Position numbers and translations under genes: made by a program. The notes below the pieces were generated by a model, which saw only the letters and a program-made list of their open reading frames with translations, was not told the DNA's origin and made no database searches. From positions 1-48,454 of the forward strand of contig SXPC01000125.1 of the NCBI GenBank assembly GCA_005778225.1: a stretch of 48,454 nt of DNA, in the 5' to 3' direction. Source of the stretch: Planctomyces sp. Lineage in GTDB: Bacteria; Planctomycetota; Planctomycetia; Planctomycetales; Planctomycetaceae. The number at the start of each line of letters is the position of its first letter. Positions within the stretch are counted from its first letter, which is position 1. This document shows, piece after piece, positions 1-48,454 of this stretch.

Positions 1-21
1 CCCTCTCCGCTTATGAAATAC

Positions 22-57
22 AAAAAACCCTGCAAGGTACGCCTTGCGGGGTTTTTT
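22..57. terminator. Rho-independent terminator, strong
   Basis: A-tract, then a 10-bp GC-rich stem (28-37 with 42-51, one G-T pair) closed by a TACG tetraloop, then six T (52-57). The flanking A and T tracts make it work on either strand. It ends a transcription unit lying mostly outside the window on the left and insulates the gene at 143. Confidence 0.9.
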
Positions 58-142
58 GTTGTGACGATGAATCTATGATGCAAACGTGGAGTCAAGGGTG
101 GTGGCTTGGCTGTGTGACTCGGTAAGTTAACGCATTTATTTA

Positions 143-628
143 ATGGGCAATCTACGTCTCACTGCTTATAAAGTGCTAATCATGCCATCATTACTCATTG
201 CCGAAGAAAATCGGGGTGCTTCTCTTCGTGCGCAGTCAGTCGCGTTTAGCAAATTTCCAATGGCAAATCCCCCTTCGGAACCCCGTGCTCTGGAACTCTG
301 GATGAAGCATGCTGCAGGATTTCTCCTGTTTGAAAAGGTTCGAGCTGCAGGACTTGCTACTCTGGAACAAGATGCTTCTTCTGACCTTAGAACCGCTGTT
401 GAGTTAGCTGTTGACGCAACGATGTATGCACTGATGGCACAGATTGATGGCGTGTCTGGCGGTCTGAGCTCGGCCGATCAAGAACTTCATCTCACGTTTG
501 GAGTCGAGCTCATTAATAATGGGGCAACGCTTGCGGAACTCGATTTACGCGGAGGTGATGGAATGTGTATGGGATTCCACGGGTGGTCTGACAACGACTT
601 TGGCAAAGACGCCATCGTCTCTAGATGA
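143..628 (+). CDS. Hypothetical protein, 161 aa
   Basis: I do not recognise this family. The frame is open from an ATG at 143; an internal ATG at 182 (residue 14) is an equally plausible start, and neither has a clear ribosome binding site. The product is soluble with no signal peptide or membrane segment. Residues about 50-110 look helical and Ala/Leu-rich, and the end is Gly/Asp-rich with the segment GGDGMCMGFHGWSDNDFG. It stands alone between the terminator at 22-57 and the lipoprotein gene at 816. Its base composition looks more AT-rich than the following genes, which could mean recent acquisition, but this was not measured. The reading frame is probably real because its length exceeds chance and no longer frame competes. 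Confidence 0.55.
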   Translation: MGNLRLTAYKVLIMPSLLIAEENRGASLRAQSVAFSKFPMANPPSEPRALELWMKHAAGFLLFEKVRAAGLATLEQDASSDLRTAVELAVDATMYALMAQIDGVSGGLSSADQELHLTFGVELINNGATLAELDLRGGDGMCMGFHGWSDNDFGKDAIVSR

Positions 629-815
629 GTCGTGTTCCGAGCTATAGATGAGTAGCTTGGTCATTTCTAAGCGCCGATTCATCCCGGCAGTCTGGGCAGT
701 TTTGCAAGAATGACATTCTTATTCCTCAGCCCCCAACCGCCGTTGTTGCAAAACTTGAATCAATTTAGGCTCCCCGGTGAATTTTCCTGGAAATTTCTCC
801 GCTGGGATCTCTGCT

Positions 816-1961
816 ATGTCTGTCTCGTTACCTGTTGTTCGCTGGTCATTGGTTGTCTGGGCTCTTTCTTCGCTGTTGCTGCTGTCATCCAGTGGCTGCA
901 ACACGACGGCGGGCTATGTCAACAACGAAGCCGGACGTCGCATGTATGCTGGCGGGAAGTTTGCTCAGGCTCAGGGCGAGTTCCAGCGAGCGCTCGCTGA
1001 CGATCCTGATAATCCCCATTTTGCCTATAATCTCGCATCAGCGATGGAAAAGCAGGGGGATCTCGAAGGGGCGCAGCGTCTTTACCGACATGCGATCAAT
1101 ATCGATCCTCGTCACCAGCCGTCGTACCACGCGTTAGCGAAAATGATGGTCAACGAAGGCAATGTCGATGCGGCGCAACAGCTTGTCGGCAGCTGGGTTG
1201 CAACACAGCCGTATGCTTCAGAATCGCATATGGAGATGGCCTGGATTCACGAGAAAGTCGGCAACTTCAGCCAGGCAGAAGAGCAACTTGAACAGGCGCT
1301 GGCGATCAATCCACGCAGTTCACTGGCGGCTGCTCACTTAGGTCACGTTTACGAACAAACCGGACAGATGGACGAGGCGGTTGCGATGTACGATCGCTCG
1401 CTGATGCTCAATCCTGCTCGTCCTTCGGTCCACAACCGCTATGCCTCGATTCGACGTCAAAACTGGCAGAACATGATGGCTTCCAGTCGGACGGACGTCC
1501 CAGTCCAGGGGCCGACGATGACAGCGTCCGGGCCGATGATGCCGACGATGTCTGCTCAAGCTCCGATGATGATGCCGATGTCCGCAAACATGGGGTCTGC
1601 ACCGGCCCCGATGGCGGCTCAGGCTGATCCGGCGTTTACTTTGGCTTCATTCACTGGCTTTGCACCCACACCGAAACCACAGCCTCCTGCGGTCAGCCAG
1701 CCGGCGATATTTTCACCGGCGATGATGGCGGGGGCTCGACCGATGCCCGCAGCGACGCCGAACGCTTTTCAACCCGTCGTCCCCAATAACTATCGACCAT
1801 TGTTCGCCCCGACGGCAGATCCCTCGATCATGCCGACGCAGGTCTTCTCGGCGAAACATAGTCACCCTGCTTCTGGACCAACCGCAAACAGCAGCATTAT
1901 TCAGACTGGCTACCAGGCTCCGATGGCGAGTTCAAGCCGACCTGTTGTCCAGCCGTTTTAA
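816..1961 (+). CDS. TPR-repeat lipoprotein
   Basis: Predicted 381-aa exported lipoprotein. With the start at 816, residues 1-28 form a basic/hydrophobic signal peptide ending in a lipobox-like SSSGC (Cys28); an in-frame ATG at 777 adds 13 residues and cannot be excluded. Residues about 40-210 hold roughly five tetratricopeptide repeats, recognisable from A..Y..A...DP.N spacing (for example ALADDPDNPHFAYNLASAME and ALAINPRSS). TPRs bind protein partners, so a scaffold role at the membrane is inferred. The last 160 residues are Met/Pro/Ala-rich low complexity without a recognised domain. No partner gene is adjacent, so the substrate is unknown. Confidence in the TPR and lipoprotein calls is high. 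Confidence 0.85.
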   Translation: MSVSLPVVRWSLVVWALSSLLLLSSSGCNTTAGYVNNEAGRRMYAGGKFAQAQGEFQRALADDPDNPHFAYNLASAMEKQGDLEGAQRLYRHAINIDPRHQPSYHALAKMMVNEGNVDAAQQLVGSWVATQPYASESHMEMAWIHEKVGNFSQAEEQLEQALAINPRSSLAAAHLGHVYEQTGQMDEAVAMYDRSLMLNPARPSVHNRYASIRRQNWQNMMASSRTDVPVQGPTMTASGPMMPTMSAQAPMMMPMSANMGSAPAPMAAQADPAFTLASFTGFAPTPKPQPPAVSQPAIFSPAMMAGARPMPAATPNAFQPVVPNNYRPLFAPTADPSIMPTQVFSAKHSHPASGPTANSSIIQTGYQAPMASSSRPVVQPF

Positions 1962-1992
1962 CAGCTTGCTCGAAAGCTCCCTGATCTGCCCC

Positions 1993-2036
1993 CGGGAGGG
2001 CGAGGCTCCGTCCGAGCCGCTGTCCTGCGTTGCAAC
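1993..2036. repeat. Family B repeat arm, copy B1
   Basis: Single arm beginning GGGAGGGCGAGGCTCCGTCC and running to GTTGCAAC, with an internal GGCTC-CGTCC-GAGCC hairpin. The same arm recurs at 31952, 32075 (inverted) and 42192. It lies about 30 bp after the stop of the TPR lipoprotein gene. I see no second arm before 2219. The rest of 1962-2219 shows no gene. Confidence 0.85.
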
Positions 2037-2219
2037 GTCACATTGGCTCGTGATGAACGAGTCGTGTGCCGTGGGATGAAAACGTCGAGGCCATCGTCGT
2101 TTTGTGCACGGCTAGAGTATCGCAAGGCAAAGAAGCGGCTCACACGGAGGTTCGCCCTCCCTGTTGTGTGTCGCTTTAAATGGACGTAAGCCTAATTCTC
2201 AGGGGCGCTTCGCCCGGGC

Positions 2220-2546
2220 TTACTGCGGGTCGTTCTGGCGGGCCGTTGGGTTTTGTTCCCAGTTGTTGATCTCTTGCAGTTGCTTACTGCGAACGTCCCC
2301 GACATTGCTGACGGAGTAGACCAGCAGGCCGCCCATGATGATCACAGCCAGCAGGATCCAGATGATGATCGAGGCGCTGGCCCACTCGTAATATTCGATC
2401 AGGGTTTCTTTCACGATATCCATCCAGGTTTGATCCTGGTTATCGTGCTCTGTCGAAATCAGGGCGAGTTCACGCTCTGACAGCCCTTTTTTGCGTTCCT
2501 GAGCGAGGGCTTCGATATACTCTTTATTGGGGTTCAGGCCAGACAT
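2220..2546 (-). CDS. Small single-pass membrane protein (paralogue of the gene at 2775)
   Basis: Predicted 108 aa. The start at 2546 (MSGLNPNKEY) is preferred over the upstream in-frame ATG at 2642 because GGAG sits 7-9 bases before it. The N-terminal about 55 residues are charged (EALAQERKKGLSERELALIS), followed by one hydrophobic segment (about 56-80) and a short charged tail. The core matches the C-terminal half of the next minus-strand gene: the pattern E.L..ER..GL...E.LI, a TW motif, one membrane span with a G-G, then an amphipathic end. The two are therefore duplicated neighbours, probably co-transcribed. No named domain is recognised. A membrane-anchored accessory or oligomerising role is possible but not shown. 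Confidence 0.75.
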   Translation of the reverse strand: MSGLNPNKEYIEALAQERKKGLSERELALISTEHDNQDQTWMDIVKETLIEYYEWASASIIIWILLAVIIMGGLLVYSVSNVGDVRSKQLQEINNWEQNPTARQNDPQ

Positions 2547-2774
2547 GGGCGTCTCCGAGGCGAAATGACAATCAATGCGGCCCGCAATGATGGTTTCGCT
2601 AATTATAAGGCTGGCCCAGACCTCGGAATAGAGGTTATCCACGTCGTTTCACAGGAGGTGAGTAACCGCAATCGGCAATGGTTGGAATTGTCGTTCTATG
2701 CGCAATGCACTGGGTCAGCGAACGATCCTGATCCCAGTCACCCGTCTGAACATAAAGCGAATTCAGCTCAACGG

Positions 2775-3257
2775 TTATGGACGGGTGGAGTCTTTTTCGA
2801 GAATCTCAATCGTTTCGTTCCAGCCATCAACGATGCTGTAGACCATTTTGACCGTGATTCCGCCAATCACGAGTGTGATGACGACCAGCCAGACGACCAT
2901 GGATTGGCCGAGAAAGGCGAGGATTTCCCAGACATACTCAAAAACGAACCCGAACCAGGTCCTCGGGGGAAGGGTCGTGATCAGGCTTTCCTGGTGAGGC
3001 GTGAGGCCGTGTTCGCGTTCTCGTTTGAGTTGCTCGGTGATCGAGAGGCGTTCTGCTGTCGCCGTTCCGCCAGCTGCTGTTTCCTTTGCGGAGAGTTGGG
3101 GGGCATGAACGTAGCGTGGGATTGCCGGAGATTCCGCATGATCGACAAGAAATGGCTGGGCGATTTCGCGTGCAGCAGGTTCTTGGGCCACTCGGTCCAG
3201 ACGATCAGCCAACGAGCGTAAACCGCGTGCAATGGACCGAGCCGTTTCACGGAGCAT
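2775..3257 (-). CDS. Small single-pass membrane protein (paralogue of the gene at 2220)
   Basis: Predicted 160 aa. The start at 3257 (MLRETARSIA) is supported by GGGAGGG about 6 bases upstream; the longer frame from 3344 has no such site. Residues 1-75 are an Arg-rich amphipathic region (RGLRSLADRLDRVAQEP) absent from the shorter paralogue. Residues about 76-160 align with the neighbour: EQLKREREHGLTPHQESLI, then TW, a membrane span (about 110-135, WLVVITLVIGG) and a charged tail. The 228 bp between the two genes holds no gene. Function is unknown. The tandem arrangement suggests two interacting versions of one membrane protein. Confidence 0.75.
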   Translation of the reverse strand: MLRETARSIARGLRSLADRLDRVAQEPAAREIAQPFLVDHAESPAIPRYVHAPQLSAKETAAGGTATAERLSITEQLKREREHGLTPHQESLITTLPPRTWFGFVFEYVWEILAFLGQSMVVWLVVITLVIGGITVKMVYSIVDGWNETIEILEKDSTRP

Positions 3258-3409
3258 GAGAGTCCCTCCCTTGATCACGAAAATCATCCTGGCAGCTATG
3301 TGGATTTTCAGGTCCTGGCGAATTGCGTCAAGCTGATTGTCCATTGTGGGGCAATATTCATCCGAAACTCATGTTCTTGCAGCCTTTGAAAAGGAACTGA
3401 ATAGAATTC

Positions 3410-3484
3410 GTGTGCCACGGCTGTGTCAGCCGTGCCGAGTTTCAAAGTTGATCTCACCTGCGCGCTCTCACGGCCGTGGCACAC
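3410..3484. repeat. Family A inverted repeat, copy A1
   Basis: 75-bp element with terminal arms GTGTGCCACGGC... and ...GCCGTGGCACAC. The left arm can also fold on itself (CACGGCTG-TGT-CAGCCGTG). It sits in the divergent 438-bp region between the membrane-protein pair and aspS, upstream of the aspS promoter. The centre begins CCGAGTTTCAAAGTTGA, shared with copies A3 and A5, so the copies are true homologues and not chance palindromes. Confidence 0.92.
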
Positions 3485-3569
3485 CTATTGGGATGAGATC
3501 GAGGTGGAAAACAAGGCCTGTTGTCATTGTCATTCGTTCGGAACCGTCAATATTGCCCTGTCCTCGCGA

Positions 3570-3597
3570 TTGCGGGGTCAAAATCGCTCCTTATAAT
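3570..3597 (+). promoter_or_regulatory. Candidate sigma70-type promoter of aspS
   Basis: TTGCGG (3570-3575), a 16-bp spacer, then a perfect TATAAT (3592-3597). The predicted start of transcription is near 3604, about 90 bases before the aspS start codon. The -35 box matches only three of six positions. Confidence 0.6.
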
Positions 3598-3695
3598 AGC
3601 CCTTTCCCGCGAACCAGCCTCCAGGCTGATCGTTCGTCCTATTTCCAGACATTGACGCCCCGGCTTCGATCGCCAACCCAAGGACATCCACTCCC

Positions 3696-5462
<1,767 letters not shown>

Positions 5463-5476
5463 GGTCTGAGAGATCC

Positions 5477-5558
5477 GTGTGCCACGGCCGTGTCGGCCGT
5501 GAGATTTCGCGTTTGACGTCAAATTAGAATTCCCACGGCTGACACAGCCGTGGCACAC
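5477..5558. repeat. Family A inverted repeat, copy A2
   Basis: 82 bp with arms GTGTGCCACGGCCGTG and CAGCCGTGGCACAC, occupying most of the 111-bp gap between aspS and the small gene at 5574. The right arm ends immediately before the AGGAAG ribosome binding site of that gene. Confidence 0.92.
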
Positions 5559-5573
5559 AGGAAGTGTCTTATC

Positions 5574-5786
5574 GTGGTTATTCACAAGACGAGAAAGCCA
5601 GACCCCGAAGGGGATCCTGATCGCGATGCCTGGCAGTCGATCATCGTCTATGCGCTGTGTCTATCGACCTGCTTTATTGGGATCGTGATCTACTTCCTCT
5701 TCGGCGGCGGGAAGGATTTTATTTCGCAGTTGCAGCGAATCAATCAGGAAGAGCGGGCAGCGGGGAAAGAGGAACCTGGGCGGTAA
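5574..5786 (+). CDS. Small single-pass membrane protein
   Basis: Predicted 70 aa. The open frame extends back to a GTG at 5550 inside repeat A2. The GTG at 5574 is chosen because AGGAAG lies 9 bases upstream and the repeat should not be coding. The N-terminus is charged (HKTRKPDPEGDPDRD), one membrane span follows at about residues 22-43 (IVYALCLSTCFIGIVIYFLF), then a charged Glu/Lys/Arg tail (QLQRINQEERAAGKEE). It could be co-transcribed with aspS. The stop is 6 bp from the stop of the convergent lptE gene, so no terminator fits between them. No family is recognised. Confidence 0.6.
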   Translation: MVIHKTRKPDPEGDPDRDAWQSIIVYALCLSTCFIGIVIYFLFGGGKDFISQLQRINQEERAAGKEEPGR

Positions 5787-5792
5787 TGGTAT

Positions 5793-6347
5793 CTACCACG
5801 GCTCTTCCATCATGTCGACGATGTCGGCGGACAGCTTCTTGAACAGGCTGCTTTTCGCGGTTGCCAGAGACTGGCCGACTTCCGGGGCGAACTCGGCTTG
5901 ATTGACGACGTTGATCGTTTCGGCGTTCAGCGGGATCATGCCCTGGGCGAGGATCTGTTTGCTGCGGAGATCCTGCCAGGTGACTTCGACGGCGAGTGAG
6001 ACCTGCAGTTGGCGCGGATCGTCGTACTGGTTTTCGCCGAGGACACTCTTTTTGGTGTCGACAATGCGACCGGTTAAGCGGGTATCAGCAAACGGTTCTT
6101 TGGCGAGTCGGAAAGGCGTCCGGTTCTGGACTTCTTTCTGGACGTATTCGGTCAGCTCTTGTTCCCAGCCTCGACGAAACGAGGTCGAGGAGAATGTCGG
6201 GATGTGGACGGTCCGGATCTCGGGACTGTAGGGAGCGCCAACGACATAACCACAGCCGGGGATCGCCAGCAACGCGAACAACGATCCCAGGACGGCGCGT
6301 CGAGAGACGTTCCGCGAGGAATCCGCTGATGGTGTTGGCTCGGTCAT
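5793..6347 (-). CDS. lptE: LptE-like LPS-assembly lipoprotein
   Basis: 184 aa. LptE forms the plug of the LptD outer-membrane translocon that inserts lipopolysaccharide; the call rests on the family pattern of a lipobox followed by GY and a V-P-x-F segment (here CGYVVGAPYSPEIRTVHIPTF), the pattern R.x.F.LA, and length. Residues 1-32 are an export signal with lipobox LAIPGC (Cys32). It is unusual in having a twin arginine (SRRAVLG, Arg16-Arg17) ahead of the hydrophobic stretch, so Tat export is possible. It is the last gene of a minus-strand run recO - BamD-like - lptE, an arrangement consistent with envelope biogenesis. No Shine-Dalgarno site is visible; repeat A3 begins 5 bp upstream of the start codon. 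Confidence 0.82.
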   Translation of the reverse strand: MTEPTPSADSSRNVSRRAVLGSLFALLAIPGCGYVVGAPYSPEIRTVHIPTFSSTSFRRGWEQELTEYVQKEVQNRTPFRLAKEPFADTRLTGRIVDTKKSVLGENQYDDPRQLQVSLAVEVTWQDLRSKQILAQGMIPLNAETINVVNQAEFAPEVGQSLATAKSSLFKKLSADIVDMMEEPW

Positions 6348-6351
6348 AATC

Positions 6352-6434
6352 GTGTGGCACGGCCGTGTGGTCGTGGGAATTCGTGGTTGGCGTCAACTTT
6401 GAAACTCGGCACGGCTGAGACAGCCGTGGCACAC
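6352..6434. repeat. Family A inverted repeat, copy A3
   Basis: 83 bp with arms GTGTGGCACGGCCGTG and CAGCCGTGGCACAC. It fills 83 of the 98 bp between the stop of the BamD-like gene and the start of lptE. Read on the minus strand its centre gives CCGAGTTTCAAAGTTGA, as in A1, so this copy is inverted relative to A1. Confidence 0.92.
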
Positions 6435-6445
6435 AGAGAGTTACG

Positions 6446-8032
6446 TTAACCGCCGGTCAGGTCGAGTGTCGCTTGACCAGGGCTTGATCCTGGTGAGGAA
6501 CCTGGGGGCGGAGTATTGCTGGGAGGGCCGTTTAGATCAACGCCAGTTTCCGCTGGTCGGCCTGGGTTGACAGGCGATCCCTGAACACCGCCTTCGTCTT
6601 TGCGTCGGAAGGGAGGTGGAATTAGGTTCGGGAAGCCATTGGATCGTTTGAGTTCCTGCTCGGGAACGGGTGTTGGCTGCAGGTTGGGAGCCGGTGCTTG
6701 CGGTTGAGCAGCCGGCTGGCCGGGATTCTTGACGAAGTTCTCGGACTCGAATTCGCCTGCCCCCTGGATGGCGAGCAGGAGGGTGTTCTTGTCGCGGTAG
6801 TTCGGCAGCTCTTTGAGAAGCTGTTTGCACTTCTCGGCGTAGACAGATCCCGGGTACTGATTGATGATCGAACTGCAGTACAAAGTCACGGATTCGAAGT
6901 CGCCTTTACGCAGGTAGAAGACAGCTCGATCGTAATCGCGTCGGATGATGGCATCATCGATGCGAACCAGTTCCGCCTGCAGACGGGCTCGCTGGTCTTC
7001 GGGAAGATCGCGGAAGATCTTCAGAGATGCTTCTTTAAGTTGCTTGGCTTCGGCCAAGGACTTGGAGTCGTAGCTGGAACCGAGGTAAGAGGCCTGGGCA
7101 ACGTGCGAACCCAGTAGGAAGGCATCTTTGGCGTGTGGACTGTCCGGGTATTCTTCACGCAGCAGCTTGTACGTTTCGGAGGCTTCGAAGAAGCGTCCTT
7201 TCCGCAGTTGGTAACTTGCGGTCAGCATCAACGCATCATCTGCCAGTGGACCAGTCGGGTCGTGCAGCCAGATGGATTTCAGCGACTCGAGAGCGCGACC
7301 TTCGGTATCGAATGTCGGGCGTTCTTTGTCGGTCAAGTTCAAGAACGAAGGCGTGTCGGTCTGGTGACCGTCTGCAACCTTGGGACGGCTGGCTTTGCCA
7401 TCATCGGTGTAGTTGGCGGGGACGACATCTCCTGACGTCGTGACCTGCAGATCCATCCAAATGCCTGCGATCTCGAAGAGGCGTCGCGTGGATTGTTCCA
7501 GGTAACGGGTCGTCGGATAGTCGTTGACCAGCTTCAGGTAAGAGTCCTGAGCTTTGGGGTATTTCTTCTGCTGATAGTAGACTTCGCCGAGCAGGTAGAG
7601 GGCTTCTTCGCGAAGGGGGCTATCGGTGTAGTGAGGATCGCGATCGCTGGGGCTTAAGAAGGTATTTTTGAACGTTCGCTTGCGCTTGCCGTAGTCGTCG
7701 AGACGGTATCTCTTGACGATGTCATCGAGTTCATCTTCTGCTTCTTTGTATTTGCCGGCTTTGACGAGCTCTTCGGCTTTGATCATGGCCTCGATCCCTT
7801 TGCGGGATGTTTCACGAGCTTTCGCAGTCGCGGAATTGTCCACGCGACCTTTGCCCGGAGTGAAGCCGACAGGGATGACGCCGTTCTTGTCATCGATATC
7901 GACGCTGGCCATCGTTGCTTCGGGGTTCGCAAAGGGGTCGAATGTTGCTTCGGCGACGCTACTTTTGCGAGACCAGGGGGATGCACAGCCTGAGAGCATC
8001 AACATCGAAAAGAGAAGGGATGCGCGTGCCAT
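6446..8032 (-). CDS. BamD-like TPR outer-membrane lipoprotein
   Basis: Predicted 528 aa. The start at 8032 (MARASLLFSMLMLSGC) gives a short lipoprotein signal with Cys16; the frame stays open to 8419, but that extension translates repeat C1 and the recO tail. TPR-like units of the BamD/YfiO type follow: YKEAEDELDDIVKRY, EEALYLLGEVYYQQKKYPKAQ..Y..L.NDYP, ADDALMLTASYQLRKGRFFEA, and YCSSIINQYPGSVYAEKC. BamD works in the BAM complex, which folds outer-membrane proteins. The protein is about twice the usual BamD length, with a longer middle and a roughly 110-residue Pro/Gly/Gln-rich tail, so it may be a planctomycete-specific derivative. It lies between recO and lptE. The start codon itself lies within repeat C1. 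Confidence 0.8.
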   Translation of the reverse strand: MARASLLFSMLMLSGCASPWSRKSSVAEATFDPFANPEATMASVDIDDKNGVIPVGFTPGKGRVDNSATAKARETSRKGIEAMIKAEELVKAGKYKEAEDELDDIVKRYRLDDYGKRKRTFKNTFLSPSDRDPHYTDSPLREEALYLLGEVYYQQKKYPKAQDSYLKLVNDYPTTRYLEQSTRRLFEIAGIWMDLQVTTSGDVVPANYTDDGKASRPKVADGHQTDTPSFLNLTDKERPTFDTEGRALESLKSIWLHDPTGPLADDALMLTASYQLRKGRFFEASETYKLLREEYPDSPHAKDAFLLGSHVAQASYLGSSYDSKSLAEAKQLKEASLKIFRDLPEDQRARLQAELVRIDDAIIRRDYDRAVFYLRKGDFESVTLYCSSIINQYPGSVYAEKCKQLLKELPNYRDKNTLLLAIQGAGEFESENFVKNPGQPAAQPQAPAPNLQPTPVPEQELKRSNGFPNLIPPPFRRKDEGGVQGSPVNPGRPAETGVDLNGPPSNTPPPGSSPGSSPGQATLDLTGG

Positions 8033-8124
8033 GCTCACAGCTCTGGGTGAGCATGCCGAGTATTGAGACGACGACATCCAAAATGACCGAAGAACATGCT
8101 TGCCCAAAGCTGCAAGCATGGCAC
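8026..8124. repeat. Family C inverted repeat, copy C1
   Basis: 99-bp element bounded by GTGCCATGC and GCATGGCAC. The left arm folds as GCTCACAG/CTGGGTGAGC and the right arm as GCTTG...CAAGC. It fills the whole gap between the recO stop (8134) and the BamD-like start (8032), and the outer arm contains the ATG of that gene. Copy C2 at 20930 has the two different arms in swapped order. Confidence 0.9.
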
Positions 8125-8133
8125 GAGATTCTT

Positions 8134-8886
8134 TTAGAACACGTTCAGCATACTGAGCATGCGAGGTTTGCGATCGAGAGCCGCCGAGATACTGGAATTC
8201 AGGAAGCTGCGAATTTCTTTGTACTGGTGATCGGTGATCTTGAGGTTGTCGATGAGCTTGTCCTGGCCACTGGTCAGCATGCGCAAGAGCGCGAGCGTAC
8301 CGCCAGAGATATCTCGCGAAGGGATATCGGGCTGCCGGCATTGAGGGCATAGTAACACACCCTGGCTGACCCAGAATGTGTACGTCGTCTGTGGTTGAAT
8401 CGGAGTTCCGCACTGGCACTGATCCAATATCGGCAGGAGTCCAATCTGCTCAAGAAGGGCTAACTCGTATAAAACGAGCGGTTTACGCAGATCGGGCTGA
8501 TGGGAAATGAGGTCGAGGGTGTGAATGCTGCGGTCAAAGAGGGGAACATGTTCGTCGCGCTCGCTCATCAGACCATCGAGCAGTTCGGCGATGTAGTACC
8601 CGGCGTACACCCGATTGAGGTTATGATCGGCTGGACGGAAACGGGTCACCAACTGCGCCTCGGTCAGAAGAGAGAGGGCTTCATGTTTGGGAAGGAAGAC
8701 TACCCGGCAGTGCGCGAGCAGGTCAAGAGCGCCTTCGAAGGGGCCTTTGAGACGTTTGGCCCCTTTGGCGAGTGTCGAGAGCTTCCCGAACTCGCGTGTG
8801 AATAAGGTCACAACCTTGCTGGTTTCGCTGAAATCCGCCTGACGGATCACAATCGCGTCTGACTTTTCAGCGTGAGAAGAGGCCAT
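8134..8886 (-). CDS. recO: DNA repair protein RecO
   Basis: 250 aa, cytoplasmic. RecO acts in the RecFOR pathway, loading RecA onto SSB-coated gaps and annealing strands. The N-terminal OB fold (about 1-85) has the family pattern A.VIR..DFSETSKVV.LFT.E.GK....AKGAKR. The C-terminal helical part has a zinc-finger-like set Cys157, Cys159, Cys180 and Cys183 (CQCG...CPQC). The start at 8886 (MASSHAEKSD) aligns with the family; an upstream in-frame start at 9021 would add 45 residues of unrelated sequence. First gene of the recO - BamD-like - lptE minus-strand run. Confidence 0.95.
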   Translation of the reverse strand: MASSHAEKSDAIVIRQADFSETSKVVTLFTREFGKLSTLAKGAKRLKGPFEGALDLLAHCRVVFLPKHEALSLLTEAQLVTRFRPADHNLNRVYAGYYIAELLDGLMSERDEHVPLFDRSIHTLDLISHQPDLRKPLVLYELALLEQIGLLPILDQCQCGTPIQPQTTYTFWVSQGVLLCPQCRQPDIPSRDISGGTLALLRMLTSGQDKLIDNLKITDHQYKEIRSFLNSSISAALDRKPRMLSMLNVF

Positions 8887-8998
8887 GAAAACTCGTCCAT
8901 GATCAAAAGAGGGATTGTCAAAATTACAATTCTTGCCGCGTTGGGCAGGAGGACAATAGCAGAATCCTGCTTCGGGTGAACACGGAGAAAGGAAGTCA

Positions 8999-9041
8999 TG
9001 AGTCATGAGGGAAACCGTCAAGCCGAAAACCTCATGACTCA
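8999..9041. repeat. 12-bp inverted repeat in the recO/DUF11 divergent region
   Basis: TGAGTCATGAGG (8999-9010) and CCTCATGACTCA (9030-9041) form a perfect stem with a 19-base loop. Similar wording (CCTCATGAC...CCTCATGACTGA) occurs at 46864-46890. It lies in the 388-bp gap 8887-9274, which otherwise holds only the leader of the gene at 9275. Could be a recognition site or a degraded repeat. Confidence 0.6.
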
Positions 9042-9274
9042 GACCTCACGCCTCTTGACCTTCCCGATCTCTGGTTGATTCCCCTGCATCAAGTCCAATG
9101 CGACCAGAAAATCCCGCACAATCGATAAATCTTTGCCAAGCGGTTTAAGCATTACAGGATTTACAACCGATAAGAACCGACGTGAGCACATCACGTCTTC
9201 GTCTGAACGACCCAACTCGAAACGGGTAAGCGGGTCAGGCGACCTGTCTTTCGAGTGGAAAAAGGAGTTTTCCC

Positions 9275-12109
9275 ATGCGTCACGGTCTTTGGAAATTTGC
9301 GGCTGTCGCCGGGGTGGCTTTTGTATCCAATACAGGGACCGCTGCGGATGCTTTGAATACAACATCGCCAGCGGGCGGTACGGTCAGTTCGGGCAGCAAC
9401 AGTCTGTTGCTGGCTCAAAGCGGAGTGACCCCTCGCAAGAACTATTACAACGATCTGTTCTCGGAGAAACCGACTCCGACAACGCCAGCTGCGAAACCAG
9501 TTGCCCCTGCAACGGGTGCAGCGACTGGTCTGCCAGCGACAAATCCTGCTTTGAATACAAACAATTACGCGGACCTGTTCCGTCAGAAGCCCGCACCAAC
9601 GACGACAGCACAGGCAGCGACTGCCCCTGCTCAAGCTGTTCCGAACAGCTTCTACGGTGGTCAGCCTGCAGTCACTCAGGCGTTTCCAGCAGCCAAGCCA
9701 CAACAGCCTGTGACAGCGGCTCCGGTACAACCTGGTTTCAACCAGACGGTGGGCGGTCCTGTTTCCTACGGCCAGCCGAACTATGGTCAGGCCAATTACA
9801 CGACAGCCAGCTTTGGTCAGCCACTTAACGCTCCGACTGCTCCGGCAGGTCAGGCGAGCTTCAATCCTGGTGCTTTTGCTCCTGCAACCGCAGCTCCTGC
9901 GGCTGCACCTGCTGCCCCGATGATGGCGACTTCTGGTCAGCCATTCGGGCAACTGGCAGATCCTGCCTTCGTGACAAATCCATTCGCGGCAGCTCCTGCG
10001 GGTGTTGCTCCTCAAGCTGCTCCTACGACTGCGGCTGCTGTTGCTCAAGTTCCTCAGGCTGCTCCTGCTCGCCCCGTCATGCCAACACCATCGCCGACGG
10101 CGTTTGATCCAGCAGCTTTCCAGCCAACCCCTGCTCAGCCAGTCGCTCAGCCTGCAGCCGCAGCTGTTGTTGCAGAGAACAAGACCTTCACGACGACTCC
10201 ACAAGTCGATGCCATGCAGTCGACCTTCAGCAAGTTCAAAGCCAGCGAGCCAGACAACTCGCGCAGCCTGAACTATGCTGACTATGCACGAGCCAAAAAT
10301 CAGTCGACCGCTTCCGATGTCCGCACGGTTGCTGGCACCGAGGCAACGAATGCTGCCAACAGCTTCCTGGCGGATCCATTCATGGATCAGAAAGCTGCTC
10401 CAGCGACTCCAGCCATGGCACCGATGACGCCACCAGCTTCGAAGGAAGTGGTCGCTCAGCCAGCTGCTGCTCCGAATCCTGCGAGCGATTTCACCGTCGA
10501 ATTCTTGAAGAAAGAAGCAGCCGCGACAGCTGCCAAGTCAGCTGCACCAGCCAAGGAACCATTTCCTGCCGTCAAAGAAGCTCCTCGCAGCAATGTCACG
10601 ATCACTCGCGGTGTTCCAGCGAAACAAGCTCCACAGCCTGCACCGCTGGCTCCTCCGAAGTCAACATTCTCATCTTCCGTCTCGACGAACCGCGAGTTTG
10701 CATCCGCAACTCTGGGCGGCGAGCACGAAGCTGCCAATGGGCCACAAAAACCAGTCGTGAAGATCTACTGGCGTAAGACCAGCGACTTCAACATCGGTCG
10801 TGAATGTACCGCTGAACTGGTCGTCGAAAACCAAAGCCAGGCCGATGCTCACGATGTCGAAGTCCTCGCGTCCTTCCCGACACTGGTCCGACTGACCGAC
10901 GCCAAACCTGCACCAGAAGAGAACGGCGGCAAACTGCTGTGGCGAATGGGATCACTGCCTGCCGGTAAGACGCAAGTCATTGCCATCAAGATGATCCCCA
11001 GCCAGTCAGGTGCCTTGAACGTCGCTGCGGATGTCCGTTTCTCAGCGAGTTCGGCCAGCGAGTTCCAGGTCTACGAACCAATGCTCGCCGTCGAAGTGGC
11101 TGGTCCTGATAAAGTCATGGTTGGTGACCCTGCTTCTCACTCTGTCACGATCAGCAATCCAGGAACCGGGATTACCAAAGACGTCAAAATCGAAGCCGTC
11201 ATTCCGAAAGGGATCGAACACCCGCGAGGCGAGAAGCTGCTGCTGGATGTCGGTTCTCTGAACCCAGGAGAAACCCGTACGGTCCGCCTTGCTCTGGCTG
11301 CGACTGAAGGGGGCGATCACAAAGTCGTCATCCTGGCCTCTGCAGAATCAGGCCTGAATGCCAAGGCAGAATCAATCGTCCACGTTGTCTCTCCTGAGCT
11401 GACTCTTAATGTTGATGGTCCAGCCCTGCGATACATGGGACGCAGCGGGAAGTACAAAATCGCCGTCAAGAACTCTGGCACAATCGGCTCCAGCAACGTC
11501 CGCGTGATGCACAAGATCCCAACCGGAATGCAGTATGTCTCTGCTGACAAAGGGGCAACCTATGACTCAGAAACACGCATCCTCAGCTGGTTCGTGGGAC
11601 GCCTTGCTCCGGAAGCCTCTGCTGAGATCGAAGTCGAGCTGATGGCCAAAGAAATGGGCGAATACGTCCACTACATCCGTGCCTCCAGCGAACACGGCAG
11701 CCAGTTTGATGCCCAGGTCGCGACCCGAGTCGAAGGGGTTTCGTCTCTGACTCTGAATATCGTCGACGTCAACGATCCCGTCGAAGTGGGTGCTCCGACA
11801 TCTTATGAGATCGTCGTCAAGAACGATGGTTCGGTCGATGCCACCAACGTCGCGATCGCCTGCGAACTTCCTCAAGGCGTCCAGTTCATCTCCGCTCAAG
11901 GCCCGACCGATTCCCTGGCCGAGATCGACATGATCCTGTTCCGCCCTCTGGCTCGCTTAGCTCCAGGTGAAACAGTCGTCTACAAGCTGAACGTCAAAGG
12001 TCTGGTTGATGGCAACCTGCGAACCCGAGTCCGACTTGCCAGCGACTCAGCGGATCAGGCTTTGACCTTCGAAGAACTGACACGCTTCTACGGCGACTCC
12101 AAGAAATAA
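9275..12109 (+). CDS. DUF11-repeat secreted envelope protein
   Basis: 944 aa. A clear AAGGAG site lies 9 bases before the ATG at 9275. Residues 1-24 look like a signal peptide. Residues about 30-480 are low-complexity Ala/Pro/Gln/Thr with a short early repeat of the form NYYNDLFSEKP / NNYADLFRQKP. Residues about 490-940 contain four Ig-like DUF11/conserved-repeat modules, each with the pattern G....Y.I.V.N.G...A.NV.I...P.G..F followed by LAPGE or LPAGK. Such modules build cell-surface or wall proteins, so an exported structural role in the planctomycete envelope is inferred. It is monocistronic, with its own terminator. Base usage in the low-complexity half is GCT-rich and generates long spurious antisense frames. 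Confidence 0.9.
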   Translation: MRHGLWKFAAVAGVAFVSNTGTAADALNTTSPAGGTVSSGSNSLLLAQSGVTPRKNYYNDLFSEKPTPTTPAAKPVAPATGAATGLPATNPALNTNNYADLFRQKPAPTTTAQAATAPAQAVPNSFYGGQPAVTQAFPAAKPQQPVTAAPVQPGFNQTVGGPVSYGQPNYGQANYTTASFGQPLNAPTAPAGQASFNPGAFAPATAAPAAAPAAPMMATSGQPFGQLADPAFVTNPFAAAPAGVAPQAAPTTAAAVAQVPQAAPARPVMPTPSPTAFDPAAFQPTPAQPVAQPAAAAVVAENKTFTTTPQVDAMQSTFSKFKASEPDNSRSLNYADYARAKNQSTASDVRTVAGTEATNAANSFLADPFMDQKAAPATPAMAPMTPPASKEVVAQPAAAPNPASDFTVEFLKKEAAATAAKSAAPAKEPFPAVKEAPRSNVTITRGVPAKQAPQPAPLAPPKSTFSSSVSTNREFASATLGGEHEAANGPQKPVVKIYWRKTSDFNIGRECTAELVVENQSQADAHDVEVLASFPTLVRLTDAKPAPEENGGKLLWRMGSLPAGKTQVIAIKMIPSQSGALNVAADVRFSASSASEFQVYEPMLAVEVAGPDKVMVGDPASHSVTISNPGTGITKDVKIEAVIPKGIEHPRGEKLLLDVGSLNPGETRTVRLALAATEGGDHKVVILASAESGLNAKAESIVHVVSPELTLNVDGPALRYMGRSGKYKIAVKNSGTIGSSNVRVMHKIPTGMQYVSADKGATYDSETRILSWFVGRLAPEASAEIEVELMAKEMGEYVHYIRASSEHGSQFDAQVATRVEGVSSLTLNIVDVNDPVEVGAPTSYEIVVKNDGSVDATNVAIACELPQGVQFISAQGPTDSLAEIDMILFRPLARLAPGETVVYKLNVKGLVDGNLRTRVRLASDSADQALTFEELTRFYGDSKK

Positions 12110-12133
12110 GGTCAACTGACCTTCATCAACTCC

Positions 12134-12165
12134 AACAGCCCTCGATCTTCGAGGGCTGTTTTTTT
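12134..12165 (+). terminator. Rho-independent terminator of the DUF11 gene
   Basis: A 12-bp stem AACAGCCCTCGA / TCGAGGGCTGTT with a 3-base loop followed by T residues, 25 bp after the stop at 12109. It also separates this unit from the convergent antiporter gene, whose stop is at 12189. Confidence 0.9.
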
Positions 12166-12188
12166 ATGCCCATCGTATCACAACAGAA

Positions 12189-13277
12189 TTAAGTCACCTG
12201 GGATTTGACTCGTGAGGAGCGGACGAACGTCACCGTAAGAACGATCAGCGCAACAGGCAAAGCAACGTAAATCGCAAATTGACCGACTTGCTGAGCGAGT
12301 GGATTTCCGGTGGTCGAGAGGATCAGGTAAACGGTGTAGAGAACGTAAAAGCCGAGCAGCATCAGTCCTTCCCAGCGACTGATGACTCCGTAACTGGCAA
12401 AGATCGGCAGGCAGATGAGAGCAGTCCCGACCATAACTGGCAGATCGCGCTGAAACATCGAAGCTGCCACCTGAATTCCTGGAGACGAAAAGACCGCAGC
12501 GGCGCCCAGGACACCGAGAACGTTAAACAAATTCGACCCAATGACGTTGCCCACCGCGATATCGCGTTCATTGCGCAGGGTCGCGACAACCGACGTCACC
12601 AGTTCCGGAAGGGATGTCCCGGCTGCTAGGATCGTCAAGCCGATGACCGTCTCGGACAGCCCGACATTTCTGGCGATCTGCACTGCCCCTCCCACAAACC
12701 ATTCGCAACCGAAGACCAGCAGCAAAAGCCCGACCGCGATGATTCCGACCTGCGTGAGCAAATAGCGGAACGTGGGTTTGATGGGCTTGAGGTCGAGTTC
12801 GTGAGCCACCGTCTCGGTCGTCTTTGAATCCTTGCGTCCCATGAAATATGCAGCAGCCGTGTAGAGCAAAAGCAGCGACAGCAGGACGATGCCCTCGGGA
12901 CGATTGATCCAGCCATCAGCCGCCACCAGGGGAATCAGCAGTGACCCAACGATCATGCACGGCACATCGAAGCGGATCATCTGACGTTTGACAATCAGCG
13001 GGCTGACAACGGCGGATAGCCCCAGGATCATCAGGGTATTAAAGATATTGCTGCCTACGACGTTGCCCAATGACAGATCGCCCTGGCCTTTGAGCGAGGT
13101 CGAAATCGAAACAATCAGTTCAGGCGAACTGGTGCCGATCGCCACGACGGTCAATCCGATGAACAAAGGCGAAAGCTTAGCTGCAGCGGCCAGTTTGGAG
13201 GCTCCTCGGACCAGCAACTCACCTCCGATGGTAAGACCAGCCATTCCTCCGACAAGTTGCAGTATCGTCATCAACAT
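12189..13277 (-). CDS. Calcium/sodium antiporter (CaCA family, YrbG-like)
   Basis: 362 aa, about ten membrane segments in two inverted halves. The diagnostic alpha repeats are visible: the first has VVAIGTSSPELIVS and GNVVGSNIFN, the second LAAGTSLPELVTS and GNVIGSNLFN; the acidic and polar residues in these motifs line the ion path. It exchanges Na+ or H+ against Ca2+ across the inner membrane. The start at 13277 has AAAGG about 8 bases upstream; the frame to 13325 adds 16 unlikely residues. Length matches bacterial YrbG-type members with a slight extension. It is convergent with the DUF11 gene and shows no operon partner; the next minus-strand gene upstream starts at 13681. Confidence 0.95.
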   Translation of the reverse strand: MLMTILQLVGGMAGLTIGGELLVRGASKLAAAAKLSPLFIGLTVVAIGTSSPELIVSISTSLKGQGDLSLGNVVGSNIFNTLMILGLSAVVSPLIVKRQMIRFDVPCMIVGSLLIPLVAADGWINRPEGIVLLSLLLLYTAAAYFMGRKDSKTTETVAHELDLKPIKPTFRYLLTQVGIIAVGLLLLVFGCEWFVGGAVQIARNVGLSETVIGLTILAAGTSLPELVTSVVATLRNERDIAVGNVIGSNLFNVLGVLGAAAVFSSPGIQVAASMFQRDLPVMVGTALICLPIFASYGVISRWEGLMLLGFYVLYTVYLILSTTGNPLAQQVGQFAIYVALPVALIVLTVTFVRSSRVKSQVT

Positions 13278-13423
13278 CGTGGCACCTTTCCGGTCGCAAT
13301 GCGCAGCAAAACACAGACACGCCACTAAGGTGTGTCATCTGAGTCTAACGCGACAGGCAGGGAATTGGATCAATTTCGGGCGCCAAATGCCCTCAAGAAT
13401 CCGTCAAATGCAATGAAGCAGGC

Positions 13424-13681
13424 TTACTTGTCCGTGATCGTATTCAGCTTCCCGATCACGTAAGTATCACTAAAAACGACTTTCCCAGTCGTAAAGACAC
13501 GCCCGATCAACAGGCTGTCTTTGACAAGTGTCTGCTGGCCGTAAAAGTGATTGTTCCCAATCACGATGCTTTGTTTAATGACGGTGGTGCGTCCATAGCT
13601 GTCAATTGGCCCCACATGGCCGACGATCTCAGCATCGTTTGTGGTGGTCAGCAAAAATAGACGCAGTATCATTTCCAGCAT
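13424..13681 (-). CDS. Small hypothetical protein, possible beta-rich repeat
   Basis: 85 aa with a good AAGGAG site 6 bases before the ATG at 13681, which argues that it is real. No family is recognised. After a hydrophobic first 12 residues there are short alternating hydrophobic strands with recurring units (SIVIGNNHFYG, SLLIGRVFTTG, DTYVIGKLNT), resembling one or two coils of a beta-solenoid such as those in bactofilins or hexapeptide proteins. That similarity is by pattern only. It lies between the antiporter gene and the ExeA-like ATPase gene, all on the minus strand, with gaps of about 130-150 bp on either side. Confidence 0.65.
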   Translation of the reverse strand: MLEMILRLFLLTTTNDAEIVGHVGPIDSYGRTTVIKQSIVIGNNHFYGQQTLVKDSLLIGRVFTTGKVVFSDTYVIGKLNTITDK

Positions 13682-13810
13682 TGTTCGCTCCTTGGGGCTG
13701 ACAGACAGAACATTCCAACCGTCCTATCATCCCAAAGCGAAGGCCAAAATCCAAGCAGGCAGTCTGGCCTAAATCAACTCTTCATAAAGCGATGACCGCG
13801 ACTTCGAGTC

Positions 13811-15310
13811 TTACTCATCATCCGGCATAACGACATCGTAGTGCTCAAATCCGGCCTCGAGTCCGAGATTATCAGCATCCTGAGCAGCCAGACTCAATAG
13901 CAGAGTCTTGTCATGCTCGATCTGATCCATCGCATCCCGAAGACGCTGCTGGGGTGTTTGTCCCAGATGCAGCGACAATGTGCGCTGCTGAGACTGCGGC
14001 GTTTCCGACTGGTGAGCCTGGATCTGGTCGAGCAAGTCCGCGACTTCGTGAGTCAGGGCACTCAGTGGATCGGTTGATGGCTTTACAGCCTGAGGCTTTG
14101 ACGCTTCGAGGGTGATCTTCGTGGGCTGACTTTTCAGGTGCATCAGATGTCGTTTGTAATCCAGATGCGCGTAGTCATCCTGAATCGATCGCTCGCCGGA
14201 GTAAGTCTTCTGGGCAACAGGAACCGCTGGGGGCGGCATGGCAGCAGGACGTTCCACAATCGGCGTGATTTGCGGTTCATCACGATGAAGCGAGAACGTG
14301 ACCAGCTCATCCTCTTCGTCGACGAATTCTTCGTCGTCGTCATCGGAACCACCGATTTCAAAGACAGTGGTCTCCTCTGATTCGAAGATCGTCGTCGTTT
14401 CAGGCTGTTCGTCATGGTCGACAATTTCAATCGTCGATTCAGGCCCAGCGTGGGCCGTCATAGCTGTCGGTGTCAGCAGTTGTGGGATCGACCAGTTGCC
14501 TGGAAGTTTCTGCAACTCTTCGAGGGCCTGCACGATCGTTTCGGGTGGAACGGGTTTCTTCTGCAGCGTGTATCCGATTTCCAGAGCCGTCTGGGCAATC
14601 AGATTCAAAGCATGTGGCGAGCCATCAGCGGCATGCAGAATGAGTTCGACGGCTGCGTCTGTGAAGCAGGTGGACAGGTTACTGCCCGCCTGTAAGAGTC
14701 GGAAGCTCAGATAGTTGATGGCTTCCTGACGGGCCAGCGGTTCAAGTGTCAGATGTTGTCGCAAACGCTGATTGAAGGCATCCAGGGCAGGGGAGGTCAG
14801 CTTTTCTTCGAGCTTCAACGACCCGGCGAGAATCAGTGAATAAAGTGGCTTATCACCTGCCATGAAGTTCATCAGACCGCGGAGTTCGTCGAGCAGACGC
14901 TCGGGCAGCAGGTGCGTTTCATCAATGAGGATCAATGTCCCCTTGGAGTGACTGGCGTTGTTGCGCAGTGCCGAGATGACTCTCAAGCGCAGTTCCTGTT
15001 CGCGCATGCCGGTATAAGGCTGGTTGAGTTCGAAGAGCAGCGATTGCAGGAGGTCGGCGCGAGTCGCGTAGTTTGGGGTGGGCAGGTAGATGACGCTGTG
15101 TTCGCTCTTGTACTTCTCAGCGACCAGGCGCAACAGCAGTGTCTTCCCCAAACCGGGGCCTGAAGTCAGAACGCTGATTCCTTCGCCTTCTTCAATGAAG
15201 CGACCCAGTTCAAACAGAGCAGACTGAAACCCAGAGCTCAGAAAGACTTGCCGCGGATTGGGAGTCAGCGTGAACGGCTTCGTTCGACATTGATAATATG
15301 CTGGATTCAT
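13811..15310 (-). CDS. ExeA-like AAA ATPase
   Basis: 499 aa. The start at 15310 (MNPAYYQCRTKPFTLTPNPR) matches the classic N-terminus of the ExeA/GspA family, so the longer frame to 15367 is rejected. Walker A GPGLGKTL at 51-58, Walker B LILIDETH at about 126-133, and sensor/arginine region FNQRLRQHLTLEPL at about 200-215. ExeA-type ATPases help assemble secretins or partner with peptidoglycan-binding proteins; relatives act in transposition (TniB-like). Residues about 290-360 are strongly acidic (SDDDDEEFVDEEDE) and the last 140 residues are Gln/Leu-rich and helical; the peptidoglycan-binding domain seen in many GspA proteins is absent. It lies divergently from the flagellar cluster, so an envelope role is possible but unproven. 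Confidence 0.88.
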   Translation of the reverse strand: MNPAYYQCRTKPFTLTPNPRQVFLSSGFQSALFELGRFIEEGEGISVLTSGPGLGKTLLLRLVAEKYKSEHSVIYLPTPNYATRADLLQSLLFELNQPYTGMREQELRLRVISALRNNASHSKGTLILIDETHLLPERLLDELRGLMNFMAGDKPLYSLILAGSLKLEEKLTSPALDAFNQRLRQHLTLEPLARQEAINYLSFRLLQAGSNLSTCFTDAAVELILHAADGSPHALNLIAQTALEIGYTLQKKPVPPETIVQALEELQKLPGNWSIPQLLTPTAMTAHAGPESTIEIVDHDEQPETTTIFESEETTVFEIGGSDDDDEEFVDEEDELVTFSLHRDEPQITPIVERPAAMPPPAVPVAQKTYSGERSIQDDYAHLDYKRHLMHLKSQPTKITLEASKPQAVKPSTDPLSALTHEVADLLDQIQAHQSETPQSQQRTLSLHLGQTPQQRLRDAMDQIEHDKTLLLSLAAQDADNLGLEAGFEHYDVVMPDDE

Positions 15311-15500
15311 GGTCGCCCTGTGAATGGAATGGGCGGGAAAACTACTGGCAGAGCCCTGATCAGACAAGCTGATTTTCCCGCTTCGTATCGAAAGGCATTG
15401 ATGTCGGCGCAGTCGTTACCGCCAACATGTGTGATCCCTATCGTCTAAAATCGCCCTGAGAGAGCGTCGCCTTGAGGAGAATCGTTGCAACCCTCAGAGT

Positions 15501-15530
15501 TTGACAAGACTGTCACGCTGACCACATAAG
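15501..15530 (+). promoter_or_regulatory. Candidate promoter of the flagellar rod/ring cluster
   Basis: Perfect TTGACA (15501-15506), an 18-bp spacer, then CATAAG (15525-15530, matching the central ATAA of the consensus). The predicted transcript start is near 15537, about 160 bases before flgF. A flagellar-type sigma28 site was sought and not found with a proper -35. Confidence 0.4.
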
Positions 15531-15547
15531 GCCCAAACCGTTTTGTT

Positions 15548-15572
15548 AAACTTTGGCGATTGCGCAAAGTTT
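15548..15572. promoter_or_regulatory. Perfect inverted repeat upstream of flgF, possible operator
   Basis: AAACTTTG (15548-15555) and CAAAGTTT (15565-15572) form a perfect 8-bp dyad with a 9-base centre. It begins about 11 bases after the predicted transcription start of the promoter at 15501-15530. Position and symmetry fit a repressor or activator site. No T-tract follows, so a terminator is less likely. Confidence 0.45.
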
Positions 15573-15695
15573 TCTGATTCCGCAGGCTTTGCCGGTCGAT
15601 AACAGACGAAGAGAGGCGATGCGCAACACCTCTCTTCCCCTCTCCTGCAATCCCCTCCGCCTTCCCACTTCTCCTCTCCCGCCTGGATTCCTCCC

Positions 15696-16460
15696 ATGCT
15701 ATTCGGCTTGTATCACTCCTCGCACGGCGCCAATGCAATGGCTCACCGTCTGGACGTGATCGCCAACAACATGGCGAACACGGATACGGCTGGCTTCAAA
15801 CGAGATCTGGCGATCTTTCAGCAGAGCGCACTGTCTGAAAACATGCTGGCGCCCAATCCTGACAATCTCCAGAACCACGCCGGTGTCGTCGGGATCGCGG
15901 AAACGGTCACCGATTACTCCAATGGCGGACTCGAACAAACTAACGGCACGCTCGACATTGCCCTGATGGGCCCGGGTTTTCTCCGTCTTGCTCCCGATGC
16001 CGATGGCAACGAGCTTTTGACGCGCAGCGGCAAACTCTCCATCAACGGCGTCGGACGCCTCGTCGAACTGACGACCGGCCGCGAAGTCATGCAGCCGACC
16101 GATACGCCGATCGGAGTGCCGCCGAACCTGTCGGATATTGAGATCAACGAGGTCGGGATGGTCATGGGAGTTGATGACCGAGGCATTCGCATTCCTCTGG
16201 GACAACTTCACCTCGTTCAGCCGGATGACTTTCACAACGTCGAAAAGATTGGCGAGAACCTGTATGGCGTCAACGGTGATCTCGAAACCGCTGGGCCTGA
16301 TCTGACGGTTCACCAGGGCTTCATTGAACGCAGCACAGTCCAACCCATGATGGAGATGCTCGCCATGATCGAGACGTCCCGACAGTTCGAAGCCAACATG
16401 AACATGATCCAGTACCAGGAACAATCCCTCGGCCAACTGTTACAGACGATGACCAGATAG
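15696..16460 (+). CDS. flgF: Flagellar basal-body rod protein FlgF
   Basis: 254 aa, part of the proximal rod of the flagellum in the periplasm. The N-terminal rod signature is present (MAHRLDVIANNMANTDTAGFK, with ANNxAN and T.GFK) at about residues 15-35, and the C-terminal motif of axial proteins (FIERSTVQPMMEMLAMIETSR...) at about 208-232. FlgF and FlgG are paralogues; this one is shorter, lacks the longer FlgG central part and precedes flgG, as in most bacteria. First gene of flgF-flgG-flgA-flgH-flgI-flgJ. No Shine-Dalgarno site is visible ahead of the ATG; the leader is C/T-rich. A 21-base hairpin (CCTTCTCCC/GGGAGAAGG, 16510-16530) lies between flgF and flgG. Confidence 0.95.
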   Translation: MLFGLYHSSHGANAMAHRLDVIANNMANTDTAGFKRDLAIFQQSALSENMLAPNPDNLQNHAGVVGIAETVTDYSNGGLEQTNGTLDIALMGPGFLRLAPDADGNELLTRSGKLSINGVGRLVELTTGREVMQPTDTPIGVPPNLSDIEINEVGMVMGVDDRGIRIPLGQLHLVQPDDFHNVEKIGENLYGVNGDLETAGPDLTVHQGFIERSTVQPMMEMLAMIETSRQFEANMNMIQYQEQSLGQLLQTMTR

Positions 16461-16606
16461 CGGGAGACGATTCCCAGAGATCCCTCATCCGACCTCGAAG
16501 ACTCAGCCACCTTCTCCCCGAGGGAGAAGGATCAAAAGTCGAACCTTCAGGTTAGAAGAGACAAGAGTTTTCCCAAGCCCTCAGCCCCATACCCTAAGCC
16601 CTCCCC

Positions 16607-17407
16607 ATGAGCTACCGAGCAATGTATTCAGCGGCCTCTGGCATGGAAGCCTTCCTCTTCCAGCTGGACACGGTCGCCAACAACATGGCGAACGCCGGCA
16701 CGACCGGCTTCAAGCGGTCACGCGCCAACTTCGAAGACCTGTTCTACGAGCAATACAAGCTCCCCGGAACAGTCGATGGGAATGGCTCTCGAACCCCGGT
16801 CGGGATCTCGGTCGGTCTTGGTACCCGCGTTCAAAGTACCCAGTTGGACTTCCACGAAGGAAGTTTGCTGCAGACTGGCAAGCAACTCGATGTCGCGATC
16901 GCGGGCGAGGGGTTCTTCGAAGTCACTGACAACGTCAACACCTACTACACCCGGGCCGGGAACTTCACCGTCAATTCCGATGGACAGATTGTTCTGGCGT
17001 CTGCGGATCGTGGTCGCTTTCTGAATCCAGGGTTTACCGTTCCCAACGACACCGTCGACATCTCGATTACCAGTGATGGCGTGGTCCAGGTTCTTCAAGC
17101 CGGTCAGACGACGTATACCGAACTCGGGACAATCCAACTGGCGAAGTTCCCGAACCCGGAAGGTCTTCTCCAGGTCGGGGACAGCCTCTATCAGGAAACC
17201 CCCGCCTCGAACTCGCCGATTCGTTCGAACCCAGGGCTGGATGGTAACGGGACGCTCCGACAAGGCTTCCTCGAACAATCGAACGTCGAGCCAGTGGTCG
17301 AGCTCGTTGACCTGATCAAGACACAGCGAAATGTTGAATTGAACAGCCAGGTCATGCAGGCCAGCGACCAGCTGCTCCAGCTGCTGACGAACTTGAGGCG
17401 ATTCTAA
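16607..17407 (+). CDS. flgG: Flagellar distal rod protein FlgG
   Basis: 266 aa, the usual FlgG length (about 260). It forms the distal rod that passes through the P and L rings. Motifs: N-terminal MYSAASGMEAF with TVANNMANAGTTGFKRSR (about 6-40), the central GTRV..TQ.DF..G.L..TG..LDVAI.G.GFF typical of FlgG, and C-terminal LEQSNVEPVVELVDLIKTQR plus L..LTNLRR. No clear ribosome binding site lies in the C-rich leader. The stop TAA shares its last A with the ATG of flgA (TAATG), so the two are translationally coupled. Confidence 0.97.
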   Translation: MSYRAMYSAASGMEAFLFQLDTVANNMANAGTTGFKRSRANFEDLFYEQYKLPGTVDGNGSRTPVGISVGLGTRVQSTQLDFHEGSLLQTGKQLDVAIAGEGFFEVTDNVNTYYTRAGNFTVNSDGQIVLASADRGRFLNPGFTVPNDTVDISITSDGVVQVLQAGQTTYTELGTIQLAKFPNPEGLLQVGDSLYQETPASNSPIRSNPGLDGNGTLRQGFLEQSNVEPVVELVDLIKTQRNVELNSQVMQASDQLLQLLTNLRRF

Positions 17408-18675
17408 TGAGCCGTAGTTTCACACTTCTGATGATGATGGCGATCATTGCCGGGATGACTTCCGCGGCGATGGCAATCGAGATCCGTCTGAAGGATCGTG
17501 TGGAACTCCCGTCGGATCGCGCGATGATCACACTCGGCGATATCGCAGAGATTCGTGACGAAGACCCTCAACGTGTCGACGCCTGGAAGGCCATCAACAT
17601 TCATCCAGCTCCTGCGTCTGGAAAAGAAGTCCTCCTCGATTACACCACCATCACCAACCGCCTCCAGGCATCCGGCATGACGCTCGTCGATGCGGACTTC
17701 CGTGGCTCGAACCGCGTGGCAGTCCGCTCAGGTGGCGCCGCGTTGCAGAACATGCCCGGCGATGCCAACGCGGCTCGACGTCAGCAAGTCCTGAACCTGC
17801 TCGACCCGCACTTGAAGAAGTATGCCTCAGAACGCATGCCGCAGCTTGGCGCGTTTACCTTCCAGGTCCAGGCCAGTCCGGAAGCCTATCAGGCGCTTTC
17901 ATCAGCAGTGCCCGGCAGCCTGCAGATGAATCTGGTCTCTATCGATCAGACCAACAGGCTTTTCGATGCCCACATCGTCTTCGAGGACGCCCGCAATATG
18001 CAGGGTCAGGTTTCGATTCGACTGCTGCTCGAGCCGTATCCTTATGTGCTCGTCAGCCAGGTCATGATGCAACGCGGTCAGATCATTCGCAAAGAAGACC
18101 TCGCCTGGATCCAGCTCACCGATCAGCAGCTTCTCAACGCTCGCAATGCCGGCTTCCAGAAAGATCCAGCCGTCCTGATTGGAACTGAGGTCATGAAGAC
18201 GATTCGACCTCAAGAGCCGATCACCGGGGATCAGATTCGCAAGTCACCTCTGGTCCGAAGCAACGAAATCGTCACCGTGACCGTCAATGTCGCCTCCTTT
18301 GCGATCAGCCGACAATTCCGCGCCCGCAACGATGCTGCCATCGGCGAAAGCGTCACCCTGACAACACTCGATGGCAAAGAGACGCTGACAGCAACTGTCA
18401 GTGGTTATCGCACGGCTGTCCTCTCAGACGATGTCGCTGCGAAGCCCGCGTCTGGCGTTCGGACGGCCGATGCCCGCGTCAGCGAGATCTCGCTGACCTC
18501 CGACATGTCTTCGAATACATCACAGATCCCAATCATCAATGCTTCGTCAATGTCACAAACGTCGGCCTCGTCCGCGACGCCAACGAATTTCGTTCCTCAC
18601 TCCAATCAGGCCCATGTCATTCCGAACCGCGTCATTCCCGACCGCGCTCCAATGACACGACCTGACTATCGATAA
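17407..18675 (+). CDS. flgA: Flagellar P-ring assembly chaperone FlgA, enlarged
   Basis: 422 aa. FlgA is a periplasmic chaperone needed to polymerise FlgI into the P ring. The signal peptide is residues 1-23 (AMA cleavage). The C-terminal half holds the SAF/ChapFlgA domain, about residues 210-345 (PYVLVSQVMMQRGQIIRKEDL, then GTEVMKTIRPQEPITGDQI). The protein is about twice the E. coli length (219): the N-terminal 200 residues are an additional SAF-like or divergent part with a region LGDIAEIRDEDPQRVDAW, and the last 75 are a Ser/Thr/Ala-rich tail. It is translationally coupled to flgG and 11 bp before flgH. The name is supported mainly by its domain and position. Confidence 0.88.
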   Translation: MSRSFTLLMMMAIIAGMTSAAMAIEIRLKDRVELPSDRAMITLGDIAEIRDEDPQRVDAWKAINIHPAPASGKEVLLDYTTITNRLQASGMTLVDADFRGSNRVAVRSGGAALQNMPGDANAARRQQVLNLLDPHLKKYASERMPQLGAFTFQVQASPEAYQALSSAVPGSLQMNLVSIDQTNRLFDAHIVFEDARNMQGQVSIRLLLEPYPYVLVSQVMMQRGQIIRKEDLAWIQLTDQQLLNARNAGFQKDPAVLIGTEVMKTIRPQEPITGDQIRKSPLVRSNEIVTVTVNVASFAISRQFRARNDAAIGESVTLTTLDGKETLTATVSGYRTAVLSDDVAAKPASGVRTADARVSEISLTSDMSSNTSQIPIINASSMSQTSASSATPTNFVPHSNQAHVIPNRVIPDRAPMTRPDYR

Positions 18676-18686
18676 GGACAATCGTC

Positions 18687-19370
18687 ATGAACCAACTGCA
18701 GATCATTTCGGCGGCTTCGGTCGTCCTGATGTTTTCATTGGGACTTGGGCGAGTAGAAGCCCAGGTCGGCGTTCCTCTGCCGACGTCCGGCAACATGGCC
18801 AGCGCTGCTCCGAGCGGACCTCGCGTTCGCGATTACTCCTGGATTCTCGTCGAGCCGCCTGAGCAGAAGGTCTTCGCGGTCAACGACATCGTCACGGTCC
18901 TCGTCGACGAAAAAGCCCTGATGAACGTCAACTCCCGCTTCAACCGTCAGAAGACTGGCCAGATCAAAGCCGAGCTCAAAGAGTTCATCCGATTGACGGA
19001 CGAGCTCGATCTGAAGAACACAGCCTCGACCAGCCCGACCATCGATGCCAACCTCCAGGGGCGTCTCAACGGGACCGGTACCCTGACCGAGAGTGAAGGC
19101 ATCAACTACCGCATCGCCGCTACGATCGTGGACGTCATGCCCAACGGCTATCTCGTCCTTGAAGCCCAGAAGACGATTCAAACCAACGAAGAGTTCTGGG
19201 AGTACTCACTGTCCGGGATCTGTCGCCCGGACGATGTGCTGAAAGACAACACCGTGCTGAGCGAGAACATCGCTGACCCTCAGCTCAACAAGCGACAACG
19301 GGGCCGAATCTTCTCCTCCAGCAAACGCTCTTGGGGCGTGAAACTGTACGACTGGTTGTCGCCGTTTTAA
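18687..19370 (+). CDS. flgH: Flagellar L-ring protein FlgH without a lipobox
   Basis: 227 aa, forms the outer-membrane L ring bushing. The family pattern is clear: V.DIVTVLVDEKA..N..S, LNGTGTL...EG....I.A.I.DV.PNGYLVLEA, and the end ISGIxRPDD-like LSGICRPDDVLKDNTVLSENIADPQ with the terminal GWGxKLxDWLSPF type. In E. coli FlgH is a lipoprotein; here the signal peptide (1-25, VEA cleavage) has no Cys, so the protein would be processed by signal peptidase I. It lies between flgA and flgI with a 50-bp gap after it. Confidence 0.95.
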   Translation: MNQLQIISAASVVLMFSLGLGRVEAQVGVPLPTSGNMASAAPSGPRVRDYSWILVEPPEQKVFAVNDIVTVLVDEKALMNVNSRFNRQKTGQIKAELKEFIRLTDELDLKNTASTSPTIDANLQGRLNGTGTLTESEGINYRIAATIVDVMPNGYLVLEAQKTIQTNEEFWEYSLSGICRPDDVLKDNTVLSENIADPQLNKRQRGRIFSSSKRSWGVKLYDWLSPF

Positions 19371-19420
19371 GAAACGGAATTCGGAATTCGCGGAATATCA
19401 GAGTTTTTTGTGAGCGTGCA

Positions 19421-20518
19421 ATGAAAGTCGCATCATTTTTTATTACGAGTCTGCTGTTGTTGCTGATCAGCAACAGCGCGGTCTTTGCACGCGTCAAGCT
19501 GGAGAACATCTGTCAGATCTACGGCCAGAAAGAAGTTCGACTCACAGGTATGGGGCTGGTTGTCGGTCTCAACGGGACCGGCGATGGCGGGAAAGCGATT
19601 CCGACGATTCGCGCCCTCGGAGCCGTCATGCAGGCCATGGGCGCACCTGTTCTTGATTTGCGGGAACTCAACAACGCTGACAACGTCGCGATCGTCCTCA
19701 TCGAAGCGACTATTCCGCAAGGTGGCCTTCGTATCGGTCAAAAGCTCGATTGTTACGTCAGCTCCTACCTGGGAGCCGAAAGCCTCCGCGGCGGGCGACT
19801 TCTCATCTCTGCCATCCAGACCGCCAACATTGCCGATGACCGCCTCATCGGAACCGCAGCGGGGGCACTCGTCCTGGAAGATCCGACCGCGCTCACCGGC
19901 GCCCGCATCCCCAACGGCGTCATCATCGAGACAGACCTCACTCAGAACGACGAATTCATCAATAACATCGTCCGCGTTGAGAAGGGGATGTCGTACTTCA
20001 CACTGCTGCTCGATGAAGCCCACTCCAGTTTCCTGTCATCGACGGCTGTCGCGGATGCGATCAACGACAACCTCTCCTTCCAGCTCGAGAACCGACTGCA
20101 ACAAATCGCCAAAGCTCGCACGCCGGGGGTCATCGATATCATGATCCCGCCGCAATACTTTGATGAACCTGTCGGGTTCATCTCCGAAGTCCTGCGCGTC
20201 TGGATCGATACGCCTCACACGCAGGCGAAAGTCATCGTCAATAACCGCACCAAAACCGTCATCGTCACGGCAGAAGTCGAGATCTCCCCCACGTTGATTG
20301 CCCACCCGAATCTCGATATCGCGATCGGCGGCATGGGTGGCGTGGCACCAAGCAGCTTCGAAGTCCTCGACGACCCGATGGCCAATCAGCAAACCGCCCG
20401 CCTCGACCAACTCATCCGCGCCCTCAAGCAACTCCGCGTTCCGCCGGAAGGCATCATCGAAGTTCTCCGCGAACTCTCGAAGACCGGCAAACTTCACGCC
20501 GTCTACGAAGAACGATAA
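19421..20518 (+). CDS. flgI: Flagellar P-ring protein FlgI
   Basis: 365 aa, identical in length to E. coli FlgI. The start at 19421 (MKVASFFITS) gives a signal peptide with cleavage after VFA (23); the frame open to 19331 overlaps flgH and is rejected. Family motifs: RVKLENICQIYG...L.GMGLVVGLNGTGDGG near the mature N-terminus, NVAIVLIEATIPQG.R.GQ.LD at about 85-105, and the C-terminal LDQLIRALKQLRVPPEGIIEVLRELSKTGKL. It polymerises around the rod in the periplasm. Present together with FlgH, it shows that the flagellum crosses a conventional peptidoglycan and outer membrane. Confidence 0.98.
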   Translation: MKVASFFITSLLLLLISNSAVFARVKLENICQIYGQKEVRLTGMGLVVGLNGTGDGGKAIPTIRALGAVMQAMGAPVLDLRELNNADNVAIVLIEATIPQGGLRIGQKLDCYVSSYLGAESLRGGRLLISAIQTANIADDRLIGTAAGALVLEDPTALTGARIPNGVIIETDLTQNDEFINNIVRVEKGMSYFTLLLDEAHSSFLSSTAVADAINDNLSFQLENRLQQIAKARTPGVIDIMIPPQYFDEPVGFISEVLRVWIDTPHTQAKVIVNNRTKTVIVTAEVEISPTLIAHPNLDIAIGGMGGVAPSSFEVLDDPMANQQTARLDQLIRALKQLRVPPEGIIEVLRELSKTGKLHAVYEER

Positions 20519-20575
20519 GCCTCCATCAGAGCTGCGACCGAAAGGGAGCGCATCACCCCGCCGGAATCACCCACC

Positions 20576-20896
20576 ATGTCCACATCATCCATCCTCAGTT
20601 CCACGATGACCAAGTCACCTCTTCTGGCGGCAGGCGAGAAAACACAGGCTCCCGGCAAGCTGACATCCAAGGATGCCTTTCAGGACTTTGTCGCGGGCAC
20701 ATTTTTTAAAGAAATGTTCAAAGCCCTTCGAAGCGCCGAAGGCGAAACGCCCTACATCAACGGCGGCCAGGCCGAGAAAATGTTCCGCAGCCAGCTCGAC
20801 CAGAACATGGCCGAATCCATGGCCAAAACCCACGGCGCCGCTTTCAGCAACGGCCTCTTCGAGCAATTCCAACACAACCTCGATGCGAGAGTGTAG
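20576..20896 (+). CDS. flgJ: FlgJ-type rod-binding protein, no muramidase domain
   Basis: 106 aa. It matches the rod-binding N-terminal domain of FlgJ: AFQDFVAGTFFKEMFKALR (about 34-52) and GGQAEKMFRSQLDQNMAESMA (about 63-83). FlgJ caps the growing rod and, in gammaproteobacteria, carries a C-terminal glucosaminidase that opens peptidoglycan. That second domain is missing here, as in many other phyla, so a separate lytic enzyme must be used. Last gene of the flagellar cluster, 57 bp after flgI. The hook-associated genes usually found downstream are not present: a repeat and a convergent unrelated gene follow. Confidence 0.88.
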   Translation: MSTSSILSSTMTKSPLLAAGEKTQAPGKLTSKDAFQDFVAGTFFKEMFKALRSAEGETPYINGGQAEKMFRSQLDQNMAESMAKTHGAAFSNGLFEQFQHNLDARV

Positions 20897-20929
20897 TTAA
20901 TAACGCAATTGGTGGATAAGGATAGAAAT

Positions 20930-21018
20930 GTGCCATGCTTGCGGCTTTGAGCAAGCATGTTCTGGTCGTTTCATGCCAAACGATGCAGCATGCTCACCCA
21001 AAGCTGTGAGCATGGCAC
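20930..21018. repeat. Family C inverted repeat, copy C2
   Basis: 89 bp bounded by GTGCCATGC and GCATGGCAC. It is homologous to C1 but in the opposite orientation: the GCTTGC/GCAAGC arm is on the left and the GCTCAC/GTGAGC arm on the right. It lies between the convergent flgJ and the gene at 21086. Confidence 0.9.
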
Positions 21019-21085
21019 GACTGCATTTCTCTTAGCCAATCTTTTGCACTTAACTTTGCGTCTTCGCGTTAACTCTGGATCTCTT

Positions 21086-22315
21086 CTACCGCTGTGCACT
21101 TCTTGTCTCGTTCTTTGCTTCCCACGCGCGCCAGAAATCCGACGGCCGCTGATTCCGCCACATCGACAACGCATTCCCGACGTGACTGTAGAACGTGTAC
21201 ATGTCGAGGATCTCTTTGTCCGACTTGTTGACGGTGTTCTCAATACACCAGCGGGCTGCTTTTTCGATCGTCTCCTTCGGCGGGTGCAGCGATTCGGGAG
21301 CAATCGACAGCCACTCGAGGTGGTGACCGGTTGCGATGACTTTGTCCTTCAGTTCATCCGCTTTGGGATTCTCGACAGCCGCTTTGCCATTCTTCCAATC
21401 GGATGACCAGTGACCATCTTCGAATTGTGCCGCTGTGATCAGATCGCGGACATGTTCGAGATGACGATAGACCAGCTTCGCGACCTCATCCGAGAGAATC
21501 TGATACTCATCATGAAGTCGCAGCAGAACCATCAGCGAGTAAACGCGGTGCGTCCCGCTGCAGACGCCTTTTTCGAGTTCACCACGCAGCAGACGCTTGG
21601 CGAGCAGGTCGAACGAATACTCGCGTCCTTCGGCTCCCATCCAGGTCTTGTTGGGTGGCAGCCAGAGACCGAAGCCGAGGGCGGTCCATTCGGTTTCCCG
21701 TTCATCGAGTTCAAAGTCGCGGATCGATTCGACGAGGACATCGCGGAACGTCATCTGTCGACCAAACGGCGTAAAGACAGGCTGATTCAACGGCACACCC
21801 GCCTCGCTCAGGCAGGCGAGCATGTGGTCATGGTGCACCGAAGTGCCCAGTTCGCGTCCCCACTTCACACCGACGCCGACAGGTCGATCTTCCAACAACG
21901 CCGCATTTTTACGTTTTGACCACGATTGAATGTAGGTCGCATGGTTGGTCAGGAACTCCATCATCTCCTGCCCGGAGATGGCTTCTTTGTCTGAGAAAGT
22001 CGCATCGATCGACCAGACCCGCAGTGCATGCTCAACGAAGTTGGGCTTCGTCTCAACATGCGAAAACCGTGGGATGATCTTCCCCAGGACCGCAGCCAGT
22101 TCTTCGTCACTGACCAGTTCCGGTCGATCATACAGCGGCTTGATTCGTAGCGGTTCCTCGCGCGGGATCGTCAGAGTCACCGACATCGCAGGCGCAACGA
22201 CGACTCGCTCCAAGTCTTCCTTCGCACGAGCAAAAGGAGTCGTGCAAAGCGCGACCACAAGACACGCCGCGATGACCATCTGAGAGACAACAATCAACCG
22301 AACGGAATGTTTCAT
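21086..22315 (-). CDS. Secreted hypothetical protein, alpha/alpha-toroid-like
   Basis: 409 aa. The start at 22315 (MKHSVRLIVV) gives a signal peptide ending near FARA (31); the longer frame to 22441 runs into repeat D1. No named family is certain. The second half has helical units with EDGHWSSDW and ATGHHLEWLSIAPESLHPP...ARWCIENTV, which resemble the QDGxW-type repeats of squalene-cyclase/prenyltransferase-fold proteins, so an alpha/alpha toroid is suggested. It also carries a His-rich segment (GTSVHHDHMLACLSEAG). It is probably periplasmic. It is followed (on its strand) by no partner and preceded by the GT-C-like membrane protein gene, with repeat D1 between. Confidence 0.7.
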   Translation of the reverse strand: MKHSVRLIVVSQMVIAACLVVALCTTPFARAKEDLERVVVAPAMSVTLTIPREEPLRIKPLYDRPELVSDEELAAVLGKIIPRFSHVETKPNFVEHALRVWSIDATFSDKEAISGQEMMEFLTNHATYIQSWSKRKNAALLEDRPVGVGVKWGRELGTSVHHDHMLACLSEAGVPLNQPVFTPFGRQMTFRDVLVESIRDFELDERETEWTALGFGLWLPPNKTWMGAEGREYSFDLLAKRLLRGELEKGVCSGTHRVYSLMVLLRLHDEYQILSDEVAKLVYRHLEHVRDLITAAQFEDGHWSSDWKNGKAAVENPKADELKDKVIATGHHLEWLSIAPESLHPPKETIEKAARWCIENTVNKSDKEILDMYTFYSHVGNALSMWRNQRPSDFWRAWEAKNETRSAQR

Positions 22316-22369
22316 ATCTATTGCCTTGTTATTCTGATCCCGACTTCTCATTCGCGTCTGATGCAAAAT

Positions 22370-22474
22370 GTAGGGTGCTGGTGAGGCTCCGCGAACCGCA
22401 CCAATTGTGCTGTCGACTGATGATGATGGTTGATAACGCATTTGGTGCGGTTCGAAGACTCACCAGCACCCTAC
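22370..22474. repeat. Family D inverted repeat, copy D1
   Basis: 105 bp with arms GTAGGGTGCTGGTGAG...GAACCGCACCA and TGGTGCGGTTCGAAGACTC...CCAGCACCCTAC around a 35-bp centre. Each terminal 11 bases are perfectly complementary. It occupies more than half of the 192-bp gap between two minus-strand genes. The internal GGTTCGAA is not a tRNA T-loop: no acceptor or D-arm is present. Confidence 0.88.
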
Positions 22475-22507
22475 GCCGAAGAGGACCCATTAAACGATCG
22501 TGGTTGG

Positions 22508-24247
22508 TCAATGCGCATCCGCTGCTGCCTTGGCATCATCCACACCCGGAATCGGCTCGAAAACCGCATCCGGATTCATCGGATCGACAATCGGCTTCTT
22601 CCGTCGGAACACCGCACCGACGCGGTCTTCGTACATCAGTCGCCAGTCTTTGTTTTCTTTCAGTCGATTGATCAACGCACGACGGAATGCGTGGTCGACG
22701 ATGATGGTATTGATGCCATAGCGATCCAGCTTGTCATCCCAGCCGGTGACGGCCTGCGAGATCGACAGATAATCCTGCCAGACTTCCCGCGGCACCATGT
22801 GAGCATGCGAATTGACGAAGACCTGCAGGCCGTTTGGTCCGGCATATTGCAGATAGTCACCCCACTCGTAGGTATTGAAGACAAGCCCCGTCGGCGGGTG
22901 ATCATTCAGATAACGAGTCAGATCGAACGGCGTCTGATCCGACAACGCATTACGGGTCGACTTGATCGCGACTGCTTCGTCTTTCGGAGCGCCATGAATC
23001 ATCTGAATCCCGAAGGGCGTGTAGGCAAAGAAAATCCAGGCGAGCCCTGCTGAGGCAACGGTCCACAGTCCGGTGCGTGGAGAAACGACATCATCACTGG
23101 TCGTCGCTGTCTGCGCGATCCGTTGTTTGTAAATTGCTCTCAGATGGACGACAGCCGTCCAGGCAGCGATCGGTCCCCACCAGACCAACATGCGGGATGT
23201 ATGAGCTGACCACAGGCCAAACCCGACAACCAGCAGCCACTCACTCGCTCGAATGCGTCGAGGCGAGTTGCGATAAAGAACGACCAGGAGAATGACCATC
23301 GCGGCAAACAGTTTGCCCTGCTTCATGCTCAGCGTGAGAGGTTCCCACTCGACGAGAGCAGCAAGATTCGGATTGCCCGAGATCAGCATCGTCACAGGGT
23401 AGATATCGAAGCCCTGCGGATTGACGAGAGCAACCGCAGCGGCGAGTTCCATGAGGACAAACCACTGCCAGCTCGACCAACTGCATAAGGCGTTCTTCAA
23501 GCTGCCAGCAGCGATGGCGAGATCAAGCGTGCGTCCTACCCAGACCGCGCCAAGGAACACCAGTCCGACGGGAAACGAACCATGGAGATTCGCCCAGACA
23601 ACCATCGTGATCGGAACGACAAACCAGGCCGCTTTGCTGACTCGCGAGGTCGTGCAGCTCAGGAAGATCGGTAAGAAGCAAAGCAGTCCAAAGTTCTGTG
23701 GACGAACAATCGACAACGGCGTCAATTCAATCAACGCGAACAACGTGACACCAACAGCAGCCACAGCATGACTGCGCGAGTAACGGAACATTGTGATCGC
23801 AAACATCACCAGCATCAACGTGATCGGCAGAGCGTAAGCGAGTTGCAGTCCGGGAATTCCGAATGCTCGATCGATTCCAAACAGCAGGAGCTTGCTCCCC
23901 CAGGCGGTATCGAGGTAACGCATGCCTTCCGAGAGTCGCATCAAAGGCTCAGTCGCAGGAACCGAACCAGTTTCCCAAATCGTTTTCCCGTAGACGATAT
24001 GCCCCCACAGGTCCGAGTGATACACGTCCTGATAGCTCAGCAATGCAAAGACCAACCCGAGGCTGAAGACCCACCAGACCCCGGCTTTGCTGGTTTTGAA
24101 CCAGTCCGGCGTGCGGTCGACGAGTTTCGACGGGTCGGCAGCGGGGTGATCCCCGAACAGCGCGGCGTCTTGATGTTCCGTGGCATCGTCATGAGTGTGG
24201 TCAGGGCCAGCATTCATGGCGGAGTTTTCTTTCGTGACGATCGACAT
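22508..24247 (-). CDS. Polytopic membrane protein, GT-C glycosyltransferase-like
   Basis: 579 aa with about ten hydrophobic segments between residues 55 and 420, then a roughly 150-residue soluble C-terminal part. The first external loop contains HSDLWGHIVYGKTIWETG, the D-L-W-x-H-x-x-x-G motif found in GT-C-fold membrane proteins that use lipid-linked sugars; the C-terminal domain has YEWGDYLQYAGP and DRYGINTIIV, also common in that group. A sugar transferase acting at the outer face of the inner membrane is inferred, with acceptor unknown. The N-terminal 45 residues are His/Asp-rich and cytoplasmic. An extended -10 element for this strand lies at 24405-24413. Confidence 0.75.
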   Translation of the reverse strand: MSIVTKENSAMNAGPDHTHDDATEHQDAALFGDHPAADPSKLVDRTPDWFKTSKAGVWWVFSLGLVFALLSYQDVYHSDLWGHIVYGKTIWETGSVPATEPLMRLSEGMRYLDTAWGSKLLLFGIDRAFGIPGLQLAYALPITLMLVMFAITMFRYSRSHAVAAVGVTLFALIELTPLSIVRPQNFGLLCFLPIFLSCTTSRVSKAAWFVVPITMVVWANLHGSFPVGLVFLGAVWVGRTLDLAIAAGSLKNALCSWSSWQWFVLMELAAAVALVNPQGFDIYPVTMLISGNPNLAALVEWEPLTLSMKQGKLFAAMVILLVVLYRNSPRRIRASEWLLVVGFGLWSAHTSRMLVWWGPIAAWTAVVHLRAIYKQRIAQTATTSDDVVSPRTGLWTVASAGLAWIFFAYTPFGIQMIHGAPKDEAVAIKSTRNALSDQTPFDLTRYLNDHPPTGLVFNTYEWGDYLQYAGPNGLQVFVNSHAHMVPREVWQDYLSISQAVTGWDDKLDRYGINTIIVDHAFRRALINRLKENKDWRLMYEDRVGAVFRRKKPIVDPMNPDAVFEPIPGVDDAKAAADAH

Positions 24248-24397
24248 GGCGGGACAGTTTCCGTCTCGAAGCAGGTACGAAATCCCGGCGCGCAGACGCC
24301 GGCGGTCTCTTTCAGCTTAGACTGGAATTCCAACGCCCGAACAGGACTCTCCAGGTCACAGACAGAAGATGGCATCAACTTGTCCGCAAAGGAGGCT

Positions 24398-24435
24398 TGT
24401 AGCGATTATAACAGATCGTCCAAGTCGCTTCTCAA
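24398..24435 (-). promoter_or_regulatory. Candidate extended -10 promoter for the GT-C-like gene
   Basis: On the minus strand, TTGAGA (24435-24430), a 19-bp spacer and TGTTATAAT, an extended -10 with perfect TATAAT at 24410-24405. The start codon is about 158 bases downstream. The element is part of a 15-base word TGTAGCGATTATAAC that recurs with one change at 24687-24701. Confidence 0.45.
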
Positions 24436-24465
24436 TGCCGTTTCACCGGCACTCCCGGCAAAAGA

Positions 24466-24625
24466 AAAGACTGGAACGCAGGGCACGCGGAGTTAAGCAG
24501 AGGACGCAGAGAATGACATCTAGAGTCAACGCAAACCCGCAGCGAGAACTGACGAAAAGATTGATTTTGAGAGGCTTTCTCTACGAGCTCTGCTCAACTC
24601 CGCTTACCTCTGCGCTCCATTCTTT
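24466..24625. repeat. Family G inverted repeat, copy G1
   Basis: Left arm GACTGGAACGCAGGGCACGC and GGAGTTAAGCAGAG; right arm CTCTGCTCAACTCCG and TCTGCGCTCCATTCT; centre about 80 bp. It is imperfect. It lies in the 574-bp divergent gap 24248-24821, which otherwise holds only the two promoter-like words at 24398 and 24687. A related copy is at 39093. Confidence 0.75.
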
Positions 24626-24821
24626 TTCTATGGTTTCAACGCAGATTCAGATCGTGGCCTCGTTCGTTTCTTTCTTTGGGAGGGGCTGTAGCGATTGTAA
24701 CGAAATTTCCTGATGCAGGGGCAGGCCGATGTCGATAATTACGAAGAACGACGCGTCATCAGACATTTCGTCACGCTCAAAATACTTACTCAGTTTCACG
24801 TTCGCGAGGGGGGTTCTCACG

Positions 24822-25109
24822 ATGAGAAAAGCACTGTTCACGATGGCCTTTGCGCTGTTGTTATCAACGTCAGCCGGGAGCCTCTTCGCTCAAGGCGGCA
24901 CTGGTCAACCGACCGAGTGGAATAACTTCATGTACTATCCGTACGTGTATTATCCACAAAACTTCCAGGCCCCGGTCCAGTACGATCACCTGTACTACCG
25001 CTATCCTGAAGAACGCCGAATTCCTGTCATGAACAAGAACTGGCACAACTTCTACACCATGCCCCGCCCGTACCACAAAGGGTACCACTTCACTCTGGAC
25101 GTGTTTTAA
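24822..25109 (+). CDS. Small secreted Tyr-rich protein
   Basis: 95 aa. The start at 24822 (MRKALFTMAF) is chosen because a GGGGGG run lies about 9 bases upstream and it yields a perfect signal peptide (cleavage after LFA, 23); the frame to 24729 adds a non-signal leader. The mature 72 residues are rich in Tyr, Pro and His (MYYPYVYYPQNF, DHLYYRYPEERR, MPRPYHKGYHF) with no Cys. No family is recognised. The composition suggests an envelope-associated or matrix peptide. It has its own terminator at 25136-25167, so it is expressed as a single-gene unit. Confidence 0.8.
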   Translation: MRKALFTMAFALLLSTSAGSLFAQGGTGQPTEWNNFMYYPYVYYPQNFQAPVQYDHLYYRYPEERRIPVMNKNWHNFYTMPRPYHKGYHFTLDVF

Positions 25110-25135
25110 CAGTCCCGGGTCTAAACGAGCAAATT

Positions 25136-25167
25136 AAAAACCTCGATCTGTCGATCGAGGTTTTTTT
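25136..25167 (+). terminator. Rho-independent terminator
   Basis: AAAAA, stem CCTCGATC / GATCGAGG with TGTC loop, then seven T. It lies 26 bp after the small secreted protein gene and, because of the A-tract, can also stop the convergent toxin transcript, whose stop codon is at 25172. Confidence 0.9.
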
Positions 25168-25171
25168 GTTT

Positions 25172-25501
25172 TCAGGGGAGTGGAGTTGTTCTTGGATTAA
25201 GAAGTCTTTGTCCTGGGCTTCTCAAATCCATGACAATGACATCAGTGCTTCGAAGAACGTAAACCAACCGGTATCGCTTACCAGCTGGCGTCTTGAAATA
25301 GACTTCATACAAAGGTTCTGAAAACCGCTTTGACTCTGCTGACTCACTAAACGTATCAGCATGTGATTTTAAACGCTCGATGGCATGCTCGTACGCCTCG
25401 ATCCACCGAATCACTCCATCAGGAGATTTTTGTCGCAGCCACTCACGTATTTCGATGATAGATTGATACGCTTTATTGGTGACCCGCACTTTGAAACGCA
25501 A
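25172..25501 (-). CDS. ParE/RelE-family toxin
   Basis: 109 aa. The ParE/RelE fold pattern is visible: V.V...A..SI.EI..WL....P..A..W....E.AI..L...A..F, then an aromatic strand LYEVYFKTPAGKRYRLVYVL and the terminal V.DLRSPGQ. Members either poison gyrase (ParE) or cleave mRNA on the ribosome (RelE); the GKRYRLVYV strand with an Arg is compatible with both, so the target is not assigned. It starts 2 bp after the antitoxin stop and is surely co-transcribed with it. Confidence 0.85.
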   Translation of the reverse strand: MRFKVRVTNKAYQSIIEIREWLRQKSPDGVIRWIEAYEHAIERLKSHADTFSESAESKRFSEPLYEVYFKTPAGKRYRLVYVLRSTDVIVMDLRSPGQRLLNPRTTPLP

Positions 25502-25503
25502 GG

Positions 25504-25719
25504 TTAAAGCCCTTCACGCAATCGTCGCGAAACTTCTTCTGCAGAAATCGTTCGCCCTGCTTCGAGATCTTCAAAGCTTTGTTTTAAAGACTCGATCCAA
25601 TCTTCTTCGTCGAGCCACTCCGCAATTACTTCCTGAGGCGTTAGCCCGGGTTCTTGCTCGAACTTGCTTCCAACGAATTCGTAAAATGCTTTTAGATCTG
25701 TATTCGGTCTGGAAATCAT
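25504..25719 (-). CDS. Antitoxin of the ParE/RelE-type pair
   Basis: 71 aa, immediately upstream of the toxin. The C-terminal half is the usual toxin-wrapping helix and linker (SLKQSFEDLEAGRTISAEEVSRRLRE). The N-terminus (MISRPNTDLKAFYEFVGSKFE) does not show an obvious ribbon-helix-helix or Phd fold, so DNA binding is uncertain. An AAGGAA site lies 8 bases before the ATG. An 11-base dyad GTCA-TTC-TGAC at 25749-25759, in the leader, could be the autoregulatory operator. The stop of the moxR-like gene is about 80 bp upstream. Confidence 0.8.
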   Translation of the reverse strand: MISRPNTDLKAFYEFVGSKFEQEPGLTPQEVIAEWLDEEDWIESLKQSFEDLEAGRTISAEEVSRRLREGL

Positions 25720-25798
25720 AGACTGTTTCCTTCGATCAGGATTTTGGAGTCATTCTGACCGAATATTACAGACAAAAAAAGATAAAAGCCTCTCTTAC

Positions 25799-26755
25799 CT
25801 ACCGAGGCACCGCAATCCGGCTGAGCAACTGCTGAATAATCCCTTTGGCTCGGTCTCGCTGACCTTCACGGATCAACCCCGTCACTACAATGCGGTGAGC
25901 CAGGGCAGGGATCGCGAGTTGTTTGATGTCGTCTGGAATGACGTAATCCCGGCCGTTTAGAAATGCGTACGCCTGCAGCGACTTGTAGAAAATGATCGCC
26001 CCGCGGGTACTGACGCCGAGGGCCAGTTCATCGCTTTCCCGGGTCGCTGCAACGATTTCGAGAATGTAATCATTGAGTGAATCGTCGACCCGGACCTTCT
26101 TGACTTCATCCTGCAACGCAGCCAGTTGCTCGGCATTAATAACTGGCTTGATAGCGGCGACAGGTTCGCCACTTCGGTGTGAGATGAGAACTTCTTTCTC
26201 GTACTCACGAGAGGGATAGCCGATTTCGATCCGCAGCATGAAGCGATCGAGCTGGTTCTCGGGGAGAGGATACGTTCCTTCGAACTCGAACGGGTTCTGG
26301 GTCGCCAGGACGAAGAACGGACGCTTAAGCTGGTACGTCTTGCCGTCGATCGAAACCTGACGCTCGCTCATCGCTTCGAGCAGGGCGCTTTGTGTTCTCG
26401 GGCTCGTGCGGTTGATTTCGTCAGCCAGGAGAACATTCGTGAAAACTGGACCTTCACGGAACTCGAACTCGCCCACATTCGGGCGAAAAATACTTGTTCC
26501 GATAATGTCTGAGGGGAGCATATCGGGCGTGAACTGCAGGCGGGCGAACTGGCAATCGATACTCGCTGAAATGGCTTTGGCTAACGACGTTTTTCCCACC
26601 CCCGGAGCATCTTCGATCAACAGGTGACCTTCTGCAAACAGTGCTGTGATCGCCAGTTTGACGGCGTGTGGCTTTCCCAGAACAGCCTGATTGATATTGT
26701 CCAGCAAGGCGGCAACGAGTGACTGACTCGCCGATGAACTCGTCTGTGTCGACAC
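25799..26755 (-). CDS. MoxR-family AAA+ ATPase, without its usual partners
   Basis: 318 aa, GTG start at 26755. Walker A APGVGKTS at 50-57, Walker B NVLLADEINR at about 107-116 (Asp112, Glu113), sensor ATQNPFEFEGTYPLPENQLDRFM, and lid with GVSTRGA. MoxR ATPases act as chaperones that mature metal centres or envelope complexes, normally in operons with DUF58 and von Willebrand A proteins. None of these genes is next to it here: downstream is the toxin-antitoxin pair and upstream a divergent PQQ-propeller gene. It may serve partners encoded elsewhere. The family call is secure; the substrate is unknown. Confidence 0.95.
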   Translation of the reverse strand: MSTQTSSSASQSLVAALLDNINQAVLGKPHAVKLAITALFAEGHLLIEDAPGVGKTSLAKAISASIDCQFARLQFTPDMLPSDIIGTSIFRPNVGEFEFREGPVFTNVLLADEINRTSPRTQSALLEAMSERQVSIDGKTYQLKRPFFVLATQNPFEFEGTYPLPENQLDRFMLRIEIGYPSREYEKEVLISHRSGEPVAAIKPVINAEQLAALQDEVKKVRVDDSLNDYILEIVAATRESDELALGVSTRGAIIFYKSLQAYAFLNGRDYVIPDDIKQLAIPALAHRIVVTGLIREGQRDRAKGIIQQLLSRIAVPR

Positions 26756-26858
26756 TGAGATCTCCGATCAACTTGTTTCCAGCAACTGGACGTTCGCGAT
26801 TCCTTGCGATGGCAGGCCACAAGGTCTGGCATTCTGACTGTCAGGACTCTTTAGACGG

Positions 26859-26879
26859 GTCTGATCGATCTGATCAGAC
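26859..26879. promoter_or_regulatory. Perfect dyad GTCTGATC/GATCAGAC
   Basis: 8-bp perfect inverted repeat with a 5-base loop, in the 298-bp divergent region between the MoxR-like and PQQ-propeller genes. First of three consecutive stem-loops in this region. Operator or structured leader; no T-tract. Confidence 0.45.
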
Positions 26880-26899
26880 GTCTCATGCCCAGCCACGTC

Positions 26900-26938
26900 C
26901 ATTTCCAACATACGCCAGCCACGGCGTTTTTGGAAATG
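26900..26938. promoter_or_regulatory. Two-tier hairpin CATTTCCAA/TTGGAAATG
   Basis: A 9-bp outer stem (26900-26908 with 26930-26938) encloses an inner stem ACGCC/GGCGT (26912-26916 with 26923-26927). A second hairpin GAAGGAG/CTCCTTC follows at 26960-26983. The set suggests a structured 5' leader for the gene at 27054 or binding sites for a regulator. Confidence 0.45.
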
Positions 26939-27053
26939 TGCGACCAATGAGTTTTGTGAGAAGGAGAAAGTTTTTACTCCTTCAGCTTGTCCCTGCAGAC
27001 ATGCTGCGGACACAATGGAAAATGTTCCCAATTCATAATTGTGACGGTAATTT

Positions 27054-28415
27054 ATGTTCAGTTTTTCTGTTCGTCAATATCGGCTCTCTATCCTCATTGT
27101 CTGCCTGATGGTAGCAGCGGGCTGCAAACCCCGCGTTGAAACGCCCTCTGAGGTCGTCGCAACTCCTCACCACCAGAACATTTCAATTCCTCCCATCAAC
27201 GTGGATGAATCTGATTGGCCCTGGTGGCGTGGATTTGGGAGGAATAATCGTACGAATGCCCAGGCGGGTAAACTTCCTGACCGTTTGACCGATCCTTCGC
27301 GACAACTCTGGACCGCCGACATCCCGGGAAAAGGTCGGTCGACTCCGATCATCGTGAAAGACGTGGCTTACCTCACATCTGGTGTCGAGTCGGAGAACCA
27401 GGCGCAGACTGTCCTCGCTTTTGATACGAACAGTGGAGCGAGATTGTGGGAAACTATTGTTCACAATCAGGGTTTTGATCTCAAGTCGCACGAAGAAAAT
27501 TCCCAGGCATCGCCCACGATGGCAACGGATGGGGAAAGGCTTTACGCCGTTTTCATGTCTCATGGCAAAGTCCAGGTGACTGCTCTGAGTTTTGATGGAG
27601 ACATTCTCTGGACGAAGCCCGTGGGGCAGTTCCACTCGATGTTCGGCTTCGGTCCTTCGCCGCTGGTGTTTGGTAATGCTGTTTATGTGGCTGTCGATCA
27701 TGATCAGGGCGGGTTTCTGTGCGCGATCCGCCGAGATACCGGTGACGTTCTCTGGTTGAAGCAGCGTCCGGCCCGGACGAACTTCGCGACCCCCGTCGTC
27801 GCCCAGATCAATGGCCTGACGCAGATTCTCATCACCGGCGACCATCACCTCATGAGCTACGACGCCAGCACTGGCGAATTTCTCTGGAAAGTCCCCGCCC
27901 TCGCTGAAACCATGGTTGGGATGCCAATTATACTTGCGGGTCAAGATGGCAATGCCCGCACTTACATCTGCTCGGGAGGCTATCCGGAAAGTGAAACGAT
28001 TGCCTTCGATCTCACCCAGTCGCCACCCGCTCGACTCTGGAGCAACAAGGAGAAACTCTACGTCCCATCCCTGTCCATCAGTGATGACGAACAGACCGTC
28101 TATGGCATGGACGACGAAGGGATCGCGATGGCCTGGTCAGTCGACAAAGGCAAGACGCTGTGGAAAAAACGCCTCGGCGGTCCACACAGTGCCTCTGGCC
28201 TGCTCGTCGGTGACCGCTATCTCACAGCCAGTGAAAAAGGAGACATCAAACTGCTTCAGGTCACCCCCAAAAATGCAGACGTCCTCTCCGAAGAAAAACT
28301 CGGCGACGAAATCTACGCCACACCCCTGCTGGTCAAAGGCAAAATCTATATCCGCACCGCGTTTCGCAACGACGGCGGCTACCAAGAGAAACTGATCTGT
28401 ATCAAAGCGGATTGA
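27054..28415 (+). CDS. PQQ-like beta-propeller lipoprotein (BamB-like)
   Basis: 453 aa. The lipoprotein signal at 1-24 has lipobox VAAGC (Cys24). After the planctomycete-typical WPWWRGFGRNN come repeated propeller blades with the patterns V.A.D...G...W and G.VLW (for example DTNSGARLWE, FDGDILWTKP, RRDTGDVLWLK, DASTGEFLWKV, VDKGKTLWKKRLG), about six to eight blades. The fold is shared by BamB, a BAM-complex accessory lipoprotein, and by PQQ dehydrogenases; no dehydrogenase catalytic residues are evident, so a binding or scaffolding role in the periplasm is preferred. It is followed after 9 bp by the DUF167 gene. Confidence 0.85.
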   Translation: MFSFSVRQYRLSILIVCLMVAAGCKPRVETPSEVVATPHHQNISIPPINVDESDWPWWRGFGRNNRTNAQAGKLPDRLTDPSRQLWTADIPGKGRSTPIIVKDVAYLTSGVESENQAQTVLAFDTNSGARLWETIVHNQGFDLKSHEENSQASPTMATDGERLYAVFMSHGKVQVTALSFDGDILWTKPVGQFHSMFGFGPSPLVFGNAVYVAVDHDQGGFLCAIRRDTGDVLWLKQRPARTNFATPVVAQINGLTQILITGDHHLMSYDASTGEFLWKVPALAETMVGMPIILAGQDGNARTYICSGGYPESETIAFDLTQSPPARLWSNKEKLYVPSLSISDDEQTVYGMDDEGIAMAWSVDKGKTLWKKRLGGPHSASGLLVGDRYLTASEKGDIKLLQVTPKNADVLSEEKLGDEIYATPLLVKGKIYIRTAFRNDGGYQEKLICIKAD

Positions 28416-28424
28416 AAGACACCG

Positions 28425-28727
28425 ATGTCACTGCCGCTCGAATCACATTTGCATGGCATCCTGCTGCACGTTCACGCCCAGCCGGCGGCCAAGAAAAACG
28501 GGATCATCAAAATTCATGACGGACGCCTGAAAGTCGCTGTCACCCAGGCTCCCGAAAAGGGCAAGGCCAATCAGGCGATCATCGAAGTACTCGCCAAATC
28601 TCTCGGTTTGAAACGATCGCAGATCTCCCTGTTCAACGGCGATATTAGCTCGCACAAACAGTTTCTGCTGACGGGCTGCCAGCTCGACCAGATTCACGAA
28701 AAACTCACGTCTCTCTTGATGGGGTAA
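28425..28727 (+). CDS. DUF167/YggU-family protein
   Basis: 100 aa, the normal length of this widespread small family. Pattern L...V.P.A.K......DG.LK..V..AP..GKAN.A....LA..L.....I....G..S..K....: here VHAQPAAKKN, LKVAVTQAPEKGKANQAIIEVLAKSLG and ISSHKQFLLTG. The biochemical function of the family is unknown. It sits between the propeller lipoprotein and hemW with small gaps (9 and 59 bp), so co-transcription is likely. Confidence 0.92.
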   Translation: MSLPLESHLHGILLHVHAQPAAKKNGIIKIHDGRLKVAVTQAPEKGKANQAIIEVLAKSLGLKRSQISLFNGDISSHKQFLLTGCQLDQIHEKLTSLLMG

Positions 28728-28786
28728 TTGTTCCCCAGCGCTCGATGGTTCTTCCTATTACCGTCGCTGCGACTACAATATCCCCC

Positions 28787-29929
28787 ATGATCCCGCGGAG
28801 TTGCTACGTCCACGTTCCTTTTTGCGTCCACCGCTGTGGCTACTGCGACTTCACGCTCGTGGCGGGGCGAGATGACCTCATCGGGCCCTATCTCGAAGGC
28901 ATCGAACGCGAACTCCATTTCGTCCTCGGCGAACCTGCTGATCGCCTGGAACTCGATACCTTCTACTGGGGTGGCGGGACGCCGTCGTACCTGGATCCCG
29001 ACCAGCTACGCCAGCTGAATCAGACCCTCCTTTCCCGCTTTACTTTGGCTGCTGACGCAGAGTTCACCGTCGAAGCCAACCCGCATGGACTTGATGAATC
29101 CCGCATCCAAACACTCGCAGACCTCGGCTGCAACCGGATCAGCCTTGGCGTGCAATCGTTCGACGCTGATGTCTTGAAGACTCTCGAACGTGACCACTCT
29201 CCCGAAGACATCCAAACCGTCGTTGAACGACTTCGCTCGCGCATCGACAACTTCTCGATCGACCTGATTTTCGGCGTCCCAGGGCAGACACTCGACTCCT
29301 ATCGAACGACCCTTGATCGCGCAATCGACCTCGCTCCGCGTCACTTGTCGACCTACGGCCTGACGTTTGAAAAAGGCACGACCTTCTGGTCCCGACGCGA
29401 GCATGGCAGTCTCAAACAGGTCGATGAAGAACTCGAACGAGACCTCTATGCCTTGACCATTGAACGCCTCGAAGCGGCTGGTTATCGTCAGTATGAAGTC
29501 TCCAGCTTCGCCCAGCCCGGATTCGAATCTCGACACAACCAGGTCTACTGGTCGGGCAAGCCGTATCACGCCTTCGGTCCCGGTGCGTCTCGTTACCTGA
29601 ACGGACGTCGTGACAACAACCATCGCAGCCTGTTCACCTGGCTCAAACGTCTTCAAGACGGGACATCCCCCGTGGGTGAATCAGAAACACTTTCTCCTGA
29701 AGATCGCGCCCGTGAATTGCTGATTCTGGGACTGCGTCAAATCAAAGGTGTGTCCCACGCAGAATTCGAGGAATTGACAGGTTTTGCCCCGAAAACGCTG
29801 ATGGGGAAATATTTCTCAACGCATAGAGACAACGGCCTGATCGAAGATGACGGTCATGACGTCAGAATTACCCCTGCAGGACGCTTTATCGCCGACTCTA
29901 TCGTTGTCGACTATCTCCGCACCGATTAA
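28787..29929 (+). CDS. hemW: HemW-type radical SAM heme chaperone
   Basis: 380 aa. The start at 28787 (MIPRSCYVHVPFC) fits the family; the frame open from 28745 adds 14 residues. The [4Fe-4S] cluster motif is CVHRCGYC (Cys13, Cys17, Cys20), followed by the CDFT motif, GGGTPS (about 66-71), and NRISLGVQSFD (about 120-130). The HemW C-terminal domain is present (GLRQIKGVSHAEFEELTG). HemW binds heme and delivers it to respiratory enzymes; older annotations call it oxygen-independent coproporphyrinogen oxidase, but true HemN has a different length and motif (CxxxCxxCxC). Cys at the fourth position is replaced by Phe here, as expected for HemW. Confidence 0.92.
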   Translation: MIPRSCYVHVPFCVHRCGYCDFTLVAGRDDLIGPYLEGIERELHFVLGEPADRLELDTFYWGGGTPSYLDPDQLRQLNQTLLSRFTLAADAEFTVEANPHGLDESRIQTLADLGCNRISLGVQSFDADVLKTLERDHSPEDIQTVVERLRSRIDNFSIDLIFGVPGQTLDSYRTTLDRAIDLAPRHLSTYGLTFEKGTTFWSRREHGSLKQVDEELERDLYALTIERLEAAGYRQYEVSSFAQPGFESRHNQVYWSGKPYHAFGPGASRYLNGRRDNNHRSLFTWLKRLQDGTSPVGESETLSPEDRARELLILGLRQIKGVSHAEFEELTGFAPKTLMGKYFSTHRDNGLIEDDGHDVRITPAGRFIADSIVVDYLRTD

Positions 29930-30053
29930 CCTGAATGTCGCGTCTGGAAGGTGTTTTTTATCTTCCTCCGGCTAATTACCACTGTGTCGCATTTATTGCG
30001 ACGGAACGCAATATCGTCGAATTACCAATTACGATCTCCCGGGACCGGCTTTC

Positions 30054-31892
30054 ATGAAAATCTACGATTCCGCTGATATCGAAACCGCCTGGCAATCGGC
30101 TCAAAAAGCTCAAGCAGAAGGTAAGCTCTCTGCCAGCACGTTGGGCAATCTTCAACCCTGGTTGACCCAGCCACACTTCGATCATTTCCGCTGCGAAATC
30201 CTGCAGATGATCCAGGGCGAACGCTGGAAGCAACTGGAAGACTCCTTCTGGGAAGTCATCGCCTTCGGAACCGGCGGCAGACGTGGTCGCATGGGCGAAC
30301 TCGGCACCGCCACGATGAATGCCCGCACGGTCGCAGAATCGGCCTACGGGTTAGGGGCGTACTTCCTTTCCACCAGCGGCGGAAAACCCGGCAAGGCAGT
30401 CATCGCTCACGACTCCCGCAACCGCTCATCCGAGTTCGCCAAGATCACCGCCTCGGTCCTCGCAGCTCAGGGGTTCACGGTCTACTTCTTCAGCGAACAC
30501 CGCTCAACACCGGAACTCTCCTTCGCTGTCCGTTATCTGAAATGCGACGTCGGCGTCGTCATCTCCGCCTCTCACAACCCCCCATCGGACAACGGCTTCA
30601 AGGCGTACTGGTCCAACGGCGGTCAGGTCCTCGCCCCTCACGACAAAGGGATCGTCGATCACGTTTATAAGTCGACGCAGATCGCGATGGTCGAATTTGA
30701 TGACGCCGTCAAAGCAGGCACGATTCAGATCATCGATCAAGAAATCGACGACGCGTATGTCCAGGCGGTGCTCGCGATGTCATTGACTGACAACCGCGAA
30801 CTCAACGCCGTCTACACCCCGTTGCACGGCGTCGGGGAAACCTGTTGCTACAAAGTTCTGACCGCGGCGGGCTTCGAGGGAGTCGAAATCCTCGAGGAAC
30901 AACGGACTCCCGACGGCAACTTCCCGAACGTCGATGCTAACTTCCCGAACCCTGAACGTTCCGAAGTCTTTAAGCAGGCAATCGCCCGTGCCAAGCAGAC
31001 CGATGCTGGCGTCATCATGGCGTCGGATCCGGATGCAGACCGACTCGGCGTCTGTGTCAAAGACAAGACGACAGGTGAGTTCGTCCATTTGACTGGCAAC
31101 CGCATCGGTGCTTTGATCGCTGATTACGTCATTTCGAAACGAGCCGCAAAGGGCGACCTGACTCCTGAGCATTACGTCGTCGAAACCCTCGTCACCACGC
31201 CCCTGATCGCCGACATTGGACGTGCTCACGGCCTGAAGGTGATCGACAACCTGCTCGTTGGCTTCAAGTACATCGGCCAGACGATGGATCAACTCGGAGC
31301 CGAGAAGTTCGTCTTCGGGGCGGAAGAATCTCTGGGCTATCTCGCTGGTGGGTATGCTCGCGATAAAGATGCAGGAATCGCCGCTCTTTACCTGGCGGAA
31401 TGTGCAGCCGAACTGGCAGCTCAAGGCAAGACGCTACTCGACCGCCTCGATGAACTCGCGTTGACCTATGGCTATTACCTCGAAGGTCAGATTGCCAAGA
31501 GCTGCCCGGGAGCAGATGGCAAAGCCCAGATCCTGAAACTGATGGCTGCCTTCCGCAAGAACCCACCGTCGAGCCTGGCGGGCATCGAGATGGCCAACGT
31601 CGAAGACTTCGGCACTCACGAAGTTCGAACGCTGCCAGCCAACACGAAGGTCAACAATCTCCCGGAGCCACAGGGCGATCTGATGATCTTCACGACCAAG
31701 CCCGCTGAAACACAGATTCGTCTGGCAGTCCGTCCCTCGGGAACAGAGCCAAAAATCAAGTTCTACCTGTTCGCCAACACAAAGGTCGGCGCACCGGAAG
31801 ATCTCGAAGCAGTCAAACAGAAAACCCAACAGCGCCTGAACGATTTCTCAAAAGCCCTGTCCACCTGGATGGACGAAGTCATCGCGTCGTAA
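30054..31892 (+). CDS. Phosphoglucomutase/phosphomannomutase family protein
   Basis: 612 aa, alpha-D-phosphohexomutase of the long PGM2/PgcA type; interconverts glucose 1- and 6-phosphate (or mannose phosphates), cytoplasmic. Four domains are marked by: sugar-binding entry FGTGGRRGRMG (about 73-83), catalytic SASHNPPSDNGFK with phosphoserine Ser173, Mg-binding DPDADRLG (about 326-333), substrate loop GAEESLGY (about 423-430), and phosphate-binding RPSGTEPKIKFY near the C-terminus (about 563-574). The N-terminal 70 residues are a helical extension seen in this subfamily. It stands alone, with no ribosome binding site visible, and could feed sugar phosphates to the inositol synthase encoded 313 bp downstream. 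Confidence 0.95.
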   Translation: MKIYDSADIETAWQSAQKAQAEGKLSASTLGNLQPWLTQPHFDHFRCEILQMIQGERWKQLEDSFWEVIAFGTGGRRGRMGELGTATMNARTVAESAYGLGAYFLSTSGGKPGKAVIAHDSRNRSSEFAKITASVLAAQGFTVYFFSEHRSTPELSFAVRYLKCDVGVVISASHNPPSDNGFKAYWSNGGQVLAPHDKGIVDHVYKSTQIAMVEFDDAVKAGTIQIIDQEIDDAYVQAVLAMSLTDNRELNAVYTPLHGVGETCCYKVLTAAGFEGVEILEEQRTPDGNFPNVDANFPNPERSEVFKQAIARAKQTDAGVIMASDPDADRLGVCVKDKTTGEFVHLTGNRIGALIADYVISKRAAKGDLTPEHYVVETLVTTPLIADIGRAHGLKVIDNLLVGFKYIGQTMDQLGAEKFVFGAEESLGYLAGGYARDKDAGIAALYLAECAAELAAQGKTLLDRLDELALTYGYYLEGQIAKSCPGADGKAQILKLMAAFRKNPPSSLAGIEMANVEDFGTHEVRTLPANTKVNNLPEPQGDLMIFTTKPAETQIRLAVRPSGTEPKIKFYLFANTKVGAPEDLEAVKQKTQQRLNDFSKALSTWMDEVIAS

Positions 31893-31951
31893 AGGCGAGC
31901 GGGGGGTGTCAACCCCCTATCTTCTTCGTCTTCTCGATCAACACCCCGCAA

Positions 31952-31992
31952 CGGGAGGGCGAGGCTCCGTCCGAGCCGCTTCTTTGCATTGC
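31952..31992. repeat. Family B repeat arm, copy B2 (left half of an inverted pair)
   Basis: CGGGAGGGCGAGGCTCCGTC and onward to TTTGCATTGCG. With B3 (32075-32119, opposite strand) it forms a 168-bp inverted pair spanning most of the 313-bp gap between the phosphohexomutase and inositol synthase genes. The centre, 31993-32074, holds no gene. Confidence 0.88.
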
Positions 31993-32074
31993 GAAAATAT
32001 AACTACGAACTAGACGATGATGGCCTCGAAGGTTTTCTGATCGCGAACTGTTCAAAGTCGAATAACCAAAGTGC

Positions 32075-32119
32075 GATTGCAACGCGGGACACCGGCTCGG
32101 ACGGAGCCTCGCCCTCCCG
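32075..32119. repeat. Family B repeat arm, copy B3 (right half of the inverted pair)
   Basis: Reverse complement of B1, B2 and B4: GATTGCAACGCGGGACACCG ... GCCTCGCCCTCCCG. Translating through it gives a false N-terminal extension of the inositol synthase frame. Confidence 0.88.
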
Positions 32120-32205
32120 TCGAAACACCATTAACACACCCAACATCCTGTCTTCCCATAGGACGTTCCAACGTGAACGCCTCCCACCACGAAAGCCCAC
32201 CTGAC

Positions 32206-33432
32206 ATGTCCACTCGTCGCATTGGTCTCTGGCTCGTCGGAGCCTGGGGAAACGTCGGCACGACCGTCGCTGTTGGTCTGGCTGCCCTCCAGAAAAAATT
32301 GATGCCCACGACAGGTCTCGTCACCGAACTCCCGATGTTCGCCAAAGCTGGCCTGCCGGAGTTCAGCGAATTCATCGTCGGCGGTCACGAAGTTCGTCCC
32401 AATACATACTACAACGCCGCCCAGGTGCTGTGGCAGAACTCGCGCATGTTTTCGCCCGATCTTCTCGACCAGGTGGAAGATGTCCTCGAAACCTTCGACG
32501 CGAATGTCCGCCCAGGAACCCTGGTCAACGTCGGCAACGCGATCAACACCATCGCGCGCCAAGGTGGCTCATCGCAGGAATCGACAACAGAATCACCACT
32601 GGCTGCCATCGAACGCCTCACCGCAGATCTCGTCGGCTTCAAGGACACGCTCAAGCTTGATCACGTCATCGTCGTCAACCTCGCGTCCACTGAGCCCGCA
32701 TCCTCGATTCCGCCCAATGATCCCGTTCTCGCCACTTGGAAAGCTCTCGAAGAAGCTCTCAATTCCGAGAAGCCTCTCGACCTGCCGGCCAGTTCGCTCT
32801 ATGCGATTGCTGCCTTCAACTCGGGTTGCACGTACATCAATTTTACCCCCTCCGTCGGCTCGAACCTGCCTGCTTTGGCAGAACTGGCCGACCTGCGGAA
32901 AGCTCTCCACGGCGGACGCGATGGCAAGACCGGCGAGACGCTTCTCAAGTCGGTCCTGGCTCCCATGTTCCGAGCCCGCAACCTCGAGGTCAAAAGCTGG
33001 GTCGGCCACAACATCCTCGGCAACGCCGACGGCCAGATTCTCAACGACCCGAACAACAAGGCCACCAAGGTCAATTCCAAGGATCGCCTCCTCGGCGAAA
33101 TCCTCGGCTACAAGCCACAGTCCCTGGTCTCGATCGAATACATCGAGTCGCTGGGGGACTGGAAAACCGCTTGGGACCACGTCCACTTCGATGGCTTCCT
33201 TGGCACTCGGATGACCATGCAGGTCACCTGGCAAGGCTGCGATTCTGCCCTCGCTGCTCCCCTCGTCATCGACCTGGCCCGTTTGGCAGACCGTGAAAAA
33301 CGAGCCGGTGGATCAGGCGTCATGTCGTTTCTGAGCTCTTTCTTCAAAAGCCCGATGGGAACCGACCTCGCCGAGTTCGCCGCTCAGAACCTCGTCCTCG
33401 CCGACTGGGCCAAGAAGGCATCGAAGTCGTAG
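32206..33432 (+). CDS. ino1: Inositol-3-phosphate synthase
   Basis: 408 aa. Converts glucose 6-phosphate to myo-inositol 3-phosphate using NAD. The N-terminal Rossmann motif is LVGAWGNVGTT (about 10-20). Family blocks follow: NVGNAINTIA, FNSGCTYINFTPSVGSN (about 205-221), KSVLAPMFRARNLEVKSWVGHNILGNADG and the catalytic-region DHVHFDGFLG..M. The frame stays open to 32071 only through repeat B3; the start at 32206 (MSTRRIGLW) is preferred, although GTG at 32173 is possible. No Shine-Dalgarno site. The product supports inositol lipids or other inositol compounds. The TAG stop lies within repeat E1. Confidence 0.93.
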   Translation: MSTRRIGLWLVGAWGNVGTTVAVGLAALQKKLMPTTGLVTELPMFAKAGLPEFSEFIVGGHEVRPNTYYNAAQVLWQNSRMFSPDLLDQVEDVLETFDANVRPGTLVNVGNAINTIARQGGSSQESTTESPLAAIERLTADLVGFKDTLKLDHVIVVNLASTEPASSIPPNDPVLATWKALEEALNSEKPLDLPASSLYAIAAFNSGCTYINFTPSVGSNLPALAELADLRKALHGGRDGKTGETLLKSVLAPMFRARNLEVKSWVGHNILGNADGQILNDPNNKATKVNSKDRLLGEILGYKPQSLVSIEYIESLGDWKTAWDHVHFDGFLGTRMTMQVTWQGCDSALAAPLVIDLARLADREKRAGGSGVMSFLSSFFKSPMGTDLAEFAAQNLVLADWAKKASKS

Positions 33433-33544
33433 GGTCCGCTGTGCGGACCGTTAATCGACAAGCATCTTCGGCCACGACAAACGAACGTGTGAACAACCTC
33501 ACACGTTTCTGGATCAGCCGCATTGGCGGTCCGCATAGCGGACA
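33429..33544. repeat. Family E inverted repeat, copy E1
   Basis: Left arm GTAGGGTCCGCTGTGCGGAC, right arm GTCCGCATAGCGGACAC, and an inner hairpin AACGTGTGA/TCACACGTT (33484-33507). The first bases of the repeat (GTAGGG) supply the TAG stop of ino1. It lies between ino1 and the convergent small gene at 33557. Confidence 0.87.
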
Positions 33545-33556
33545 CTGCGCGATGCC

Positions 33557-33829
33557 TCACAGCGGATTCTGGAATCCCATCACCTGAAACCGTGCCAGCT
33601 CAGCGGTCGTTGTCAGCTTAATGGCGGCGATGTTGTCGTAAGCGATCATGACCTTCCGGGCATTCGTGCTGTCAGGCTTATCGCGCTCGACAAGCAGGAT
33701 CCCGCCCGAGATCATGAAGTTCACAAACGGGATCGTTTCGCCAAAAGTCGTGACGAGCATGGCTTGTTTAGGCATTGCATCGGGCCAGTTTTCAAACAGA
33801 CTGCGCCATGTTTCGCCGGTCGAACTCAT
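33557..33829 (-). CDS. Small hypothetical protein
   Basis: 90 aa, with AAGGAA 7 bases before the ATG at 33829, so translation is well supported. It begins MSSTGETWRSLFENWPDAMP and has alternating hydrophobic strands (AMLVTTFGETIPFVNFMI, GGILLVERD, KVMIAYDNIAAIKL) like a small beta-barrel; no membrane span. I do not recognise the family. The line ..VMIAYDNIAAIKLTT..E resembles proteins annotated only as conserved in planctomycetes. A candidate promoter on this strand (TTGCTG, 17 bp, TAAGAT) lies about 25-60 bases upstream, next to the dyad at 33891-33913. Confidence 0.7.
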   Translation of the reverse strand: MSSTGETWRSLFENWPDAMPKQAMLVTTFGETIPFVNFMISGGILLVERDKPDSTNARKVMIAYDNIAAIKLTTTAELARFQVMGFQNPL

Positions 33830-33890
33830 CTTAGATTCCTTGGGGAACGGGAAGTGATGAGCGGCATCTTAGTCTGTTGGAAATGCAGCA

Positions 33891-33913
33891 GCAATTGTGA
33901 TTGCCACAATTGC
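33891..33913. promoter_or_regulatory. Perfect 9-bp dyad GCAATTGTG/CACAATTGC
   Basis: Perfect inverted repeat with a 5-base centre (33900-33904), 19 bp after the stop of the HAD gene and 62 bp upstream of the start at 33829, both on the minus strand. It overlaps the -35 region of a candidate promoter (TTGCTG-N17-TAAGAT, minus strand). It lacks a T-tract, so operator is more likely than terminator. Confidence 0.5.
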
Positions 33914-33931
33914 CTCTCTTAACATTCCGCC

Positions 33932-34573
33932 TTACATAGACTTGGGAGGCGTGATTCGTTCGGGCTGATAAAACTGGCGGACATCGATCACGTTCATGCC
34001 GGCAGCCTTCGCAGCGATAATTCCGGGATCGACGTCTTCATAGGCCATGCACTTCGTCGGATCAGCACCAATCCGCCGGGCTGCTTCCAGAAAAATATCG
34101 GGAGCAGGCTTGCCGTGCTCGACATCCAGTGACGTCACAATCGCGTCGAAACACTCAAAGATCCCGATCTGCTTGAGCAGCGGGTAGCAAAGTGACGGGA
34201 TTCCCCCGGTCGCGACAGCCATCGGTCGAACGCCGTGCAACCTTTTGACGAGTTCGACCATGGGCTCGATCGGGCGAACGGTGTGCATCAAGTCGACAAA
34301 CAAGGCTTCCTTCTTGTCCGAGATGGCTTTGATGTCGTGGTCGACACCAGTCTCGGAAATGAGAAGGGCAGCGACTTTGTGGGTGGGCCAGCCGCCTAAT
34401 GCGTAGAAGCGATCTTCGTCGAAATCGAACCCATATTCACTCGAAATCGCTGCCCAGGCACGAAAATGCGGGGGCATCGAGTCAGCCAGCGTCCCATCGC
34501 AATCAAACACAAAACCTTCGATGGACTGCAGCTGAGATTCGGTCAGGTGAAGGATCTTTTCGGCCTCGTTCAT
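33932..34573 (-). CDS. HAD-superfamily sugar phosphatase (YqaB/beta-PGM-like)
   Basis: 213 aa, cytoplasmic. Motif I DCDGTLADS (nucleophile Asp24, acid Asp26), motif II in AVATGG, motif III HGKPAPDIF with Lys, and motif IV EDVDPGI. The cap contains HFRAWAAISSEYGFDFDEDRFYALGGWP, as in beta-phosphoglucomutase and YqaB fructose-1-phosphate/6-phosphogluconate phosphatase. Whether it is a phosphatase or a mutase cannot be decided from sequence alone. The start at 34573 (MNEAEKILHL) is preferred to the ATG at 34591. No operon partner is evident. Confidence 0.92.
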   Translation of the reverse strand: MNEAEKILHLTESQLQSIEGFVFDCDGTLADSMPPHFRAWAAISSEYGFDFDEDRFYALGGWPTHKVAALLISETGVDHDIKAISDKKEALFVDLMHTVRPIEPMVELVKRLHGVRPMAVATGGIPSLCYPLLKQIGIFECFDAIVTSLDVEHGKPAPDIFLEAARRIGADPTKCMAYEDVDPGIIAAKAAGMNVIDVRQFYQPERITPPKSM

Positions 34574-34740
34574 AATCTGAAGGTAGCACATTTCGATCAG
34601 GCCGAAAAGTAGTGGCCTATCGAATGAAAAAGAGAATCAGTCGGGCCGATATTCTTTGCCGCCAAAAAGCGAAGCTAGGCAAATAGATAATGTGTAGTGT
34701 ATTTATATGTCACTTGTTGAGTGAATCTAGCTACACATGG

Positions 34741-35178
34741 CTAGGAGCGTTTAGTTGGATCACCTAGTTCTTTATTCAGTTTCACTGCAGACTTGAGTAG
34801 TTCGCGAAACTGTGGCTTCTGAATCTGGGCGATGTCCGTCAGTTTGACATGCCGCATGCGATCCATGGATTTCTCAAGCAGTTTCTTCGGGTCAGCGACC
34901 TGATCACCACGCCAGAAACCGAAGTTGACCTGATTGCGAAATGCCTTGATAAAACAGAAGGGGCCATTGAGCTCATAAACAGGCTGGCCCCACTTGATCG
35001 ACTCCTCGGCTTTCGGAATCGTGGATGTCACCAGTTCCCGTAATTCGCCGACGATTTCTCCTCGCCAGTCACCAAGTCGTTCAATGTACTCATCGACTGT
35101 CTTGGCCAATTGAGGGGTCAAATTGCTGGAAGGTGTCACCTTCGCTTTAGCGGCTGGCATGGGCTTTTTCTTCGGCAT
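34741..35178 (-). CDS. DUF1801 family protein
   Basis: 145 aa. After a Lys/Ala/Pro-rich first 20 residues comes the DUF1801 domain: Y...L..W....LR.L......A.E.IKWG.PVY...G..CF...K....F.F..G..: here VDEYIERLGDWRGEIVGELR, ESIKWGQPVYELNGPFCFIK and VNFGFWRG. Members are small soluble proteins of unknown biochemistry; the fold is like an iron-sulfur-cluster or DNA-associated scaffold in some annotations, which I do not assert. Genes upstream and downstream are unrelated. The 286-bp gap 35179-35464 holds nothing I can identify. Confidence 0.88.
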   Translation of the reverse strand: MPKKKPMPAAKAKVTPSSNLTPQLAKTVDEYIERLGDWRGEIVGELRELVTSTIPKAEESIKWGQPVYELNGPFCFIKAFRNQVNFGFWRGDQVADPKKLLEKSMDRMRHVKLTDIAQIQKPQFRELLKSAVKLNKELGDPTKRS

Positions 35179-35464
35179 AACGGACCCGCTTCACGTCAAA
35201 TGTTTGATGGGTCACGAAAGGGGAGGTCAATCGGGGTAGGGGAGTGCCCAGGGCTTTCTCGCACTGCAGCAAATTTCTGCATGCAGTTGGTGGTGTTGTT
35301 CACCAGCTTATTAGCTTTCACAGCGAATGAATTATACGCTTAAATGCTAAACAGCTAACAACATAAGTAGCAAAAAGGCCCTGAGTTAACTAGTGTTATC
35401 TGTTGAGAGAAATCCTTTGTCAATCTTGAGGATTCCTAAATATTTCATAAATCGTCGAATTCAC

Positions 35465-36412
35465 TCATCCACGTGGGTGAAATTTCTTGTGAATGGCTTT
35501 CAGGCGGCTGTTTTCTACGTGCGTATAGATCTGAGTCGTCCGAATACTGGCATGGCCCATCAGTTCCTGGAGGGCACGAATTTCGGCTCCACCGGCCAGC
35601 ATATGCGTAGCAAAGCTGTGACGCAGGGTGTGAGGACTGACGCCTTCACCGCAGCCAATTCTCTGGGCATACTTGGTCACCAGCTTCCAGATCACGATGC
35701 GACTGAGTCCGCGTCCGGATCGGTTGACCAGGAGAACCTGGCTGCCTGATTTCGTCGTCAACAGAGGTCGTTCGTGCTCCAGATAAGCTTCCAGAGCAGC
35801 CCGAGCAACCCCGTTCAATGAAACCAGGCGTTCCTTGTCTCCTTTTCCAATCACGCGACAGAAGCCTTCCTCCAGCGAAATACTGTTCAAGTGCAATGAC
35901 GCGACTTCCGATGCCCGGCAACCGGTGGCATAAAGCAGGCACAAGAGAGCCCGGTCTCTGAGTGGGAAGCGATCTGTCGGACCCGGGGCAGACAGCAGTT
36001 CGTCCACTTTCTCTGGACTGAGGACCTTGGGGAGATACTGCCAAAGCTTAGGCGAGTTTAATAAGTCGACGACGCTTTCCGTCAGTTGGCCTTCCAAAAC
36101 TAGATAGCGAAAAAACATCTTTAAGGAAACAAGATGGCGGGCGATTGTCGTCGTGGCGAAATTCTGCTCGTGCAGGTATTTCAGGTAATCGCGAAACGCC
36201 GACAACGGTAACTGAGAGAACAGGCCCAGCTTGTTCAGGCGATGCCATTCTAAAAATCGCTTTGTGTCTGTGCGGTAAGCCGAGACGGTATTGCCAGACA
36301 TGCCACATTCGCGTTCCAGGTAAAACACGAAGTTTTGCAGCGAATCGCCTTGCGCCTCTTCTCCCCGCGGCATGGCGGGTGAATCGCTCACAGGACGTCG
36401 ACGCGGTGGCAT
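35465..36412 (-). CDS. xerD: Tyrosine recombinase XerD/XerC
   Basis: 315 aa. Resolves chromosome dimers at dif together with a partner Xer and FtsK. All six catalytic residues are present: Arg166 (ATGCRASE), Lys190, His261 and Arg264 (HTLRHSFATHML), His287 (LMGHASI) and Tyr296 (TQIYTHV). The N-terminal SAM-like DNA-binding domain (about 24-115) is complete, preceded by about 20 residues of basic extension. The absence of phage or integron genes beside it favours housekeeping XerD over an integrase. XerC and XerD cannot be told apart with certainty here, so the symbol is provisional. Confidence 0.92.
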   Translation of the reverse strand: MPPRRRPVSDSPAMPRGEEAQGDSLQNFVFYLERECGMSGNTVSAYRTDTKRFLEWHRLNKLGLFSQLPLSAFRDYLKYLHEQNFATTTIARHLVSLKMFFRYLVLEGQLTESVVDLLNSPKLWQYLPKVLSPEKVDELLSAPGPTDRFPLRDRALLCLLYATGCRASEVASLHLNSISLEEGFCRVIGKGDKERLVSLNGVARAALEAYLEHERPLLTTKSGSQVLLVNRSGRGLSRIVIWKLVTKYAQRIGCGEGVSPHTLRHSFATHMLAGGAEIRALQELMGHASIRTTQIYTHVENSRLKAIHKKFHPRG

Positions 36413-36772
36413 AAAAGGCTTTCTCGTCGTGGTTTAAGACGCAAAATGGGACAGACTGGCTCAGTTCAGTTTCGGTATGGGGGACGGACGACTTGAGATG
36501 CAGGGGAAACTTGCATGACTTAACGATTAACTAATATGAGAACTTGATGTCATCCGTCTTTAGGGAAAATATTGAAAATGGAGTAAACGGGTATTTTTAC
36601 GCCGTGTGCAATGTGTGCATTCAGGGGAAAATGGTCGTCATGTCTGACATCTTGTCAGTCGTGATTTTTGGCTTGATGGCAGGGATGTCGTAAAAGTAGC
36701 CTCGTCTCAAGTTGATGGGGCCCTTAAGATGGAAGCCATTGGAGTTATTCATTTTGATCAGGAGATTTACGG
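36413..36772. other. 360-bp intergenic region, no gene seen
   Basis: Divergent promoter region of xerD and the DsbD-alpha gene. It contains a perfect dyad CTGACA-TCT-TGTCAG at 36644-36658 followed by GTCGTGATTTTT, and an AT-rich stretch (36520-36610). No convincing sigma70 pair was found and no repeat family is present. Confidence 0.5.
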
Positions 36773-37351
36773 ATGAAATCCGTCGTATCAGTCATCGCCG
36801 TTCTTACGTTTGGAATGTTGTCGACTCTCTTTGTTCCGCCAGCGAGCGCGCAGGCGCCCGGCGAGCCATCTCTCGTCACGGTCAAGACTTTTATGGCCGC
36901 GTCAAAACTCGCGCCTGGTCAGCCTGTGGAAGTATTGATTGTCGTTCAAGTGCAAAAGCCATGGCATATCAATTCTAACCCTGCGAACCCTGATTACCTA
37001 ATTCCTACGGAATTTAAACTTGTTGCCACCGAAGGAAGCAAAGTCGACCAGTTGAAGTACCCTAAGGCCGGCACAATGAACATGGATGGCATTGATGAGC
37101 CCGTCCATGTCTACGAAGGGGAATTTGCGATCTTCGGCAAGATCACTGCTCCTGTGGAAGCAGCTGGCAAAACCGAGTCGCTTGATATGCAGCTGCATTA
37201 CCAGGCCTGTAACGATCAGAAGTGTCTCCAGCCGAACAAGGTCTCCATCAAAGGGAAGGTCCCTGTCGCGGCTGTCGGGGAAGCTCTCGAACCTCAGAAC
37301 CAGAAGTTGTTTGAGAAGTACCGCCCCAAGGCGGAAGAAAAGAAGAAGTAG
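36773..37351 (+). CDS. Periplasmic DsbD-alpha-like domain protein
   Basis: 192 aa with an AGGAG site 8 bases before the ATG. Signal peptide 1-26 (ASA cleavage). The mature protein matches the N-terminal domain of DsbD (PF11412): VEVLIVVQVQKPWHINSNP at about 52-70 and a Cys pair (Cys146, Cys151) in LHYQACNDQKCLQP. In DsbD this domain passes electrons from the membrane hub to periplasmic partners; here it is encoded alone, without the membrane and thioredoxin domains. The C-terminus is Lys/Glu-rich. The next gene is pyk, 241 bp away with its own promoter, so it is monocistronic. Confidence 0.88.
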   Translation: MKSVVSVIAVLTFGMLSTLFVPPASAQAPGEPSLVTVKTFMAASKLAPGQPVEVLIVVQVQKPWHINSNPANPDYLIPTEFKLVATEGSKVDQLKYPKAGTMNMDGIDEPVHVYEGEFAIFGKITAPVEAAGKTESLDMQLHYQACNDQKCLQPNKVSIKGKVPVAAVGEALEPQNQKLFEKYRPKAEEKKK

Positions 37352-37451
37352 TTGACGCTTTTCGGTCAATTTCCACGTCAGGAAGTGGAACATATCGCAA
37401 TCGGCTGATATGCGGTCTGCCTGATTTGATACGAGATTGACCTGTCCGCGT

Positions 37452-37480
37452 TTGTCAGGGGTGTGCTTGCTCCGTATATT
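37452..37480 (+). promoter_or_regulatory. Strong candidate sigma70-type promoter of pyk
   Basis: TTGTCA (37452-37457), exactly 17 bp, then TATATT (37475-37480): five of six consensus matches in each box. The predicted start of transcription is near 37487, giving a leader of about 105 bases. Confidence 0.7.
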
Positions 37481-37592
37481 CTGGACCTGACAGAACATAA
37501 CATGTCGGTGTTTCTGGTGACGCCGGAGCACTGGCAGGATTCTGTTTTTTGCGCAGGCTGCGCCGTCCCATACGTTGGCAAGGATTCTCAAG

Positions 37593-39071
37593 ATGAGCTC
37601 ACACCCCGAAGCAAAGACCGCCTCTGTTCCGAAAACCAAGATTGTCGCAACGATTGGTCCAGCGACTTCCTCCCGTGAACAGCTCAAAGCTTTGATACTT
37701 GCGGGAGTGAACGTCTTCCGTCTCAACTTCGCTCACGGAACGCACGAGCAGCACGGCAGCGTCCTGCAATTGATTCGTGAGTTATCAGCCGAACTGAGCA
37801 AACCGGTGGCGATCCTCGGGGATCTCTCAGGTCCTAAGATTCGTCTGGGCAAGTTGCCTAACGATGAGATTGACTGCCTGCTGGGCTCTCGCTTCGAATT
37901 CGTAAAGGGCAGCACTGGCGGCGATGTCACCAAGCTCAACTGCACCTATGAGTATTTGATTGATGACCTGAATCCTGGCGACCCGGTTCTTCTGGCTGAT
38001 GGGAACGTCGGCATGCGGGTGGTTGAAAAGTATGCCGACGAGGGGCGGGCTGTCTGTATTGTCGAGCACCCCGGACTCATCCGCTCCAAGCAGGGAATTA
38101 ACCTGCCGGGAGTGAATCTGCGCACGCCCTCTCTGACCGATAAGGATCGTGATGACCTCGCCTGGGCCTTGGCACACCGCATCGACTTCGTCTCGTTGAG
38201 CTTTGTCCGTCGAGCAGATGACCTGAAACACTTACGACAGACGATCGAAGATCTCCAGAAGATTGTCTCTGACAAGCACATTCCACAAATCGTTGCCAAA
38301 ATCGAGAAACTCGAAGCCATTCAGGAACTCGATGCGATTCTCGAAGAGTCCGATGTCGTGATGGTGGCTCGCGGCGATCTGGGCGTCGAAGCTGATATCG
38401 TCAAAGTGCCGATCCTGCAGAAACTGATCATCAAGAAGTGCGGCGAAGCACGCGTTCCGGTCATTACTGCGACCCAGATGCTCGACAGCATGCAGCACTC
38501 CCCTTTCCCGACCCGCGCAGAAGCCACCGACGTCGCGAACGCTGTTCTGGATGGCACCGATGCCGTCATGCTCTCGGGTGAAACGGCGGTCGGTAAATTC
38601 CCCGTGCGAACCGTCGAAGTGATGCGACGGATCGTCATGGAAGCCGAGACTCTGCTCGCGACGCGTAATTTCATCGACGCTCGGATTCAACCAGGACGCA
38701 AGGCGCTCGAAGTCACGGAAGCCATGACTCTGGCTGCGGGAACAGCCGCCTCTCAACTGCAGGCTGACCTGATCGTCGTCATCACGAAGTCAGGACGCAC
38801 CGCGCTCTCGATGTCCAAACAGCGTCACCCGATGCCCGTTCTGGCCATCACGAAGGAACTCGAAACCTCTCGTAAGCTCTGCATGGTCTGGGGCGTTTAC
38901 CCACATTACGCCGACATCCAGGAAAATGATCCCAAGGCAGTGCTGTCGACTGTTCTCGAATGGGGCAAATCCAACGGCATCCTCAAGCATGGCAGTAAGA
39001 TCGCGCTGATCCTCGACTCGATCTGGTCAGCCGAAGGCCACGACGTGTTGATGATCCATACCGTGGATTAG
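37593..39071 (+). CDS. pyk: Pyruvate kinase
   Basis: 492 aa. Final step of glycolysis, phosphoenolpyruvate plus ADP to pyruvate plus ATP. The start at 37593 has AAGGA 9 bases upstream. Motifs: TKIVATIGPATSS (about 14-26), LNFAHGTHEQH (about 49-59), KIEKLEA (catalytic Lys, about 237), VMVARGDLGVE (metal site), TQMLDSMQHSPFPTRAEATDVANAVLDGTDAVMLSGETA, and a complete C-terminal regulatory domain. Length is normal (470-500). The usual MxxSP in TQMLESM is MLDSMQHSP, a common variation. It follows the DsbD-alpha gene and is transcribed from its own promoter. Confidence 0.98.
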   Translation: MSSHPEAKTASVPKTKIVATIGPATSSREQLKALILAGVNVFRLNFAHGTHEQHGSVLQLIRELSAELSKPVAILGDLSGPKIRLGKLPNDEIDCLLGSRFEFVKGSTGGDVTKLNCTYEYLIDDLNPGDPVLLADGNVGMRVVEKYADEGRAVCIVEHPGLIRSKQGINLPGVNLRTPSLTDKDRDDLAWALAHRIDFVSLSFVRRADDLKHLRQTIEDLQKIVSDKHIPQIVAKIEKLEAIQELDAILEESDVVMVARGDLGVEADIVKVPILQKLIIKKCGEARVPVITATQMLDSMQHSPFPTRAEATDVANAVLDGTDAVMLSGETAVGKFPVRTVEVMRRIVMEAETLLATRNFIDARIQPGRKALEVTEAMTLAAGTAASQLQADLIVVITKSGRTALSMSKQRHPMPVLAITKELETSRKLCMVWGVYPHYADIQENDPKAVLSTVLEWGKSNGILKHGSKIALILDSIWSAEGHDVLMIHTVD

Positions 39072-39092
39072 GACTGCAGACGTAAATCCGGG

Positions 39093-39233
39093 AGACTGGA
39101 ACGCAGAGAGAACAGAGTTGAGCGGAGATCGCAGAGTAAGAGGTTTGTCGGTTTCGAGCCTCTGCTATCAACCGCATTTTCGTTTCACTCCGCGTCCTCT
39201 GCTTCCCTCCGCGAGCTCTGCGTTCCAGTCTTC
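39093..39233. repeat. Family G inverted repeat, copy G2
   Basis: Left arm GAGACTGGAACGCAGAG...GAGTTGAGCGGAG, right arm CTCCGCGAGCTCTGCGTTCC plus AGTCTTC, centre about 60 bp. It lies 22 bp after the pyk stop. The 363-bp gap 39072-39434 contains only this repeat and an AT-rich leader of the gene at 39435. Confidence 0.82.
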
Positions 39234-39434
39234 TGGTGATCATGGCGCAGCTTCAAAGTAGTTCGGAAACAGGAATCTTTCTGCGTCCGAAAAAATTGTA
39301 GAAAAGTCAGAGCATTTTCCTGAAAAAGTCTAAAGTTTTCGAAGAAGGTCTCAACTTGAGCTAAATCGGCTGCCGATACAGAAGGAAGAACCGTCAAAGT
39401 CGACGTATCTTTCCTAACCGGACCCGAGCCGATC

Positions 39435-40940
39435 ATGCCTTCAAATAATTCTATCGCTCATCGTCACTCCCTGCTGTCTCGCGTGTTGCCGCTGTTGCTG
39501 GCCGCGTTGTCAGGCTGCTGCTGTTACGATCCCTGTGGTTACAACTCCTGCTATGACCCTTGTGGCAGTGGTTTCTATACCTCGGGGATGAACTACGGCA
39601 GCTGCGTCAACGATCTGCCGACTCTGTACGGAATGCAGAATGGCAACTGTGCTCCGATGAATTGTGCTCCGATCAGCTGTGCCCCCATCAGCACCTGCTC
39701 GACCGTCTCTCGTCCTCCCATGGTGATGCGAACCTACGTTCCACCGACCATGAGTGGCAACTGCTTTACCGGCGGTTGCGATGTCAGCGGGGGATGCGAA
39801 GATGGCCAGTGTAGCGATGATTATTTTAACGATGGCGTCATTTATGGCACGCCTGAGCCAACCATGGGCATGCCTTATGGCAATTACAGCTATCATGAGC
39901 GCTATCATCAGAACCATCACAAGGTCAGCTGGACTCAGAAGTTCAAAGCCGGCTGGAAGAAGAGGTTCGGCAAGAAAGCCTGCGATTGTCCACGGTGTCG
40001 TGAGAAACGACGTCACTTCAAGAACGGCGAAGTCCATGCACTCAACTGTGGCTGTCCAATTTGCCGCGGCGAACAGTTCGCGATGAACAGCAGCTACGAA
40101 GGCGAAGTGATCGAAGGTGATGTCGTCTATGATGGCGAAATGGTTGATGGTGAGGTTGTGGAAGGGGACGTCATCTACGAAGACGGCGATACGCACGTCG
40201 TTGACCATGGCCATAACCCGCAGACCTGCCCACACTGTCAAAAAGCCAGCAATTCTGCCATGAACCAGCGTCAGATGACTTACGATGGCGGACCAGTCGA
40301 AGGCGAAATGATGGATGGCCAGATCATCGAAGGCGATACGATTCACGATAATGGGGGTATGACGCAGTCATACCCTGAATACGGCGGCCAGCATTTTGCT
40401 CCACCAGTCCCTGCTCGTGATAACAACGGTGCAACACTGAACGGCGAGATCATGGAAGGCAGCGTGCCCGCTGACGCTAATCCTCAGCCAACATTCCGTC
40501 AGCGTCCTAACAGCGACGATGCACCTGCTCCGCCAACCTCGAACATGCCCATGCCGAACAATGAAGATGAGTTCTCTCAACCACGCCCGATTCCTGATGG
40601 AAATGTCAGCCTGAAGCCACCGCAGCAGACTGATAGCGAAGACCTCATGCTTCCTCCCACCTGGGAAGAGGCACAAGTCGCCAAGCCAATGGCTGCTCCC
40701 AAAACAACGGCGACTGTTCAGTCACTGGCTCCTCCGCAAATCTCCGCGCCAACCGAACACGAATGGGCCAGCTCTGCCAAGCCGGCGACCACATCGAAGA
40801 CAGCGGTCTATACCAAGCCCGCAACTCGCTCAACCATGGATAACCGTTACCATAACTTCGAAACCAAATCGACCAAGCCCGTCTCCCACGAGCAACCTCT
40901 CCTCCTGCCTCCCGCTCCCGAACCACGCAAGCTGAAATAA
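39435..40940 (+). CDS. Cys-rich outer-envelope lipoprotein with internal repeats
   Basis: 501 aa. Signal peptide with lipobox LAALSGC (Cys28). Residues 28-45 contain two YDPCG units; residues about 75-95 have CAP-[MI]-[NS]-C repeats. Three CxxC pairs follow in a basic region (CDCPRC about 178-183, CGCPIC about 199-204, CPHC about 263-266), as in metal-binding or disulfide knots. Residues about 218-345 carry imperfect repeats of the type [VI]-[IV]-E-G-D-[VT]-[VI]-Y/H-[DE]-[DG]-G (for example GEVIEGDVVYDGEMVDGEVV). The tail is Pro/Ala/Lys-rich. No family is recognised. Secreted, cross-linked envelope or pore-rim protein is the inference. No clear ribosome binding site. Confidence 0.85.
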   Translation: MPSNNSIAHRHSLLSRVLPLLLAALSGCCCYDPCGYNSCYDPCGSGFYTSGMNYGSCVNDLPTLYGMQNGNCAPMNCAPISCAPISTCSTVSRPPMVMRTYVPPTMSGNCFTGGCDVSGGCEDGQCSDDYFNDGVIYGTPEPTMGMPYGNYSYHERYHQNHHKVSWTQKFKAGWKKRFGKKACDCPRCREKRRHFKNGEVHALNCGCPICRGEQFAMNSSYEGEVIEGDVVYDGEMVDGEVVEGDVIYEDGDTHVVDHGHNPQTCPHCQKASNSAMNQRQMTYDGGPVEGEMMDGQIIEGDTIHDNGGMTQSYPEYGGQHFAPPVPARDNNGATLNGEIMEGSVPADANPQPTFRQRPNSDDAPAPPTSNMPMPNNEDEFSQPRPIPDGNVSLKPPQQTDSEDLMLPPTWEEAQVAKPMAAPKTTATVQSLAPPQISAPTEHEWASSAKPATTSKTAVYTKPATRSTMDNRYHNFETKSTKPVSHEQPLLLPPAPEPRKLK

Positions 40941-40982
40941 CCGGACCGTCGTATTATCTATGTGTGCAGATCACCGACGGAT

Positions 40983-42167
40983 TCAATCAGCTGAATCATC
41001 CGGCTCGCTCGCCAGCGTCAACGAGTGAAAGACTTCGTCTGCGGATTTAGCGGCATTGGCAGGTCGATCGGCATCGTTCGGAAAGACCATCAGATCCTCC
41101 CTCGGCTGGATCGTCACGAACGACAGATCGAGGTCGCCATTCTGCGACAGCTGCGGCTGCAGGCTCAGATGCTTGCATAAAAACAAGACTGCTGCTGTCC
41201 GCTTGGAGGGGCCGTAATCGTGGCCTTCGCTCGCGAAGTGAGCATGTTCGACCTGATCACCAGCCTTGTTGAGTTCGTAGATCCGCTTGATGAAGGGGAA
41301 CTCGACATCAGTGCAGTTCTTCGTCCAGTCTTGTCCGTTGGAGACGATCAGCTGAGGTTTCGGAGCAAAGCTCGCGGCGATCTCGACGTTGTTCGTTTCA
41401 TGATGCGGGCCAACATGAATCGGCAAGCCGGATTCGCAGACGCAGCCGCCGTAATAGTGAGCGGAGACCTGACAGACGGGGACCGAGACATCGAGTCGGT
41501 CATCGACCGCGGCCAGTAAAAAGGTTTGCGTTGCTCCGCCGGAAGCTCCAGTACAGCCAAGTCTGGTTTGATCAATGTTGGGCATCGAACAGAGATAGTC
41601 GAGGGCTCGGATGCTGTTGTAGGTCTGAAGCTTGAGAACCTGGGGATGCTTGTGATCGACAGGACGTGACTCTTCGAAGCCAACCATGTCGTAAGAAAAG
41701 ACAACTGCCCCCGCACGGGCGAGAGCAGCGGAGAGTTTTTGTTGATCTTCGCGGGTCCGTCCATCCTTCCAGTGACCATGCGGCGAGAGAATGCCAGCGA
41801 TCGACTTGCCGGGTTCGTTGGGACGATAGAGATTTCCTGTCAGCCAGAAGCCGGGCAGTGTTTGAATCGCGACATTATCGACACTATAGCCATCGAATCT
41901 GTGCGTTGCGGTGACGAGGGGGGAGAGGTCACACGGCGTGGGAGGGTGATCGAGGCCCAAGGTCGATTTGATGTGCTGACGAATGACCTTGGAACGCTCA
42001 GCCCATTGTTCCTGCGTCTGATTCTTCTCCGCTAATGCTGCGACGAATCGCTTTGCCTCCGGCTCTTCAAAGACAGCTCCGATGCGAAGCTCCTGGCCCG
42101 ACAACGGCAGGGGAGGGGAGAGCAGGCAGGCCATCAGGGGCAAGGCGATGAAGAGTCCGTAGCGCAT
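40983..42167 (-). CDS. Secreted alpha/beta-hydrolase, acetyl-xylan-esterase-like
   Basis: 394 aa with a signal peptide at about 1-24. The nucleophile elbow is GASGG (Ser209), the oxyanion region GILSPHGHW, and the catalytic His is probably in SEGHDYG (about 330); the acid may be the Asp in SNGQDWTKN. The pattern MVGFEESRPVDHK...SIRALDYLCSMPNIDQTRLGCTG is shared with planctomycete acetyl-xylan-esterase-type proteins (AXE1/abhydrolase). Removal of acetyl groups from polysaccharides is therefore inferred; the exact substrate is not known. It is a single-gene unit, with repeats B4 and A4 upstream of its start. Confidence 0.88.
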   Translation of the reverse strand: MRYGLFIALPLMACLLSPPLPLSGQELRIGAVFEEPEAKRFVAALAEKNQTQEQWAERSKVIRQHIKSTLGLDHPPTPCDLSPLVTATHRFDGYSVDNVAIQTLPGFWLTGNLYRPNEPGKSIAGILSPHGHWKDGRTREDQQKLSAALARAGAVVFSYDMVGFEESRPVDHKHPQVLKLQTYNSIRALDYLCSMPNIDQTRLGCTGASGGATQTFLLAAVDDRLDVSVPVCQVSAHYYGGCVCESGLPIHVGPHHETNNVEIAASFAPKPQLIVSNGQDWTKNCTDVEFPFIKRIYELNKAGDQVEHAHFASEGHDYGPSKRTAAVLFLCKHLSLQPQLSQNGDLDLSFVTIQPREDLMVFPNDADRPANAAKSADEVFHSLTLASEPDDSAD

Positions 42168-42191
42168 GTTCGGGTCCTCAGCTAGAGAGTG

Positions 42192-42235
42192 CGGGAGGGC
42201 GAGGCTCCGTCCGAGCCGCTGTCCCGCGTTGCAAC
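42192..42235. repeat. Family B repeat arm, copy B4
   Basis: CGGGAGGGCGAGGCTCCGTC ... CCGCGTTGCAAC, the closest relative of B1. It is followed 30 bp later by family A copy A4, so two families are stacked in the 376-bp divergent gap 42168-42543. Confidence 0.88.
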
Positions 42236-42264
42236 ATCACACCAGTGAATCGAGGCTATTCCCT

Positions 42265-42339
42265 GTGTGCCACGGCTGTGTCAGCCGTGCAAATGGACGC
42301 TCGATGCGCAGTCGCACGGCTGACACAGCCGTGGCACAC
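42265..42339. repeat. Family A inverted repeat, copy A4
   Basis: 75 bp, arms GTGTGCCACGGCTGTGTCAG and CTGACACAGCCGTGGCACAC, which are perfectly complementary over 20 bases. The centre differs from A1, A3 and A5. Confidence 0.93.
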
Positions 42340-42543
42340 GATTCATTGATCATTCGGTTTTCGCAACGCGGAGTTTCGCCCTTCCGGTGTAGGATTTCTT
42401 TCACCTAGTAGAGACAGCTGCTCTGGCAAACTCAAACAAAATATTTTCCAGTTCGTTGTCGAAAGCCTTGTCTCCCACTCGACCAGAAGAGGAAGATCCA
42501 TTCAAACACGGAACAACGAACCAGCAATACAGGAGTCCCTCTT

Positions 42544-42948
42544 ATGTCCAAGATGATTTTCGTCAACCTGCCCGTCAAAGATCTCGCTGCCTCGATGAAA
42601 TTCTTCGAAGCTCTCGGCTGGAAGAATAACCCGCAATTCACCGACGAAACCGCAGCCTGTATGGTCGTCAGCGAGCAGATATTTGTCATGCTGTTGACAC
42701 ATGCCAAGTTCAAGGAGTTCTCTCCGAACCCGATCGCGGATGCTTCGAAGACAACGGAAGTCCTCAACTGTTTCGCCTGTGAAAGCAAAGACGAACTCAA
42801 CGCGACACTCGATCTAGCGCTGAAAGCTGGCGCGAAAGAATTCCGCGGACCCATGGACTATGGCTTCATGTATTCACGCTGCTTCCAGGACCTCGACAGC
42901 CACATCTGGGAGTACGTCTGGATGGACCCAGCTGCGATGCAGGGCTAA
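42544..42948 (+). CDS. VOC-family (glyoxalase/bleomycin-resistance-like) protein
   Basis: 134 aa, AGGAG site 8 bases before the ATG. The VOC fold pattern is visible: MIFVNLPVKDLAASMKFFEALGW (about 4-26), CMVVSEQIFVMLL, and the C-terminal FQDLDSHIWEYVWMD with the metal-site Glu. Members bind a divalent metal and include lyases, dioxygenases and resistance proteins; the reaction cannot be predicted. The gene after it encodes a DoxX-like membrane protein, a pairing common in small stress or detoxification clusters of planctomycetes, though repeat E2 lies between them. Confidence 0.93.
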   Translation: MSKMIFVNLPVKDLAASMKFFEALGWKNNPQFTDETAACMVVSEQIFVMLLTHAKFKEFSPNPIADASKTTEVLNCFACESKDELNATLDLALKAGAKEFRGPMDYGFMYSRCFQDLDSHIWEYVWMDPAAMQG

Positions 42949-42954
42949 GCTCGT

Positions 42955-43080
42955 GTAGGGTCCGATGTGCGGACCGTCAATCGACGTTGAATCCTGATCG
43001 CGGTATATTGCGGTTGAAAACAACAACGTTTGGATCTTCTGACAGTAACGCGAATTAACGGTCCGCACAGCGGACCCTAC
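42955..43080. repeat. Family E inverted repeat, copy E2
   Basis: 126 bp: left arm GTAGGGTCCGATGTGCGGAC, right arm GTCCGCACAGCGGACCCTAC, centre about 80 bp. It starts 7 bp after the VOC gene stop and fills 126 of the 170 bp before the DoxX-like gene. E1 (33429) is related; a lone arm E3 is at 44424. Confidence 0.92.
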
Positions 43081-43118
43081 AGGACTTTGAACCGCATTAA
43101 AATCAGGGGGATAAAACC

Positions 43119-43523
43119 ATGTCGGAAGCCGTCGTTGTCGATTCGAAAAAGCCAGGGAAGGCTGTTTACATCGCGGGCTGGGTGATCACCGGGCTCGTTG
43201 GGCTCGCCCTTCTGGCCAGCGCCGGCATGAAGCTCACGCCCGCCAATGAGGATACGGTGAAAGCATTAGATCACCTCGGACTGACGCCCGCCCACACTCC
43301 GCCCCTTGGCGTCCTGGAAGCAATTTGCGTCGTCATTTATCTCATTCCCCAGACAGCCATCGTCGGTGCAATTCTGCTGACGGGCTACATGGGAGGAGCG
43401 ATCTGCACACACTGGCGAGTCGGTGACCCCTTCTTTGTCCAGATCATCATCGGCGTCCTCGTCTGGCTGGGGATCTACCTGCGAGACAAACGCCTCTGGG
43501 CGCTGATGCCTTTTCGACGTTAG
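43119..43523 (+). CDS. DoxX-like membrane protein
   Basis: 134 aa with a GGGGG site 9 bases before the ATG. Four membrane segments: about 17-37, 62-82, 85-105 and 109-125. It has the DoxX-like pattern GLALLASAGMKL at the first segment, then LGVLEAICVVIYLIPQTAIVGAILLTGYMGGAICTHWRVGD. DoxX proteins are linked to redox and thiol stress membrane complexes in other bacteria; here the role is inferred only. Paired with the VOC gene upstream. Confidence 0.92.
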   Translation: MSEAVVVDSKKPGKAVYIAGWVITGLVGLALLASAGMKLTPANEDTVKALDHLGLTPAHTPPLGVLEAICVVIYLIPQTAIVGAILLTGYMGGAICTHWRVGDPFFVQIIIGVLVWLGIYLRDKRLWALMPFRR

Positions 43524-43579
43524 CAGCCCGTTGAACATCGAACAGACGAAAACGAATGAACCCAAAACCAAAAACAGGT

Positions 43580-43670
43580 TTACCACAGAGGCACGGAGGT
43601 CACGAAGTTTTGAATCAAAAAGTGTCTTCTTTTTCTCTCTTGCTCCGTGTTCTCCGTGACTCTGTGGTGA
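43580..43670. repeat. Family G-type inverted repeat, copy G3
   Basis: Left arm ACCACAGAGGCACGGAGG, right arm CTCCGTGACTCTGTGGT, with centre GTTTTGAATCAAAAAGTGTC. It resembles a widely seen CACAGAG/CACGGAG intergenic repeat. It lies in the 298-bp convergent gap 43524-43821, which holds no gene. A further small dyad GCGATT-CTCAA-AATCGC is at 43734-43750. Confidence 0.85.
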
Positions 43671-43821
43671 ATTCTTTCTCTGTTCGTTTTTTCAGTTCTC
43701 TTTTCGAGCGAAGATTGGCTGCCTGTGCAGATGGCGATTCTCAAAATCGCTATTTAGCTCCGTCTGCAGAGACACACGTGATTGAACGCCTCAGCAACCC
43801 AATACACGACACGAAGTTTGC

Positions 43822-44394
43822 TCAACCCTTCGGTAACAACTCCGTCAATTCTCCAATCAGCCGCCTGGCGATCTTCACCAGCGGCTTGAGTTGCTCTGCA
43901 TCCGGGTTGCAGGCATCGAGAGCTTCGCGGTAATACCAGACGACTTCTTCCGGCGGGGCATTGAAGACCGACCAGGCATCAATGCCGTTGACGAGGTCGA
44001 AGACAATCGACTGCATGTTGTGGATCTTGTCTCCCAGCTTGACCGCGCGAACCTGCCAGTCGGAACTGCGAATCCGCTCCAGATGCATCTGCTTGCGGAG
44101 TTTCCAGGGAATCTTTTCGCCCTGGGCATCCTGCTTGATCTCCGACAGGTGAATCACCCACTCGACGATGTGCACGGGAAACGACTGCCGAAGTTGCTCT
44201 TCGGTGCAGTTGGTATCTTCGAGGACGTCGTGCAAAAGAGCCGCCGCGAGGATGTCGTCTTCATAGCCATTCTGCGCCAGAATCATCGCGACCGACGTCG
44301 GATGAATGATGTAAGGCAGCTGCCCCCCTTTGCGCACCTGCCCCTGATGGTGAAACGCAGCAACGCGAAGAGCATGTTCAAGAAGAAGCGACAT
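43822..44394 (-). CDS. Small HD-domain protein, MESH1/SpoT-hydrolase-like
   Basis: 190 aa consisting of one HD hydrolase domain. The metal-site residues are in place: His31 (YIIHPTSVA), His55-Asp56 (LLHDVLED) with the following Glu59-Asp60, and Asp122 (VKLGDKIHNMQSI with Asn126), matching the SpoT/MESH1 pattern in which the last motif reads DRLHNM. Such single-domain enzymes (small alarmone hydrolases) cleave (p)ppGpp. The N-terminus AFHHQGQVRKGGQLPYIIHP fits the family. The synthetase domain is absent. It stands alone, with repeats on both sides. The exact substrate is inferred. Confidence 0.85.
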   Translation of the reverse strand: MSLLLEHALRVAAFHHQGQVRKGGQLPYIIHPTSVAMILAQNGYEDDILAAALLHDVLEDTNCTEEQLRQSFPVHIVEWVIHLSEIKQDAQGEKIPWKLRKQMHLERIRSSDWQVRAVKLGDKIHNMQSIVFDLVNGIDAWSVFNAPPEEVVWYYREALDACNPDAEQLKPLVKIARRLIGELTELLPKG

Positions 44395-44423
44395 CAGCCA
44401 AACTTATCACGAAGAGACCACAC

Positions 44424-44453
44424 GTAGGGTCCGCTATGTGGACCATCAATACG
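44424..44453. repeat. Family E single arm, copy E3
   Basis: GTAGGGTCCGCTATGTGGAC plus CATCAATACG, similar to the left arms of E1 and E2. No matching right arm is seen before 44612. It is followed by A5, so a truncated copy of one family abuts a complete copy of another. Confidence 0.8.
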
Positions 44454-44515
44454 TCGACTGTAACACATCAACAACCAATCGCGAACAGCACGGACGACTC
44501 TTCTCTTCCTCTCCC

Positions 44516-44598
44516 GTGTGCCACGGCTGTGTCAGCCGTGCCGAGTTCAAGTTGGACATCTAACGAGCAATCACACGGCCGGCACGGCCGTGGCACAC
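44516..44598. repeat. Family A inverted repeat, copy A5
   Basis: 83 bp, arms GTGTGCCACGGCTGTGTCAG and GGCCGGCACGGCCGTGGCAC plus AC. The centre begins CCGAGTTCAAGTTGG, as in A1 (one base shorter). It lies in the spacer between the ABC exporter stop (44613) and the HD gene start (44394), both minus strand. Confidence 0.92.
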
Positions 44599-44612
44599 CT
44601 CGGAGATTGAAA

Positions 44613-46631
44613 TTACGTCGTCCCCACAAGAGCAGGTGCGGTCTTCGCGACCTGATGCCGGAACGCATTGAACCGCATGTACTCCCAGTGGCAATACAAC
44701 GGGCTTTTCTGCAGCAGGTCGGGGTGTTTGCCCTGAGCTTCCACATGTCCCTGAGTCAGGAAGATCACGTTTTCGCAGCGCTTGAGGGTCGACAGACGGG
44801 AGGGAAGAATGATCACGGTTCGTCCCTTGAACAGACGCTGGTAGGCATCATCAATCAGCGACTTGACCTGCTCATCAAGACGAACTTCCGGCTCTTCGAT
44901 AATAAGTAGCGCCGGCTTACGGAGAGCAGCACGGGCTAAGGAAAGTCGGAACAATTGGCCCGCGTCGAGTTTCTCGCCGAGTTCGCCGATGGGGGTCTCA
45001 TAGCCGAAGGGGAGCTTCGTGATGAAGTTGTGAGCATGCGCCAGCTTGGCGGCTTCGGCGGCTTCGTTGAGTGTGATCTTCTCCTGTCCGCAGGTCAGGT
45101 TCTCGAGGACCGATCCGGAGAACGCGGCATCTTTCCCACTGACGTAGACACACTCCGCCCGCAGGGACTCCAGCGTCACCCAGGCAATGTCTTCGTTGTC
45201 GAACAGAATGCGTCCTTCCGTCGGCTCGATGAATCGAGGCAGCAGCGAGAGCAAGGCTTTGGCTTCAATCGGATCAGTCGAAACGACGGCGGTTGTCTGC
45301 CCGGCCTTGATCGTCAACGTCAGGGCATTGAGTAAGCGACGATCGCGATCTGTCGGGTGCTGATAAGTGACGTTCTCTAGCGCGATGTTACGAGACAGCG
45401 GATCGAGGAATTTCGCTCCGACCGCCTGGCTGACTTCGGGGATCAGTCCCAGGAACGACTGCAGGTGAACCGCGTATTTCTGCATCTCACGATAGCGGGT
45501 ATAGGTCGCAGCGAGTTCTTCCCATGGTCGGAACATGGCGGCGAAAATCAGCAGGAAGGTGATCCCGGTCGCAATCGGCATCGCCTGAGGATGGTCTTCC
45601 GCGAGGAGAACTTTTGCTCCCATCAGGAAGAGGACCATCGTGACGCACAGCAGTCCCACCGCGCGGGTCATCCACAGCGAGAAACTTTCGCCGAGTTGTT
45701 GCTTGATAGATGAGCGTTCGTGATCGGTCAGTTGCTTCTGGAAGCGTTCGGTTTCGAAGTCTTCCATGCCATAGCCTTTGACCAGCCGGCTTTTCTTCAG
45801 GCCTTCAGCGAACTGATTCATCTGGCGGTCTGCTTCGTGAATCGCGATGACTTTCTGGCGCTCGGTCCGTCGGATCTCGCGTTGAATGATCCACCAGCAG
45901 CCAAGCAGCGGGACGATCGATTGAACAGCCAGTCGCCAGTTGATGAGCAGCGCGAGCGTGAACAACACGACGAGGCTGATCGGATGACGTCCCCACGCCA
46001 TCAGCGATTGTGCTATGCCGGCTTTGAGTTCATCGAGTTCCTTGGTGAAGAGATTGACGGCATGGTTTTCCACATCGCCCGTCAGGTCCGATTGTCCCAG
46101 ACGCAAGGCTTGTCGATGCAATGTTCGTCGCCAGTTGTTGATCAGCTGAAAGGCGACGCGATACGCCACCATCCGCCCGCGGGCATGCAGCATCCCGCGC
46201 AGAATCCCCGCCAGCGCCATCGTGACAGCCAGGGCGAATAACGCTTGCGTGTTATTTCTCAGAGGAGCCACGTTCTGGTACAGCCACTGGAATAGCGGCC
46301 CCCAGGGCTTGTCGCGGGCAATCCAGACGGCAGGGAGAATTCCGGTTTCGACGAATTCTTTCTCGCCCGGTTCAGCATCGGCATTCTTCAGGTTGGCTTC
46401 ATCGAGACCGATATTCTCAGGCTGCGCGATGACGCTCAGACGCTGCAGATTTGAGTTCGTGACGGAAAGACGTCCCTGATGATGCAGCAAGTCCACAATC
46501 AGGTAAAAGCATCCCAGCTGGACAATCAGCAGGGCGGCACTCAGCACCCCTCCCAGGACGATCTGCCAGGCATTCGTCTTGTACCAGGAGTTGAGGGGGT
46601 AAATACGTCGGTAAGCATCGAGGGTCATCAT
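44613..46631 (-). CDS. ABC exporter-like protein with degenerate ATPase domain
   Basis: 672 aa, membrane domain then nucleotide-binding-like domain in one chain. Six membrane segments lie within about residues 25-370, with the exporter pattern ...WRRTLHRQALRLG...NHAVNLFTKELDELK...LINWRLAV. The ATPase-like domain (about 410-660) keeps the ABC fold pattern but its motifs are eroded: Walker A reads AVVSTDPIEAKALL in place of GxxGxGKS/T, the Q-loop Gln is missing (VSGKDAAFSG), the signature is LDAGQ in place of LSGGQ, Walker B is LLIIEEPE (Asp to Glu), and the H-loop reads ILPSRLST (His to Ser). Hydrolysis therefore looks unlikely in this subunit unless paired with an active partner. No frameshift or stop is seen. 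Confidence 0.9.
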   Translation of the reverse strand: MMTLDAYRRIYPLNSWYKTNAWQIVLGGVLSAALLIVQLGCFYLIVDLLHHQGRLSVTNSNLQRLSVIAQPENIGLDEANLKNADAEPGEKEFVETGILPAVWIARDKPWGPLFQWLYQNVAPLRNNTQALFALAVTMALAGILRGMLHARGRMVAYRVAFQLINNWRRTLHRQALRLGQSDLTGDVENHAVNLFTKELDELKAGIAQSLMAWGRHPISLVVLFTLALLINWRLAVQSIVPLLGCWWIIQREIRRTERQKVIAIHEADRQMNQFAEGLKKSRLVKGYGMEDFETERFQKQLTDHERSSIKQQLGESFSLWMTRAVGLLCVTMVLFLMGAKVLLAEDHPQAMPIATGITFLLIFAAMFRPWEELAATYTRYREMQKYAVHLQSFLGLIPEVSQAVGAKFLDPLSRNIALENVTYQHPTDRDRRLLNALTLTIKAGQTTAVVSTDPIEAKALLSLLPRFIEPTEGRILFDNEDIAWVTLESLRAECVYVSGKDAAFSGSVLENLTCGQEKITLNEAAEAAKLAHAHNFITKLPFGYETPIGELGEKLDAGQLFRLSLARAALRKPALLIIEEPEVRLDEQVKSLIDDAYQRLFKGRTVIILPSRLSTLKRCENVIFLTQGHVEAQGKHPDLLQKSPLYCHWEYMRFNAFRHQVAKTAPALVGTT

Positions 46632-46791
46632 GGTGTGGGCTTCTTACGAGATCTCGCGAGACTGAGAATCGTCGCTCCATCAAATCAGACAGGAAATCCC
46701 ATCATATCAATCATGGCTGTGTCAAAGAGTATTGGCTATATCTTTTCTGCGAAATGCCCGCCATTTCCCCAAGCAGAGCGCACAGTTCTAA

Positions 46792-46818
46792 CCTGATATG
46801 CGATTCTTTCGCATCAGG
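46792..46818. other. Stem-loop CCTGATATGCGA / TCGCATCAGG
   Basis: An 11-bp stem with one bulged base and a 4-base loop, between the ABC exporter start (46631) and the FtsQ-like stop (46891), both minus strand. No clear T-tract follows on the minus strand, so terminator function is uncertain. Confidence 0.4.
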
Positions 46819-46890
46819 AGGGTCGCGATACCCATGAGGACCTTACAAATTGCCCCGCTCCTGCCTCATGACCCAAACCTCATGACTGAA

Positions 46891-47865
46891 TCAGTAAGGC
46901 TCTTTCCCACCCGAGAGTCGCTTTTCTTTCTCGCGAGAAATCGGCTGGTATGTGATTTCCTGCCAGCCACGCAGGTCGACTTCCAGCGGTTGGGGGTAAC
47001 CAGAGGGGCTGCCGAAGTCTTTGACGAAGTGAGCCAGTCGTTTCAGTTTATTGTCTGCTGATGGTTCTTTGGGATGCTCATAGCCCGGTCCAAGGCCCCA
47101 CAAAAACTGTGTTCCGCCTTCTGCGATGAGGGCATAGTTGACATCACTGTTAGGCGAGGTCGAAGCCTGTGGGCGGTACAACGTGATTGATTTCAGACGG
47201 AATTCTTTCCACGCGGTTGGCTGTTCCGAGCCCGGCAGTTTTTTGCCAAGAATCTGGGCCAGTTTCGCAGCCCCCTTGATGGCAGGATCGCCCCAGAAGA
47301 TCCCGGCAGGACCTTGCGGCAATGATTCAGGATTTAGCACCACGGGAAACTTCTGCACGTCGTTTTGGGAGAAGTCCGATGGTGGGAGCAGGATTCCGTC
47401 TTCGTCAACAGGGTAATAGCCGGTCTTAATCTGGATCATCACGACTGGCTGTCGCACTTCGACATCAATATGCACCTGATGCGGGTAGACGACCGAGACT
47501 TTCTTGACGGACTTCACCCAAGGCAAAGCCGCCAGTTTCTCCCCGATCTCCTGCGTCAGCTTCGGATCCGCGACCGAGAGTTTTTTATCGCCGAGCAGAT
47601 TCGCAGCGGTCCGGTCAGCCCAGCCTTCGGGCAAGGTATCAGGCAGGTTTTTCCAGACGATGGACGTTTCATCCACCTGAAACTGCGGGCTATTGATCAT
47701 GCGCGACTGCATCTTCCGCAGCGTCATGTAACCCAAAGGAGCAAAGCAGATCATCGCCATCCAGAACAGCACGATCGGCCGAAACAGCGCATCGCGCCAC
47801 GACCCAGCCGGTTCTTCCGGCTCAGCTGCAGGAGGCGTCGATTTCTTTTTCGAAGCACGTGCCAT
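46891..47865 (-). CDS. FtsQ/DivIB-like POTRA membrane protein
   Basis: 324 aa. Charged cytoplasmic N-terminus (ARASKKKSTPPAAEPEEP), one membrane span at about residues 29-50, then a large periplasmic part. The region around 108-160 has the POTRA/FtsQ pattern LAALPWVKSVKKVSVVYP..V.I.V..R.PV....IKTGYYPVDEDGILLP, closely parallel to FtsQ (PW...A.V.R..P..L.I.V.E..PVA...G..LVD..G). FtsQ links divisome proteins in bacteria that divide with FtsZ. Planctomycetes as a group are known to lack ftsZ, so this may act in another envelope process. It is neighbour to the ABC exporter gene (259-bp gap). The family call is moderate. Confidence 0.7.
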   Translation of the reverse strand: MARASKKKSTPPAAEPEEPAGSWRDALFRPIVLFWMAMICFAPLGYMTLRKMQSRMINSPQFQVDETSIVWKNLPDTLPEGWADRTAANLLGDKKLSVADPKLTQEIGEKLAALPWVKSVKKVSVVYPHQVHIDVEVRQPVVMIQIKTGYYPVDEDGILLPPSDFSQNDVQKFPVVLNPESLPQGPAGIFWGDPAIKGAAKLAQILGKKLPGSEQPTAWKEFRLKSITLYRPQASTSPNSDVNYALIAEGGTQFLWGLGPGYEHPKEPSADNKLKRLAHFVKDFGSPSGYPQPLEVDLRGWQEITYQPISREKEKRLSGGKEPY

Positions 47866-48020
47866 GGACGATTGGAGAGACCGATGAGAGGAACAAGCTC
47901 AAATGACGTCCATGTCACAACAGCATTTCACGGCGCATATCCGCGCCCACATCCACCATCGTCTGGTTTCCCTCCGCTGGTCCACAAAACCTCTCAAGTT
48001 CCGGTCAGGTGAAATGGGCA

Positions 48021-48147
48021 GCCCGGGTTGTCCCAACCCGGGCGTGACGCTTCGGCACGAGAGAATCCCGGATTGGACGTCCAATGCGCGCTCGACCGTG
48101 TTTCTAGCGGCTCCGCCGTCGGGGTTGGGACAACCCCGACTACCCGG
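48021..48147. repeat. Family F inverted repeat, copy F1
   Basis: 127 bp: left arm GCCCGGGTTGTCCCAACCCG plus GGC (itself a hairpin), right arm GTCGGGGTTGGGACAACCCC plus GAC (also a hairpin), centre about 80 bp. It lies in the 396-bp divergent gap 47866-48261 between the FtsQ-like gene and purH; the remainder of the gap holds the purH promoter. Confidence 0.88.
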
Positions 48148-48196
48148 TACATATTTGTTCGACGAATTCGGAATGACGTCCCTTTAACCTGCTGCG

Positions 48197-48225
48197 TTGA
48201 AGCTCACCATTCCCCGCGTTACGAT
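48197..48225 (+). promoter_or_regulatory. Candidate sigma70-type promoter of purH
   Basis: TTGAAG (48197-48202), 17-bp spacer, TACGAT (48220-48225), four of six matches in each box with ideal spacing. Transcription would begin near 48232, about 30 bases before the purH start codon. Confidence 0.55.
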
Positions 48226-48261
48226 GGCCTTTTGGCTGGATTGCAACTAAGGAATACGCTC

Positions 48262-48454
48262 ATGACTCGTCGCGCTTTGATTTCTGTGTCTGATAAAACC
48301 GGCCTGGCCGAATTTGCGCAAGGCCTTGCTGCTCTGGGCTTTGAGATTCTTTCGACTGGTGGCACCAGCAAGTTCCTCAAAAACGCGGGCCTGAACGTCA
48401 TTGACGTTTCGGACTACACCGGCTTTCCCGAAATCATGGACGGTCGTGTCAAAA
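48262..48454 (+). CDS. purH: Bifunctional purine biosynthesis protein PurH (5' part only)
   Basis: First 64 codons, cut by the window end. An AAGGAA site lies 8 bases before the ATG. The sequence has the IMP cyclohydrolase (MGS-like) N-terminal pattern: [20 protein letters not shown], then [33 protein letters not shown], the last being the conserved segment that continues into KTLHP. The full enzyme (about 520 aa) performs the last two steps of IMP synthesis. It is the start of a plus-strand unit divergent from the FtsQ-like gene. The gene is partial here only because the window stops. Confidence 0.96.

Follow-up and report, generated by a model that had tools for sequence, protein, structure and literature searches.

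The gene at positions 44613 to 46631 of a 48,454-nucleotide stretch of DNA from Planctomyces sp. (the window; contig SXPC01000125.1) raises the question of what role an ABC exporter can serve once its ATP site has been lost. ABC exporters are defined by the coupling of ATP to transport. The initial annotation had described a full-length chain without stops, and translation of the open reading frame on the minus strand gave 672 residues with no internal stop. Pfam recognized both halves of an exporter, ABC_membrane (PF00664; 1.2e-19) and ABC_tran (PF00005; 1.5e-11), and the closest NCBIfam models were those of MsbA and HepA, with scores far under their cut-offs. The gene and its domains are laid out as follows.

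44613..46631, minus strand: pseudo-ATPase type IV ABC exporter (MsbA/ABCB-like), 672 amino acids plus stop
45450..46568, minus strand: transmembrane domain (TMD), residues 22-394, from the helices of the AF2 model
45396..45449, minus strand: linker between the TMD and the nucleotide-binding domain (NBD), residues 395-412, ...IPEVSQAVGAKFLDP..., unusually conserved
44667..45401, minus strand: pseudo nucleotide-binding domain (pseudo-NBD), residues 411-655, from Pfam ABC_tran

The AF2 model, built on a 55-sequence alignment, contained a six-helix exporter TMD and a complete NBD fold (mean pLDDT 87.9, pTM 0.76), and its best Foldseek matches were ABCB10 and MsbA (E down to 6.6e-31). The Pfam, AF2 and Foldseek results agree on an exporter TMD with six transmembrane helices fused to an NBD, and the exporter fold is predicted to be retained. 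In the model, a segment of about 75 residues (52-126) sits between TM1 and TM2.

The motif positions of the window protein were read by alignment to intact exporters.

45255..45281, minus strand: former Walker A, residues 451-459, STDPIEAKA, with A457 at the Lys position
45132..45140, minus strand: former Q-loop, residues 498-500, SGK, with G499 at the Gln position
44955..44969, minus strand: former signature, residues 555-559, LDAGQ in place of LSGGQ
44889..44909, minus strand: Walker B region, residues 575-581, LLIIEEP, with E579 at the Asp position
44793..44807, minus strand: former H-loop, residues 609-613, LPSRL, with S611 at the His position

The Walker A consensus GxxGxGK(S/T) reads STDPIEAK. 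The initial annotation had held that all catalytic motifs were lost, which was correct for the glycines and lysine of Walker A, the Q-loop Gln, the Ser/Gly of the signature and the H-loop His. The wording is overstated, since E580 at the catalytic-Glu position and G558 and Q559 of the signature are kept. The Walker B Asp is replaced by Glu (E579), and P581, which follows the catalytic-Glu position, is new and nearly invariant. The pseudo-exporter is very probably ATPase-dead.

Next, the conservation of the motif loss was determined in the family. A query with the single protein retrieved no relatives, and a query with an alignment retrieved 80 named loci. The family set comprised 80 named Planctomycetaceae genome contigs (Schlesneria, Gimesia, Thalassoglobus, Alienimonas and others by record title), 36 sequences from whole-genome searches and the window, 117 in total, with some genomes possibly counted twice because the two collections may share them. 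Lys in Walker A, Gln in the Q-loop and His in the H-loop were each found in 0 of the 117 sequences, so that the orthologues with intact Walker A and H-loop that would have refuted the initial annotation were absent from the family; among intact exporters, the Lys and the full motifs were present in 38 of 38. The altered positions carried shared patterns of their own, namely SxDPLEAR, VGGxDPxFTGTV, LDxGQxFRLGLARA, IIEEP and FLPxRLST, and Glu occupied position 580 in all 155 degenerate sequences having a residue there. The pseudo-exporter gene was carried by 67 of 68 sampled family genomes, and in the sole exception the best matches were intact exporters only. Since the same positions were altered in every family orthologue examined, the motif loss is attributable neither to chance nor to sequencing error.

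In other families of the same planctomycete class, the degenerate orthologues (n=39) were also without a Gly-rich Walker A and LSGGQ; the Walker A Lys was kept in 22 of them, the Q-loop Gln in 24 and the H-loop His in 24. Class-wide match counts at 1e-55 take in some intact exporters. A tree was inferred from TMD columns alone, excluding the motif columns, by a quick method without bootstrap and with some long branches; in it, a single branch with an SH-aLRT of 100 separated the 40 degenerate rows, without exception, from the intact exporters, and the topology tracked the families of the class. The best matches outside the class that were read were intact exporters. In the simplest reading of these sequences, there was apparently one loss in the class ancestor, followed by stepwise further loss in Planctomycetaceae.

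Selection on the degenerate domain was estimated from the closest pairs only, as most pairs were saturated at synonymous sites. The dN/dS of the pseudo-NBD was 0.02-0.06 in the closest within-genus pairs (>90% amino acid identity), similar to that of the TMD, and 0.16-0.24 in two moderately close pairs (g28 and g47). In most pairs the NBD was more conserved than the TMD, which is usual in intact exporters as well. Within the family, the mean top-residue frequency was 0.80 in the linker (residues 395-414), 0.60 in ICL1 and ICL2 and 0.54-0.84 in the NBD segments; the transmembrane helices were poorly conserved (0.38-0.51). Residues Q402, G405, A406 and P411 of the linker were invariant in 55 sequences, and linker conservation of this kind was not seen in the intact exporters. 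A non-catalytic role, as first proposed from the window alone, is well supported by the lack of intact family orthologues, the new conserved pattern of the altered motifs and the strong purifying selection.

The absence of an active partner gene beside the exporter, noted in the initial annotation, was confirmed for the window, and the conserved neighbour in its relatives proved to be an ABC-2-type permease gene (PF12679). In 70 of 74 family loci, and in 26 of 34 loci of another set that takes in a few further family members, this gene immediately precedes the pseudo-exporter gene on the same strand. The pairing does not reflect general synteny, as the next commonest neighbours were shared by 14 and 11 of 46 loci. 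In a motif scan, open reading frames with an intact Walker A and signature occurred in only 3 of about 154 pseudo-exporter loci (5 of 156 when two control loci are counted); thus, a cognate ATPase or active partner half is not encoded nearby. The permease segment E.EG.TA.TLLSKP..R..F..GK matches NosY (E 6e-4), and the permease therefore probably depends on a partner that has an NBD; at these loci, its only conserved neighbour is the pseudo-exporter. One family of the class has the permease without the pseudo-exporter, so the permease can function by itself or with another partner. In loci L193-L200 of other planctomycetes, it is an orphan permease, with neither a pseudo-exporter nor an adjoining ATPase gene.

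In the genome of the window, the ABC-2 permease gene is found on another contig, C10 (L082:13090-14184). Parts of purH lie at the end of the window's contig, C105 (48262-48454, plus strand), and at the end of C10 (L082:17270-18436, minus strand). Because both contigs end in parts of this gene, they probably adjoin, which would place the permease and the pseudo-exporter some 7 kb from each other on one strand. The gene immediately upstream of the exporter in the window (46891-47865, minus strand) gave a sub-threshold match to an FtsQ-type POTRA domain (Pfam POTRA_1, E 0.001; NCBIfam FtsQ, E 7.7e-4); it was rejected as a general conserved partner, as the relatives share the ABC-2 permease instead. 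The downstream neighbour is as follows.

43822..44394, minus strand (same strand as the exporter): RelA/SpoT-like small HD protein (HD_4)

In 27 of 71 family loci, the query including the HD gene of the window, an HD gene likewise follows on the same strand, which may point to a connection with alarmone metabolism. Elsewhere in the window (39435-40940, plus strand), a 501-residue protein rich in Cys and His, which has repeated motifs and begins like a lipoprotein, had no Pfam match.

The adjacency of the pseudo-exporter and permease genes shows functional linkage, not contact, and a functional link between the two proteins is rather probable. That the two proteins form a physical complex, with the pseudo-exporter as its non-catalytic member, is a possibility that we place somewhat below an even chance. 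We infer both the partnership and its mechanism, and the conserved pseudo-ATPase exporter stands at about even odds of being a non-catalytic, probably dimeric partner of the permease. In this mechanism, the pseudo-exporter would dimerise like its relatives and would neither bind nor hydrolyse ATP; the pseudo-NBDs, together with the coupling helices and the linker, would form a cytosolic docking or gating platform; its working partner would be the ABC-2 permease encoded just upstream; and any transport by the complex would either draw on an ATPase from elsewhere in the genome or not need ATP. A role as partner or scaffold is favoured over that of an ATP-independent channel, because the neighbour is an ABC-2 permease and because the coupling loops, the linker and the pseudo-NBD are conserved rather than the membrane helices. 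The fullest form of the proposal, in which an ABC exporter turned into a pseudo-ATPase in an ancestor of the class, lost its remaining ATP-site residues stepwise and now has an obligatory but non-catalytic place in a mixed complex with an ABC-2 (type V-like) permease, is tentative and less likely than not.

An invariant E580 would not be expected in a site with no catalytic function left, and the pseudo-NBD may still bind nucleotide weakly or in a non-standard manner, the argument against binding being one from sequence. An alternative in line with this residue regards the pseudo-NBD as a sensor that binds nucleotide or another phosphate ligand via a non-standard loop, for example one gated by nucleotide level. 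Also in its favour are the Arg or Lys that 61 of 81 named-locus sequences have right after the former Lys position of Walker A, the highly conserved QAVGAK of the linker and the Lys, Gln and His kept in other families. However, there is no Gly-rich loop and no Walker A Lys, and the signature is altered. The helix that follows the former P-loop begins, in the AF2 model, at residue 454, a position within the old loop; since no ligand was present in the prediction, this is weak evidence against such a site. A sensor of this kind is improbable.

A second alternative, an ATP-independent, proton-driven secondary transporter like SbmA/BacA, is scarcely probable either. SbmA-like transporters do retain the membrane fold of exporters while dispensing with ATP, but SbmA has lost the NBDs and coupling helices and carries a conserved glutamate ladder (PMC13316013). 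The NBD and coupling helices of the pseudo-exporter are present in the model and form its conserved part. A candidate ladder was sought in the transmembrane cores and rejected: no Glu was strongly conserved there, and no acidic residue exceeded about 57% identity. The retained coupling helices and NBD, together with the missing ladder, make a proton-driven mechanism less likely.

A heterodimeric exporter is equally doubtful, one in which the pseudo-exporter would form the degenerate half and the active half would come from a gene elsewhere, such as that of the MsbA-like exporter on contig C48. In well-known heterodimers such as TM287/288, the degenerate half still gives an intact signature to the active site. 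The signature of the pseudo-exporter is altered family-wide, so that both composite sites would be impaired. Moreover, the C48 exporter has complete motifs, fits a homodimer and is not adjacent; as it is complete and the pseudo-half cannot supply a signature, a heterodimer of the two is less likely. That degenerate halves occur in heterodimeric exporters, as the initial annotation had stated, is established (PMC7756269). A C48-type exporter occurred in 59 of 59 relatives searched, but this exporter was present in every genome sampled, including genomes without a pseudo-exporter match at the threshold used, and its ubiquity makes the co-occurrence uninformative. The C48 exporter is thus not supported as a specific partner. 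Another ABC exporter of the window's genome, on contig C41 (L075:5208-7451), has an intact Walker A but an altered signature (LTQNQ), Glu in the Q-loop and no H-loop His. Finally, local decay or a sequencing artefact has only the motif loss itself in its favour, and is rejected with near certainty in view of the identical changes across the family, the open frames throughout and a dN/dS far below 1.

In summary, the preferred reading is that of a non-catalytic partner of the ABC-2 permease. Searches of the open-access literature for ABC pseudo-ATPases gave no match, and the main text of the essential-gene paper on Planctopirus limnophila (PMC10632474) does not mention ABC, transporter or permease. 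A two-fold-type ABC assembly of an exporter and an ABC-2 permease is not described in the open-access literature searched. The two genes would also encode an unstudied pair of envelope proteins, nearly universal in a family of bacteria whose cell biology is unusual. With the whole architecture kept, the ATP site discarded and intermediates in sister families, the pseudo-exporter offers a direct test of the roles of NBDs besides hydrolysis, namely docking, gating and assembly.

Compared with the type IV exporters of the MsbA/ABCB kind, the pseudo-exporter has the same domain order, fold, coupling helices, D-loop region and catalytic-Glu position; however, every pseudo-exporter seen is without Walker A, signature and Walker B Asp, and those of Planctomycetaceae are also without the Q-loop Gln and the H-loop His. 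Motif loss held by selection is shared with heterodimeric exporters that have one degenerate site (TM287/288, TmrAB and TAP, with fungal Pdr5 as the extreme case; PMC7756269). Those complexes keep one complete ATP site, whereas the pseudo-exporter has neither a usable Walker A nor a usable signature, and no adjacent active half. The neighbouring permease resembles the NosY/GldF-type ABC-2 permeases (PF12679) in keeping the NosY-matching segment; the usual partner of the latter is a separate ATPase such as NosF, and none is encoded beside the neighbouring permease. The SbmA/BacA-like peptide transporters (PMC13316013) are derived from ABC exporters and are ATP-independent, but SbmA is without NBDs and coupling helices, and the pseudo-exporter keeps both as its conserved part.
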